Shown here piece after piece: positions 1 through 64,000 of a DNA stretch of 64,000 nucleotides; positions within the stretch are counted from its first letter, which is position 1; the number at the start of each line of letters is the position of its first letter. A program made the translations under genes and the position numbers. Origin of the DNA: an uncultured Geobacteraceae bacterium (GTDB lineage: Bacteria; Desulfobacterota; Desulfuromonadia; Geobacterales; Pseudopelobacteraceae). Location of the stretch: the NCBI GenBank assembly GCA_903901875.1, contig CAIUSO010000010.1, positions 18,813-82,812 of the forward strand, in the 5' to 3' direction. Under the pieces are notes generated by a model, which was not told where the DNA came from, made no database searches, and saw only the letters and a program-made list of their open reading frames with translations.

Positions 1-206
1 TCCCCCAGTTGCTCAAGCACCGTGCGGAGTACGGTTGTCTTGCCACTCCCCACCTCTCCAATAAGCTCGATAAAGCCGTAATGATTGTTAATACCGTATA
101 TTAAGTGGGCAAGTGCTTCCCGGTGATTCCTGCTCAGGTAGATAAATCGGGGATTGGGAGTCAGCGTAAACGGTTTTTCATTAAATCCAAAATAGTTTGT
201 GTACAT
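1..206 (-). CDS. ExeA/GspA-like AAA ATPase, N-terminal fragment (runs off window)
   Basis: Reverse translation from ATG at 204-206: MYTNYFGFNEKPFTLTPNPRFIYLSRNHREALAHLIYGINNHYGFIELIGEVGSGKTTVLRTVLEQLG; typical ExeA-type N-terminus with Walker A GEVGSGKTT. Confidence 0.85.
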   Translation of the reverse strand, partial: MYTNYFGFNEKPFTLTPNPRFIYLSRNHREALAHLIYGINNHYGFIELIGEVGSGKTTVLRTVLEQLG

Positions 207-371
207 GACAGGTAACCGGGATGCAACGTTTGGGAAATACACTGGAAATAGCAACAATCAATTTAACTTGTTGTGTATTTCATAAAAGCTGATTATTTTC
301 AAGAATAATCAGAGATGACACGGAGATACCTGTTTTCAAAATTTCAAGTTCGGATCCGGGAAAAAAATATA

Positions 372-1409
372 ATGTATTACTTTAAGTATACAGATTCAAC
401 AAACAGTAAAATAAAATATAATAATTCAACTATTGATAATTACGATCTGGTTTCAGCCCGCTACCCGGTGAAACTGACTGATTATTATGCATCACTTATT
501 ACGTCACCTGACAACCCCATAGGAAGGCAATGTCTTCCCCATATACGCGAACTTGAGGACGAAGTTCAATGCCCGGATCCGCTTACGGAAAGCTCATTAA
601 GTCCGGTCCCCGGACTGATCCATCGATATCCTGATCGGGTCGTGCTGCTGGTATCAAACCGCTGTCCGGTCTATTGCCGGTTCTGTATGCGCAAACGGCA
701 TGTGGGCAATGGTGATGCTCCAATGGCAAGAGAGGCACTGAACCGGGCACTTCAGTATATTAACGACCATCCGGCTATCAATGACGTTATCCTTTCCGGT
801 GGTGATCCACTGATGCTTGCTGACGAATCACTGACTGCGGTGCTGGACGGAATACGGGCCATCCCCCACGTGTCGGTCATCAGGATCGGCACCAGGGTGC
901 CGGTGACCTTTCCGGAACGGATAACCGGTGAGCTTGCCAACCTCTTGAAACGATACCATCCCCTTTACATAAATACCCACTTCAATCATCCCGATGAAAT
1001 CACACCGGCATCGCGTTTTGCCTGTGGCGTGCTGGCAGATGCCGGTATCCCCCTGGGCAATCAGACCGTACTTCTCAAAGGGGTCAATGATTCCGTAGAA
1101 ACCATGAAACGGTTGATGACCGGACTTTTGTCTCTGCGGGTAAAGCCCTATTATCTTCATCAGATGGATCTGGTGAAGGGTACCGCACACTTCCGCACTT
1201 CAGTAACAACCGGGCTGAAAATCATAGCTGGTATGAGGGGACATATTTCCGGATTGGCCGTTCCCCAGTATGTAATAGATCTGCCGGGGGGAAAAGGGAA
1301 AGTGGCCTTACTCCCCGATGATGTAGAATTCAATGACACCACACTGTCAATACGTACCTACACGGGAGAACGGGTGAGTTACGAGGATATCAGAGAGACT
1401 CGGGAGTGA
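372..1409 (+). CDS. epmB: KamA-family radical SAM protein, EF-P beta-lysylation (EpmB-like) / lysine 2,3-aminomutase family
   Basis: ORF 315..1409, likely start MYYFKYTDS at 372; CPVYCRFCMRKRHVG radical SAM CX3CX2C, GGDPLM, adjacent to efp and epmA-like genes. Confidence 0.85.
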   Translation: MYYFKYTDSTNSKIKYNNSTIDNYDLVSARYPVKLTDYYASLITSPDNPIGRQCLPHIRELEDEVQCPDPLTESSLSPVPGLIHRYPDRVVLLVSNRCPVYCRFCMRKRHVGNGDAPMAREALNRALQYINDHPAINDVILSGGDPLMLADESLTAVLDGIRAIPHVSVIRIGTRVPVTFPERITGELANLLKRYHPLYINTHFNHPDEITPASRFACGVLADAGIPLGNQTVLLKGVNDSVETMKRLMTGLLSLRVKPYYLHQMDLVKGTAHFRTSVTTGLKIIAGMRGHISGLAVPQYVIDLPGGKGKVALLPDDVEFNDTTLSIRTYTGERVSYEDIRETRE

Positions 1410-2298
1410 ACGCCACCACGTCATCTATCATGTCACTGCCCGCTGCCAGCATGATCAACCGGTCAACCCCCAGAGCGATTCCGGCAGATGGGGGCATTGA
1501 AGCCAGAGAGTCAAGAAAAGGTTCCGGAATTGGCAAGGGAGAGTTCTCATCTTTAACGCGCTGACGATTCGCTTCAATGAAACGTCTGCGCTGTTCTTCA
1601 GGGTCAGTGAGTTCACTGAAACCGTTTGCCAGCTCCAATCCTCCCACGTACAGTTCAAAGCGTTCTGCCAGATGTGGCTGTTCCGGCTTGGTACGTGCCA
1701 GAGCTGCCAGCTCAGCAGGATAATCAGTCAGAAAAACCGGGGTGTGAAATGCAGCCAGACCCGGCTCGACAACTGACGTCAGAATTTCCTCGTAGAGGCC
1801 GTTTCCGAGGCACTCCCATACGGTGGCATGGGAAAATCGTTCAAAGGCGTCCTGGACCGTTATTCGCTGCCACAGCCCATGGGGAGTGATTGAGAGACCA
1901 TTTCTTCGAAAACCGGTTCCTTCAGGAATAGAGGAGAGGGCGACCTGCCGCAACAACTCTTCACAATCCAGCATCAGGCTCTCATAATCAGAATCGGCTC
2001 GATACCATTCCAGCATGGTAAATTCCTGGAGGTGCCGGGAGCCTCGCTCGCCGTAACGCCAGCAATGGCAGATCTGGAAAATTTTTTGATGTCCCTGGGA
2101 CAGCAGACGCTTCATGCAGATTTCCGGCGAAGTCTGAAGCTGCAACCCAGGGGAGACGATAATGGGGTTGATATATTCTTCGGGAGCGTTGGCGGGAATA
2201 AGAAGGGGGGTTTCCACTTCCAGAAACCCCCTCGACCAAAAAAAATCACGAATCGTTTTAATGATATTCGCTCGCAGCCTCAAGGCGCTGCTCTTCAT
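1390..2298 (-). CDS. epmA: EF-P--lysine ligase EpmA (lysyl-tRNA synthetase-like, GenX/PoxA)
   Basis: Short class II LysRS-like protein without anticodon domain: VETPLLIPANAPEEYINPI, RYGERGSRHLQEFTMLEWYRA, GVDRLIMLAAG. Confidence 0.9.
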   Translation of the reverse strand: MKSSALRLRANIIKTIRDFFWSRGFLEVETPLLIPANAPEEYINPIIVSPGLQLQTSPEICMKRLLSQGHQKIFQICHCWRYGERGSRHLQEFTMLEWYRADSDYESLMLDCEELLRQVALSSIPEGTGFRRNGLSITPHGLWQRITVQDAFERFSHATVWECLGNGLYEEILTSVVEPGLAAFHTPVFLTDYPAELAALARTKPEQPHLAERFELYVGGLELANGFSELTDPEEQRRRFIEANRQRVKDENSPLPIPEPFLDSLASMPPSAGIALGVDRLIMLAAGSDMIDDVVAFTPESL

Positions 2299-2301
2299 GG
2301 A

Positions 2302-2865
2302 TTACCCTTTAACCCGTGTCGAGTAATCACCGGTTCGAGTATCAATGACGATCAGCTCACCTTCTTCAATAAACGGAGGAACCCGCAGTACGTATCCGGT
2401 CTCAACGGTGGCCGGCTTGGAATCATTGCCGCTGGTATCACCTTTGGCCCATTGCTCGGTTTCGGTAACACGGAGATTGACAAAATTCGGAAGTGAAATA
2501 CCGATGGCCTTTTCACCAAAAAGCATAACTTCCACTTTAAGATTTTCAAGGAGATAATTTTTGGCATCGCCCATGGCAGCTTCTTCCATGACAACCTGCT
2601 CATAGGTCTGCTGATCCATAAACGTATAATGGTTTCCTTCTTTATAGAGGTACTCCATGGTACGTTCTTCAAGACTGGCCGGCTCGAATGACTCACCGGA
2701 ACGATAGGTTCTGTCAAGGAGTGAGCCGTTAATCATATTACGCATCTTGGTGCGGTAGAGTGCCTGTCCTTTTCCCGGCTTGACAAAATCAAATGCCACA
2801 ACCAGATAGGGATCTCCATCAAGAATAATTTTCAGACCTTTTTTTAAATCGGCTACGGTGTACAT
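2302..2865 (-). CDS. efp: elongation factor P
   Basis: MYTVADLKKGLKIILDGDPYLVVAFDFVKPGKGQALYRTKMRN... EF-P with Lys in the KPGKGQA loop; ORF extends to 2928 but the EF-P start is at 2865. Confidence 0.95.
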   Translation of the reverse strand: MYTVADLKKGLKIILDGDPYLVVAFDFVKPGKGQALYRTKMRNMINGSLLDRTYRSGESFEPASLEERTMEYLYKEGNHYTFMDQQTYEQVVMEEAAMGDAKNYLLENLKVEVMLFGEKAIGISLPNFVNLRVTETEQWAKGDTSGNDSKPATVETGYVLRVPPFIEEGELIVIDTRTGDYSTRVKG

Positions 2866-2952
2866 GGCTTCCTCGCTCAGTGTATTTTGAAACAAGACAA
2901 GCCCTCCTGAAAGGACGGGCCTGTGCATATGGGATTACGGGAAAACTGAAAG

Positions 2953-3171
2953 TTATTTGGCGCGATAGGTTATACGACCACGGGTAAGATCGTAGGGGGA
3001 AAGCTCTACGGTAACCTTGTCTCCGGGGAGTATCTTGATAAAGTACTTTCTCATTTTACCGGAAATATGGGCGAGAACCACATGCTCATTCTCCAGCTTA
3101 ACTCGAAACATAGCATTCGGTAACGGTTCAATTACGGTGCCTTCTACTTCGATCGCCTCTTCTTTACTCAT
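2953..3171 (-). CDS. infA: translation initiation factor IF-1
   Basis: 72 aa S1-fold protein [72 protein letters not shown]. Confidence 0.95.
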
Positions 3172-3383
3172 ACCTTACCAGCTCCTCAGCTTGCATTTGA
3201 ATTCAACTTCGCTACCTTACTTATAGTACCTATAAAATGCAAGTTAATTATGGATATAAATCGGTAAATGTCCCATAAGATATATTATGTTAAGTACGGT
3301 ACATATTTTCAGCCAATGACGAACAATGTTGAAATGAGAGTGTTGGTTGCGGTATACAGGATACGCAGTTTCAAGTTTGGGAG

Positions 3384-4856
3384 GTGATTGTGCACACTAC
3401 TAAGACTATCTTCACGTTTCTTATTATATTATTGGTTTTGAATGTTTCGGCAGCTCCTCCCGCTTTTGCAGCCTGGTTCGGCACCGGAAGCCGCAATGAG
3501 TCATCGGAAACGACTCATCCGGTCTTTTCGTCATTGTCTGAAATGGCCGATTCCATGGCAAAGGAATTAAAGGATGCACATCCCGGCATCAAGCTCAAGC
3601 TCTGCCTGGACAAAGAAGATATTCGTGAAGATCAGGAACTGAGGAATGTACCCTTTGCCGATATGCTGACCAATGAACTTGAACGGGCCTTCAGTCGTGC
3701 CGGTTTCAGTTTTGAGGCTCACAATCTTGATAATACCGATTATCTGATTTCGGTCAACTACCATCGCACCACGGAAAACGTTGCGGTGTATCTGAAATTA
3801 AAAAAAGTTAAGGATGATTCCTATCGTAACATGCAGGGAAACTATCAGATGTCTCTCCAGAAACTGCCACGGGACTGCTTCTTTGAGAACCTTGACAGTA
3901 AACTGGCACGACTCTCTTCCCGAGTTTCCCAGGGATGGAATAAGTCGGGAGCACTTTCTCTTCTGGTAACACCGGTTGTTGAAGCCAGACGTAAATATTC
4001 GAGCCCCTTTTCAGAATATGCTACCGGTAAGCTCAAGACCAATTTTTCCAATCTTCCTACCTTCTTCCGACTTATTGAGGAGAAGCCGACTGCGGGAAAA
4101 AGTGCTCCCCGTTCCGTTGAAAAATCAGCGGACCTTTCGGGTACCGATGCTCGAATCGCAGGTGCAAATGCCGTTCTTGAAGGGGTCTATCTGCGAGGGA
4201 TAGAGATGGTGAATATTTCACTCACCATGAAGGATTTGAAGGGAAATGTTCTGGCAAGTGCCGATGAAAACATACCTCTTGGACTGATTACTTTCAGCCT
4301 TGATAATGATATTGCCGATAATCTTGCCTTAATTGCCGATACCGAACATGAAAACTCCCGTATGGTGCGTGTTTCAACGACCAAGGGGGGCAACTATCAG
4401 GTGTTCCGCAACGGAGAGACCGTAAACTTCACCGTTCAGGTCTCAAAACCGCTCTATGTTTACCTCTATGATATTAATCCAAATGGTGAAGTCACGTTGC
4501 TCAGTCCAAAGCTTGGAGAACCCGAATACCCCCGTCTTCCCGGACTACTCTATTCAATCCCGGAAGCGAGCGACAGCTGGGAGATTAAAGTTGAAGCCCC
4601 TTTCGGGAAAGATGCCGTGAAACTTTTTGCCTCGGACCATCGACTGCCAATTCCAAAAATAAACGGTCAAGCTCCGCCGCGCAGTATCATTAACGGCACC
4701 CGTGGACTTAATCGTGTGGATAAGGTACAAAAGGAACTGGTTTCCCAACCGGTTATTAACGGGCTTGATCTGGTTGATTACTATAAAGGTGCTGCCATCC
4801 AGGCGGGTACTACCCTCTATGAATCAACGGTATTTATTGAAACCAGAGAAAATTAG
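3384..4856 (+). CDS. secreted DUF4384-type domain protein
   Basis: GTG start, signal peptide (TIFTFLIILLVLNVSAAPPAFA), C-terminal FRNGETVNFTVQVSKPLYVYLYDINPNGEVTLLSP typical of DUF4384. Confidence 0.7.
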   Translation: MIVHTTKTIFTFLIILLVLNVSAAPPAFAAWFGTGSRNESSETTHPVFSSLSEMADSMAKELKDAHPGIKLKLCLDKEDIREDQELRNVPFADMLTNELERAFSRAGFSFEAHNLDNTDYLISVNYHRTTENVAVYLKLKKVKDDSYRNMQGNYQMSLQKLPRDCFFENLDSKLARLSSRVSQGWNKSGALSLLVTPVVEARRKYSSPFSEYATGKLKTNFSNLPTFFRLIEEKPTAGKSAPRSVEKSADLSGTDARIAGANAVLEGVYLRGIEMVNISLTMKDLKGNVLASADENIPLGLITFSLDNDIADNLALIADTEHENSRMVRVSTTKGGNYQVFRNGETVNFTVQVSKPLYVYLYDINPNGEVTLLSPKLGEPEYPRLPGLLYSIPEASDSWEIKVEAPFGKDAVKLFASDHRLPIPKINGQAPPRSIINGTRGLNRVDKVQKELVSQPVINGLDLVDYYKGAAIQAGTTLYESTVFIETREN

Positions 4857-4874
4857 CAACGAGGAGAATACAGG

Positions 4875-5903
4875 GTGAAACTACGCTTACCTGCTGAGTG
4901 GGAAATGCAAGATGCTGTTTTGATGGCCTGGCCCCATGAGGGTACTGACTGGTCATATATGCTGGACGATATTCGACCGGTATTTACCGAAATTATCAAA
5001 TCGATTACCCGATTTGAGCGGGTACTCCTTACCACCCCACATGTGCGGTCCACCACCGCCTACCTGGCAAAAGATGGATTGGTTAATCTTGACAACGTAA
5101 TTTTCTGTGAGATGCCCAACAACGATACCTGGTCCCGTGATTTCGGGCCGGTGACCGTTCATTACGAAAACAAACCGGTTCTTCTTGATTTCGCTTTCAA
5201 TGGCTGGGGACGCAAATTTCCTTCGTTTCATGATAACATGATTACCAGACGCCTGAAACAGGCCGGTCATCTGGCACCAAAAGTTAACACCATCGGCCTG
5301 ATACTCGAAGGTGGCAGCATAGAGAGCGACGGCCTTGGCACCCTGCTCACAACGACGGAATGCCTGTTATCTCCAAACCGTAATCCTCAACTTGATCAAC
5401 GTGAAATTGAACAGGCTCTCGCCTCTCTCCTCGGGGCACAACGTGTTCTCTGGCTGAAACATGGGCATTTAGCTGGCGATGATACCGATTCACACATCGA
5501 CACTCTGGCCCGTATCTGCCCGAACAATACGATTGTGTATCAGGCCTGCGACAATCCCCTCGATGAACATTTTGAAGCATTAATGCTGATGGAGCAGGAA
5601 CTAAAGGGATTCACAGCCCCCGATGGTTCTTCCTATCACCTGGTTCCCCTCCCCTGGCCAAAGGCCCGGTTTGACGAAGAGTCCCACCGACTCCCCGCCA
5701 CCTATGCCAATTTCCTGATTATTAATGGAGCCGTTCTGGTACCGACGTACCGGGACAGTGAACGTGATAATAAAGCTCTGGAATGTGTTGCGACGGCCTT
5801 TCCCGGACGTGAAATAATCGGAATTGACTGCCTTCCGCTCCTTGAACAGCATGGCTCGCTCCACTGCGTAACCATGCACCTCCCCCATGGTGTGTTGCCA
5901 TGA
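4875..5903 (+). CDS. aguA: agmatine deiminase
   Basis: Agmatine/peptidyl-arginine deiminase family: AWPHEGTDW, NDTWSRDFGP, LEGGSIESDGLGTLLTTTECLL, GDDTDSHIDTLARI; Cys near the C-terminus (GSLHCVTMHLP). Confidence 0.92.
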   Translation: MKLRLPAEWEMQDAVLMAWPHEGTDWSYMLDDIRPVFTEIIKSITRFERVLLTTPHVRSTTAYLAKDGLVNLDNVIFCEMPNNDTWSRDFGPVTVHYENKPVLLDFAFNGWGRKFPSFHDNMITRRLKQAGHLAPKVNTIGLILEGGSIESDGLGTLLTTTECLLSPNRNPQLDQREIEQALASLLGAQRVLWLKHGHLAGDDTDSHIDTLARICPNNTIVYQACDNPLDEHFEALMLMEQELKGFTAPDGSSYHLVPLPWPKARFDEESHRLPATYANFLIINGAVLVPTYRDSERDNKALECVATAFPGREIIGIDCLPLLEQHGSLHCVTMHLPHGVLP

Positions 5904-6781
5904 CCATACTCACCGCTGCCTTGATACAGCAGCACTGTACTGCTGATCGGCTCGATAACCTGACCCGAAGCGAGGGGATGATCCGCCGGGCGGCAGCCTC
6001 GGGGGCTTCCCTCGTTATTCTTCAGGAGCTGCACACCTCAACCTATTTCTGTCAGGTTGAATCCCCTTCCCTCTTTGACCTCGCCGAATCCATACCGGGA
6101 CCGACATCCACCGCTTTGGGTGCCTTGGCAGCCGAACTGAACATTGTCATTGTCGCTTCGCTTTTTGAGCGACGGGCACCGGGACTTTACCATAACACCG
6201 CAGTCGTTCTGGAAAAAGACGGAACCATAGCGGGGAAATACCGTAAAATGCACATCCCCGACGATCCCGGTTTTTATGAGAAATTTTATTTCACCCCCGG
6301 AGACCTCGGTTTTACTCCGATACAAACCTCGGTCGGCTCCCTGGGGGTCCTGGTCTGCTGGGACCAGTGGTACCCGGAGGCAGCACGGCTCATGGCACTG
6401 GCCGGGGCGGACCTGTTGATCTATCCAACGGCAATCGGCTGGGATCCTGAAGACAGGGCAGATGAAAAAGAGCGACAATGTGATGCCTGGTTCACCGTAC
6501 AGCGGGGCCATGCGGTTGCCAATGGTCTGCCCGTACTGGCTGTTAACCGGGTCGGCCTCGAACAGGCACCCCGGGGCGATGGTGCCATACAGTTCTGGGG
6601 AGGTAGTTTCGTTGCCGGACCACAGGGGGAGATACTGGCACAGGCATCAAAAGATAAAGAAGAAATACTAATGGTCACCATTGATCGCAGCCGAAGTGAG
6701 ACTGTTCGCAGAATCTGGCCATTTCTTCGGGATCGCAGAATCGATGAGTATGGTGAGTTGGTGAAACGCTTCAGGGACTGA
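5900..6781 (+). CDS. aguB: N-carbamoylputrescine amidase (nitrilase superfamily)
   Basis: Nitrilase catalytic motifs (LQELHTSTYFC, KYRKMHIPDDPGFYEKFYF, VLVCWDQWYPEAARLMALAGADLLIYPTAIG); 4-bp overlap with aguA. Confidence 0.92.
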   Translation: MTILTAALIQQHCTADRLDNLTRSEGMIRRAAASGASLVILQELHTSTYFCQVESPSLFDLAESIPGPTSTALGALAAELNIVIVASLFERRAPGLYHNTAVVLEKDGTIAGKYRKMHIPDDPGFYEKFYFTPGDLGFTPIQTSVGSLGVLVCWDQWYPEAARLMALAGADLLIYPTAIGWDPEDRADEKERQCDAWFTVQRGHAVANGLPVLAVNRVGLEQAPRGDGAIQFWGGSFVAGPQGEILAQASKDKEEILMVTIDRSRSETVRRIWPFLRDRRIDEYGELVKRFRD

Positions 6782-7874
6782 TACTCGGGAGGCTGGCACT
6801 AATAAGTTGATCCAAGGTGGCGACAACCTCTTCAACGGCAATGCCCCCCATACACTCCACCTTGTGTGGGCACGGGGGAGTTGTTCCAAAGGTCGTGCAG
6901 GGAGAGCAGTGAATATTCTTATTGATTATGCGGTGTTTAGCTCCACGTGGTGCCCATTTTTCAGCTCTTCCGGGACCGAAAAGTGATACCGTCGGTACGC
7001 CCAATCCCACGGCGAGATGAAGTATTCCCGAGTCACCGCTCAGCACTATGCTGCTTTTCCCGATTACCGCTGCCGTTTCCACCAGGGTAGTAGCGCCGGC
7101 AAGATTAATTCCGTCGTTGTCATGTATGATCTCATTACCGATGGTTAAATCCTCCGTACCTCCAACCACCACAACTCCGTATCCCCTTTCACTGAGTGCG
7201 TTGGCAACCCGATTGAAACGCCCTCCCCCCCATCTCCGCTCAGAAATACTTGCACCGGGGAAAATGGTGACAAATTGTTTGCCGCGTAAAGGTTCCAGCA
7301 GCAGAGTGGACCGACAATCCTCCCGTTCAGGTATCACAAGATACGATTTTTCGGTCAAGCTATCCGTGTCTACGCGTACCCCCAATGGAATAAGGAGATT
7401 TGCAAAACTTTCCAATTCATAATCGGCATGGGAGTAAGGGACGAGGTGGGTAAACATTCTCCGTCGACCATTGGTATTGAAGCCAATCTTAACCGGAGAT
7501 GTCACCAGTCGAGCAACAACTGAAGACAGTCGATGCCACTGTTCCGTATCTATCACGACATCAAAACGGCTCTTAAACACCCTACCCAGCTCAGCTGGCC
7601 TATCATACAGAAAAACGGTATTGACCTCCGGTACCAACGGGAATACACCACCGTTTCGTCGTTCAGCCAGCACCGTAATATGGATCGCGGGGAAGTTTTT
7701 CCTAAGAAGTTTTATGACGGGAGCCAGGAGGACCGCATCGCCAATACCGCCGGGGCGGATGAAAAGAACACGCCCCGGCGGTATTGGGAGTTTATTCAGT
7801 GGAGGTGAGGGCAGAAGCCTTGCCAGTATTTCGCCAATGGCAGAATCAAGATTCTTAAGCAGACGATTATTCAC
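6771..7874 (-). CDS. glycosyltransferase family 9 (ADP-heptose:LPS heptosyltransferase-like)
   Basis: VLFIRPGGIGDAVLLAPVIKLLRKNFP, FPGASISERRWGGGRFNRV, SGDSGILHLAVGLGVPTVSLFGPG. Confidence 0.88.
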   Translation of the reverse strand: MNNRLLKNLDSAIGEILARLLPSPPLNKLPIPPGRVLFIRPGGIGDAVLLAPVIKLLRKNFPAIHITVLAERRNGGVFPLVPEVNTVFLYDRPAELGRVFKSRFDVVIDTEQWHRLSSVVARLVTSPVKIGFNTNGRRRMFTHLVPYSHADYELESFANLLIPLGVRVDTDSLTEKSYLVIPEREDCRSTLLLEPLRGKQFVTIFPGASISERRWGGGRFNRVANALSERGYGVVVVGGTEDLTIGNEIIHDNDGINLAGATTLVETAAVIGKSSIVLSGDSGILHLAVGLGVPTVSLFGPGRAEKWAPRGAKHRIINKNIHCSPCTTFGTTPPCPHKVECMGGIAVEEVVATLDQLISASLPSISP

Positions 7875-7925
7875 AAATTTTCACCAGAATGGCAAGGAGT
7901 GTCGAAATAAAACTCTACGCAGCTG

Positions 7926-8801
7926 TCATCCCCCATAGGTCACCCACCCGACCAATACTGTCCAGAGAAAACCGACCACCAGCAAAGGAAGATCCTTCGT
8001 CAAAGATTCGGTGGGGTCTCCACCTTGTCCCGACTGAACCCGGTATATATAGCGCATCATGCCAAAACAACAAAGTGGAATAGATATGACCAATAGAGGT
8101 GAATGGCGGGTTAAAACGTACATTGCATAGGTAACAAGTACGGACCCTCCGGTCATGAGCATAATTCCGTCAAGATATCCATCGGGATAACTTCCGAGGG
8201 ATGAACGATGAATTACCGCCTCGCTTCCCAACTGTTTTTTTTCTGCTACCCGCTTTCCCGAGCTCAAAAAAATGGAAAGCAAGAAAACGCTTAAAAACAG
8301 CCATTCGGAAATGTGAACCTGAAAGGCCTCACCACCTGCCTGCAGTCTGAGGAGGAAACCGGAAGAAATACAGAAAATATCCAAGAGGACAACATGCTTT
8401 AACGTTATGCTGTAACAAAAGGAAATTACCAGATAGATCAAGATGCAAACGAGAAAGTATCTTGAAATTGTTGCCGCAAGTACGCAACCAACCAGTACCA
8501 GTACCACAGACAGTATGAGAGCGGTTACTATGGAGACCTGCCCGGAAGCTATGGGTCTTCTACATTTTTTCGGGTGATGGCTGTCATGCTGTTTATCCAT
8601 AATATCATTGAAAATATAGGTGGCACTGGACACAAAGGAAAAGGAACAAAAAGCTCGAAGCGAGAGGTTTCCGTCAAAGGTACTTATCAGCGTACCTCCA
8701 AGAAAAGGGGGGAAGAACAGCATCAGGTTCTTGAGCCACTGTCGGACTCGGATGAGCTTACCTATGGTTACAATATGCATGGTAATGTACTCCGCTGCCA
8801 A
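7926..8801 (-). CDS. UbiA-family prenyltransferase, decaprenyl-phosphate phosphoribosyltransferase-like
   Basis: RVRQWLKNLMLFFPPF, NDIMDKQHDSHHPKKCRRPIASGQ motifs, multiple TM helices; start may instead be 8780 (MHIVTIGKL). Confidence 0.8.
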   Translation of the reverse strand: MAAEYITMHIVTIGKLIRVRQWLKNLMLFFPPFLGGTLISTFDGNLSLRAFCSFSFVSSATYIFNDIMDKQHDSHHPKKCRRPIASGQVSIVTALILSVVLVLVGCVLAATISRYFLVCILIYLVISFCYSITLKHVVLLDIFCISSGFLLRLQAGGEAFQVHISEWLFLSVFLLSIFLSSGKRVAEKKQLGSEAVIHRSSLGSYPDGYLDGIMLMTGGSVLVTYAMYVLTRHSPLLVISIPLCCFGMMRYIYRVQSGQGGDPTESLTKDLPLLVVGFLWTVLVGWVTYGG

Positions 8802-10496
8802 TCACTGAATGGTGGTTGATGATAGCCGAATGTCTGTCATGGCCTGCGTATACTCTCTGCGTGCTTCATTAATCTGTCCCGTATTCCGGTATAACTCGGC
8901 AAGCGCAACACGGGCATCAAGTAAGCGGGGTTGTAACTGCAAGGAAACCTTGAACTTGGCCATTGCGCGGGGATAATCCTTTTTTTCCAGATACACCTTG
9001 CCAAGCAGAAACTGTAATTCGGCATTTTCAGGACGATAACGGGCCAGACCATACTTATTCATTAATCTGGCTTTCGATACAATAGTACCAGAGTTACGCG
9101 CAGTTCTGGAATGGCTGTCTGCTACTGCCCAAAATTCCTGCTCTGTCTGTAAAGCCGCCTCGAATTCAAAAAACGCCCGATCGTACTCGTTATTTATTAG
9201 ATACATATTTCCCCGATACTGATGAGAAATAGTCATCTGGGGGTAATCATGGGCAAACCGTTGATATAATACGTCATCACTCTCCCATGGGGAACAGAGT
9301 GAAACGGTTTGAAATGAAAATAGCGTGATAACGGCCATTGCAGAGATTATGACATATTTTCTTGAAGTCACGGTTGAATAGCGAATTAATAAAACTGACA
9401 CCATTAACACAAGAAAAACTGAAGGAATGTACAGCTGCCTGTCAGCTATATACGCGCGGGCGTTATTAAGAATAAGTTCATTAGCCTTTACGAGTGCAGG
9501 CACTAACATGATGACAGCCCCCAGAAACAGCTTGCACTCAATTTTCTTTACTCCGATCTTCCAGACCAGAAGCACCACAACAAAACATGACAGAAGTGCC
9601 GGTAGCAGACCCGGCTGCAAAAGAGAGGTATAACTCCATACGGGATAATAATAGCTCAGGTTAAACGGAACGAAAAATATTTTTAAATAGTCGGTAAATG
9701 CCGAAAAAAAGAGCAATAAAGATTCAACAGGACTATACATTCCAGAAGCTTCAGGTATGCCCACTACCAGAATCCGAATGAATGCATAAACACATATCAC
9801 CCACATATATGGGAGATGGCTTTTTAGCGTATTCTTGACATCTGAACGGATGGTGGTAAACAAGAGGGCAACCAGGGGAAAAAGTACTGCAGACTCCTTT
9901 GAGAGCAGGGCACAGGAAAAGGTCAAGAGAGAAAGTACACGTTTTCCCGTCAGGCAAAAATAGAAAGAAGAAACAATAAAGAAACCGAGGAGGTTTTCAT
10001 TCATGGCCACTCTGCCGATTAACTCGTTGTGTGCCGGATGAACGGCAAAGAGAGCTGCCGCAATGAGGGAAAAGGTTCGATCCGCATTCAATACAATAAG
10101 TCCGGTGCGGTAGACAAGAAATGCCGTAAGCAGATGCAGCAAGAGATTCGATAGATGGAAACCAACCGGGTTCAACCCCCACATCGTATAATTTGCCATA
10201 TAAAGAACATCTAATGCGGGACGGTAATAGATAAATGAAAAATCAGAATAAAAACTTTTGTCATGGAGCAGGCCGAGGGGGCGGGAGAATATATCTATGA
10301 AATTGGCTACGGTGAAATTAATTTTAGGATTATTGACGATCAGACCATAGTCATCAAGAAATAAAAAAGAGTTTTTAAGCGTTGGAACGGCAATAATTGA
10401 TACAAGAAACAGGAGAACTATATACGGACGTGCATCAAAACGTTGTATTGATCGCTTGAATTCCCCATAACCTGCTCGTTTGGTGTCGCTGGTCAT
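8802..10496 (-). CDS. multi-TM GT-C-type glycosyltransferase-like protein with C-terminal TPR repeats
   Basis: LDDYGLIVNNPKI N-terminal loop, many TM segments, ALFAVHPAHNELIGRVAMNENL, C-terminal TPR. Confidence 0.75.
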   Translation of the reverse strand: MTSDTKRAGYGEFKRSIQRFDARPYIVLLFLVSIIAVPTLKNSFLFLDDYGLIVNNPKINFTVANFIDIFSRPLGLLHDKSFYSDFSFIYYRPALDVLYMANYTMWGLNPVGFHLSNLLLHLLTAFLVYRTGLIVLNADRTFSLIAAALFAVHPAHNELIGRVAMNENLLGFFIVSSFYFCLTGKRVLSLLTFSCALLSKESAVLFPLVALLFTTIRSDVKNTLKSHLPYMWVICVYAFIRILVVGIPEASGMYSPVESLLLFFSAFTDYLKIFFVPFNLSYYYPVWSYTSLLQPGLLPALLSCFVVVLLVWKIGVKKIECKLFLGAVIMLVPALVKANELILNNARAYIADRQLYIPSVFLVLMVSVLLIRYSTVTSRKYVIISAMAVITLFSFQTVSLCSPWESDDVLYQRFAHDYPQMTISHQYRGNMYLINNEYDRAFFEFEAALQTEQEFWAVADSHSRTARNSGTIVSKARLMNKYGLARYRPENAELQFLLGKVYLEKKDYPRAMAKFKVSLQLQPRLLDARVALAELYRNTGQINEARREYTQAMTDIRLSSTTIQ

Positions 10497-11401
10497 TATT
10501 TAACCAGCGACAGGAAATAATCTTCAAGATTTTTTCGTCTTGTTTCAACAAGAACCACCTCAGACCCGCTCCTGATTACCAGTTCCATAAAGCGGTTGAA
10601 ACCATCTTTGGGAATATAGTATTCGAAAATGGTGCCCGATTGGCGGAGTACGGAAAATGGTGCCAGGTTTTGTAGTGTTGAGTCAGCACTTTGCAGGGAG
10701 ACAAGATACCCCTCCACCCCACCCTTGAGCAGATTTTCGACATTGTTCACCGCCACCAGGGAGCCCTTTACAATAATTCCCACCCGGTCACAAACTTTTT
10801 CCACATCATCCGTTATATGGGTACTGAAAAAAACTGTCTTCCCTCTATTCTTCAGCTCAAGGATTATGTTTTTTACCAGTGACCGTCCCAGGGGATCCAG
10901 ACCACTCATCGGTTCATCGAGGATATAAATATCAGGATCGTGGACCAGAACCTGGGCAAGACCGACACGTTGAACCATCCCCTTACTGAAACTGCGCATC
11001 TGCCGTTTACGTGCATCCCACAGTTCGAGAAGCTTTAACGTTTGCTCAATACAGCGTGGCACCTCGGCCACCGGAACCAAAAAGGAACGGGCAACATACG
11101 TAAGGTACTCTTCAGGAGTCAGATAGTCGTAAAAAGCTGGATTTTCGGGAAGATAACCAACTTTTAGACGTGCTGTACCCGTTGAGACCGGCACACCATT
11201 TATCAGGGCATTTCCCGAAGAGGGGGTAATAAGTCCGACGAGCGTCTTGATGGTGGTACTTTTTCCCGCGCCGTTCGGACCGAGAAAACCGAAGACCTCC
11301 CCTTGCATGACGTCAAAAGACAAGTCGTTGAGCGCATGAACAGACTGCCCTTTCTTTGTCTTGAATATTTTAACTAAATTATGAATTTCAAGCGCCTTCA
11401 T
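10496..11401 (-). CDS. ABC-2 type transporter ATP-binding protein (PilH-like by context)
   Basis: Walker A GPNGAGKSTT, signature FSKGMVQRVGLAQ, Walker B IYILDEP. Confidence 0.9.
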   Translation of the reverse strand: MKALEIHNLVKIFKTKKGQSVHALNDLSFDVMQGEVFGFLGPNGAGKSTTIKTLVGLITPSSGNALINGVPVSTGTARLKVGYLPENPAFYDYLTPEEYLTYVARSFLVPVAEVPRCIEQTLKLLELWDARKRQMRSFSKGMVQRVGLAQVLVHDPDIYILDEPMSGLDPLGRSLVKNIILELKNRGKTVFFSTHITDDVEKVCDRVGIIVKGSLVAVNNVENLLKGGVEGYLVSLQSADSTLQNLAPFSVLRQSGTIFEYYIPKDGFNRFMELVIRSGSEVVLVETRRKNLEDYFLSLVK

Positions 11402-12285
11402 GGTGTGGCTCCACTGTCCGGTCTGTTACCCTTTGGATTTTTAAAAGCAAATTTACTTGATGTACCGACTTTTCCATCGGGCAGCAGGAAAAATGTACCA
11501 CCGTAGGGATCGGAAGGTGTTTTATCAAGCAAACCGGTTCGTACCAGTTCGTCAACAGATTCAGGTAGTCGGTTGTATTTCAGAGTAAAACGGTCCCGTG
11601 CTTTTTCAATAAGACTCACCTGCTTGAAGGCGGTCAAGCGAGTTTCAAATGTTTTTTTTGCAACAGGATTGCTGGCATCCTTTGCCATTAAGGTAAGATA
11701 GGAGATTGCATGGTCAATCTGCCCGGACTCCTGCATAAACCTTCCGGCAAGATTGATATGCAGTTCCTGTCCAGACAGTTCAGCAGCTTTCTGGTAATAG
11801 TACGCGGCACTCTTAAAGTCATGCTTGAAGTATGCATAATTAAATCCAACAAAATAAGGAAGATACCAGTCCCATGTACGATAACGCATACCTTCAATCA
11901 GCAGACTGTTAGCTATATCAATCTGACCCACATCCCAGACAAGAAATGATTGGGCGAAATAGTAGGCATCATTGTTATAAGGGTCCAGTTTGACTGCGGC
12001 ATGAATAGTACGGGACATGACCGGAAAATCGGGAGGAATTTCAATTTTGTTCTTTGCCATTTCGGCGAGGCCACCGAAATAGGTGATCACTCGCATAACC
12101 AAGGATGAACCGATCAAGAGTTTCTGGTCCGCAGACAGGAATTTAAGGGTTGCGATGGTCGGCAATACACCAAGCTTTTCAGCGTAAGGCTTGTTATGCA
12201 TGTAATTGACAAATGGGCCAAGTATGAGACCATAACAGAGGCAAAACAAACAAAAAGACAAAATGTGCCGTTTGGTACCACCCAT
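11398..12285 (-). CDS. membrane-anchored TPR-like protein (possible PilG-like accessory by context)
   Basis: N-terminal TM, TPR-like repeats (DPYNNDAYYFAQSFLVWDVGQIDIANSLLIEGM); 4-bp overlap with downstream ABC ATPase. Confidence 0.6.
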   Translation of the reverse strand: MGGTKRHILSFCLFCLCYGLILGPFVNYMHNKPYAEKLGVLPTIATLKFLSADQKLLIGSSLVMRVITYFGGLAEMAKNKIEIPPDFPVMSRTIHAAVKLDPYNNDAYYFAQSFLVWDVGQIDIANSLLIEGMRYRTWDWYLPYFVGFNYAYFKHDFKSAAYYYQKAAELSGQELHINLAGRFMQESGQIDHAISYLTLMAKDASNPVAKKTFETRLTAFKQVSLIEKARDRFTLKYNRLPESVDELVRTGLLDKTPSDPYGGTFFLLPDGKVGTSSKFAFKNPKGNRPDSGATP

Positions 12286-12286
12286 A

Positions 12287-13096
12287 CTAGTTCATTTCCC
12301 TTTTTTCAAACAGCAGAGTCGCCACAGAAATAACCATACAGAGATACACCACAAAATATACTCCGGTCATCAAAACACCGGATACCTGTATTGGAACCCG
12401 GTACACTGCATTAATTTTAAAATCGAAGGCACTGAAATTGGGTAATATATAATAGACAAAAGTAGCCATGTTTTTAGTGATAGACGATATGCCGATCGTA
12501 GCCGGTGCATTAATATAATCATGCACCTGCTGAGAAGCATTACCGACAAAATAAATGCAGATTGAACCAAAAACAGGTAAAAAGAATGAAGTGGCCACCG
12601 AAGAAAAGAGAAATGCGAAAGCAACAATAAGAATGTACTTGCAGGCATCAAAAAAGATTGACAAGAAAAACAGATTCCAGACAATTGGTCGCTCGGGAGG
12701 GTAGATACCCGCAGTAATCAGTACCGTTAACACTGCAACGCCCCCTAACAAAAGGGCAACCAGAAAAATAAAAGCTGCAATGCCGGAAAATTTACCTACC
12801 AGATATGCGGATCGACTACTTGGCCAAGAAAGAACCGGATACGTATAGCGTCGTTCTATATCCCGCCAGAGATGTGTTCCCCCCAGAAAAAGGGAAAGAA
12901 GCAATAAAATAAAGGAAATCAGGGAAAGTGACAGGGTCATGGACAGTTCGGTGGCTTGTCGCATTGAGAGAGTAGCTACCGACGGTATCAGCAAAAATAT
13001 GAGCGCTGAAAAAATTATTCCATGAAAAATACGATCACGGATAATACTTTTAAAGGTTATTTCAAAATGGTTCAACATGACTGCTTGCTCCCGCAC
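12287..13096 (-). CDS. ABC-2 type transporter permease (PilI-like by context)
   Basis: Six-TM-like hydrophobic protein directly upstream of TPR and ABC ATPase genes; start possibly 13078 (MLNHFEITF). Confidence 0.7.
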   Translation of the reverse strand: MREQAVMLNHFEITFKSIIRDRIFHGIIFSALIFLLIPSVATLSMRQATELSMTLSLSLISFILLLLSLFLGGTHLWRDIERRYTYPVLSWPSSRSAYLVGKFSGIAAFIFLVALLLGGVAVLTVLITAGIYPPERPIVWNLFFLSIFFDACKYILIVAFAFLFSSVATSFFLPVFGSICIYFVGNASQQVHDYINAPATIGISSITKNMATFVYYILPNFSAFDFKINAVYRVPIQVSGVLMTGVYFVVYLCMVISVATLLFEKREMN

Positions 13097-13105
13097 TGAC
13101 GGCTT

Positions 13106-14878
13106 TCAGTTAGATTTCGGAACAGGTTCCGTTTTGAGGGCCATTTTCCTAGCGAAATTTTTATACATCGATTCCTTGGGTGCAACTTCAGCGACTTTCT
13201 CAAACAATTCGTGGGCGTGTTTTTTGTTATTTCCGGCTAACTCCAGCTGGGCTGCACGGTAGAGATGATCAGAATCGCCACTCCTTTTATAATACAACTC
13301 ATGTAAAACGACAAGTTTAGGATTTATACGTAAAGCACGCCGACGGTCCTTACTGTAAATTTTCTCCAGTTCCATCAAGTTGATATATGTCTTGATTATT
13401 TCAATATCTGCCGCTTCAATAGTTCCCTGCTTGTACGATGAGTCCAGAACCCGGTATGCCTCAGCATACATTTTTTTATTTCCATACATAAGTGCCTGAT
13501 TAACGAAGAGGAGAGGCATATTTCCCCCGTTTGTAGTTTTCTTGCCCCGCTCTATCTGTTCAGCAGCTTCTGTAAATTTACTATTCTCAATAAGTGCGAT
13601 TGCCAGTTCATTGTTTATACTTGCAAAATTGGGGGATTTTTTTTGAGTATCCTGATAGAGAGTAAGATTATCCTGCCATATTTCAGCCCGATGGGCAGTT
13701 ATACCGGCAATACAGACCAAGAAAATGAACAGTATGAGGGTGGCATTTCGAACCGAAAAAAAACGGGAAAGAGAGGAAAATGTATCGACAACAGCACATG
13801 CAAAAAACAGTGAGGGGATATACATATAGCGCTCCGCAAAGGGAGTCCAGGCTATCTGGGCACGGGATATCACAAACGCCGATAACATAACCACAAGGGA
13901 TGCCAGAAACATTTGAACAGCGATGAGTTTGTGCCATTTTATCATAAGATAACAGGAGGTGATAATAACGGCAATTCCAAGCACGCCATAGATACTGCTG
14001 ATTTCGGTAATTGCGAAGTTGAGCGGCAACGGCATAAAAAGCTTTTTAACATAAAAACCGATTAAAGTCAACATGTTATACGCTATACTTATCGCAATTT
14101 CTGGTGTATGTCCCGAAACAGTGTGGGTTGCGGGCTTGGTAACCACCTTCGCCATAATCGCGAGGGTTTTGATTCGCAGGAGTACATAGAAGAGACCAAC
14201 AGTTAGAAAAGGAGCTACAAGCAGAAAAAAACGTTTGGCACATAGTTGTCTGCCTGAAGTGTTAAAACAGGTGCGAAGCTGAAGGTCATTCATACATACG
14301 AGGAGAAAAAAAGCGGGAAGACAAAAAAGAGCCGTTTCCTTAGCCAGACCTCCCACCAGGCAACAGAGTGAAGCAATCCATAACAGTAATAAGGAGTGAT
14401 CTTTTTTCAAGAACAGGCAGGTGCAATAGAGTCCCATAAGGGCAAACATCGCGGCAAGCGGATCGGTTCGCCCAGAAATCCAGGCAACTGATTCAACATT
14501 CAACGGGTGAAATGCGAATATGCAGGCAGAAACAAAGGCAAGTTCCACTTTCTTTTCATGCTGCCTGAACAGTACAAGACCTGAACAGAACAAAAGCAGC
14601 GAGTTAACCAGGTGAATTAACAGATTTTCAAGATGCATCGCCTGTGGGCTAAAACCGAGTACCGAACTGTCAATGTAGTACGAAAGAATTGTCAGCGGTC
14701 GGAAATAACTGACAGAACGAAGCGGGTTAAACAGAGAAACAATGTTGAACGTTGCCACACTGGGCAGATCATCCAGCATCCGCAGATCATCAACAGAATT
14801 TATCCCGGAAAATACCACCGGATAGTAAATGCCAAGAACAAAAATAATTAGTGCGAGAAGTGCGGTTGTCTTTTTCAT
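13106..14878 (-). CDS. multi-TM GT-C-type glycosyltransferase-like protein with C-terminal TPR repeats
   Basis: Start MKKTTALLALIIFVLGIYYP; FAFHPLNVESVAWISGRTDPLAAMFALMGLY motif as in TMTC/TPR GT-C proteins; ORF track start 14923 lies in an inverted repeat. Confidence 0.75.
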   Translation of the reverse strand: MKKTTALLALIIFVLGIYYPVVFSGINSVDDLRMLDDLPSVATFNIVSLFNPLRSVSYFRPLTILSYYIDSSVLGFSPQAMHLENLLIHLVNSLLLFCSGLVLFRQHEKKVELAFVSACIFAFHPLNVESVAWISGRTDPLAAMFALMGLYCTCLFLKKDHSLLLLWIASLCCLVGGLAKETALFCLPAFFLLVCMNDLQLRTCFNTSGRQLCAKRFFLLVAPFLTVGLFYVLLRIKTLAIMAKVVTKPATHTVSGHTPEIAISIAYNMLTLIGFYVKKLFMPLPLNFAITEISSIYGVLGIAVIITSCYLMIKWHKLIAVQMFLASLVVMLSAFVISRAQIAWTPFAERYMYIPSLFFACAVVDTFSSLSRFFSVRNATLILFIFLVCIAGITAHRAEIWQDNLTLYQDTQKKSPNFASINNELAIALIENSKFTEAAEQIERGKKTTNGGNMPLLFVNQALMYGNKKMYAEAYRVLDSSYKQGTIEAADIEIIKTYINLMELEKIYSKDRRRALRINPKLVVLHELYYKRSGDSDHLYRAAQLELAGNNKKHAHELFEKVAEVAPKESMYKNFARKMALKTEPVPKSN

Positions 14879-14893
14879 ATTCTCTTCTACAGT

Positions 14894-14927
14894 CACCGTG
14901 CGGAATAATGAACTATTCCGCACGGTG
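14894..14927. terminator. 14-bp perfect inverted repeat between pilA-C and downstream gene
   Basis: CACCGTGCGGAATA ATGAAC TATTCCGCACGGTG; no long U-tract follows on the minus strand, so it could also be an mRNA-stabilising hairpin. Confidence 0.6.
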
Positions 14928-14937
14928 AAGAATCAAT

Positions 14938-15252
14938 TTACTGGGCCTGCCACGAGTCCCATACAACCGTCTGCGAACCGGACGGGACGGTTTCCAGGTA
15001 TTTGCCGGTTCCCTCACATTTATACATTTTTACATCACCGGCAGAGGTGCCGAAAGAGTACGTTCCATTGGCATGCCACGTGTTGAGTACATAATTGGAA
15101 CTGGTACCATTATAAGAGAACTTTACGCCGGTTGATACAGGAACTGTCATAGTGGACGTATTATTACCGATGGGTGACGTAATCTGTTGCGCCGCAAAGA
15201 CAGCCGTTGCAAGAAAAAGAGTCACAAGTGAACCAACGATTACTTTCTTCAA
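14938..15252 (-). CDS. PilA-C-like secreted partner of split type IV pilin
   Basis: MKKVIVGSLVTLFLATAVFAAQQITSPIG..., signal peptide plus small domain, directly downstream of short PilA-N. Confidence 0.75.
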   Translation of the reverse strand: MKKVIVGSLVTLFLATAVFAAQQITSPIGNNTSTMTVPVSTGVKFSYNGTSSNYVLNTWHANGTYSFGTSAGDVKMYKCEGTGKYLETVPSGSQTVVWDSWQAQ

Positions 15253-15278
15253 GAGTTCTCCTCCTTCACAGGCTGTAA

Positions 15279-15485
15279 TTAGTTGGGATAGTAGCCGGTA
15301 TCAGTAAAATATCCTTCGAGGGCAGTTTTAATGTTTCTTAAATCTGTGCTTGCTGCAGTATTGTATCCTCTGGCTCGATATGCTGAAAACTGCGGAATGG
15401 CAATTGATGCCAAAATACCTATAATAGCAACTACTAACAACAACTCAATCAGAGTAAAACCTCTTTTTCCCTGCACCTTATACAT
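15279..15485 (-). CDS. pilA: short type IVa major pilin PilA-N
   Basis: MYKVQGKRG/FTLIELLLVVAIIGILASIAIPQFSAYRARGYNTAASTDLRNIKTALEGYFTDTGYYPN, class III signal and N-methylation site; alternative GTG start at 15488. Confidence 0.93.
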   Translation of the reverse strand: MYKVQGKRGFTLIELLLVVAIIGILASIAIPQFSAYRARGYNTAASTDLRNIKTALEGYFTDTGYYPN

Positions 15486-15565
15486 CACGACACTCTCCTT
15501 TCATGATTGTAGTGAATAATCAGGCTGTTTCCTGCGCAGGAGTAACGAAGCCTGTAACTATATTC

Positions 15566-15581
15566 AGCAACAACCATGCCA
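15566..15581 (-). promoter_or_regulatory. sigma-54 (-24/-12) promoter of pilA
   Basis: Minus strand reads TGGCATGGTTGTTGCT, matching TGGCAC-N5-TTGCW with one mismatch, about 80 bp upstream of pilA and next to a sigma-54 activator gene. Confidence 0.75.
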
Positions 15582-15795
15582 GCAAGAGTGAATAAAACAA
15601 AAGTGCTAATAAATTCAGCGAATTAACTCAGGATAACAAGTAATATCACAGTAAAAAAAACCGTAGTTCATCAAAACTGACAATATTTGTTAGTACAACA
15701 AGTATCAAAGTGACGTAAGGGAGGAGCTACGTACAAACCAATACAGACAATATCCGTGTAAACCTCACAATAAAATAATCATAATCTTGATACCA

Positions 15796-17175
15796 CTACT
15801 CTTCCCCATTGTCCAAACCAAACTTTGCAAGACGGTACCGAAACGAGCGAAAAGACATGCCAAGCAACTCACCAGCCTTTTTTTTGGCACCACCGGTCTT
15901 TTCAAGAGCCTTAAGTAAATAGCGTTTTTCTATCTCTTCCAGCATCGGTTCAAGCATCATTCCGGACTCCGGTATTTCGCAATCGGCTGTCAAACCAGAA
16001 TATTTATTTTCACGAAATTGATAGGGCAGGCTACTTTCAGAAATGCAGTCCGGGTTTATAATCAGGCTGCGTTCAATGCAGTTTTCCAGTTCACGAATAT
16101 TTCCGGGAAATTGATAGTTCATCAAAAGTTTCATTGCCCCGGGAGTTACCGATGCCGGTTTTTCCTGTCCGGACGAACGATATTTACGACAAAAACACTC
16201 GATTAAAAGCGGGATATCCTCTATCCGCTCTCTGAGGGGGGGTAACAGCAGTTGCACCACATTCAGCCGATAAAACAGATCTTCACGGAAAGCACCCTCC
16301 TTGACCTGATTTTCCAGGATTCTGTTTGAGGCACTAATAATCCTGATGTCTGCCTTGCGGGTAACCGCATCCCCTACCCGCTTGAATTCCCGTTCCTGAA
16401 TAACCCTCAAAAGCTTTGTCTGCATGAGGAGTGGCAATTCACCAATTTCATCAAGAAATAACGTTCCTCCCTCAGCCTGTTCAAACAGGCCGGAGCGGTC
16501 ACTAATAGCACCGGTAAAAGATCCCCGTTTATGGCCGAAAAGCTCACTTTCAATGAGATTATCCGGAATAGCCCCGCAATTAACCGCAATAAACGGTTTG
16601 CCCTTGCGAGGGCTGCAGGTATGAATTGATCGAGCCACCAACTCCTTGCCGGTTCCACTTTCACCGAGAACCAACACACTGCTCTGACTGGCAGCAACTT
16701 TCAGTATTAAATCAAACAACTCACGCATTTTCGGGTTTTTACCAATAATACCGCAGAAACTGTCGAGATCACCCGCTCCCATGCGTAACTGACTGTTTTC
16801 ACGCTTTAATCCCTGTTTTTCAAGGGCGTTCACAATCAGCTGCAGCATTTCATCATTTCTAAACGGTTTACAAATATAATCATATGCTCCAAGTTTCATT
16901 GCTTCAACGGCTTGCTCGGCGGTAGAAAATGCCGTGATCATCAGAACAGCTGTCTCAGGGGAACGCTCCTTGATCCGAGCCAGCAGCTCAATGCCTGAGA
17001 GCCCGGGCATATTGACATCTGACAGAACCAGATCAATCAAACCGGTTTCTATGACTCTTAGTGCCTCTTCGGCTGAAGATGCCGTCCGAACCTCATATCC
17101 CTCCCGTTCCAGCAAAATAGACATGAACTCCCGCATACTCAATTCGTCATCTACCACAAGAATTTTGATTTTCAT
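15796..17175 (-). CDS. pilR: PilR-like NtrC-family sigma-54-dependent response regulator
   Basis: REC ([30 protein letters not shown]), AAA+ GESGTGKE and [15 protein letters not shown], Fis-type HTH; adjacent to pilA; start [10 protein letters not shown]. Confidence 0.88.
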
Positions 17176-17189
17176 GGTGCTTGCTCCCC

Positions 17190-18347
17190 CTAGCCGACTC
17201 TCCGTAATCCATCTGCTATTTTTATTCTGACTGCTCTCCAACTGGGAAAAACGGCAGCAACAATTCCGACAATTAAGCAAAAAAGTATGTCAAGGTAGAG
17301 AGTTGATCGTTCAATCTGGAATACCGGAAAAAAAGTTCCCATAATTTCACCAAACTTCCCGGCCACGGGAAATGTCAGCACTATGCCGATGGCTCCCCCG
17401 GTGCCGGTAATAAAGAGAGATTCACCAAATATCATGCCCACAATGTGGTGCCACTCGAATCCAAGTGCTTTGAAAATGGCATATTCGCCGATTCGTTCCC
17501 GTGCGGTCATGGCCATCGTATTGGCCACCACGACCATAATGATGATAATGACGACAAAAGAAACAATCCTGATCGCCACAACGATAGCTTCGGTCATGGA
17601 AACAAAGCTTAATTGAAAAGCTTTTTCTGTTTCGGTCAATGTTTCGGCGAGCGAATTTCTGAAAGTTGCATCAACGGCAAGAGAAATCTCCGGAGCCGAC
17701 TGTGGATTTCTGAGACCAATGATAAACACGCCGATCTGATCGGAACGTCGGGAAACGGTTTTCTTCAACGTTTCGTTGAGATAATCCCAGTGAAAAAAGA
17801 ATTGTGACTCATCGGTTGATTTTTCGGCACCACTGTAGATGCCTCGCACCACATATTCCCATGTCCCAGGGTAAATAGTTCCCTTAAGGGTGACGGTGTC
17901 ACCGATATGCCAGCCAAAACGATCCGCAAGTTTTTTCCCCGCAACGCACCCTTTACGATCCAGCAGAAAGGCACGTTTTTGTTCCTGGGGCAGGACAAAT
18001 TCAGGATAAATATCAAAATAACTTTTTGCGTCAACGGCAAAATTGGGAAAGAAATTTTTCTCCGTAATATACACACCGCCAAACCAGTTTTCATAGGTCA
18101 AGCCGGTTACCCCTTCCAAGTGCCGAATGCGCTCCTGATAGGCAAACGGCAACGAAAACACCAGCGAGACCGCATTGCGGCACACTAATCGTGTTGATGA
18201 TGATCCGTTTACTCCGGCGTACCACGCTGTTACAACAGTTTGTAGCAGTCCGAATGCCAGAATGGCTACCGTGATTCCAAGTATGGTCAGGAGCGTACGC
18301 AATCGATGGCGGAAAGCATTGCGGGCCAGGAGCTTAACAAGGAACAT
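17190..18347 (-). CDS. MacB/FtsX-type ABC transporter permease
   Basis: N-terminal RNAFRHRLRTLLTILGITVAILAFG, periplasmic domain, C-terminal MTARERIGEYAIFKALGF. Confidence 0.85.
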   Translation of the reverse strand: MFLVKLLARNAFRHRLRTLLTILGITVAILAFGLLQTVVTAWYAGVNGSSSTRLVCRNAVSLVFSLPFAYQERIRHLEGVTGLTYENWFGGVYITEKNFFPNFAVDAKSYFDIYPEFVLPQEQKRAFLLDRKGCVAGKKLADRFGWHIGDTVTLKGTIYPGTWEYVVRGIYSGAEKSTDESQFFFHWDYLNETLKKTVSRRSDQIGVFIIGLRNPQSAPEISLAVDATFRNSLAETLTETEKAFQLSFVSMTEAIVVAIRIVSFVVIIIIMVVVANTMAMTARERIGEYAIFKALGFEWHHIVGMIFGESLFITGTGGAIGIVLTFPVAGKFGEIMGTFFPVFQIERSTLYLDILFCLIVGIVAAVFPSWRAVRIKIADGLRRVG

Positions 18348-19038
18348 CAGTCAGGAGCCCCTTTTCCAGATGACGGATACTATGGGCCTTTTCGGCGGCA
18401 CGGGGGTCATGGGTTACCATAATAATTGTCTTATGTTGTTCACCGTTGAGTCGGGTCATCAGTGCAAGTATTTCTTCCGCGGAAACCCGGTCCAGATCCC
18501 CCGTTGGTTCGTCAGCCACCAGAATTGCCGGGTCAGTAACAATGGCTCGGGCAATGGCAACCCGCTGCTGCTGACCACCGGAAAGCTGGGATGGATTATG
18601 TTCAAGCCGGTCCATCAATCCCACAACCTCAAGAGCCGCTTCAACATGATCCCGTCTTTCCCTTCTCGAAAGGGACGTAAGCATTAACGGTAATTCCACG
18701 TTCTCAAAAGCGGTCAACACTGGAATAAGATTATAAAACTGAAAGATAAAACCAACGTTGGCCGCCCGCCATCGAGCAAGTACCACCTCATTCAACGTCG
18801 CAATATCAACACCATCGATAACAATCGAACCGCTGTCAACGGTGTCAATTCCGGCGATTAGATTGAGAAGCGTAGATTTTCCCGATCCTGAAGGTCCCAT
18901 CAGAGCAAGAAATTCTCCCCGAACAATTTCAAAGGAAATACCCTCCAGTACGGGTACCGGCTGATTTCCCCTCTGATACGCCTTGGAAACGGCACTAAGA
19001 GACACCATAATCTGTGGATTCTCAGGGGACACATTCAT
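18334..19038 (-). CDS. MacB/LolD-type ABC transporter ATP-binding protein
   Basis: GPSGSGKSTLLNLIAG, LSGGQQQRVAIARAIV, LVADEPTGDLD; start MNVSPENPQ. Confidence 0.9.
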   Translation of the reverse strand: MNVSPENPQIMVSLSAVSKAYQRGNQPVPVLEGISFEIVRGEFLALMGPSGSGKSTLLNLIAGIDTVDSGSIVIDGVDIATLNEVVLARWRAANVGFIFQFYNLIPVLTAFENVELPLMLTSLSRRERRDHVEAALEVVGLMDRLEHNPSQLSGGQQQRVAIARAIVTDPAILVADEPTGDLDRVSAEEILALMTRLNGEQHKTIIMVTHDPRAAEKAHSIRHLEKGLLTDVPC

Positions 19039-19039
19039 A

Positions 19040-20257
19040 TTATTTCTTCTCCGGAAGTACAATCCTACCGCCATCTTTCAGGGATTCTTGTGGTTTTATC
19101 ACAATTTTATCACCGGACTTGACTCCGGTAACCTCCACCAGATCCCCCAGCGTTACGCCGACAGTTACCGGAATAAATTTCACCGTAGAGCCGGTAACCA
19201 GAAAAAGTCCACTTTTGCCTCCACGGGTTGCCAGTGCGGTGGGTGCCACCACAATTCGGGCAACCGTATCGCCTGCATGGGTTTCGTGCTGAAGAAAAGC
19301 AACTTTTGCACTCATTTCTGGAAATATCCGCCGATCCTTTTCGAGAAAACGAACTTTAACCATTACCGATGCCTTACTCCGGTCTGCGGTAGGAACAATC
19401 ATCTTTAATACACCACGAAGTCTGGTACCCGGAAGAGAGTCAAGTGTTATTTCACATGGCTGCCCTTGCCGTATCTGGGACAGATTTGATTCAGAAACAT
19501 CGGCTTCTATCTCCAGTGAAGCGAGGTCGGCAATGGAGACCACTGCGGCTTTGGCGCTGGCTGCGGCACCAAGTGGAGTGATGATATCTCCAACATCGGC
19601 GTTCTTGGTCAATACCACCGCATCAAAGGGGGCGCGTATCAAACTATAGTCATTTGCAACCTTCCCTCCCTGCAGGGCAGCTACGGCGGTTGCAATACCT
19701 GCTTCGGCACTGTCTGAGGCAGCAATTGCCCGCTTCAGTCGAGCATCAGCACTGTCGTAATCTGATTGTGACACAATGCCGGAAATCAGTAACTGTTTCT
19801 GACGCTGAAACGATTTATCTGCATCATTAAGCTCCGCCCGCGCCTGTTCCCGCACCGCACGGGAATTGGTAAGGGCAGCTTCATACTGTTTGATTGCCGC
19901 TTCAAGGTCCTTATTTTCCAACCGGGCTATAACCTGCCCGGCAGTAACCCGACTCCCCTCAGCAACTCCAATCCATTCAAGTCTACCGGTTATTTTTGAT
20001 GCGACTGACGCCTTTCGCTGGGCGACAACGTATCCGCTGGCGTTGAGTAGTGTGAAGGACTGTGTTGGATAAAAAAGTGAAACCGTGGAGGTTTCAACGG
20101 TGGTTGCCCTGTTTCGGGAGAAGAGCAGAAACGAAATAATGATTGCCAGGACAAGAACCACTCCGATGCTTCGACGCTTCCAAGAAGGGCCGGAGCGGTG
20201 CGGAACAGTTGTGCGCGTTTTGTCTATGGCAAGCCGGTTGAGGGTATCAGATGACAT
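19040..20257 (-). CDS. efflux periplasmic adaptor (HlyD/MacA/RND MFP family)
   Basis: Single TM then ASVASKITGRLEWIGVAEGSRVTAGQVIARLENKDLEAAIKQYEAAL; start MSSDTLNRL. Confidence 0.88.
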   Translation of the reverse strand: MSSDTLNRLAIDKTRTTVPHRSGPSWKRRSIGVVLVLAIIISFLLFSRNRATTVETSTVSLFYPTQSFTLLNASGYVVAQRKASVASKITGRLEWIGVAEGSRVTAGQVIARLENKDLEAAIKQYEAALTNSRAVREQARAELNDADKSFQRQKQLLISGIVSQSDYDSADARLKRAIAASDSAEAGIATAVAALQGGKVANDYSLIRAPFDAVVLTKNADVGDIITPLGAAASAKAAVVSIADLASLEIEADVSESNLSQIRQGQPCEITLDSLPGTRLRGVLKMIVPTADRSKASVMVKVRFLEKDRRIFPEMSAKVAFLQHETHAGDTVARIVVAPTALATRGGKSGLFLVTGSTVKFIPVTVGVTLGDLVEVTGVKSGDKIVIKPQESLKDGGRIVLPEKK

Positions 20258-20417
20258 ATGTATGCCTTTTATGGAGAAATTTACAAATGTGCCAATTTTT
20301 GTCATACCACGTTTTCACGCCATTTAAAAGCAGTAGCTGAATCATACCACTTTTAAACTATGCTTATTTCCTCGTGAGCAAGCTGTTTTTTTTATTTTTT
20401 TGTGGTATACACAATGA

Positions 20418-21764
<1,347 letters not shown>

Positions 21765-21784
21765 ACATTTATGTGGTCGTGACG

Positions 21785-21808
21785 AAAGGCGGAGTTTTCT
21801 CCGCCTTT
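21785..21808 (+). terminator. hairpin between eno and pgi
   Basis: AAAGGCGGAG TTTT CTCCGCCTTT; 10-bp perfect stem, weak U-tract. Confidence 0.6.
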
Positions 21809-21832
21809 CCCCTATCAGGAACCGGAGGAACC

Positions 21833-23425
21833 ATGGAAAAAGACACCGCATTGTGGAACCGTTATCAGAAATATCTCTGTCATTGTCCCGAGATCAACCT
21901 GACCCTCGATATGAGCCGCATGAAATTTGCCGACACCTACTTTAAAAAGATGGAACCGGTCATGCATGAAGCGCTGCTTGAAATGAGCGGTCTGGAAGGT
22001 GGTGCCATTGCCAATGCGGACGAAAACCGGATGGTCGGCCACTATTGGTTGAGGGATCCCTCACTTGCTCCATCCCGGAAACTCAGGGACGAAATAGAAA
22101 GTACCGTTGAAAAAATCCATATTTTTTGCAAGAAGATTCATTCGGGAACACTCAAAGCACAAAATGGCTCCCCCTTTATCAATTTCCTTGTGATCGGTAT
22201 CGGCGGTTCCGCATTGGGTCCCCAGTTCGTAGCCGATGCACTGGCGACCGGTGCCGACCCCATGAAAGCTTTCTTCCTGGACAATACCGATCCGGACGGA
22301 ATTGATAAAACATTTGCCCTGCTGGGTGCAGGTTTGTCCCAGACGTTGTCACTTGTTATTTCAAAGAGTGGCTCCACAAAAGAAACCCGTAACGGCATGC
22401 TGGAAGCTAAAGCGGTGTATGAGCGGGCCGGACTGGATTTTGCACGCCACGCCGTAGCCGTTACCGGTGCTGACAGTGAACTTGATCGCCTGGCGTCTGC
22501 CGAGGGGTGGATGGAACGTTTCCCGATGTGGGACTGGGTTGGTGGCCGTACCTCAGTCACTTCGGCGGTGGGACTCCTGCCTGCGGCACTTCAAGGCATT
22601 TCTATCAGCGACCTGCTCGACGGTGCCAAGAACTGCGATATTGCCACCAGCAGTACGATAACGCTCAAGAATCCGGCAGCCTGCATGGCTCTGATGTGGT
22701 ATTACGCCACGGATGGTCGGGGAAACAAGGATATGGTAATGCTCCCCTACCGGGATCGCTTACTCCTGTTCTCCCGCTATCTGCAGCAGTTGATCATGGA
22801 GTCCATCGGCAAAGAACTTGATCGGGACGGTACACGGGTCAATCAGGGACTTACCGTGTACGGAAACAAGGGCTCCACGGATCAGCACGCCTATGTTCAG
22901 CAGCTGCGTGAGGGTGTGGCAAATTTCTTTGTCACGTTCATTGAGGTGCTGCAAGACCGGGATGGCTCTTCAATGCAGGTTGAGGAGGGTGTGACCAGTG
23001 GCGATTTTCTCTTCGGCTTCCTCCAGGGAACCCGGAGTGCGTTATACGAAAATGGCAGAGAGTCAATGACCATCACCATAAACCGTGTTGATGCCTATTC
23101 CATCGGAGTGCTTATTGCTCTGTTCGAACGCACGGTCGGCTTTTACGCAAGTCTGCTGAATATTAACGCCTACCATCAACCAGGAGTGGAAGCGGGTAAA
23201 AAGGCAGCTGAGAAGGTTATCACACTTCAAAAGTCTGTTGTGGGATTACTGAACCAGCATGAAAAGGGATTAACCGCCGAGGCGGTGGCTCGTCAGCTCG
23301 GCACACCACAAGAAACAGAAATGATTTTTTCAATTCTGCGTCACCTTTCCGCAAACAAAGACAGAGGAATTAAACAGACCGGTACCGGCAAGATCAGCGA
23401 GATTACCTTTCGAATAAAAACCTAA
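21833..23425 (+). CDS. pgi: glucose-6-phosphate isomerase
   Basis: [56 protein letters not shown]; start MEKDTALWN. Confidence 0.94.
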
Positions 23426-25947
23426 ACCCTCGGCTTAAGCCGGCGCGTGGGAACAGCACCCCAGGGGTCTTCGGGCCAGGGGTGCTTTGGGTACCTCCCC
23501 TTCAGTTCTTTTTTAACCTGTACATATGCTCCGTCCCAAAATCCCCGCAGATCCCTCGTTACCTGAATGGGCCTGCCTGCCGGTGAAAGCAGGTGCAGCA
23601 GCAACGGAACCCTTCCGTTACAGACCGATGGCCCAACGGCCAGACCGAATAATTCCTGCAGCTTTACCGCCAACACCGGAACTTCTCCCGTATAGTCAAT
23701 CCTGATCCGTGAACCGCTCGGCACCGCCTGGGATGATGGTGTCTGTTCATCCATCATCCGCTTCTGCTGATAGCTGAGACCATTGACAAGTATATCAGCA
23801 AAATCCAACTGGGCAAGTTTTTTGGCGGAGTTCACACTCGCTGACAGATGGGGCAACAGCCACTGTTCAAGGGTATCACACAATGCAGGGTCAGAAACAT
23901 CGGGCCACTCCTGCTCGGGAAATGACCGGTGCAGCAGTTGCAGACGTCCCTGAAGTTGCCGAAAAGAGGCATCAAGAGTCAATAACTGCAGGTGTGAATC
24001 ACGCACCGCCCCGATCAAGGCTGAAGCAATCTGGGCGTGTGTTGGTATTACCGCCTTTCCGCACAATTCAACACTGCCAAGAGACTCAACCTGACGGGCA
24101 GTGACACGCTGTTCCCGTTCATCCCAGCAGACCATAGATCTGGTTTGAATGTGACGACCACGCTCATCACGAAGAACCGCTTCAGTAACTTCCGATGCCA
24201 GATGAATGGCTGCATCGGAACGACTACCGCCATCCAGCAACGGGGCAATGATAAAATCTCCCTCCCTGACGCCACTCCGGGGCGACAGCAGGGCACCACG
24301 GCCGCTTGCCAGCAGATAGCCATCCCCCGAATCCCTCCGCCGGGCAACGCGGTCGGGGTAGGCCGCCAGCAGCAGGCGGGCAGTGGTAGAATCATCCACC
24401 GATTCTGCGTGCACCATACGGGAGACAGCCACGAGGGAGCGGAGCTGCTGGGCCGTTCGCAGCACGTTTTTCATGGCAGAGACATCAATGTTGCGCTCAA
24501 AGCGCCCCGCAGTCTGAAATAGTTTGAGTGATTCAAGCCGTTCATCCAGATCCGACCGGCATTTCCGGGAAAACTGAGTACGCTCTGAACGGCTAAAAAT
24601 ATCCCGTTCAGCAAGGAGTGCGGCAACCTGACATCCCAGAGTTGGACATCCAAGCTCCTTTGCACGAAGCAGCAATCTGCCGAGTCGCGGATGGAGCGGC
24701 ATTCGGACGACCTCTTTACCGGCTTCGGTAATAGCGCCGTTCTCCCCAAGAAGATCCAGATCAAGCAGGAGAGTTCGGGCCGTTTCAACGGCTGCAGCGG
24801 GAGGTACATCAAGCCACTCCAGGCGATTCGGCTCGGTGACCCCCCACGCGGCAAGCTCCAGCAGCAGACCGGACAACTCGGTAACCGTAATCTCAGGAGG
24901 GGTAAAGGGTGCCATGGCACTCAAGGTGTGGGGGGAAAATAAACGATAGCAGACACCGGGAGCGGTGCGCCCTCCCCTCCCTGCACGCTGCTCGGCCGAT
25001 GCCCGTGATTCCCGCACCGTGACGAGGCGATTCAGTCCGGTACCGGGATCATACTGAAGTCTCCGGGATACCCCGCTATCAATGACGACCCGGACCCCTT
25101 CGATGGTCAGACTGGTTTCGGCAATACTGGTGGCCAGCACAACTTTTCGCAACGCACCGGCCTGTATCGCTTTTTGTTGATCGGCAATCGGCAGATCGCC
25201 GTACAGTTGACAGACTTCAATCTGCCGCTTCTCAGTTGACAATACTTCCGCAAGCTGCGCGGCACATCCCCGTATCTCGCCAGAGCCGGGAAGAAACGCC
25301 AGAATATCCCCCTCCGTCTCACGAAGTGCCCGAAAGACTGCGGCCGCAACTTTCCGGGTGACTGGTGATTTTACATCATCATCACTGTAACTATGCTGAA
25401 CCTCGAATGACCGACCAGCCGAGCTGATAATCGGTGCATGACCAAGCAGCTGTGAGATTCGCTCCACATCGAGGGTTGCCGACATGACAATCAGCTTCAG
25501 ATCAGGGCGAATCTGCTGAACCTCCCGACAGAGAATAAGCCCCAGATCGGCATGGATACTTCGCTCATGAAACTCATCAAAAATTATCAGGGCGATACCG
25601 GAAAGTTCCGGATCATGCTGAATCCGCCGGGTCAGAATCCCTTCTGTCACCACTTCAATGCGGGTGGTACGGGAAACGACACTCTCAAACCGGATCGAAT
25701 ACCCGACGGTTTTTCCTACCTCTTCGCCACGCAGATAGGCCATCCGCCGGGCAGCTGCAATGGCGGCGATCCGTCTCGGCTCAAGCATGATGATACGCCC
25801 GGCAGATGCAGGGATACAATCCAGGAGCTCCAGCGGAATCCGTGTGGTCTTGCCGGCTCCCGGCGGAGCGTGGAGAATTACCGCTTGATGTGTGAGGATG
25901 GTTTCCCGGAAGAGCGGAAGGATCTCATCTATTGGAAGTTGGATCAT
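23422..25947 (-). CDS. hrpB: ATP-dependent helicase HrpB
   Basis: DEAH-family: [53 protein letters not shown]; HrpB C-terminal [30 protein letters not shown]. Confidence 0.95.
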
Positions 25948-26750
25948 AAAAGTTCATTCATCGCTCCGGTCCGATACCCCTGCAAATCAAGGGCAACGTA
26001 GGTAAAACCGGCATTTTTGACGCAGCGGATTATTTCGTTACGCAGTGGCCCAACGGCCTGTGAAAATTCCTGCTCACCCAACTCTATCCGGGCAACGGCA
26101 TCATGGTAACGTACCCGCAGAGTCCGGAAACCAAGGGCTCGAAGCGACTCCTCCGCTATCCCCACCTTCCCTACCCGCTCGGCAGTTATTGCAGTTCCAT
26201 AGGGAAATCTGCTTGAAAGACAGGCAAAGGCCGGTTTATCCCAGGTCGGCAGTGCCATCTCACGGGATAGTTCCCGGATATCATCCTTGGTAAAACCGGC
26301 TTCCTCAAGGGGACTTCTGACCCCCAGTTCACCGGCAGCCACCTTCCCTGGTCGGTGATCACCGGCATCGTCACTATTGGTTCCGTCCAGCACGAAACTC
26401 AGCCCCTCTTCATCGGCAATGGTACGTAATTTACCAAAGAGCTCTTTTTTACAGTAATAGCAGCGGTTACGGGGATTATCTCGAAATTCGGGAATATCCA
26501 GCTCTTCCGAAACAATCAACCGATGTCTGCCACCAATCATTCGGGCCAGATCACACGCCTCTTTCAGCTCTCGCTCCGGATAGGTTTGTGACGTGGCCGT
26601 AACGGCAAGTGCCCGCTCTCCCAGCAGCTTAACAGCCAGTGCAAATAAAAGGGTTGAGTCAACACCCCCGGAAAAACCGATAACACAACTCTCAATAGAC
26701 GAAATAATTTCACGAATTTTTTCTAATTTAGCAGTGAGCACCGGCTCCAT
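25944..26750 (-). CDS. larE: LarE-family ATP-dependent sacrificial sulfur transferase
   Basis: PP-loop GFSGGVDSTLLF, NPRNRCYYCKKELF, DGTNSDDAGDHRPG, KPAFACLSSRFPYG. Confidence 0.9.
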   Translation of the reverse strand: MEPVLTAKLEKIREIISSIESCVIGFSGGVDSTLLFALAVKLLGERALAVTATSQTYPERELKEACDLARMIGGRHRLIVSEELDIPEFRDNPRNRCYYCKKELFGKLRTIADEEGLSFVLDGTNSDDAGDHRPGKVAAGELGVRSPLEEAGFTKDDIRELSREMALPTWDKPAFACLSSRFPYGTAITAERVGKVGIAEESLRALGFRTLRVRYHDAVARIELGEQEFSQAVGPLRNEIIRCVKNAGFTYVALDLQGYRTGAMNELL

Positions 26751-26773
26751 AAAACCTTCTCCTGAAACGTGAA

Positions 26774-28393
26774 CTAAAGGATGTAATCAGTTGATAAAAA
26801 GTGTGATTTTCGTTCTTTGACAATATCGGTGATAATTTCCCTGTTGGCATCGTTTTCCCGCGCTGCCACCACAATCCGGATGGAGAAAATACGGAGGGCA
26901 TCCGCCACGGACTGGGTTCCGTCAGCTGAGTTTTTACGGCCGTTGAACGGGAAACTGTCGGGACTTCGCTGGCATTGACTGTTGATATTTATTCGGCACA
27001 CCTGGTTGACCAGTGCATCAACCAACTGGGCAAGCGAGTCGGAATCTTTGCCAAAAATACTCGCCTGCTGGCCATAGTTTGAGGCAACTATATAATCTAT
27101 CGGTTCCTGAAGAGAATCAAATGGCACCACCGGTATAACCGGACCAAACTGCTCTTCCGTATACACCCTCATATCCGGGGTAACCGGATAGAGTAGTGCC
27201 GGATAGAAAAAAGACGAAGAGACCGTCCCTCCACCGGAATTCATAACGCGGGCACCATGCATAGTTGCATCGGAGACCAGTTCTGCCAGATAGTGAGGTT
27301 TTTCCGGTTCAGGGAGCGGGGTAATAATAACATCCTCCTCCCACGGCATTCCGCATGAGAGGGACGTGATACCTGCCGTCATGCGCGCAACAAACTCATC
27401 AACGACGGAGCGGTGTAAAAAAAGAATTTTCAGGGCGGTGCAGCGTTGACCGTTATTGGTCAGACAGCCGGAAAGACATTCAGCCACGGTCATCTCCAAA
27501 TCGGCATCGGGGAGAATAACGGCGGGATTTTTGGCATCCAGACCCAGCACGCACCGAAGCCGGTGGGGACGCGGATGTACGGAGCGCAGGGCGTCGGCAA
27601 CACGGCAGGTACCGATGAAGCCAAGCACATCAACTTTACCGGTCGCCATCAGCGGCGGCACCACCGTTTCTCCTTCGCCGTACACCGTGTTGATAACACC
27701 GGCGGGAAACAGGTCCCGAAAAGCCTCCAACAGTGGCTGAAAGATCAAAATGCCGAAGCGGGGCGGTTTCAGCAGTATGGTATTTCCCATGACCAGTGCC
27801 GGAATCAGTGTGGTAAATGTTTCATAGAGCGGAAAGTTGAAGGGGCCCATACAGAGCACTACTCCCAAGGGGGCGCGGCGAATCTGACCGATAATACCCT
27901 GCTGAATGACAAAGCGGGATGAAACACGGTCCAACTCTTTTAACGCCTCCAGGGTATCCCGGATATATGCCACCGTACGATCAAACTCACGTCCCGCCTC
28001 ACGCAATGATTTACCGGTCTCCCACAGGAGGAGTAACACGATTTCATCCCGTTTGGAAAGCAGAGCGGAAACCAACTGCTGCACACAATGAATTCGCTCA
28101 CCGACCGACATTGTGGGCCAGACTCCACGCCCAAGGGCATAGGCCCGCACCGCCATATCCAGGCATTCGAGAGCCGCGTCACCGGTCAACAATGGTGCCT
28201 CCCCAACCAGTACCGGTGTCAGACCATTCGGTGTACGAACCTCTACGGGGGAGCGCACCTCCTGAAGAGGTCCGCTCCATTGTCTCAATTCCCCTTGAAT
28301 AAGATAAGTGCTCTGTACGAGCGGTCGGGAAAATCTGTACTGTTCAGGTATTTCATCTGGTTCAGGAAACAGGGTTTCCAGGGTTGTTTTCAT
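26774..28393 (-). CDS. gapN: NADP-dependent non-phosphorylating glyceraldehyde-3-phosphate dehydrogenase-like (ALDH family)
   Basis: ALDH motifs: GVVLCMGPFNFPLYETFTTLIPALVMGNTILLKPP, GFIGTCRVAD, NNGQRCTALK catalytic Cys; start MKTTLETLFPEP. Confidence 0.8.
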   Translation of the reverse strand: MKTTLETLFPEPDEIPEQYRFSRPLVQSTYLIQGELRQWSGPLQEVRSPVEVRTPNGLTPVLVGEAPLLTGDAALECLDMAVRAYALGRGVWPTMSVGERIHCVQQLVSALLSKRDEIVLLLLWETGKSLREAGREFDRTVAYIRDTLEALKELDRVSSRFVIQQGIIGQIRRAPLGVVLCMGPFNFPLYETFTTLIPALVMGNTILLKPPRFGILIFQPLLEAFRDLFPAGVINTVYGEGETVVPPLMATGKVDVLGFIGTCRVADALRSVHPRPHRLRCVLGLDAKNPAVILPDADLEMTVAECLSGCLTNNGQRCTALKILFLHRSVVDEFVARMTAGITSLSCGMPWEEDVIITPLPEPEKPHYLAELVSDATMHGARVMNSGGGTVSSSFFYPALLYPVTPDMRVYTEEQFGPVIPVVPFDSLQEPIDYIVASNYGQQASIFGKDSDSLAQLVDALVNQVCRININSQCQRSPDSFPFNGRKNSADGTQSVADALRIFSIRIVVAARENDANREIITDIVKERKSHFLSTDYIL

Positions 28394-28503
28394 ATACGGT
28401 CTTTCATAGTAAGAAAATAAGCGTATCCGCCGCCTTGACAACTTCGGTTCACAAACGGTATTGTCAGTCAGGGTTTATATACAAAAGGGGGCAATCTGTC
28501 ACC

Positions 28504-29196
28504 ATGATTCTTGACTGGAATACTATAGATACAGTTCTGCTGGATATGGACGGCACTATACTTGATCGCCATTTCGATGATCATTTCTGGTTGGAGCATG
28601 TGCCAAAACGATGGTCAGAACGTAATCATACCACACTTGAACAGGCAAAAAAACAGCTCTACGGCCTGTTTCGCAGCCAGGAAAATACCTTGAACTGGAC
28701 CGATCTTGATTACTGGTCCGATCGCCTCAAGTTGGACATTCCCCTCCTGAAAAGAGAGATCGAACATCTGATTGCCGTACATCCCCATGTCATCGAGTTT
28801 CTTCTCTTCCTGAAGCATTCCGGCAAAGCGATCTGGTTAGTCACCAATGCCCATTCAAAAACACTCGATCTCAAGATGAAAAACACCCGAATAGGACATT
28901 ATTTTAACGGAACAATCTGCGCCCATCGCGTGGGAGTTCCAAAAGAGGATGACCGTTTTTGGAGCAAGCTGCAAAAGTTTATTCCGTATGATCCAAGCCG
29001 CACCCTTTTGGGGGAGGATAGCGAGACAAACCTGAAAACGGCTGAAAACTATGGGATCCGGTACCTCATGTATATCAGTCGTTACAGCTCAAAAATAGAG
29101 CCCCGCAACTCGGAACGTTTTTCAACCATAGAATACTTTAACGCCCTTATTCCGGAAAAGGGACAGAGCCAGATTCGGCTGCCGTCATGCACTTAA
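28504..29196 (+). CDS. HAD-family hydrolase (GMP/IMP nucleotidase YrfG-like)
   Basis: VLLDMDGTILDRHFDDHFWLEHVPKRW, WLVTNAH, LGEDSETNLKTAENYGIRYLMYI; start MILDWNTID. Confidence 0.82.
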   Translation: MILDWNTIDTVLLDMDGTILDRHFDDHFWLEHVPKRWSERNHTTLEQAKKQLYGLFRSQENTLNWTDLDYWSDRLKLDIPLLKREIEHLIAVHPHVIEFLLFLKHSGKAIWLVTNAHSKTLDLKMKNTRIGHYFNGTICAHRVGVPKEDDRFWSKLQKFIPYDPSRTLLGEDSETNLKTAENYGIRYLMYISRYSSKIEPRNSERFSTIEYFNALIPEKGQSQIRLPSCT

Positions 29197-29225
29197 TATT
29201 GACTATTATTGTCCAGATATTATTC

Positions 29226-29567
29226 TCAGGCCCGTTTTAAAATGGTGCGCAGTTTTTCCAGTTTTGAGGCCCCCTCTTCAATGAGACGAATCAGGTCTTT
29301 CCGTGCGCTCCCGGCAACATCCCTGCCGGTTTCCAGCAGGTCTTCCGTCTTTTCACCGATACTATCAACCAGATTGGTAACATTTTTTGCCAGGTCATCT
29401 ACCATATCATCGGCCTGGCTTTGTATTTTTCGAGAACGACGGAGAATATCCGTGCGCGTTTTTGCACCCGACTGGGGTGCAAACAGCAGAGCGAGGCCGG
29501 TTCCGATAACCGCTCCGGCAAAAACCAGTAATGCTGCACCTGCAATTTTTTGAGTTTTCTCTTCCAT
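29226..29567 (-). CDS. YtxH-domain protein
   Basis: MEEKTQKIAGAALLVFAGAVIGTGLALLFAPQSGAKTR, N-terminal TM plus coiled-coil. Confidence 0.8.
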   Translation of the reverse strand: MEEKTQKIAGAALLVFAGAVIGTGLALLFAPQSGAKTRTDILRRSRKIQSQADDMVDDLAKNVTNLVDSIGEKTEDLLETGRDVAGSARKDLIRLIEEGASKLEKLRTILKRA

Positions 29568-29721
29568 AATGACCTCCGAAATAATTATTTATACCGCCAT
29601 AGTACCGCAATCAATTCATAAGACAAGTACTTATCGTTTCATTTACTTACCACTTTATCATTTAAGCACCAGTATGCTATAGTAATCAGTCAATAAATTA
29701 CAGATCCAAAGGACTCAACCC

Positions 29722-30828
29722 ATGAATAAGAAAACCTATGACGTTTTGATAATCGGCGGGGGGCCAGCGGGACTCTCTACAGCCTATCTCTGCCATAAGC
29801 ACGCTCTTTCCTACCTGGTGCTCGAATCAGGCAAAGCAATATTTCAGGGAATAGCCAATAGTTATCCCGCAGGAAAAATGGTGTACCCGTCAAAACCGAA
29901 GGATGCTGCGGATCCGTTTATGGTTGATGAACTGCGTCCACCTGACAAACCGGTAACGGTGGAGAGCTATCTCCAGTACGTGCAGCATTTTGTCCAGCAT
30001 GAAAACCTGGCCATTCAGACTGAGGTCGATTTTGAGGACATTAAAGATGAGCGCGATAGTCTAACGGTTGTCACCTCAAAAGGTAATTTTAAGGGAAGAA
30101 AAGTAGTTCTCTCGTTCGGAAGTAATATTCCACGGGAGCTTTCCGTGTATGGCGATGCCAAAATGGTGGCAAAAAATGTTGATGATGCTGCCAAATACGT
30201 GGGTATCAAGACGCTGGTTATCGGCGGTGGAAATACTGCGGCCGACGTTATCATCAACATTCTCAAGGCAAAGCGGGAGGCAAAAGATACCAATTCGGTT
30301 TACTGGGCACATATGGCGGAAACCTTTGACGTTAATAAGGAAACCGCCCAACGTCTTGGTGAAGAGATACTGCTGGGGGGAAATATCCGTCTTCTTCCCG
30401 GTGCCACACCCCGTATTGGCGAAGTTGATGATGAAGGGGTTGATCGCCTGGTTATTCGTATCAACGAATTCAAACAGTCCGATGGAATCGACCTTTACCA
30501 TGCCATGAGTTTTCCCATGCAGAACGTTATTGCCTGCATAGGTTCCCAGGGACCCATTCCGATTTTTGATAAGCTCAGTATCCAGAGCATTGCCTGTGCA
30601 GCCGGTGTCTGTAAAATCGCCAAAGATGGTGAGCGGCTGGTCTTACTCACGTCCGAATATGAATCCACCAGAAAGGGAGTCTATGTCATTGGAGGAGCAA
30701 TTTCTCCCTCCTATATGAAGATAAATGAAGGTTCCATTGCCGAAGAGCGGCATCCGAACCTGATTTATACTGCAATAAATGATGCCTATTATGTAGTGCA
30801 GGCTATCAAAACCAAGCTGGGTAAATAG
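29722..30828 (+). CDS. thioredoxin-reductase-like FAD/NAD(P)-dependent oxidoreductase lacking CXXC (YpdA-like)
   Basis: VLIIGGGPAGLSTAYLCHK, second dinucleotide fold VIGGGNTAADVIINILKAK. Confidence 0.75.
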   Translation: MNKKTYDVLIIGGGPAGLSTAYLCHKHALSYLVLESGKAIFQGIANSYPAGKMVYPSKPKDAADPFMVDELRPPDKPVTVESYLQYVQHFVQHENLAIQTEVDFEDIKDERDSLTVVTSKGNFKGRKVVLSFGSNIPRELSVYGDAKMVAKNVDDAAKYVGIKTLVIGGGNTAADVIINILKAKREAKDTNSVYWAHMAETFDVNKETAQRLGEEILLGGNIRLLPGATPRIGEVDDEGVDRLVIRINEFKQSDGIDLYHAMSFPMQNVIACIGSQGPIPIFDKLSIQSIACAAGVCKIAKDGERLVLLTSEYESTRKGVYVIGGAISPSYMKINEGSIAEERHPNLIYTAINDAYYVVQAIKTKLGK

Positions 30829-30933
30829 AGAAATCATACCCATACCTTGATTTTCTGCCCAGTTGTCACTACATTACACTGAGCTGATATGATCACTCTC
30901 GGCAGTACACTTGTTAACAAGGAGTTATAGAAC

Positions 30934-31923
30934 ATGAATACACACGTACAAAAACTTTTTCCCCTGCTGTTGGTGGCTCTGTTCCTTTCAGTTACCCTGA
31001 TTGATACCGATGCCCATGCACGGGCCGGCGGCGGAAGCCGCTCATTGGGTAGCAGGGGGAGCCGCAGCTATTCGCGTCCTGCCTCACCCATTACCCAGCC
31101 ACCTCCGTCCCGACCCCAGCAATTTATTCCCCCTCCCCCACCAATCTATCAACCTCAGCCTGCCGCAGGTGGTTTCTTCAGAAGCATGGCAGGTGGAATT
31201 GCCGGTGGTCTACTCGGAGGCATGCTCTTCAGAAGTATGGGGTTTGGTGGCATGGGGGGTGGCATGGGGTATGGCGGTGGTGGTGTTGGTGGTGTTGGTG
31301 GTGGCGGGATCGGACTGTTTGAAATCCTGCTTCTTGCTGGAATTGCCTATCTCATTTATCGTTTTATAAAGAAGAGCAGGGAAAACAGTTCTGACAATGT
31401 TTATAATCAGAATAGTTACCAGGGAGGTTCCGTGTCACCAATTTCCCCGGCGTATCAGGCACAGCCCGTTGATACAAATGACGTTGAAACCGGTTTGGCC
31501 CATATCCGTCAGTATGATGCCTCTTTTGACGAAAACCGCTATAATGACCTGATTATGGATAACTTTTTCAAAATTCAAGGTGCCTGGATGAACAGGAATC
31601 TTGCATCGGTACATGACATACTCACCGATGAAATGAAACGGGTCTTCCAGACCGACATTGACAGATTACTTCGTGACAGACAGATAAACCGTCTGGAAAA
31701 TATTGCCGTTCGCAAGGTTGAAATTGTGGAGGCCTGGCAGGAGTCGGGGCAGGACTTTATTACATCTCTGATTTACGCAAATTTGCTTGATTTCACAACC
31801 GACGAAGGGGGTACGGTACTTTCCGGCAGCAAGACCGACCCGGTCAAGTTTGAAGAATTCTGGACCTTTACCAGAGCGGTTGGCGGCAATGGCTGGAAAT
31901 TAACAGCTATTGATCAGAAATAG
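30934..31923 (+). CDS. Tim44-like domain protein with signal peptide, Pro/Gly-rich linker and TM
   Basis: Signal peptide LLLVALFLSVTLIDTDAHA; GGGSRSLGSRGSRSYSRP; TM FEILLLAGIAYLIYRFIKK; C-terminal Tim44-like domain ending VKFEEFWTFTRAVGGNGWKLTAIDQ. Confidence 0.8.
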   Translation: MNTHVQKLFPLLLVALFLSVTLIDTDAHARAGGGSRSLGSRGSRSYSRPASPITQPPPSRPQQFIPPPPPIYQPQPAAGGFFRSMAGGIAGGLLGGMLFRSMGFGGMGGGMGYGGGGVGGVGGGGIGLFEILLLAGIAYLIYRFIKKSRENSSDNVYNQNSYQGGSVSPISPAYQAQPVDTNDVETGLAHIRQYDASFDENRYNDLIMDNFFKIQGAWMNRNLASVHDILTDEMKRVFQTDIDRLLRDRQINRLENIAVRKVEIVEAWQESGQDFITSLIYANLLDFTTDEGGTVLSGSKTDPVKFEEFWTFTRAVGGNGWKLTAIDQK

Positions 31924-31937
31924 CTCCCCGCTGCATT

Positions 31938-31973
31938 ACGTCCCCTGTTCCCACGCAAAGGAACAGGGGACGT
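31938..31973. terminator. bidirectional terminator-like hairpin between convergent genes
   Basis: ACGTCCCCTGTTCC CACGCAAA GGAACAGGGGACGT, 14-bp perfect stem. Confidence 0.65.
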
Positions 31974-31991
31974 TCCTTCCCTGGTATGTGA

Positions 31992-33083
31992 CTACCGTTT
32001 CTGATAATTTCTTAGTGCATCCTCAAATGAACGTTCTATCTCACCTTTCTGTTGGTTATTGCCATAAAACCAGACACAAACTCCCACGAGAAATAGTAAC
32101 ATCAGCATAGCAACAACTTTTTTTAGAAATGAGCCGCTGTTCTTGCTCTGGACGTCATCCGATGATACTCCACTCAACTCGTCTTCTTCCCGATTACCCC
32201 TGAATAGATAACTGGCCCGCATCTGTCGAATTCTTTTCAGCTGAATTGCCGAGATGTATTCTACCACAGCGTCCCGGTCCCGTTCATCAATATGGACAAA
32301 CTGCACTCCAGTATTGAAATACTCGGTATCATAGCCGGCAGCATAGTTGCGGCTGGCAAAGACAACGCGTCCAATTACTTCGATCAGCCGCTGAGGAATC
32401 GGGACCAATAGTTCCAGCAGAATATACTCACCGAGAGCAAAGCCCTGATGGGTCAAAATCCGGAGTCCACCACCACTAATATTGGCTGCCAAGGGAATTA
32501 TAGTCTCCCAATCGTTGGCAAGGTCACAATCAGTGCCACTTCCTGGTGAAGAGCAAGCCGCTGTACCGTCTTCCCGGCCCTCAAGCGGTTCCTGCGGTAA
32601 GTGAGAAACGGAGGAAAGCAGTTCTCCATTCCACCTGATAGCCTCTCTATCAAGCTCACGCCGCTGACGCTCAAGAGTACGCGCTTTCCATTCCTTCTGC
32701 AGTTGGTCAATATTCTGGGTTGCGGTAATGAAATATTTGATCGGGAGAAAAGCATCGACCCGGTAAAATTCACGAAGTTCATCGGAAACAATCTCACCGA
32801 TCAGCCGAAGCAGCAGACGATGGGCAGAACCATCGGAAACCACAATCGCTCGACAACAGAAATTACTATTATCCACTTCACCACGCAGTTCAAGAATCTG
32901 GCCATAATCCAGGGTGACACCAGCGGGAAGCACATCTCGGGAGAGTTGTAGTGCTACCAGATCCTCATCAACTTTATTGATGATGGCCCAATCATGGAAC
33001 ACTTCAGCATTTGCAAGTGGAATCCCGACACCAACTTTTTTCCCCGGTGGAAAATAGTGTCCATAGAGTTGAATGTCACCCAT
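31992..33083 (-). CDS. PilZ-domain protein with YcgR-like N-terminal domain and C-terminal TM
   Basis: LREFYRVDAFLPIKYFI followed by LAANISGGGLRILTHQGFALGEYILLELLVPIPQ...TGVQFVHIDERDRDAVVEYISAIQLKRIRQ. Confidence 0.78.
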   Translation of the reverse strand: MGDIQLYGHYFPPGKKVGVGIPLANAEVFHDWAIINKVDEDLVALQLSRDVLPAGVTLDYGQILELRGEVDNSNFCCRAIVVSDGSAHRLLLRLIGEIVSDELREFYRVDAFLPIKYFITATQNIDQLQKEWKARTLERQRRELDREAIRWNGELLSSVSHLPQEPLEGREDGTAACSSPGSGTDCDLANDWETIIPLAANISGGGLRILTHQGFALGEYILLELLVPIPQRLIEVIGRVVFASRNYAAGYDTEYFNTGVQFVHIDERDRDAVVEYISAIQLKRIRQMRASYLFRGNREEDELSGVSSDDVQSKNSGSFLKKVVAMLMLLFLVGVCVWFYGNNQQKGEIERSFEDALRNYQKR

Positions 33084-33115
33084 ATCTGAGTTCCCCCTTC
33101 CGAGCGGAAAATAAA

Positions 33116-33310
33116 TCAGTTTTTGATGGCACTATTCAATGAGGTAAGTAGCTGTTCGAGTGCAACATTATGAACACCGGCACCGTGACCTACCGTTTCA
33201 ATGTCGGCAATCTGGCATTCATAACAGTCGAGATTAAACTCCCTGAACACGTGAAGCGTTTCAGGATGGAGAGAGATAATATCCGAAATAATCATATCTT
33301 TGGTAATCAT
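33116..33310 (-). CDS. DUF1858-type small protein
   Basis: MITKDMIISDIISLHPETLHVFREFNLDCYECQIADIETVGHGAGVHNVALEQLLTSLN. Confidence 0.8.
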   Translation of the reverse strand: MITKDMIISDIISLHPETLHVFREFNLDCYECQIADIETVGHGAGVHNVALEQLLTSLNSAIKN

Positions 33311-33351
33311 GATGCACCTCGGCTCAACAATGTGGTGAAAGTAAACTGAAA

Positions 33352-33834
33352 TTATAAACCATATTTTCTTCGCAATGCATTTTTTACTTCCGGAGGAACA
33401 AACTTGTCAATATCGCCATTCAGTGAACAAACCTCTTTCACTATGGACGAAGAGAGGTAACCGTACTGTAATGAAGTCATCATGAAGAGAGTCTCAATTT
33501 CCCGGCCGATACTGCTGTTCATCTGGGCAATCTGAAATTCATATTCAAAGTCTGAAATGGCCCGAAGCCCCCTGATAATAACGTGGGCACCTCGTGAAGA
33601 AACATAATCAATCAACAGGCCGCTGAACGTATCAACGGTAACGCGCTCTTCTGTTTTTACCACATCCTGAATGAGTTCAACACGTTCATCGGTGGAAAAG
33701 AGGGCATTTTTCTGTGAATTCCGGGCAACGGCAACAACGATCTCATCAAAAATGGTTAATCCTCGCCTGATTATATCAAGGTGACCGTACGTTATAGGAT
33801 CAAATGAACCGGGATAAACAGCAACTTTCTTCAT
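33352..33834 (-). CDS. coaD: pantetheine-phosphate adenylyltransferase
   Basis: VAVYPGSFDPITYGHLDIIRRG ... YGYLSSSIVKEVCSLNGDIDKFVPPEV. Confidence 0.96.
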   Translation of the reverse strand: MKKVAVYPGSFDPITYGHLDIIRRGLTIFDEIVVAVARNSQKNALFSTDERVELIQDVVKTEERVTVDTFSGLLIDYVSSRGAHVIIRGLRAISDFEYEFQIAQMNSSIGREIETLFMMTSLQYGYLSSSIVKEVCSLNGDIDKFVPPEVKNALRRKYGL

Positions 33835-34394
33835 TAAACCTCCATTATAAACAACTCAAGGGCCGTATCCCCATAGCTGCGACGGTCAAAACGACGCAAC
33901 GTTCCGTATGCATCTGCTAACCGACTCCTGGCAGAGCATTCGGCTACAAAAATTGCACCGGTCACAAGCAACCCTGAACCTTCAATAAAACCTGGAACCG
34001 TATCATACAGCAAAGAGTCATAGGGAGGGTCAAAAAAAACTAAATTAAAGTGCTTTGCTTGCCGAACCAGCAGCGGTAATGCGACGGAAACGTCCATCAT
34101 AAGAACAGTTGACTCATCGTTGAAAGCGGCATCGGAAATATTCTTGTCGAGAATTTTCCGCGAAGTACCATCCTTTTCAATAAAACAGCAGGAAGCTGCG
34201 CCACGACTTAATGATTCAATGCCCAGCCCTCCGGTACCCGCACAGATATCAAGCACCTCACTTCCAGACAAATCGAGGCAATTTGACAAAATGTTAAAAA
34301 GTGACTCCTTTACTCGATCCGATGTCGGCCTGGTTGTCAACCCAGTTGGTACGGATAATTTTTTACCTCGTCGACTCCCGGAAATGACACGCAT
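33834..34394 (-). CDS. rsmD: 16S rRNA (guanine(966)-N(2))-methyltransferase RsmD
   Basis: MRVISGSRRGKKLSVPTGLTTRPTSDRVKESLFNIL, VLDICAGTGGLGIESLSRGA, VFFDPPYDS. Confidence 0.93.
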   Translation of the reverse strand: MRVISGSRRGKKLSVPTGLTTRPTSDRVKESLFNILSNCLDLSGSEVLDICAGTGGLGIESLSRGAASCCFIEKDGTSRKILDKNISDAAFNDESTVLMMDVSVALPLLVRQAKHFNLVFFDPPYDSLLYDTVPGFIEGSGLLVTGAIFVAECSARSRLADAYGTLRRFDRRSYGDTALELFIMEV

Positions 34395-34537
34395 TGCAAA
34401 TACTCCGTACTCTGGACTGTCTGGAAGCTAACGTAATTAGCCGAATTGGTCAAGCATGAAGAACATGTGGAGGTTACGGAACGATATCAACACAGAATTT
34501 ACATGACCTTACAATAATTTAATGCTATAGTTTTCGT

Positions 34538-36685
34538 GTGGATACAACAACAAATGACATACCAGACATCTTACTGGACAGCAAATCACTTTCGTCGCTG
34601 ATTATTGACCTCAATATTGCGCGTCGTAACAGTCTTGCCTACCCAAAAGGTCACCCCCTGATTGCAACGTCCCTGACAAAAGTGATGGAGGAGTATGAGT
34701 GCCTTCTGGGACAAAATGATGAAATAATCCTCGGAGTTACCGGTGAAGCGCTGATGATCAACGGCGTGATAATGGATAAGTCAAACCTGGTCTATCGGGA
34801 CTTTTCCCGTACTCTTTTTGAGCATGAAATTGGTGTTCTCATTTTTCACCATGGACTAACAATCCGAGAATTAACTAATTTTACCATTATTCTTGGTCTT
34901 AAACGGGAGCAGATACAGCAGTATGGAGGTATTGAACGGGTATGGGAAAAAGCAGCAATTGGAGCAATAGCAATCAGGCCACTCCGATACGATCTTTTCC
35001 AGTCCCCTGTTGAGAACCTGCCAGACGACACAACAACCGGTGATAACCTCTGGGAAAAGTTTGCCCGGGAACTTTCCCGCAATTCTTTCGAAGCAATGAC
35101 GTACGAAGGGGGCGTGTTCGAATCTCAGCGTACGTCACAGCAACTGAATCGTCATTTCTCCACCGGTCGTTTTTCCCGTTCTGATATTCAGGAGCTTATT
35201 TCCGAACTTTTCATACCAACCGGAATAGACCCTGCTGCCATACGTTTTTCAGATATCCATTTTCAACAGCTTGGTGCCCTCATCAGCAATCTTTCCCCGC
35301 TACTGCGTAGACAATTTTTGGAGGACTGCCTTGATGCATGCGGCCATCTCCAACAGAATGCTGCAGAACGTATCATCTTTAATCTAACGGATGCAGCTGT
35401 CAGTTCAATTGTCAGGGACATAGACAGCCAGAAACTTACCCCGTCACCCAGTATTCATGCACTTTTTACACAACGTGCAAAAACCATCGATAGTAAATAT
35501 TTATTGGAAGTTGACGATGAGTTTACTTCGCAGATACACATTATTATGGGAGAAAAGAGTCTTGAGCAGTTTTCTCCCGACGTATATCAGCTCCTTCACC
35601 GGCAGACTCTTGAAACGCTCCTCGATGTTCAACCATCGAAAGACACACATTCCGAGTTGCTTCCTTTTACAGAAAGCCAGGCAATTGACGTCAGCGTACG
35701 TCATATATTACTCAATCTGGTGCAGGAAGGAATTGAATCCGCTGATGAGCGAGAACTCCTTTTTCAGACTCTTAGCGATACCTTTACGTTTGCTCTCCAG
35801 ACCGGCGACTATCTTCAACTTCATTCTCTCATTGACCAACTTTTATCTGATTCAATTCCACCTGAACTGAAGACGCGCCTTCGGGCAGAATACGGACGTC
35901 GAGAATACCTGGATGAGATACTTGATGGCCTTTCCATCTGGGGTAAAGCACGCTATGACGATATCCGGTCCTTGATACTCAAATTGGGTGATTTGTTTGT
36001 CGATGCGGTTCTTGATCGCCTTGCCTCAGAAGACAGTATGTCGCTGCGTCGATTTTATATTGATTGTCTTGTTGAAATGGGTCCCATTGCCGTTAATCCT
36101 GTGGTTAACCGACTTTCCGATACCCGTTGGTATTTTCTCCGCAACCTTCTGATCATCCTCACTGCCCTGAATGATTCTTCGGTTGTGCCACTGATACGGC
36201 CATTGATGAAGCATGAAAACATCAAACTCCGTCATGATACCCTTAAGACATTGGTTCATTTCCATGACACACAAGCTGAAAAAATGGTTTTGGGGTATCT
36301 GGGGAGCCAGAATAGTGAATTACAAATGACTGCAATTAATCTGTCGGAGCAGTGCATTGCTCCCTCCATAGCGGAAAAACTTGTTGAATTGTTGATGCAG
36401 GGTGGTTATTCACAAAGTGAATGTGAGCGAAAAAGTGCCATTGTTCATTCCTTGGGAGAGATCGGCAATGTTGATGTACTCCCTCACCTGTTTAAAATTC
36501 TCACCTCCCGGAGTCTGATCAATTCACGTAATTTATCAAAGATTAAAGAAGATATCGTCAGAACTTTTACCAAATATCACTCATGTACTGTCGTACCCGA
36601 ACTAGAACGTATTGCCGCCGGTTCCGGTAATCTTGCCCGTGTGGCAACTGAATCATTGAATATGCTTGTCGGTAAATATCCATGA
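34538..36685 (+). CDS. HEAT-repeat protein
   Basis: GTG start; C-terminal HEAT-like repeats (SVVPLIRPLMKHENIKLRHDTLKTLVHF, EKMVLGYLGSQNSELQMTAINLSEQ, GEIGNVDVLPHLFKIL). Confidence 0.75.
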   Translation: MDTTTNDIPDILLDSKSLSSLIIDLNIARRNSLAYPKGHPLIATSLTKVMEEYECLLGQNDEIILGVTGEALMINGVIMDKSNLVYRDFSRTLFEHEIGVLIFHHGLTIRELTNFTIILGLKREQIQQYGGIERVWEKAAIGAIAIRPLRYDLFQSPVENLPDDTTTGDNLWEKFARELSRNSFEAMTYEGGVFESQRTSQQLNRHFSTGRFSRSDIQELISELFIPTGIDPAAIRFSDIHFQQLGALISNLSPLLRRQFLEDCLDACGHLQQNAAERIIFNLTDAAVSSIVRDIDSQKLTPSPSIHALFTQRAKTIDSKYLLEVDDEFTSQIHIIMGEKSLEQFSPDVYQLLHRQTLETLLDVQPSKDTHSELLPFTESQAIDVSVRHILLNLVQEGIESADERELLFQTLSDTFTFALQTGDYLQLHSLIDQLLSDSIPPELKTRLRAEYGRREYLDEILDGLSIWGKARYDDIRSLILKLGDLFVDAVLDRLASEDSMSLRRFYIDCLVEMGPIAVNPVVNRLSDTRWYFLRNLLIILTALNDSSVVPLIRPLMKHENIKLRHDTLKTLVHFHDTQAEKMVLGYLGSQNSELQMTAINLSEQCIAPSIAEKLVELLMQGGYSQSECERKSAIVHSLGEIGNVDVLPHLFKILTSRSLINSRNLSKIKEDIVRTFTKYHSCTVVPELERIAAGSGNLARVATESLNMLVGKYP

Positions 36686-37830
36686 GCAGCGACCTCCTTC
36701 ATATTCATGAGTTCATACGCCATCTGCTTTCAGCGACAGCAAATGCTGCACTGTACGGCATGCTACATCCCCAGGTAATCCGCCTTTCCGCTCTGGCATA
36801 CACCACCGTTACCACCATGTTTGAATCGAGAAAGGAATTGACCCTGCTGGTGGTTGAAAATAATCTGGTGATAGATGGTCACCCACAGACGCTCAGTCTG
36901 TTTCTTGAACGCTTTACGAGAATTTTAAAATCACGGGACATTGGCATCATCAAACTGCTTTCCGGTGTAACAAAAAATGAAATTGATATTCTGATTGGAG
37001 TACTGGCACATAAACTAAGTGACACCGCCCTGACCGATGCAGGATCTGAATCAATTCATATCGGTACGATTGATCTCGTGGTAACAGGACAGGGAGGTCT
37101 TGAATCGGGTGGAGAGAAAGGAAACCGAGTTTCTCTCCACGAAATGCCCCAGCAGGAGTTGTTGCTGTTCTCTGGATTGCATGTATCAATGACCACTACA
37201 CGTAAAATCAAGATTAAGACCGTTTTTGAGCTGGTTTCCCGTTTTGTACGATTACTGCGGGAGGATAGTACTGCGGTGCTTGCAATGGCAACTCAAAATG
37301 ACGCCACTGAAGTTACATTTACCCATTCAGGGAAGGTCTGTGTACTTAATCTGGCCCAGGCCATGGCACTTGATATTGATGGACCGTTGTTACTTGATAT
37401 CGGTGTGGCGTCATTGATGCATGACATCGGAAAGTTGTCTGTACCGGAAGAAATACTCACTAAAACGGTCCCCCTTACCAGCGAAGAAGTGGCGCACATG
37501 CAACAGCACCCTGTCACCGGAGCACGCCTGTTGCTTGATACCCCTGATGCCCCTCGACTTGCAGCAGTGGTCGCCTACGAACATCATCTCAACTATAATC
37601 TCAGTGGTTATCCGGCGGTGCCGCCAGAGTGGCAGCAAAATATCTGTAGTCACATGACTAAAATATCTGATTTTTTTGATGCGCTGTGTATGCCGCAAGG
37701 TGAACGTAAACCCCTATCATTCCCTGAAGTTTGCAAAATAATGCAATCTCGAAAGGGTATTGAGTTACATCCGTCCCTCACCGATAATTTTCTGAAGGTT
37801 ATTTCAGTGGTATCAAAAACGACTCACTGA
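36682..37830 (+). CDS. HD-GYP-like domain protein (degenerate DGSGYP)
   Basis: LMHDIGKLSVPEEILTKTVPLTSEEVAHMQQHPVTGARLL ... AYEHHLNYNLSGYP; 4-bp overlap with HEAT gene. Confidence 0.78.
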   Translation: MSSDLLHIHEFIRHLLSATANAALYGMLHPQVIRLSALAYTTVTTMFESRKELTLLVVENNLVIDGHPQTLSLFLERFTRILKSRDIGIIKLLSGVTKNEIDILIGVLAHKLSDTALTDAGSESIHIGTIDLVVTGQGGLESGGEKGNRVSLHEMPQQELLLFSGLHVSMTTTRKIKIKTVFELVSRFVRLLREDSTAVLAMATQNDATEVTFTHSGKVCVLNLAQAMALDIDGPLLLDIGVASLMHDIGKLSVPEEILTKTVPLTSEEVAHMQQHPVTGARLLLDTPDAPRLAAVVAYEHHLNYNLSGYPAVPPEWQQNICSHMTKISDFFDALCMPQGERKPLSFPEVCKIMQSRKGIELHPSLTDNFLKVISVVSKTTH

Positions 37831-37901
37831 CTAAACGACATCGTTTCATTCCACCTGGGTGCCATTTCAAATTATCAGGCAGTTCTTTCTTCTGACACCG
37901 C

Positions 37902-37930
37902 TTGACATCTCATTATATCGTGCTTACATC
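37902..37930 (+). promoter_or_regulatory. possible sigma-70-type promoter for clpB
   Basis: TTGACA, 17-bp spacer, TACATC, about 45 bp upstream of clpB. Confidence 0.35.
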
Positions 37931-37973
37931 ATAGTAAGAAGACAATTAACTCAATCACAGGGAAGGCATAGAC

Positions 37974-40586
37974 ATGGATTTTAACAAACTTACCCAGAAA
38001 TCTCAGGAAGCCTTTACCGATGCACAAAACAGGGCTGTTTCTTTTGGCCACTTCGAGGTTGATTGCGAGCATCTGCTATGGGCACTTCTTGAACAACATG
38101 AGGGACTGGTGTCCCGACTGTTACAGAGAATGGATGTGCGCCCGGAAATCATAAAGAAAGAAGTCTTCACCGAACTGGAGCGCAAACCCCGTGTCTCGGG
38201 ACCGGGGGCTGAAACAGGAAAAATTTATGTATCACAGCGTCTGTCACGAATCATGGTAGCCGCCGAGAATGAGGCAAAACGCCTGAAGGATGAATATGTA
38301 TCAGTCGAACACCTCCTGATGGCGTTGCTTGCCGAAGGGGATAAGGTTCCTTCGGGACGTATTCTCAAACAGGCCGGTGTGACTCACGAGCGTTTTTTAC
38401 AGGCACTTACGGAAGTTCGTGGAAGTCAACGAGTTCAGAGTGCCAATCCGGAAGCAACCTATGAAGCCCTGGAGAAATATGGCAGAGATCTGGTCAAAAT
38501 GGCCCAGACGGACAAACTGGATCCGGTTATCGGTCGTGACGATGAAGTGCGGCGTGTCATTCGGGTATTGTCACGAAAGACCAAAAACAACCCGGTATTG
38601 ATCGGCGAGCCGGGGGTGGGAAAAACAGCCATTGTAGAGGGTCTGGCCCAGCGAATTGTTCGGGGAGACGTGCCGGAAGGGTTGAAAGACAAGATCATTT
38701 TCGCCCTTGATATGGGGTCTCTCATCGCCGGTGCCAAGTATCGAGGTGAATTTGAAGAGCGTCTTAAAGCCGTTTTGAATGAGGTTAAAGAGGCCAATGG
38801 GCAGATTATTCTCTTTATTGACGAACTACATACCATCGTTGGAGCCGGCAAGACTGAAGGTTCGATGGATGCGGGTAACATGCTGAAACCGATGCTGGCT
38901 CGGGGAGAACTGCACTGTATCGGTGCAACCACACTCGATGAATATCGCCAGAATATCGAAAAAGATCCTGCCCTTGAACGACGGTTCCAACCGGTACTTG
39001 TTGAGCAGCCAACGGTGGAAGACACGGTATCAATACTCAGGGGGCTGCGAGAACGTTTCGAAGTACACCATGGTGTCAGAATCCAGGATAATGCCCTTGT
39101 TGCGGCTGCAACACTCTCCAATCGATACATTACCGAACGATTTCTGCCGGACAAGGCCATCGACCTGGTCGATGAAGCCTGTGCCATGCTTCGCACTGAA
39201 ATTGATTCACTCCCCTCGGAACTGGACACCATTTCAAGACGGGTCATGCAACTGGAAATAGAGGAAGTTGCCCTGAAAAAGGAGAAGGATAAGGCCAGCA
39301 AGGAACGTCTGGAAACGTTGCGCAAGGATCTTGCCGATGATCGTGAAAAGGCATCTGCCATGCGGGCTCGTTATGACTCTGAAAAAATTGCAATACAGAG
39401 GGTTCAGGGGCTCCGTGAGCAGCTTGAACGTACCCGCCGAGAGATAGACCAGGCAGAACGTGCCGGCAACCTTGAGCAGGCATCACGATTGAAATACTCC
39501 GATCTTCCCGGATTGGAAACAGCCCTGAAAAACGAAGAGGCGGCACTTAATCAGAAACAGGGTGGGCAGAAACTGTTACGGGAAGAGGTCACCGAAGATG
39601 AAATCGCGGAAATAGTAGCCCATTGGACCGGCATACCGGTGCTGCGACTGGTGGAGGGGGAGCGGGAAAAGCTTCTTCGTCTTGAATCCATCCTCCATCA
39701 GCGGGTCATAGGACAAGACGAAGCGGTACAACTTGTTGCCGATGCCGTACTCCGGGCCCGTTCCGGCATAAAGGACCCTCGCCGTCCCATCGGATCCTTT
39801 ATCTTCCTTGGCCCAACCGGTGTCGGTAAAACCGAGTTGGCCAGAACGCTGGCAGAGGCTCTGTTCGATTCTGAAGATAACATGGTCCGTATTGATATGT
39901 CGGAATACATGGAAAAGTTTGCCGTATCACGCTTGATTGGAGCCCCTCCCGGTTACGTCGGCTATGAAGAAGGGGGGCAGTTGACGGAGGCGGTCAGGCG
40001 TAAACCTTACTGCGTGTTGCTGTTTGATGAAATTGAAAAGGCACATCCCGACGTTTTCAATATTCTTCTCCAGATACTTGATGACGGCAGGGTCACCGAC
40101 AGCCATGGCCGAACGGTCAACTTTAAAAATACCGTGATTATTATGACCTCCAATATAGGTGCTCCCCATCTGCTGGAAGGAATAACAGCGAATGGTGAAA
40201 TTAAAGAAGCTGCCCGGAAAAATGTTATGAATGAACTAAAGACATGCTTCCGACCCGAGTTTCTTAATCGGGTCGATGACATCGTTCTTTTCAAACCACT
40301 TCAGCTTGAGGAAGTCATAAAAATCGCCGATTTGCTCGCTGAACAGTTGAGGCTTCGCTTGAAGGAACAACGGATAACCCTCGATATTAGCAGGGAAGCA
40401 TTGGCGTTCGTTGCAACGTCAGGCTACGATCCGGTTTATGGTGCCCGCCCCCTCAAGAGATACCTGCAGCGAGAACTGGAAACACGGGTGGCACGGGCAA
40501 TTATTGCCGGAACTGTCATGGAGGGGGGAACGCTGACGATTGATGTAAAAGAGGGAGCGCTGACCATGGAAAGCAAGAGTGCCTAA
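37974..40586 (+). CDS. clpB: ATP-dependent chaperone ClpB
   Basis: Clp N-domain [21 protein letters not shown], two AAA+ modules ([34 protein letters not shown]), middle coiled-coil. Confidence 0.97.
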
Positions 40587-40609
40587 ACCGGTTGCCCGAT
40601 AAAAATTTT

Positions 40610-40641
40610 AAAAGGCCAAATCTACACAGATTTGGCCTTTT
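40610..40641. terminator. bidirectional rho-independent terminator (clpB / histidine kinase)
   Basis: AAAAGGCCAAATCT ACAC AGATTTGGCCTTTT, 14-bp perfect stem with A- and T-tracts. Confidence 0.9.
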
Positions 40642-40659
40642 TCACTTTGCAGTTTATTG

Positions 40660-42288
40660 TCATTTTTGCAGCCAGTTAGACAGTATTTCACGAAGTTCAA
40701 GATGTTTTAACGGCTTGGTAAGATAGTCATTCATCCCAGCTGCTATGCATTTTTCACGATCACCACCCATTGCGTTGGCGGTCATAGCAACAATAGGTAC
40801 GGCGTGATTGAGAACGTGAGACTCATTGCTACGGATCAATAATGTTGCTTCAAAGCCGTCCAGTTCAGGCATCTGCCAATCCATGAGAACAAGATCATAG
40901 TTAGTCAGCTCAAGTGCTCTGATCGCCTCAAGACCGTTTGAAACAACATCTGCCTTGTAACCAATTTTTTTAAGGATTCCTTGCGCAACCTTCTGATTGA
41001 TAATGTTATCTTCTGCCAGAAGAATACGCCATTCAGTGGGAGGCGACTCCGCGGATAAATTTCTTGTCTCGGTAACATCCACTTCTATAGCATTTTCTGC
41101 AGGTTGTGTACTCTGTACTTCAAAATGAGCTGTAAACCAGAAAGTGGAGCCACTACCCTCTCTACTCTCTACACCGATTCGGCCACCCATAAGTTCAGCA
41201 AGTTGCTTACTTATCGCAAGTCCAAGACCCGTACCTCCGTATGTACGCGCAGTAGCACCATCAGCCTGGGTAAACGGATCAAAAATGGCGGCTATTCGTT
41301 CTTCTGAAATACCGATACCGGTGTCTCTCACCGAGAAGCGAATGATCAGGGGATCCGGGGCATTTGATTCAATTTCAGCATGTATAACGACATCTCCGGC
41401 ATGGGTAAACTTTATGGCATTACCAACAAGGTTGGTAATAATTTGGCGCATTCTCCCGGGATCACCTTTCAGTAGTGTTGGTACTGCAGGGTCTATCCGG
41501 CAACTTAGAGCTATACCCCTTTCTATGGCCCGTAACTCCAGCAATTTAATCACATTATAAAGAGCAGACCGCAGGTCGAAATTTATTATTTCAAGTTCAA
41601 GTTTTCCAGCCCCTATTTTTGAAAAATCCAGGATATCATTGATCAGTCCCAGAAGATTCTCCCCACAATTTTTGATTATTTCAGCGTATTCGTGCTGTTC
41701 TTTGGTCAGGGTAGTATCGAGCAATAGAGAGGTAATGCCAATCACCCCGTTCATTGGAGTGCGTATTTCATGGCTCATGGTTGCCAGAAAAATACTCTTT
41801 GCTTGAGTTGCCTCTTCGGCCTTACGTAAGGCTATGGCGAGGTCGGCATTCATCTGCGCAGCCTGGGCGGAAGCATCCAAAAGCTGATGTTGGTATGAAT
41901 CACTGAGGGAGAGTACTTTATAAAAGCGGCGTGAAAGTTTTGCATATTTTTTAACAAACTGTTCAATCTCAGCGGCTAAAGGGTTATTACTGGCAACAAC
42001 AAATTCCAAAAAAGTTTGCATTTCTTTTATTGATTCATCTTCATGTGGCAGTTTAAATTCGTTTAAGTTACCATATGGTACTATGCTATCATCTGCTAGT
42101 GGTGCAACTGTTTGTTCCCTCTCATGAGAATTGTAGAGTACCTCTTTCAATTTATCAGTCAGAATCCGATATTCGGACAGAAGATCAACCCCCGCTGCAG
42201 AAGGATCAATAAGGATTTGCTCCGCTCTTTGCAGGGTGGGATCCTCCATATCTGGCCCATGATCGGTTCTATTTGAATCACTCATCAT
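40660..42288 (-). CDS. hybrid histidine kinase (HisKA-HATPase-REC) with N-terminal helical segment
   Basis: [86 protein letters not shown]. Confidence 0.92.
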
Positions 42289-42659
42289 ACAATAACCTCA
42301 ATATCAAATGGAAAACTTACCTCTTCACGAAAATCCTCAGCCATTTCATATGAACGTGGATTTTCCTTATCATAACGCCAGATTATGTTGCATTTAACGC
42401 CTCTCATACTGGCATCTTCTAACACATCAAAAATATCAAAAGCACATTTGGTACTACTGCTGTTCATGTAGGTAACGGCAAAATCAAGGGTTATGTCCTG
42501 CAATTCCAAAAGAGTTGTTTTGAGCCAGTTCACAACCGGCGCATAAAAATCAAAGGAGTTTTCCGGGTAGGATTCTCCAATTATCTTGAGCGTATTCGTT
42601 GTCTGCTCAAAATTAATTAACGGCGTTGATGATGTAGGCAGAATATCGAGAGGTTCCAT
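42285..42659 (-). CDS. SiaC-like (DUF1987) regulatory phosphoprotein
   Basis: [50 protein letters not shown]...[25 protein letters not shown]. Confidence 0.85.
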
Positions 42660-42672
42660 AATTATCCCCAAA

Positions 42673-43203
42673 TTAAATAAGCACTGTGAGAGTAAAGAAA
42701 TCATAGATAGGATCAATGTCCCGTATAGAGCAGGCTATTTTGTCGGTCGCACGTTTTGCAATCTCCAAGAGCCCAAGACCAGCACCGAGTGAACCTATTG
42801 GTACTTCTTTACGCAACTGTTGGCGGTACTGTTTTTTTAATTCTTCGGGAGTCAAGGCATTTACCTCTGCTATTCTGCTACAAAAAACTTGTGTATCATT
42901 TTTTAGTACAACGTTTCCGGATGATACAGCATACTGATCCCCCGCTTTTGCAATCGCAATAATGGAAGACATCGCTTCTGGAGGAGTGATTTTGCGAACG
43001 GTCAGATAATTACGGACATTTTGAGCGAGTTCAATATAAACGGCAAAAACATCCAGAACAGCAACCTGTGCAATATGTTCCGCCTCCAGATGATTACGCA
43101 TAGCTTTTCCTGTTTCTTCAATAATACTATGGGAAAAAGGGCCATTAAAGCACATCATAATGCCAGATTTATCAAATTCAGTCTTCAAATCATATAGATC
43201 CAT
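42673..43203 (-). CDS. SiaB-like GHKL-type protein kinase
   Basis: ELAQNVRNYL N-box-like and IGSLGAGLGLLEIAKRA G-box-like motifs; next to SiaC- and SiaA-like genes. Confidence 0.82.
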   Translation of the reverse strand: MDLYDLKTEFDKSGIMMCFNGPFSHSIIEETGKAMRNHLEAEHIAQVAVLDVFAVYIELAQNVRNYLTVRKITPPEAMSSIIAIAKAGDQYAVSSGNVVLKNDTQVFCSRIAEVNALTPEELKKQYRQQLRKEVPIGSLGAGLGLLEIAKRATDKIACSIRDIDPIYDFFTLTVLI

Positions 43204-43243
43204 GTCATCTCCTTTGAAATTTCAAAATGATATTTTCTCCAGC

Positions 43244-44413
43244 TCAGATCATAAATCCAACCAGAGTTATATCATCTCGCTGTTTTCTACTGCCACGCCA
43301 GAGCAAAAGTGTTTCTTCAAAAATATTCTGCTGCTCCTTTAGTGTGTAGTGTGCGTTTTGTTGGAGCATTTCTTTGAAGCGCTGCCGACCAAAGCCGAAG
43401 CCTTTTTCACCACCGTTATCATCCAAAAAACCATCCGTTGTCGCGTAGCATTTTGTTCCACTTGCAAGGTCCACACTATGATTTGTGTAACAATAATGTA
43501 AGTCAGTGTTGCTATAGCCAAGACCTTGTCGATCGCCCTTAATTTCCGTTACGATGTCAGCCCTGTGAAGATACAGCGAAAGCCCGGCTGCGGCACAGGT
43601 AAGTGTTCGTTTATCCGGTGCGATACAGCACAGGATAATATCCAGGCCGGCATCCACTAAAGAATCGCCTTCACGTCGCAGATGGAGAGTCTCTTTGAGA
43701 ACACGGTTCATTTCACCTAATATTTTTGAAGGATCATCAGAACAAAATGTATTTACTACCTGGTTAAGCACAGAATTTACGGTCATTGTCATAAAAGCAC
43801 CCGGCACACCATGCCCCGTACAATCAATGATGGCAATCAATGTCATATCTTTAATTTTCCGTAGCCAGTAAATATCCCCACCAACTATATCGCACGGTCT
43901 GTAGAGTGTAAACCAGTCTGAAAAGAGTTCATCAAACAGCTCGTTGCGAGGAAGAATTGAGCTTTGAATAACCTTGGCGCACTTGATACTTTCACGAATA
44001 TGAGCTTGTGATTCTTCAAGTTGTCTATTGGAAACGGTCAGTTTATGCATAGACTCATCAAGCTGTCGCACCATACTATTGAATGATTCTGAAAATTCTC
44101 CCATAAAATCGACACGCTGGGAGAAATCACCCGTAGCAATCATTTTTGTTTGCCAAGTAAGATGCTGCAAAGCACCCTGTAAAGCCTTAATTGAGCCAGG
44201 TACAAAGCCTTTTTTTGTAATTTTATAGGCCAGGTCACCAGAGGCAAACGCAATGATGGCGGTTCGGATTTCAAGCAAAGTTGTGTACAACTGTTCGTAC
44301 CCCGCCAGATCATGCACACCTTGATGCTGGCCGTTTTTTAGAGAACGATCCGTGAGGAGTTCCTGTAAGGTTCGTATTGTTGTTTCAGCAAGTGCTACAT
44401 CCATTTCCGGCAT
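43244..44413 (-). CDS. SiaA-like PP2C/SpoIIE-type serine phosphatase without TM segment
   Basis: YRPCDIVGGDIYWLRKI, LIAIIDCTGHGVPGAFMTM, CYATTDGFLDDNGG; start MPEMDVALAE 2 bp after the V4R stop. Confidence 0.88.
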   Translation of the reverse strand: MPEMDVALAETTIRTLQELLTDRSLKNGQHQGVHDLAGYEQLYTTLLEIRTAIIAFASGDLAYKITKKGFVPGSIKALQGALQHLTWQTKMIATGDFSQRVDFMGEFSESFNSMVRQLDESMHKLTVSNRQLEESQAHIRESIKCAKVIQSSILPRNELFDELFSDWFTLYRPCDIVGGDIYWLRKIKDMTLIAIIDCTGHGVPGAFMTMTVNSVLNQVVNTFCSDDPSKILGEMNRVLKETLHLRREGDSLVDAGLDIILCCIAPDKRTLTCAAAGLSLYLHRADIVTEIKGDRQGLGYSNTDLHYCYTNHSVDLASGTKCYATTDGFLDDNGGEKGFGFGRQRFKEMLQQNAHYTLKEQQNIFEETLLLWRGSRKQRDDITLVGFMI

Positions 44414-44414
44414 C

Positions 44415-44936
44415 TTATACAACCGCCTTTGCCTCAAAACGGCAAGTCCGGTCCCCAGTACACCAGCAATCCACCTCTTTAACGGTAAACTTAATTCCAG
44501 AAAAACATTCAAGTAATGATGAAATGAATCCTTCATCATAGCTACATATTTCGTAATCAAGCTCTGGTAACCCGGAACAATCCAAGTCTTCAGAAACAGT
44601 AAGTGTGACCTCCCCTTTCACCATGTCAGCTTTTTCAACTCGCAAAATGCCGATTCCCAACTCTTTCAAAACTTCCTGCAGTTGGCGTACGAAATCGTTT
44701 AAATCGGAGGTGGGAGTGAGCATATGGGCATAAAATTCTTTGCCGGCAAGAGCTCCAGCTTCATAAAATATTTTGTCTGTTTCCTCGGTGCCAACATGTT
44801 GTTCAATTACATCACGAAACGCAAATTGAAGCAGACGGTAAACCTCCAGTCTTGCCGTATTGCCAAGATTGGGACGCCCAAGCTGAATATCACCTAAAAG
44901 ATCCCAGGAAAATTTGTATTTACGGTCAGTTGTCAT
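44415..44936 (-). CDS. V4R (4-vinyl reductase) domain sensor protein
   Basis: FRDVIEQHVGTEETDKIFYEAGALAGKEFYAHML ... SYDEGFISSLLECFSGIKFTVKEVDCWCTGDRTCRFEAKAV. Confidence 0.85.
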   Translation of the reverse strand: MTTDRKYKFSWDLLGDIQLGRPNLGNTARLEVYRLLQFAFRDVIEQHVGTEETDKIFYEAGALAGKEFYAHMLTPTSDLNDFVRQLQEVLKELGIGILRVEKADMVKGEVTLTVSEDLDCSGLPELDYEICSYDEGFISSLLECFSGIKFTVKEVDCWCTGDRTCRFEAKAVV

Positions 44937-45219
44937 GTTAAGTTTCTCCTCACTTTTTTTTAAATGATTACTTTCCCAATGGCGTTCTGCTACAGGTGGA
45001 TAGGGAATCTGAAGCGGAATTTACTTTTTTGTGTGCATGGAATCATTTCAGTGTCGCTGCTCTTTAATTCATTGTTTCATTTCCGCGCTACCTTCAGCAG
45101 GTAGCATTGTACACGCATTGTTGCAGAGGAGGCAACAATGAATAAAAGAAATAAAAAATGAATAAAAAATAATGGTTGGAAGCAACACATTAACGTTAGA
45201 AGCGGTGCGAACAAAAAAA

Positions 45220-45246
45220 CCTCCGCGTACAATACATACGCGGAGG
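45220..45246 (-). terminator. rho-independent terminator of aminotransferase gene
   Basis: CCTCCGCGTA/TACGCGGAGG stem with A-run at 45213-45219, i.e. U-tract on the minus strand. Confidence 0.85.
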
Positions 45247-45286
45247 AACCTGAAAACAAGAAACTATTGTGGTACCCTGATGCTAA

Positions 45287-46591
45287 TTATGCCAGATCCA
45301 GAACACCCTGATAGATGATATCAAACAGTTCCTGAATATTCTCTTCGGCAATGCAGGAGAAAGCGATACGAAGGTCGGTTTTGTTGATGGATATTGCACC
45401 AACACCATAGGTATCCAGCAGATGGACCCGAAGCTTTTCCGCATCAACGGTCTTAAGTTTCAGACACATGAAATAGCCGGAATTAAACGGATAATAATCC
45501 CAGGCGACAGCATATTTGTCACTGTTAAGCACTTCCTTGGTTTTCAGGGCACGCCCTTTCATAACTTGGAACTTTTCTTCTTTCTGGGCAAGAAACTGAG
45601 GGGAACGAAGAGCTTCGATGACAAACGTCTGGGACGGATGGGGACAGTTCGATATACGCGCACGGATAATACCCATGGTTTTCTTTTCCAGTGCGGTCAT
45701 AACAGGAGCGTTTTCAGTTGCACTGCCGTCGGCAAAGGTAATGAAACCGGTCCGGAAACCCCAGACAAACTCCTCCTTGGTGGCACCGTCGAGTTTAACT
45801 GCCAGAATACGGGGGTGCAGGTTGGCAAGCTTCCCGAACAGGGATTCCTTCAGACTATCCTCATAAAAGAGACCAAAATAGGCATCATCGGACACTGCCA
45901 CAATATTGCAACCAGCCTCAGCCGCTGCCAAAATTGCAGCAACAATTCCATCCCCCTCGGCCACAGTCGGTGTGTAGCCACTGGGGTTGTTGGGGAAGTT
46001 AAGCAGAACAACGGCCTTACCCTTTTCTTCGGCTGTTTTTTTCAACGTGGCCTTGAAAGCCTCGATATCATAGCCACCGGCAGAAGTAAAAGTCGGATGT
46101 TTCTTGACAATGGCACCACTGCAGGTACCGAAGGTCAAATTATAATTGCCCCACAGCATGTCTGGAAGAATCAGGTGATCCCCTTCGTCAATGAACAGGT
46201 CCGCTACGATGGAAAGTCCATGGGTCAAAGCGTTGGTAACCACGGGATTGCTGAAATGTTTCCCCTGTTGGCTCGGGTTTTCACGCAACATTTTTTCCCG
46301 CCACAGAGAACGTAACTCAGGCTTACCCGCTGGCGGAGCATAGGGGTAGATATCCTTTGGATCAAAACCGGACAGCTTGTCCTGGATACATTGCAGAAAC
46401 ATCGGGCCGCCGTTTTCGGTAGCGATACCAATCGTGGCATTGTATTTGTGAGCCTTGTCCTTTGCTTCCGCCGACTGGGTCAGAATTCCTTTGGGAAAGA
46501 AAAGATTTTTGCCAAGATCCGAAAGCATCTCCAGAACATGGGGGCTGTGTTGGGTCAACAGATCATTAAGTTCCTGTGCCAGTGGGTTCAT
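45287..46591 (-). CDS. class I/II PLP-dependent aminotransferase
   Basis: IYPYAPPAGKPELRSLWREKML, LNFPNNPSGYTPT, VSDDAYFGLFYED, AVKLDGATKEEFVWGFRTGFI (PLP Lys). Confidence 0.88.
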   Translation of the reverse strand: MNPLAQELNDLLTQHSPHVLEMLSDLGKNLFFPKGILTQSAEAKDKAHKYNATIGIATENGGPMFLQCIQDKLSGFDPKDIYPYAPPAGKPELRSLWREKMLRENPSQQGKHFSNPVVTNALTHGLSIVADLFIDEGDHLILPDMLWGNYNLTFGTCSGAIVKKHPTFTSAGGYDIEAFKATLKKTAEEKGKAVVLLNFPNNPSGYTPTVAEGDGIVAAILAAAEAGCNIVAVSDDAYFGLFYEDSLKESLFGKLANLHPRILAVKLDGATKEEFVWGFRTGFITFADGSATENAPVMTALEKKTMGIIRARISNCPHPSQTFVIEALRSPQFLAQKEEKFQVMKGRALKTKEVLNSDKYAVAWDYYPFNSGYFMCLKLKTVDAEKLRVHLLDTYGVGAISINKTDLRIAFSCIAEENIQELFDIIYQGVLDLA

Positions 46592-46742
46592 TGAGTTCCT
46601 CCAAGGTTATAAAATGGTACGACGAATATATGCAACGTGAAAGGTATGTCAGCTTTTGAGTAGAACAATACCTGTTATATTTGTCAATAGAGAAATACTG
46701 GTTATCGTTTTTTACCACAGCAAAGAGGCAATAATTCGGCCT

Positions 46743-47171
46743 TTATTTCCGACAGGAAATACAGAGGCCGTACAACTCCATTTTGTGGCTGATAATAAGA
46801 AAACCGTGACGTGCCGCTATTTCATTTTGAAGCTGCTCGATGGTCGCATTTTCAAATTCAACTATGGAATTACAGGAAGTACACACCAGATGATCATGGT
46901 GTTCACCGGCCGAAACCTGTTCGTAGCGAGTCTGTCCATCGTGAAGCAGTATCTCTCTGGCAATACCCGCTTCAGCAAAAAGCTTGAGGGTTCTGTATAC
47001 CGTGGCATGACCGATACCCTGATTGCTCAGTTTGATTTTAAGGTACAGCTCTTCAACACTGATATGTTGATGGGTGGACAGAAACACATCAAGTATGATG
47101 TCCCGCTGCCGCGTAGAACGTAACCCCTGTGCTACCACGAAATTTGCAAACATCCGTTTCTTTTCAAGCAC
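46743..47171 (-). CDS. Fur-family transcriptional regulator
   Basis: LRSTRQRDIILDVFLSTHQHISVEELYLKIK, GHATVYRTLKLFAEAGIA, HHDHLVCTSCNSIVEFEN. Confidence 0.92.
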   Translation of the reverse strand: MLEKKRMFANFVVAQGLRSTRQRDIILDVFLSTHQHISVEELYLKIKLSNQGIGHATVYRTLKLFAEAGIAREILLHDGQTRYEQVSAGEHHDHLVCTSCNSIVEFENATIEQLQNEIAARHGFLIISHKMELYGLCISCRK

Positions 47172-47229
47172 AATCGACGTCCTTAATTAATTAAATATAA
47201 ATTTTAAGATAGTTTACCCAAACAGAAAT

Positions 47230-48126
47230 TTATCTGCTATTCCGCTGTGCCAGCATATATTTACCCACCCAGTTCTTAGCAAACTGGTAAGCGGTACGCC
47301 CGCACCGTTTGCTTTTTTCGTGGGACCATTGGATGGCATCATTCTCGATTTCGGTACTCCAGGGGATTTTAACTTTGCACAATTGACTCTCTTTTTCAAT
47401 GTTGAGCCGAACCGCATCCAGGTACCGGTCTTGGGAAAATGCGTAGAAAGCCACCCAGATCCCAAAACGGTCAGAAAGAGAAACCTTCTCTTCCATGGCT
47501 TCACTCTGCTGCAATTCACCCTTGACGAATTTACCACCCAAGTGATCGGATTCATACTCCGGGAGAAGGTGACGCCGATTGGACGTAACATAGATGAGGA
47601 CATTTTCCGGAGCCGAGTAGACCGAACCGTCAAGGGCACTTTTTAACATCTTGTAACTCAGTTCCCCCACCTCAAACGTCAAATCGTCACAAAGAAGGAT
47701 GAACCGGTACGGTCGATTCTCCACAGCGGTGAAAATTTCTGACAAATAGATCAGATCCTCCTTCTCCACCTGAATAAAGCGGAGCCCCTGGGAGGAAAAC
47801 TCGTTGAGCAGTGCTTTTACGATAGACGACTTGCCGGAGCCGCGGGACCCCCACAACAGTGCGTTGTTGGCGGGAAGTCCGGCAAGAAACTGGCGGGTGT
47901 TACTGACCATGATTTCCTTTTGCTCATCAACACCAATCAGCTCGCCGAGTCTCGTTGTGTCGGTAACTCGAACCGGCTCAAGGTAACCGGAAAAAGAGTG
48001 ACGACGCCAGTTGGCAGCGACACAATGTTCCCAGTCTATGGGGGCAACAGCTTTGGGGAGCAGCATTTCCACTGAACCCAGTACACGTTCTAACTGGGCC
48101 ACAACTTCAGGTTTTAAATTAAACAT
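47230..48126 (-). CDS. DUF815-family ATPase
   Basis: NNALLWGSRGSGKSSIVKALLNEF, FILLCDDLTFE, VLIYVTSNRRHLLPEY. Confidence 0.88.
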   Translation of the reverse strand: MFNLKPEVVAQLERVLGSVEMLLPKAVAPIDWEHCVAANWRRHSFSGYLEPVRVTDTTRLGELIGVDEQKEIMVSNTRQFLAGLPANNALLWGSRGSGKSSIVKALLNEFSSQGLRFIQVEKEDLIYLSEIFTAVENRPYRFILLCDDLTFEVGELSYKMLKSALDGSVYSAPENVLIYVTSNRRHLLPEYESDHLGGKFVKGELQQSEAMEEKVSLSDRFGIWVAFYAFSQDRYLDAVRLNIEKESQLCKVKIPWSTEIENDAIQWSHEKSKRCGRTAYQFAKNWVGKYMLAQRNSR

Positions 48127-48337
48127 GGCATATACTCATTTCTTATGTATGGTGGGGAAACGTATTAAAAGTGTATCACCGAAGGGCTAACTAGCTGGGA
48201 AAAAAGCTTAAACGTAAATTCACTCTATACGTCAACCTGATACGTGCTGTCAAATAAAAATATATCATTCATCTTTATATTGCTTTTTACGGCATTTTTT
48301 ATATACAAAGAACAGGAATAAATCCCGAGGGAGTGCT

Positions 48338-49216
48338 ATGAAAATAATCGATTTGATTAATCAGGGTGGTCAATTTATTTCGCTGGAATTTTTTCCGCCC
48401 AAATCACGGAGTGATTGGCCCGTTTTTTTCCAGACGGTACAGCGACTGGCCACACTGAAGCCGCTTTTTGCATCGGTGACTTACGGTGCCGGTGGCAGCA
48501 CCAATGCTGATTCGCTTGAAATTGTCACCAGACTGCAAAATGAATTTAATCTGGAAACCATGGCTCATCTGACCTGTATCGGGTCCACGCCAGAGGAAAT
48601 CCATGCATTCCTCAATTCATTGACGGACGCAGGCGTTACCAACGTCCTCGCACTTCGCGGAGACCTGCCCCAGGAGCAGGGGGAAGTGCCAGCTCTTTCA
48701 TCGACGCTGCAACATGGTTCTGACCTCGTATCCTTGATCAAAAATGCATTTCCTGCCATGGGGATATGCGCGGCAGCGTACCCGGAAACCCATCCTGAAG
48801 CAACCAGTACAGAAGCGGATCGGGCTTTTCTTAAATTGAAACTGGACAACGGTGCCGATTGCGCCATTACCCAGCTCTTTTTCGATAATAACCTGTACCA
48901 CACCTTTGTGCAACAGTCGCGGGAATCCGGCATAACCAGACCGATTCTGCCGGGCATCCTGCCGGTGGTAAGCCTGAAAGTCATCAAGCGGATCATCTCA
49001 CTGTGCGGTGCATCAATTCCAAAAGATTTTCTCTCACAGCTGGAAGAAGCGGATCGCACCGGTGGCGCAGCAGCAGTACAGAAAATCGGCATTGCCCATG
49101 CCCGGACCCAAATCCGGGAACTGCTCGCTTCAGGTGTTGCCGGGGTGCATATTTACACATTAAACCGGGCCGAAGTTGTCTTTGAGCTATTGGAAGGCAT
49201 TGAACTCGGCCAGTAA
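48338..49216 (+). CDS. metF: methylenetetrahydrofolate reductase
   Basis: SLEFFPPKSRSDWP, SVTYGAGGSTNADSLEIV, LALRGDLP, CAITQLFFDNNLY. Confidence 0.95.
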   Translation: MKIIDLINQGGQFISLEFFPPKSRSDWPVFFQTVQRLATLKPLFASVTYGAGGSTNADSLEIVTRLQNEFNLETMAHLTCIGSTPEEIHAFLNSLTDAGVTNVLALRGDLPQEQGEVPALSSTLQHGSDLVSLIKNAFPAMGICAAAYPETHPEATSTEADRAFLKLKLDNGADCAITQLFFDNNLYHTFVQQSRESGITRPILPGILPVVSLKVIKRIISLCGASIPKDFLSQLEEADRTGGAAAVQKIGIAHARTQIRELLASGVAGVHIYTLNRAEVVFELLEGIELGQ

Positions 49217-49226
49217 GTTTCTTTGC

Positions 49227-49256
49227 ATAGAAGGCACCGGTTACGGTGCCTTCTAT
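49227..49256. terminator. terminator between metF and convergent cysteine-cluster gene
   Basis: ATAGAAGGCACCG GTTA CGGTGCCTTCTAT, 13-bp perfect stem. Confidence 0.8.
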
Positions 49257-49264
49257 AATACTCA

Positions 49265-49534
49265 TTAATGGGCTGTTTTTTTATACCCGCAATGACGGGG
49301 AAGCCACTGCAGAGATGTAACCAGCTGCGGCGTTAACTTGATACATTCGGGATTGATTTCAAATCTCCGATCAAATATTTTGCACATTCGGCTGTGTATG
49401 TCGAGAAAACGGCAGGCGGTCTGGGTGTAAAAAATATTTCCCCGCTCATCTTCAATCTTTTCAAAGCAACAACTCCCACACTGATTGCACAGGTTATCCC
49501 AATCGGTCTCTTCTGTTGTATGATCAGACATCAA
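49265..49534 (-). CDS. YkgJ-family cysteine-cluster protein
   Basis: NLCNQCGSCCFEK, TQTACRFLDIHSRMCKIFDRR. Confidence 0.82.
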   Translation of the reverse strand: MMSDHTTEETDWDNLCNQCGSCCFEKIEDERGNIFYTQTACRFLDIHSRMCKIFDRRFEINPECIKLTPQLVTSLQWLPRHCGYKKTAH

Positions 49535-50764
49535 TTACTTTTTGCCTCTCTGGGGTTTTGTACGGATCATATCGGCAAGGGTGCCCATTCCGCGCGGCAT
49601 ATCAACGGACTGTCGGCGGAATTCCGTCAGGGTTGCCTCTTCTTCAGCCGCTGCGCGGGCAGGCCCGGCAAGAGCCAGAGAAATACGGCGGTTGGCACGG
49701 TCAATGCTCTCGATCTTGACTTCGATCTGCTCCCCTTCCTTTACCACTTCCCGTGGATGATTGATTCGCTTTCCGGAACCGAGCTTGGAGATGTGAAGCA
49801 GTCCATCAATGCCATCATCCAGCGTTACAAAAGCACCAAATGTGTCAAGCCGTGCAACGGTACCGGTCTGGAATGAACCTTCGGGAAAACGCTCGGCGGC
49901 CTGCAGCCAGGGGTCTCCCAGAGTATCCTTAATACTGAGAGAGATACGCTCTTTTTCCCGATCAATGGTTTTAACGACGACCGTGAGTACTTGCCCGACA
50001 GACAGCACATCGTGGACATTTTTAACCCTGCTCCAGGCAATTTCTGACACCGGTATCAACCCTTCCAAACCGCCGATATCAACAAAAGCACCATAATCCT
50101 GGACAGAAGTAACGGTCCCCGAAACTGTTTTACCTTCACTGACACCCTCATACGCCTCTTCTTTCAAACGCTGCTGTTCCTCTTCAAGAAGCACCCGACG
50201 GGATACAACAATATTGCGGCCATTCTCACCATACTGGCTGATACGGAAGGTTAAACGGGTTCCTATGAGAGCTTCGGGGTTTTCCACGCGACGCAGCGCG
50301 ATCTGTGAAAAAGGACAAAATGCCCGTGCCGTGCCACCGAGCTTAATTTCGTATCCCCCCTTGATCTCTTTTTCAACCACACCTTCAACCGGTACACCCG
50401 CTTGCCACGCCTGTTCAAGCTGGCTGCTCCCCGAGACTCCACCGCCGATACGAGTGGTAAAGCGCATCTCTCCATGGTTCGATGAGAGGAAATAGGCAGA
50501 GATACCATCTCCCTCCGTTACGGTCAGATTCCCGTCAATATCAAGGAATTCCTTCCGGTCTATGACCCCCTCTCCTTTCAGACCGGTATCCATAAAAATC
50601 CATTCAGCCGAAATTTTAAGCACAGTACCGGTCAATTTCTGTCCCGGTTCCAACCAACTTTTGCGCTCTTTGGAGCTCTGTTCAAACAGAGCGGCAAAGC
50701 TTTCTTCCTCAAACTCTTCAACTTCAGTTACTACGTCGATTTTTCTGTCAAGCGTATCGTTCAT
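49535..50764 (-). CDS. S1 RNA-binding domain protein (RpsA-like)
   Basis: Several S1 domains: GKTVSGTVTSVQDYGAFVDIGGLEGLIPVSEIAWSRV, GSFQTGTVARLDTFGAFVTLDDGIDGLLHISKLG. Confidence 0.88.
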   Translation of the reverse strand: MNDTLDRKIDVVTEVEEFEEESFAALFEQSSKERKSWLEPGQKLTGTVLKISAEWIFMDTGLKGEGVIDRKEFLDIDGNLTVTEGDGISAYFLSSNHGEMRFTTRIGGGVSGSSQLEQAWQAGVPVEGVVEKEIKGGYEIKLGGTARAFCPFSQIALRRVENPEALIGTRLTFRISQYGENGRNIVVSRRVLLEEEQQRLKEEAYEGVSEGKTVSGTVTSVQDYGAFVDIGGLEGLIPVSEIAWSRVKNVHDVLSVGQVLTVVVKTIDREKERISLSIKDTLGDPWLQAAERFPEGSFQTGTVARLDTFGAFVTLDDGIDGLLHISKLGSGKRINHPREVVKEGEQIEVKIESIDRANRRISLALAGPARAAAEEEATLTEFRRQSVDMPRGMGTLADMIRTKPQRGKK

Positions 50765-50959
50765 AAGCGTATCAACTCCTCATTTCAGAATATCTTGTCA
50801 CCATAACATAAAAGCTCACATAAGTAATTGACTAAGATTACTACTTGGATTCATTTTCGGAAATAGCAACTTTTTATCAAACATCCCCTTGAAAACCGTA
50901 ATCATTATGATTATGTTTCAAGAACTTGATACATTACCCACCCAAGGAGAAGCAACACT

Positions 50960-52894
50960 ATGTCCAAAACCACCAAGCAGTTCCAGACTGAAGTTCAACA
51001 GTTACTCGATCTGGTAATACACTCTCTCTATTCCAACAAGGATATCTTCCTGCGCGAATTGATATCGAACGCTTCCGATGCCATTGATAAAATCCGCTTT
51101 GAATCCCATTCAGATGAATCACTTCTTGAAGGAAACAGTGACTGGAAAATCAAGCTTATTCCGAACAAGGATGCCGGCACACTGGTGATCCGTGACAACG
51201 GTATCGGCATGAACATGGCTGAGGTAGAAGAAAACATTGGTACCATTGCCCGTTCCGGCACCAAGGCGTTCATGCAGTCACTGAAAGAGAAAGCTTCCAG
51301 CGACAATCCGGAACTGATCGGCCAATTCGGCGTCGGATTTTATGCTTCTTTTATGGTAGCCGACCGGGTCGTCCTGGAAACCCGTAAAGGTGGTGCAGCC
51401 GCCGATGGGTGCCGCTGGGAATCAAATGGCGACGGCAGTTATACCATTGAAGAGTGCAGTTGTGAATTACGTGGTACGGAAATAACTCTGTACCTGAAAG
51501 AAGAATTCAAAGAATATCTGGATGAATGGAAAGTTCGGTCCATAGTAAAAAAATATTCCGATTATATACAGTATCCTGTTGTTATGGATATTACCCGAAC
51601 AGAAACTCCCAAAGGGGTCGATGGTGAGGTGATTGAAGGTGCCGGTACCATCGAGAAAACCGAGGAGCAGATTCTAAACTCCATGAAGGCGATCTGGGCA
51701 CGGGCAAAAAGCGATGTGACTGATGAGGAATACACAGAGTTTTACAAGCACATCTCCCACGACTACGATGCACCGTTCCGTACCATTCATTTTTCCGCCG
51801 AGGGAACCAGTGAATTCAAGGCACTCCTCTATCTGCCGGCAAAAAAGCCATTTGACCTGTTTACCAACGACCGAAAAAAAGGGCTTCAACTCTACGTTCG
51901 CCGTGTATTTATCAGCGATAAGTGTGAAGAGCTCATTCCGGACTATCTCCGTTTTGTGAAAGGGGTTGTTGATTCCTCCGATCTGCCGTTGAATGTATCA
52001 CGGGAAATTCTTCAGGAAGATGTACAGATCAAGCGGATCCAGAAGAGTCTTGTCGGAAAGATTATATCGACTCTCACTGAAGTTAAGGAGCAGAAGTTCG
52101 ATGAATACGTTACCTTTTGGAAAGAGTTCGGACAGGTTCTCAAGGAAGGTTTGCACTTTGACTATGCCAACAAGGAGAAGTTGCAGGAGTTGGTACTTTT
52201 TGAGAGCACCACTTCTGAAGCTGGCTCCCTCGTATCCTTGAAGGACTATGTCAGTCGTATGCCGGAAAACCAGAAAGAAATTTACTATATAACCGGTTCA
52301 AGCCGTGAAACAGTTGAGCAGTCCCCCCACTTGGAAGTTTTCCGCGCCAAAGGGTTTGAGGTTCTGTTTCTCACCGACCCCGTTGACGAGTGGGTTGTTC
52401 AGTCCATGACCGAATATCAGGAAAAACAGCTGAAAGCCGTTGACCGGGGCGATCTCAGCCTGGACAGCGATGAAGAAAAGCTGGAGAAGGAAAAGAAGCG
52501 GGAAGAAGCACAGAAGGAATTCAGTGATCTCATTTCTCTCATTGGGAATCAACTGAAAGACAAGGTTAAAGAGGTTCGTTTCTCTAACCGACTGACCGAC
52601 AGTGCCTGTTGCCTTGTTGCCGATGAGTACGGCATGAACGCCAATATGGAACGGATCATGAAAGCAATGAATCAGACTGTTCCTGATTCCAAGCGGATTC
52701 TTGAATTGAATCCTGACCATGCCATACTTAAAACCATGGCGGCTATTCACCAGAAGGATGCCGCAGCGCCGGCACTCACCGATTATTCAGACCTGCTCTA
52801 TGATCAGGCTCTCTTGACTGAAGGATCAACCATTAAGGACCCGCTCCGTTTCACCAGGCTGGTCAGTGAACTTATGGTTAAAGCGGCACAGTAG
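50960..52894 (+). CDS. htpG: molecular chaperone HtpG (Hsp90)
   Basis: [67 protein letters not shown]. Confidence 0.97.
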
Positions 52895-52901
52895 TTTAAA
52901 C

Positions 52902-52935
52902 GTACCTGTGACGTCACGACAGACGTCACAGGTAC
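52902..52935. repeat. perfect 14-bp inverted repeat after htpG
   Basis: GTACCTGTGACGTC ACGACA GACGTCACAGGTAC. Confidence 0.85.
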
Positions 52936-52943
52936 AAAAGACA

Positions 52944-52986
52944 AAAGCGTACTTTTACTCGATACCATCGAATAAAAGTACGCTTT
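52944..52986. terminator. second long hairpin after htpG, terminator-like
   Basis: AAAGCGTACTTTTACTCGAT ACC ATCGAATAAAAGTACGCTTT, about 20-bp stem with one mismatch. Confidence 0.75.
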
Positions 52987-53017
52987 GTGTATTAAAACGA
53001 CCTGCCTCAGAGGTAAA

Positions 53018-53167
53018 TCAGCTTGCTACATAGAGTAGATCATCAATTTTATTTTCAAAATAATCCTCAATTTTATCGGTCAGCTCCGGTTTTGTTCTGT
53101 TTAATAATTCGTAGGCAACAGCACCGATAAAAACACCAGAAAGTGTCAACATAGTAAGTTTGAGCAT
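53018..53167 (-). CDS. 49-aa predicted single-TM small protein (absent from ORF track)
   Basis: MLKLTMLTLSGVFIGAVAYELLNRTKPELTDKIEDYFENKIDDLLYVAS; RBS-like AGAAAGGA upstream. Confidence 0.6.
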   Translation of the reverse strand: MLKLTMLTLSGVFIGAVAYELLNRTKPELTDKIEDYFENKIDDLLYVAS

Positions 53168-53283
53168 AACGTTTCCTTTCTTCTGTTATAATGGAGTTTT
53201 AAATAGTATACACCCGAATCATGATGCACGTTCATTATCATATATCTCAGCGAAATGTCAAGCATTCCTGAGATACCGGTATT

Positions 53284-56055
53284 TTATGAGCATGAATTAA
53301 GCCACCTTTTGATGGCATCATCAAGTAATTCCTTGTTAATTGGCTTTGAGAGATAATCGTCCATACCGCTCTGAAGACATATGGCACGATCCTCTGCGGT
53401 TGCGTTAGCTGTCATTGCAATAATGGGTACCTTCCTGTTAAGAATGCCGGAATTGCCGTTACGAATGGCATTAGTTGCCTCAAATCCATTCATTACCGGC
53501 ATGAGACAATCCATAAGTACCAGATCATAGTTTATCATCTCCAGTGCCCGAAGGGCTTCCTGACCGTCAGCCGCCACATCAACCCGGTATCCCAATGATT
53601 TCAACATATGCTGGGCTACTTTCTGGTTGATGATATTATCTTCTACCAGCAGAATACGCACCCCCAACCGTACCGATTCGGGGATAATATGCTGGGTTAT
53701 AATTCCTTGTGGAAGTTGATCATTACCGGAATCAAGCGTTCTCCCCAGAACAACCTCCAAACAATCATAGAGCTGTGCCTGACGGACCGGCTTATGGAGA
53801 TAACCGACAAACCCGATCTGTTCCAGAATTAACGCATCACCCCGCCGAGCTATGGAGGTCAACATGACCAATAAGGTTGATTTCAGGAGCGGATCTGCCA
53901 TTACGCGCCTACCAAGATCCATTCCGTCCATATCCGGCATTTCCTGGTCCAGAACCGCAATCCGAAAGGGATCCCCCGACCGGGCCGCAGCGAGAAGCAT
54001 TTCAAGCCCCTCTGCACCGTCGGAAGCAACGTCATGACGACATCCCCATAATTTTAACAGATTTTTCATAAGAATACGGTTAGTATCGTTGTCATCCACT
54101 ACCAGAATACGGGTGGCGGTAAGTTTTCCCTGGCCGAGGCGCTGAATTGCCCGAAAAGCATCGGTACTCTGGATGGCCTGTTTCTCCAGACAGAGGGTAA
54201 ACCAGAACGTTGACCCACCATTTTCAACACTTTTTACCCCTATTTCCCCCCCCATCAACTCGGTCAACTGCCGACAGATCGCAAGACCGAGTCCGGTTCC
54301 GCCAAACTTTCGGGTAGTACTTCCATCGGCCTGGGTAAAGGGATCAAATATTGCTGCTAATCGGGACTCGGGAATACCAATACCGGTGTCCTGTATTTCA
54401 AAAAGTATGGTGGCACTCTGTTCCTGATCGGAACGAAGAGTAGCACTAATGACAACTTCACCCACGCTGGTAAACTTGATGGCGTTACCGGTTAAATTGG
54501 TAATTATCTGTCGAATCCTCCCGGGATCACCACGAAGATATGACGGGACTGCCGGATCAATACGGCAAATAAGCTCCAGTCCTGCTTCTTCACTCTTCAA
54601 TGCAAGCAGTTCGGCCGTATCCTCCAAAGTGACCCGTAAGTCGAAATCAAGAATTTCAAGGTCAAGTTTACCCGCCTCTATTTTTGAAAAGTCCAGGATT
54701 TCATTAATGATCGAGAGAAGATTTTCACCGCTTTTACTGGCTATTTCAGCGTACTCCCGCTGCTCCGCTGTGAGCCTTGTTTCAAGCAACATATTATTCA
54801 TACCAAGCACGCCATTCATCGGAGTGCGGATTTCATGGCTCATTGTCGCGAGGAACGAACTTTTGGCAAGACTGGCAGCTTCAGCCTGTTCCTTTGCCTC
54901 GGTTAGTTCTTCAAGCATGTTCTTCATTATGGTTATATCTTCCTTAACCGCAAGATAATGGGTGATCACACCACGACCATCCCGCAGGGCCGATATGGTG
55001 ACGTGTTCCCAAAACAATCGGCCATCCTTGCATTTATTTCTCAGTTCACCCTCCCATGTTTCACCAGAAGTAATGGTCAGCCACAGGTGCTGATATACTT
55101 CGGGAGGGACCATGCCGGACTGCATCAATCGCGGCGTCTGACCAATGGCATCGGCACTGCTGTAACCGGTGAGAGTGGTGAATTGGGGGTTGACAAATTC
55201 GATGCGACCCTGGGTATCGGTGATTAAAATAGAGACGGGACACTGCTCTACTGCTCGCGATAACGTGCGGCGCTCATTTTCAAGACGCTTTCGCTCGGTG
55301 ATATCGGAAAAAGTAATTACAGCGCCTACCGTATGTCCATTTTCGATTAGGGGATGTGAAGAAAAAGAGGCGGGAAAGAAATCTCCATTTTTCCTGCACA
55401 GTAACAGGTCGTCATTCCGAAATGTAACGCCAACACTATTGAGTGGAGATGACTGACACAGATGATCGACTTCAGGAATCTGCTCACATTTTAGAGAGGA
55501 GTTGATCGTGTGACCGATCAACTCCTCTGCCTGATAGCCAAGAATTCGCAAGCCGGGCGTATTGATAAAGGTACAGATTCCTGCCAGGTCAATACTGTAG
55601 ATACCTTGAATTGTTGACTGTAACAACTGTTCGCTGCGGTCTTCACTTTTTAGAAGGTTTAACTTTGCCTCATCGGCACGTTTTTTTGTCCTAACCTGGT
55701 TCATGACCCGCAACTGCATTTCTTCTCGGTTGAATGGCTTAGCCAGAAATTCACTTGCCCCCAAACTCATGGTGCGGATGACTTCATCGGCACTACCGGT
55801 TAGAACCACCAGCGGAATATGCTGCCACTTTTCACTTTTTTTAACCTGACAAATCAGCTCATGGCCATTCATGACCGGCATCTCAAGATCAACGAGAATG
55901 GCATCAACCTCGGGATGTTGCTCAAGCATTTGGAGAGCCTGGAGACCGTTATAGCATTTCAGTACACGGCAGCCAACTTCCGACATGATAAGTTCTATCA
56001 GTTCGGTATGCATACTGTCATCGTCTATGGCAAGAACAGTTACCTCATCTGACAT
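53284..56055 (-). CDS. hybrid histidine kinase (REC-PAS-PAS-HisKA-HATPase-REC-REC)
   Basis: N-terminal REC VDLEMPVMNG; two [33 protein letters not shown] and [15 protein letters not shown] receivers. Confidence 0.92.
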   Translation of the reverse strand: MSDEVTVLAIDDDSMHTELIELIMSEVGCRVLKCYNGLQALQMLEQHPEVDAILVDLEMPVMNGHELICQVKKSEKWQHIPLVVLTGSADEVIRTMSLGASEFLAKPFNREEMQLRVMNQVRTKKRADEAKLNLLKSEDRSEQLLQSTIQGIYSIDLAGICTFINTPGLRILGYQAEELIGHTINSSLKCEQIPEVDHLCQSSPLNSVGVTFRNDDLLLCRKNGDFFPASFSSHPLIENGHTVGAVITFSDITERKRLENERRTLSRAVEQCPVSILITDTQGRIEFVNPQFTTLTGYSSADAIGQTPRLMQSGMVPPEVYQHLWLTITSGETWEGELRNKCKDGRLFWEHVTISALRDGRGVITHYLAVKEDITIMKNMLEELTEAKEQAEAASLAKSSFLATMSHEIRTPMNGVLGMNNMLLETRLTAEQREYAEIASKSGENLLSIINEILDFSKIEAGKLDLEILDFDLRVTLEDTAELLALKSEEAGLELICRIDPAVPSYLRGDPGRIRQIITNLTGNAIKFTSVGEVVISATLRSDQEQSATILFEIQDTGIGIPESRLAAIFDPFTQADGSTTRKFGGTGLGLAICRQLTELMGGEIGVKSVENGGSTFWFTLCLEKQAIQSTDAFRAIQRLGQGKLTATRILVVDDNDTNRILMKNLLKLWGCRHDVASDGAEGLEMLLAAARSGDPFRIAVLDQEMPDMDGMDLGRRVMADPLLKSTLLVMLTSIARRGDALILEQIGFVGYLHKPVRQAQLYDCLEVVLGRTLDSGNDQLPQGIITQHIIPESVRLGVRILLVEDNIINQKVAQHMLKSLGYRVDVAADGQEALRALEMINYDLVLMDCLMPVMNGFEATNAIRNGNSGILNRKVPIIAMTANATAEDRAICLQSGMDDYLSKPINKELLDDAIKRWLNSCS

Positions 56056-56139
56056 AATCCCCCCGAAATGGTGGAAGCATAGGATTTTACGTTACACAAG
56101 ATGGCAAGTTAAAAAAAGAGGAATGAGCTGAGAAGTAAA

Positions 56140-57228
56140 TTATGCGTCAAGGGAAGATACTTCTTTAAATATATATTCAATGACGAGGAAGGCCTTAATA
56201 ATTTCCGGATCAAAGTGGGTCCCGGACTCCTCAATCAGCATCCCCTTAACGACTTCATGATCAAAGCCTTTTCTGTAACACCGATCTGAGCGCAACGCAT
56301 CGTAGCAATCGGCAACAGCCATAATCCTGGCTGAAAGAGGGATATTTTTTCCTACAAGACCATCGGGATATCCGGATCCGTCCCAGTATTCATGGTGATA
56401 CAGAGCTATCTCAATTCCCATGCCAATTAAATCATTGTCAGGATATTTATTGAAAACCATCTGCATATTTTCAGCACCAACGACTGTATGGGATTTCATC
56501 GTTTCAAATTCTTCTCTGGTCAACGAGGCAGGTTTAAGAAGGACGTTGTCGGGAATCGATATTTTACCGATATCATGCATAGGTGCTGCCTGTTGAATAC
56601 AGTCAATAAAAGCGGGCGAAATTGAAGCGGCATATGGCGAATCACTTGCTAACTGCCGGGCAAGCATTTCACAATACCGGCATACTCTTTCCAGATGGGC
56701 ACCGGTATCATCATCCCGTTGTTCAGCAAGTTTTGCCAGGGCAAAAATAGTGGCTTGCTGGGCCTCGGAAATCTTGCGGATTTTCTTTTCAATCATTTCC
56801 TGATATTCAAGTCTCAAGCGAAGGGTACTCAAGCTGAGGTGGGTATTTATCCTGATTTTCAGTTCTTCAATATGAAACGGTTTTGCAATAAAATCAACGG
56901 CACCAACCCCAAATGCCCTTATTTTGTCATTAATGCCAATATTGCCGCTCATGAAAATAACCGGAATATCTTTCAAGTGTTCAATCAGCTTGATGCGCTC
57001 ACACACCTGATAACCATCAAGTTCCGGCATGGAAATATCAAACAGAAAAAGATCGGGAACAAGCTCCAACGCCATGTCTAAAGCAGCTTTACCATCATTA
57101 CAGAGAAATACTTCCGTATTCGTTGAGGCAAAAGTACTTTTCAGTAGTGCAAGAATATCCATGTCATCATCGGCAACCAAAATCCGAGATGATTTCACAT
57201 TACGACTATATTTTGCAGTTAGTGGCAT
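56140..57228 (-). CDS. response regulator with HD-GYP domain (c-di-GMP phosphodiesterase-like)
   Basis: REC LVADDDMDILALLKS/LFDISMPELDGYQV; MHDIGKISIPDNVLLKP, YHHEYWDGSGYPDGLVGKNIPL. Confidence 0.93.
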   Translation of the reverse strand: MPLTAKYSRNVKSSRILVADDDMDILALLKSTFASTNTEVFLCNDGKAALDMALELVPDLFLFDISMPELDGYQVCERIKLIEHLKDIPVIFMSGNIGINDKIRAFGVGAVDFIAKPFHIEELKIRINTHLSLSTLRLRLEYQEMIEKKIRKISEAQQATIFALAKLAEQRDDDTGAHLERVCRYCEMLARQLASDSPYAASISPAFIDCIQQAAPMHDIGKISIPDNVLLKPASLTREEFETMKSHTVVGAENMQMVFNKYPDNDLIGMGIEIALYHHEYWDGSGYPDGLVGKNIPLSARIMAVADCYDALRSDRCYRKGFDHEVVKGMLIEESGTHFDPEIIKAFLVIEYIFKEVSSLDA

Positions 57229-57327
57229 GCCAATTCCATGATGATATTAAAATACCTGACATAATTAAGACTACATAAAAGTGGCTCAATATAACACAGA
57301 TAATAACTCTCTGGGAATATAAAAGGA

Positions 57328-58365
57328 TCAGTTACTCCTTGATTGCTTTTCCTTGAACTGTTTTACCTGTTCCTCAAAGCAGTCTGGACACATACCATGA
57401 CTGAAGACGGCATCGGAATGCTGACTTATGTATGCTTCCAGCTGAAGCCAACTGTTCTCTTTATCCCTGATTTTTTTACAATACGAACAAATAGGGATGA
57501 TTCCCTCAAGTTGTTTGATACGGTTCAACGCCGATTCAAGCTGATCTCTCTGCTCCTTTACCAGATCATTACGTCGTTTGAGTTCAATCTCAGACTCTTT
57601 AAGTTCCGTAATATCTTGAATGGTTCCGGTCACGAGCAGCGGATATGTACCGTCAGACTGCTCAACCTGGGCCCTTCCCCTGATCCAGACAACTTTCCCA
57701 TCTATTTCTATACGATACACAATATCATAGGGATCAAAGCTGGAGAGCATTTCATACCAGGCGGAAGTCACCATTGAATAATCTTCATGGTGTATGAACG
57801 AGAAGAAGTCTATGGCTGTGATCTGCTCATGTTCGGGAATGCCGAACATTCGGTGAGCTTCTGCAGACCAGTCGACCTTGCCGGTAAGAAGATCGAGGGT
57901 CCAGCTCCCGGTCTGTGCAACGGACTGGGCGCGATTGAGATTTTCCTGATTTTTACGCAGCAGGTTTTCAATATGCTGGCGTTTATTGAAATCAACTCTC
58001 CGTTGAAGATGGCTTTTGACGCGTAATAACAGTTCTGTTTTCTCGTAGGGTTTTGTAATGAAATCATCGGCACCGGTAGCCATTGAGAGAAGTGCATCTT
58101 CACGGTTTCCCGCAACAACAATAACTGCTATTGCCTGTAATTCGGGCGTAGATCTGACCACCTTCAACATTTCTCTCCCGCCCATGACCGGCATTTCCAG
58201 ATCGAGCAGAATCACGTCAACGTCACGGTATACAGCCAGTAAATCCAAGCCTTCCCTGCCATTACCGGCAATAAGAAAGTTTTCAAAATGATCGGAAAGC
58301 ATATGTCTCAGCATTTCACAGCTCATGCCATCATCATCGATGATCAAAATCCGTGTTGATTTCAT
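57328..58365 (-). CDS. response regulator with PAS domain and C-terminal Cys-rich segment
   Basis: REC LIIDDDGMSCEMLRHML/LLDLEMPVMGG; PAS SWTLDLLTGKVDWSAEAHRMFGI; C-terminal IIPICSYCKKIRDKENSWLQLEAYISQHSDAVFSHGMCPDC. Confidence 0.85.
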   Translation of the reverse strand: MKSTRILIIDDDGMSCEMLRHMLSDHFENFLIAGNGREGLDLLAVYRDVDVILLDLEMPVMGGREMLKVVRSTPELQAIAVIVVAGNREDALLSMATGADDFITKPYEKTELLLRVKSHLQRRVDFNKRQHIENLLRKNQENLNRAQSVAQTGSWTLDLLTGKVDWSAEAHRMFGIPEHEQITAIDFFSFIHHEDYSMVTSAWYEMLSSFDPYDIVYRIEIDGKVVWIRGRAQVEQSDGTYPLLVTGTIQDITELKESEIELKRRNDLVKEQRDQLESALNRIKQLEGIIPICSYCKKIRDKENSWLQLEAYISQHSDAVFSHGMCPDCFEEQVKQFKEKQSRSN

Positions 58366-58465
58366 ATGTATCCTTGAAGATTAGAAGTTTACTCAGCTAT
58401 GATAATCTTGATAGCGGAGCACATTATGTCATTATTATTCCTTTCAGTAAAATAAATTAGTGTGC

Positions 58466-60442
58466 TTACTGTTTCCGGGAAATAAAATCCCGCCTCGTTT
58501 CAGCAAGGGCAGTCATGATAGAGTTTGAAACCGTTTCAATTTCCTGCATGAGCGAATGAGCTCTGCTCTGGTTCCCGGCAGCTACCGCTGCAACGGCCTC
58601 TTTTGATAAGGAGTGAATACGCTCGTGGGGGCCGTCTATGGTCTTATACTTACTCAGATGGCCACAGATACTTTTACCGTCACTGTCATACCATTTTCCA
58701 AAGCGACAGGTATGATGGTCCGGAAGTCCACTGGCTTCCAGTTGTGTATCCCCAATCACCGCTGAACGAATTTTGTTGACAAACAAACGGTGATCATTTG
58801 CTGCTACAGTGAGCATAAGAACATCACTCTCCCTGGTTTTAAACATGCGAACAGTATTCTGTAGCTCCTCAGAAAGTTTATTTAACGCCACTGCCTCTGT
58901 CGATGTTTCATGGGAGGTTTTCGCAGCCTTATTAAATGCTCCCGTAATCTGATGAATATTAGTACTGATTTCACTGGTGGTAGCGGTCTGCTCCTCGGCA
59001 GCCGTGGCTATTTGATGTATCTGGTTCGTTACTTCACCAATTTGGTGTTGCATTTCCTGAAGTGCTTCACCAGAGCGGGCAGCCTCCCCAATTCCTTTAC
59101 TTACCTCCGTCACACCCAACTCCATGGCTTCTACGGCAATCTTCGTTTCCTTCTGGATAGCCTTTATCATTTCACCGATCTCTCGGGTTGCCCTTGTTGT
59201 CCTTTCAGCCAAAGCACGAACTTCGTCGGCAACCACGGCAAATCCTCTCCCCTGTTCTCCTGCCCGGGCCGCTTCTATGGCTGCATTGAGAGCGAGCAGA
59301 TTGGTCTGGTCGGCAATATCTTCAATAGTGCCGACAATGGCGCCAATCTGATCAGAACGGGCACCAAGGCTATCAATAACGGTTGCGGCACTTTGTACAC
59401 GATCCGCAATTCGATTCATTCCCGCTATAGTTGTCTGAATAACTGTCATACCTTCAGAAGCAAGTTCATTTGAATGCTGGGAACTGTCCGAAGCCATGGA
59501 ACAGTTTTGGGCAATACTGCTTGATGTTGCGGACATTTCCTCACTTGCCGTTGCAACTGAAGTCGCCTGTGATGCTGCGACTTCGATGCCTCTGGACATG
59601 TTCTGGGAAGATGCCTGGATAGCCCCGGCCGTTGCGGTCACGTTCACCGCAGAAAGAGCGGTACTGGCGATGAGTTGTTCGAGGGAATCGAGAAATCTGT
59701 TGAAATACCTGCTGACATTGGACAACTCATCACTGCCAGAAGCATCAAGACGCTTGGTCAGATCACCGTCCCCGTCAGACAATGCAAAAACATTTGTTAC
59801 AAATTCATTAATTTTGCGCATGATGGTCAGCTTAAGAATAACGAACAGAAATAGTATGCTCACAACCAGTGCAGCAAGAGCACACAACGCCATAACCACA
59901 CTCGACTGTTTTATCGCATCATACGCCTGCTCCACACTGGAACTCAGCTTTATGACACCAAGAAAGGGGCCATCAGTTGTATGGCATTGTTTGCAGCGTT
60001 CCTCGTTTGCAAGTGGAAGAAATGTTTCCAGAACATGGATTCCGTTTGATGAAAGTTCCTGATTTACGGTCTGTCCCGTCTGAAGTGCTTTAGTGACACT
60101 CGGATTATCCCTGGCTCCACTGGTTCGTTCAATCCCCTTACCGTTATAAATAGAAAGAGACAACAGCTGTTTACGTTCAGTAACGTCATGAATTTTTGCA
60201 TCAATCTTCTTCATGTCGTTGGCAAGCATATAATCTTTGATGTCATCGCCAATAATAAGTGCCGCATTTAAACTGTTTTTGATTTGTAGCAGTGTAAGTT
60301 GCTGTTTTGAGAGAATCAACGAGGTGCAACCAATGATTATCAAGGCTGAAACAATAGCGATGGAAGAGAAGAACACGATTTTCTGTGAGACTGAAAGAGA
60401 GATCCCCGTTTGGGGTGAAGTAGAAAAATCCTGATTTGCCAT
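58466..60442 (-). CDS. methyl-accepting chemotaxis protein with periplasmic heme-c (CXXCH) sensor domain and C-terminal CZB domain
   Basis: Two TM segments flanking [20 protein letters not shown] (CKQCH codons 59981-59995), HAMP, MCP hairpin [42 protein letters not shown]-terminal [23 protein letters not shown]...[14 protein letters not shown]. Confidence 0.9.
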
Positions 60443-60486
60443 GCATACCTCCCGGTATTATTATTGTTTATTGAAATATTTTATAT

Positions 60487-60521
60487 AAAAAAAACCTTTC
60501 AATGATCACAGAGAAAGGTTT
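60487..60521 (-). terminator. intrinsic terminator / riboswitch expression platform
   Basis: Minus strand AAACCTTTC-(12 nt)-GAAAGGTTT followed by TTTTT. Confidence 0.88.
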
Positions 60522-60530
60522 GTTTAGGAA

Positions 60531-60625
60531 CAGTCTCCCATTGGTAGCCCGGCTATCCGCATAACGGACCCGCAGCTTTGCGTCCCCAGGTTACCCTGAA
60601 TTTGCTTTTTACAGAGAAAAAATTG
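60531..60625 (-). ncRNA. GEMM-I class cyclic dinucleotide riboswitch (A20, GEMM-Ib type; predicted 3',3'-cGAMP)
   Basis: Minus strand AAAAAGCAAATTCAGGGTAACCTGGGGACGCAAAGCTGCGGGTCCGTTATGCGGATAGCCGGGCTACCAATGG; conserved GGGACGCAAAGC, GUAA-capped hairpin UUCAGG-GUAA-CCUGGG, GCCGGGCUACC. Confidence 0.9.
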
Positions 60626-60737
60626 TACACTATTTTATGGGATAATATACGCTTAATGATTTATGTCAATAGTTAAACTCCATGAAAAAATGAAAAACAA
60701 AAATAATAATAATTCCTTTTATCTGTTACCTCACCCA

Positions 60738-62366
60738 TCAAATTCTGAATTTTCTGACAGTTGCCTGCAACTCTTCGGCAACTCCGCTTAATTTTATTGC
60801 TGCTGCGGTGGTCTCTTTAGCTCCCCGTGCGGAATCATGGACGGCATCATTTATCTGAATTATGTTATGACTGATCTGGTTAGTGGTACTGGTCTGTTGC
60901 TCGGCTGCCACCGCAATCTGGTTCACCTGTAGTGTTACTGCCGCAATTGTGTCAAGAATATCCTGAAGTGCCTGACCGGAGCGGGAGGCATCGGTTGTCC
61001 CCTTTTCCACCTCCCGAACCCCCTCTTCCATGGCGATTACCGCACTTTTTGTCTCCTGCTGTATCGCTTTAATCATGGTTCCAATTTCACGGGTCGCCCT
61101 CGTTGTTCGCTCAGCCAAAGCCCTGACCTCATCGGCAACGACGGCAAACCCCCTCCCCTGCTCGCCGGCCCGGGCAGCTTCAATTGCCGCATTAAGTGCC
61201 AACAGATTGGTCTGGTCGGCTATGTCCTCGATGGTACCAATAATGGTGCCAATTTGATCGGAACGTGTCCCCAAACCATCCACCGTAGCGGCAGACTGCT
61301 GAACACGTTCAGAAATTCTGTTCATTGCTGCAACGGTAATCTGTATGACAGTGACTCCTGATTTAGCCGCATCATTAGCCTGTTCCGAGTTATGAGCCGC
61401 CAGAGTACAATTGTGAGCAATATCACCGGAGGTGGCGGCCATTTCTTCACTGGCGGTTGCCATGGTACCGGCTTGAGACACTACTTCATCGGAATCAGTT
61501 GCCATCTGCTCTGCTTCAGAACGAAGTTGCAGTGCCGAGGCGGAGACTTGGGATGACGTCTCGATAACGGTACTGATAATATCCCGAAGATTAATAACCA
61601 TGTCATTAAAAGAATCACCAAGTTGGCCCACTTCATCATTTGAAGCATGGTCAATACGGGCGGTCAGATCACCACCAGACACCCGTGATACCTGACTCAA
61701 TAAATTGATGATCGGCGTGCTAATGGCTCGTGAAGCAAGAGCAGAAAGGATGAGCCCCACCAGCGTGCAAAACAGTATTGCTCCCGCAATCCAGTAGCAT
61801 GAGGAAACATTTTTCTTGAATATTTCCTGACTCATATCGTGGGTTATTTTCAATTGTGCATCCTGATTTGCCTTTAAAGCTGTTATTGCAGCGTTAAAGA
61901 ATTTACTGGATTCACCTCTGATGAGCTTATCAACCTCAACAACATTATTCTGCAGTGCAAGCTCCGTTACTTTGGGGGTCTGTTCACTGTAAGAACTCCA
62001 TGCTTTTTTAAACTCATCATAGGTTTTCCGTTCTTCATCGGTATCAATGAGCTTTTCATAGAGTGCCTGCAGTTTTTTAATTTTTTCAAGATCAGATGCA
62101 AGACGTTTTATATATTTATCTTTGGCTACTGCATCCTGAGACAATGCCAGCAATAATTCAGATCGGCGGTAACTCCCTACCTGGGCATCAAGTTCCCCCA
62201 CGGCACGAACACCAGTAATCTGGTTTTCCGCAAGGTTTTTGATGACAGCATTTTCTTGATTTATCTTAACAATAGCAAAGATTCCAATAACCGAGGTTAG
62301 CGTCAGAATTAACAAAAACGTACAGTACAGCTTGGTAGAAATCCGCCAGTCTTTAAACGATGTCAT
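60738..62366 (-). CDS. methyl-accepting chemotaxis protein (4-helix-bundle sensor)
   Basis: N-terminal TM, 4HB-like periplasmic domain, HAMP, conserved MCP hairpin [41 protein letters not shown]. Confidence 0.93.
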
Positions 62367-62418
62367 TTCCTCATCCTTTTGTTCAACACGTTATGAGAAC
62401 CCCTCATGAGTTCACATC

Positions 62419-62838
62419 CTATCTAACTTTTTCCTTAAACATCATCAGCAACCTCTGGCATTTGGTCGGGTCGGTGGCAAACGAATTATCAGTAAGCGAG
62501 GTGTTCAGAAACTCACTATATCCGGGTAACTCATGGACATCGGCAGAAGTCAGATCGTAAAAACACATTGACCAATCGGGAAACTGTCGTTCGGACAGGG
62601 GACCCTGTAATAATGTTATCAATCCCTTGTGCCGCACATCCCGGCCGATCTTATCATGTAAAGCCCGAACCACCTGTTCATCACCTTCTAAAAGCTGCAT
62701 AAAATTACCTTTTTTATACAGCAACAAGCCACTGATGCCTGCGCTGGAATTATGTGCGCGGGATTTTATCAACAGTTCCACTAACTCATCAGGGGAAAAT
62801 GGTTTGACTGCTGAACTCACGTAAATGAGGAAATACAT
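62419..62838 (-). CDS. BLUF-domain blue-light photoreceptor
   Basis: MYFLIYVSSAVKPFSPDELVELLIKSRAHNSSAGISGLLLYKKGNFMQLLEGDEQVVRALHDKIGRDVRHKGLITLLQGPLSERQFPDWSMCFYDL; conserved Tyr, SRxxN, GISGLLLY, FMQLLEG Gln, W-S-M. Confidence 0.9.
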   Translation of the reverse strand: MYFLIYVSSAVKPFSPDELVELLIKSRAHNSSAGISGLLLYKKGNFMQLLEGDEQVVRALHDKIGRDVRHKGLITLLQGPLSERQFPDWSMCFYDLTSADVHELPGYSEFLNTSLTDNSFATDPTKCQRLLMMFKEKVR

Positions 62839-63030
62839 AGAGATAACCTCCATTGAGATATCTGATCAGACCGGCTCACGTACATCAATACTATTTGTGG
62901 GGTGGGCGAAGGGAAGCATGAGCGTAAAACTACACGTGTCTATTAATGTCCTTTTATCAAATAATGCTATCCTTATCACAAAAATATATTCTCTTCAACA
63001 GGAGTATTCAGTGTAGCCCAGATATCGTAA

Positions 63031-63669
63031 CTACACGGAGAGGTTGTGCTGAATACAGTAATTAATGATCTCAGCGGTGGTTTTCAAATTCAGCTTTATC
63101 AGAACACGGCTTCGATAACTGCTGGCGGTCTGAACGCTTATGGAAAGTTCCTTGGCAAGATTAGTCAATGTTTTCCCAGCGGTCAGCATACAGGCAACTT
63201 GTAACTCACGGTCCGACAGTGCTTCATGGACCTGTCCATATTCATTTTTATCAAAGACGGCTGCCGCAAGCATTTCAGCCTGTATCGGATTTATGTACCT
63301 TCGGTTGCTCAATGCTTTCTCAATCGCATCTTTTAGCTCGGTGGACGAACTTCTTTTGTTCACATACCCGGCAGCACCTGATCGCAAGGCACGCACAGCA
63401 TAATGCTCTTCAGGGTGAGTACTGAGAATAATCACCGGCAGCTTCGGATAATGCTGTTTAAAAAAGCTCAAGATATTCATGCCGCTCTGGTCTGGCAGGG
63501 ATAAATCCAAAAGCACCAGATTAAACTCACTGTCAGCAGCCATGTTCATTGCCTGTTGTCCGTCTTCTGCTTCATGAAATTCAATGTCTGCTCCGATTAG
63601 TTCAGTCAGGACGGTTATGACCCCCTTTCTGAACATTGCATGATCGTCTACCAGCAAAATCTTTATCAT
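63031..63669 (-). CDS. NarL/FixJ-family response regulator
   Basis: REC KILLVDDHAMFRKGVITVL/LVLLDLSLPDQSG; LuxR HTH LSDRELQVACMLTAGKTLTNLAKELSISVQTASSYRSRVLIKLNLKTTAEI. Confidence 0.93.
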   Translation of the reverse strand: MIKILLVDDHAMFRKGVITVLTELIGADIEFHEAEDGQQAMNMAADSEFNLVLLDLSLPDQSGMNILSFFKQHYPKLPVIILSTHPEEHYAVRALRSGAAGYVNKRSSSTELKDAIEKALSNRRYINPIQAEMLAAAVFDKNEYGQVHEALSDRELQVACMLTAGKTLTNLAKELSISVQTASSYRSRVLIKLNLKTTAEIINYCIQHNLSV

Positions 63670-64000
63670 TGTGTATTTTCCTCCGGTACTAATGGAATTG
63701 TTAACAGTAAGGTGGTGCCCGTTCCGGGAATACCGGTGACGTTAAATGTTCCTTGACAGCTTATTGCTCTCTCCCGCATGCCAATGAGACCGTAGGCACG
63801 GGAAGAACCAAGTTGTTCCGGGAGAATCCCCCTGCCGTTATCAGCTATTTTCAGTACCAGGGTGGAACCCTGCCGGGTAACATCAATGATCACTCTGGTA
63901 GCGTGGGAATGGCGGATCACGTTGGTGAGCCCTTCCTGGATAATTCGCATGACAACGGTGGATGTCTTTACATCAAGTGGCTCGACAGAGACACCAATCA
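63666..64000 (-). CDS. NarX/DegS-type sensor histidine kinase, C-terminal part (runs off window)
   Basis: Open frame to window end: VMRIIQEGLTNVIRHSHATRVIIDV...ADNGRGILPEQLGSSRAYGLIGMRERAISCQGTFNVTGIPGTGTTLLLTIPL; 4-bp overlap with response regulator. Confidence 0.88.
   Translation of the reverse strand, partial: IGVSVEPLDVKTSTVVMRIIQEGLTNVIRHSHATRVIIDVTRQGSTLVLKIADNGRGILPEQLGSSRAYGLIGMRERAISCQGTFNVTGIPGTGTTLLLTIPLVPEENTQ

Follow-up and report, generated by a model that had tools for sequence, protein, structure and literature searches.

A natural A20 variant on a GEMM-Ia riboswitch scaffold in the leader of a heme-c chemoreceptor gene of an uncultured Geobacteraceae bacterium

The leader of a heme-c chemoreceptor gene in an uncultured Geobacteraceae bacterium contains a genuine GEMM-I riboswitch in which an A occupies the specificity position 20 on a GEMM-Ia scaffold, so that it is a variant rather than a canonical GEMM-Ib riboswitch. 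The gene lies within a 64-kb stretch of DNA that was analysed as a whole and is here called the window. The explanation that we consider best, and to which we would give an even chance, is that this A20/C92 aptamer attenuates transcription of a periplasmic heme-c chemoreceptor, likely in response to cGAMP. It joins features seen in the DNA (the aptamer, its A20 and C92, the scaffold type, the terminator, the receptor domains and a Hypr-like gene) to a proposed ligand, switching direction and physiology. GEMM-I, GEMM-Ib and heme-c sensors are all known already; what is new is that a class-Ia scaffold naturally carries A20 and is combined with an OFF-type platform.

The aptamer and its place within GEMM-I

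A cmscan search against Rfam aligned the leader with the full RF01051 (c-di-GMP-I/GEMM-I) model (positions 1–87) at 61.8 bits, where the gathering score is 35 bits, with an E-value of 1.1e-9 for 64 kb and 4227 families, and this was the sole Rfam match at the gathering threshold in the whole window. The preliminary description had read a GEMM-I core in this leader and called for such an Infernal scan, which confirms it. It had also placed an A at position 20, and the covariance-model alignment, the method by which the pocket bases of the aligned aptamers were read, gives A and not G. The aligned aptamer reads AAAAAGCAAA-UUCAGG-GUAA-CCUGGG-GACGCAAAGC, and the features of the leader are collected in Table 1.

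Table 1. Features of the chemoreceptor leader and gene, in window coordinates
Feature	Position	Strand	Basis or remark
Sigma-70-like promoter, TTGACA-16-TATTAT	60642..60669	-	11/12 consensus matches; past the upstream MCP stop (60738)
P1 5' strand, UCUCU	60613..60617	-	Complementary to GGAGA 60538-60534
GEMM-I (RF01051) aptamer	60540..60616	-	cmscan
A at Vc2 position 20 (ligand-contacting, specificity base)	60606	-	cmscan alignment; base precedes GCAAA
C at Vc2 position 92	60544	-	Pairs with ligand guanine, role from PMC6274999 (C75 of 4YAZ)
P1 3' strand / antiterminator strand, GGGAGA	60534..60539	-	Pairs with P1 5' strand or UUUCUC(U) repeat
UUUCUCU copy in terminator 5' arm/loop, alternative GGGAGA partner	60510..60516	-	Pairing predicted for transcripts ending ahead of the terminator 3' arm
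Intrinsic terminator, AACCUUUC/GAAAGGUU + U8	60487..60520	-	Mean pair probability 0.99 free, 0.94-1.00 with P1 enforced
Ribosome binding site, GGGAGG	60448..60453	-	Read from sequence; precedes ATG at 60442
MCP: Mcp40H-20 heme-c sensor, HAMP, MCPsignal, CZB	58466..60442	-	Pfam PF21563, PF00672, PF00015, PF13682

While the GEMM-I family, A20, the terminator and the heme-c MCP of the preliminary description all stood, its filing of the riboswitch under the GEMM-Ib group of Geobacter did not. The window does share with Geobacter GEMM-Ib (4YAZ; Gm0970, Gs1761) the GEMM-I fold, A20, C92, a GNRA-type P2 loop, a leader terminator and a Geobacterales host with a Hypr-type GGDEF. However, its lower-P2 pairs are the Vc2-like G21-C46/C22-G45 rather than the C21-G46/U22.G45 of GEMM-Ib; in the Geobacter cGAMP aptamer 4YAZ it is C15-G40, or C21-G46 in Vc2 numbering, that adjoins A14 (PMC6274999). 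The same contrast appears in the pocket motifs, which read AGCAAA...GACGCAAA in the window and ACUAAA...GGCGGAAA in a control genome from the order set (G058) with eight canonical GEMM-Ib motifs and a Ser/GGDEY GGDEF. The class-Ia scaffold is that of Vc2 (3MUM) and of its G20A mutant (4YB1); Vc2 itself carries G20, with a preference for c-di-GMP, whereas the base introduced in the mutant is the window's natural one.

The expression platforms and targets differ as well. In the canonical GEMM-Ib of the control genome the 3' half of the aptamer doubles as a terminator arm, an arrangement that fits the ON behaviour published for GEMM-Ib (PMC6456294), whereas the window has a separate terminator, apparently of OFF type, and controls a chemoreceptor instead of cytochrome or pilus genes. 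One might still suppose a conventional GEMM-Ib ON switch, in which cGAMP would disrupt the terminator and raise receptor levels as in the Geobacter cytochrome operons, and for which A20, the Geobacterales lineage and the drop of published GEMM-Ib genes on gacA deletion (PMC6456294) would speak. We consider it improbable, because the window terminator, unlike that of the control genome, overlaps neither aptamer nor P1, and because pocket pair 21-46 differs.

Expression platform and predicted direction of switching

The leader runs from promoter through aptamer and terminator to ribosome binding site, the terminator standing between the last two. The intrinsic terminator that had been proposed to follow the aptamer was recovered with a mean pair probability of 0.99 in the full leader; it starts 20 nt past the aptamer, with arms at 60520-60513 and 60500-60493 and its U8 at 60494-60487. 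A simple terminator scan with a loop limit of 8 did not pick it up, because its loop exceeds that limit. In leader folding it coexists with P1, and every terminator pair keeps a probability of at least 0.94 when P1 is enforced. As the terminator forms equally well under this constraint, a ligand-stabilized P1 should be unable to disrupt it, and a separate, P1-compatible terminator makes the window most simply an OFF switch, as far as predicted folding can indicate direction. Such logic would resemble that of Cd1 of Clostridioides difficile, a transcriptional OFF switch in which ligand promotes the terminator state, although Cd1 has G at the position-20 equivalent, flagellar gene targets and another platform sequence.

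In the mechanism that we propose, RNA polymerase would initiate at the TTGACA/TATTAT promoter and the aptamer would then fold. Without ligand, GGGAGA would pair with the UUUCUC repeat and delay the terminator, leaving the transcript antiterminated and the gene ON; with ligand, GGGAGA would be taken up by P1, the terminator would form and receptor expression would drop. Folding predicts the GGGAGA-UUUCUC pairing while the 3' end of the transcript lies within the terminator loop, and when 15 riboswitches of this genome are taken together, the P1 3' strand complements the terminator 5' arm better than shuffles do (Fisher combined p 6.6e-5). The window antiterminator taken alone is weak (-5.4 kcal/mol, p 0.20), and the terminator is favoured at equilibrium in all leader folds, with or without P1, so switching would need to be kinetic. 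These equilibrium folds and the weak antiterminator would also suit a riboswitch in decay, unable to switch any more, whose terminator is constitutive, as would the riboswitch-free ortholog in the sister genome described below. Against that reading stand a promoter and ribosome binding site that are both intact and the intact conserved pocket residues of an aptamer of such a score, and we think it quite unlikely.

Ligand and the GEMM-I complement of the genome and order

An A20 on a class-Ia scaffold can accommodate cGAMP, as seen in the crystal structure of Vc2 G20A with cGAMP bound (4YB1; PMC6274999), and G20A GEMM-I has also served as a biosensor for c-AMP-GMP (PMC11352751). Position 20 is nevertheless a selectivity factor rather than a hard filter, and selectivity is also tuned by the lower-P2 pairs (PMC9262584), so that a cGAMP preference is plausible, not proven. 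The ligand would most likely be 3',3'-cGAMP supplied by a Hypr GGDEF of the Thr type whose gene lies elsewhere in the genome, with residual c-di-GMP binding possible. By our judgement of the sequence, and not by computation, a preference for cGAMP has slightly better than an even chance, binding of both c-di-GMP and cGAMP is possible but rather doubtful, and a c-di-GMP binder is unlikely.

The search of the genome for a Hypr-type GGDEF suggested in the preliminary description returned one candidate, L040 (G000:C45:37236-38324, plus strand), a GGDEF protein anchored in the membrane, which combines Thr at the base-recognition position with a GGDEF motif (GHFAGT...GGDEF). Diguanylate cyclases have Asp at this position, and natural GGDEFs with Ser/Thr there carry GGDE[F/Y] exclusively (PMC6456294); L040 shows just this combination and is alone among the 25 GGDEF matches of the genome in pairing Thr with GGDEF. 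All 19 of the orthologs that were read retain this Thr, and 62 of the 141 order genomes have a homolog. We regard L040 as a candidate Hypr-type cGAMP synthase.

The GGDEFs of the genome are mostly of the Asp type, so c-di-GMP is likely abundant, and A20 could then be a tolerated variant in a c-di-GMP or dual sensor, a Cd1-like OFF switch that would leave less receptor in sessile cells. We take this to be quite possible, if short of an even chance. The class-Ia pocket pairs of the window, the softness of position 20 as a filter (PMC9262584), the many Asp-type GGDEFs, the reported sensitivity of the OmcST operon riboswitch to both ligands (PMC6456294) and the OFF behaviour of Cd1 (PMC9262584) are all in keeping with it. 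Mere tolerance sits less easily with the presence of a Hypr candidate and with the frequency of A20, found in seven of the 18 GEMM-I aptamers here (one degenerate) and in five of the sister genome, above all other genomes of the order.

The host assembly (G000; 4.3 Mb, 169 contigs) has, besides these seven, five aptamers with G20, five with C20 and one with U20, and three of the G20 aptamers (L005, L010, L013) have U92. Most of the genes downstream encode chemoreceptors or sensors with PAS or receiver domains, the class of targets from which GEMM takes its name, and a second heme-c MCP follows the G20/U92 aptamer L005. Six aptamers, L001, L002, L003, L007 and L008 (C20) and L017 (U20), have a pyrimidine at position 20, which is very rare in the order; L001 and L008 share a contig and an orientation, the latter upstream of a papain-family protease gene.

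Pattern searches of the 141 order genomes, in which reversed-pattern controls gave zero throughout, found the canonical GEMM-Ib motif in 110 genomes, with none in the host or in its sister G033. A20 on a Vc2-like scaffold was found in 27 of the 141, with six sites in the host, five in the sister and 0–3 elsewhere, and C92 is kept in 46 of the 48 aligned A20/Ia aptamers of the order. C20 is rarer than A20-on-Ia (11 pattern matches, five of them in the host). Separately, G20/U92 is a common combination, present in 27 of 82 pattern-derived G20 aptamers and found at L125 in the sister and at many further Geobacterales loci besides the three of the host, and A20/U92 is nearly absent (1/48). This association is significant on distinct sequences (Fisher p 7.7e-6), but depends on clustering, with p 0.003 at 85% identity, 0.22 at 80% and no association at 70–75%. 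As a possible lead, G20/U92 might represent a mirror-image route to cGAMP recognition (G by G20, A by U92). A broader and, in our estimate, rather unlikely scenario is that the lineage lost canonical GEMM-Ib and rebuilt cGAMP sensing on class Ia through A20/C92, possibly also G20/U92, placing it as OFF control over chemoreceptors and sensors and not as ON control over cytochromes.

The chemoreceptor and the history of its locus

The MCP reading frame and heme-c motif of the preliminary description were correct in coordinates and motif. The encoded receptor has its CXXCH at residues 150-154 within PF21563, together with MCP signalling (domain E-values 6.1e-27 and 1.8e-47), and ends in a zinc-binding CZB domain. 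Its sensor matches PDB 3b47 and 3b42, the heme-c sensor domains of GSU0582 and GSU0935 of Geobacter sulfurreducens, with which it shares PF21563, CXXCH and MCP output, but the window receptor adds the C-terminal CZB and sits under a riboswitch. Identity to GSU0935 is modest, about 30% over the sensor; the best match to GSU0935 in the order set reaches 57%. Sensor domains of this type have been proposed to sense redox potential (PMC8396549), and a 2026 preprint argues for NO-sensor properties in Cache domains that bear heme and are joined to signalling modules (PMC12889525). The earlier label of a redox/heme chemoreceptor is fair, and the stimulus may be redox potential or NO. That mineral sensing is coupled to chemotaxis through the riboswitch, as was also suggested, we can only infer.

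None of 13 loci of the nearest receptor homologs has a riboswitch upstream. In the sister genome (locus L044) the orthologous heme-c MCP is 86% identical and has no riboswitch. The order of genes matches that of the window (kinase, LuxR response regulator, heme-c MCP, HD-domain regulator, kinase), with the BLUF gene and 4HB MCP of the window also absent. DNA similarity to the sister breaks off near 63038 and sets in again near 60473, between terminator and ribosome binding site, and window segment 60474-63037 (BLUF gene, 4HB MCP, promoter, riboswitch, terminator) is missing there; the promoter-riboswitch-terminator unit is therefore a lineage-specific gain or loss. The BLUF blue-light sensor protein is encoded at 62419-62853, between chemotaxis and response-regulator genes. 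Two genes downstream of the receptor, at 56140-57228, is a receiver-HD (HD-GYP-like) response regulator; HD-GYP proteins include cGAMP/c-di-GMP phosphodiesterases.

Position 20 alone is, on these grounds, insufficient for calling a cGAMP riboswitch, and a single genome with A20/C92, G20/C92, G20/U92, C20 and U20 aptamers provides a natural panel of how two bases relate to cyclic-dinucleotide specificity. If A20-on-Ia riboswitches do bind cGAMP, specificity for this ligand would have evolved more than once on one RNA scaffold, and cGAMP would affect motility sensing with a sign opposite to the one known for its effect on extracellular electron transfer.
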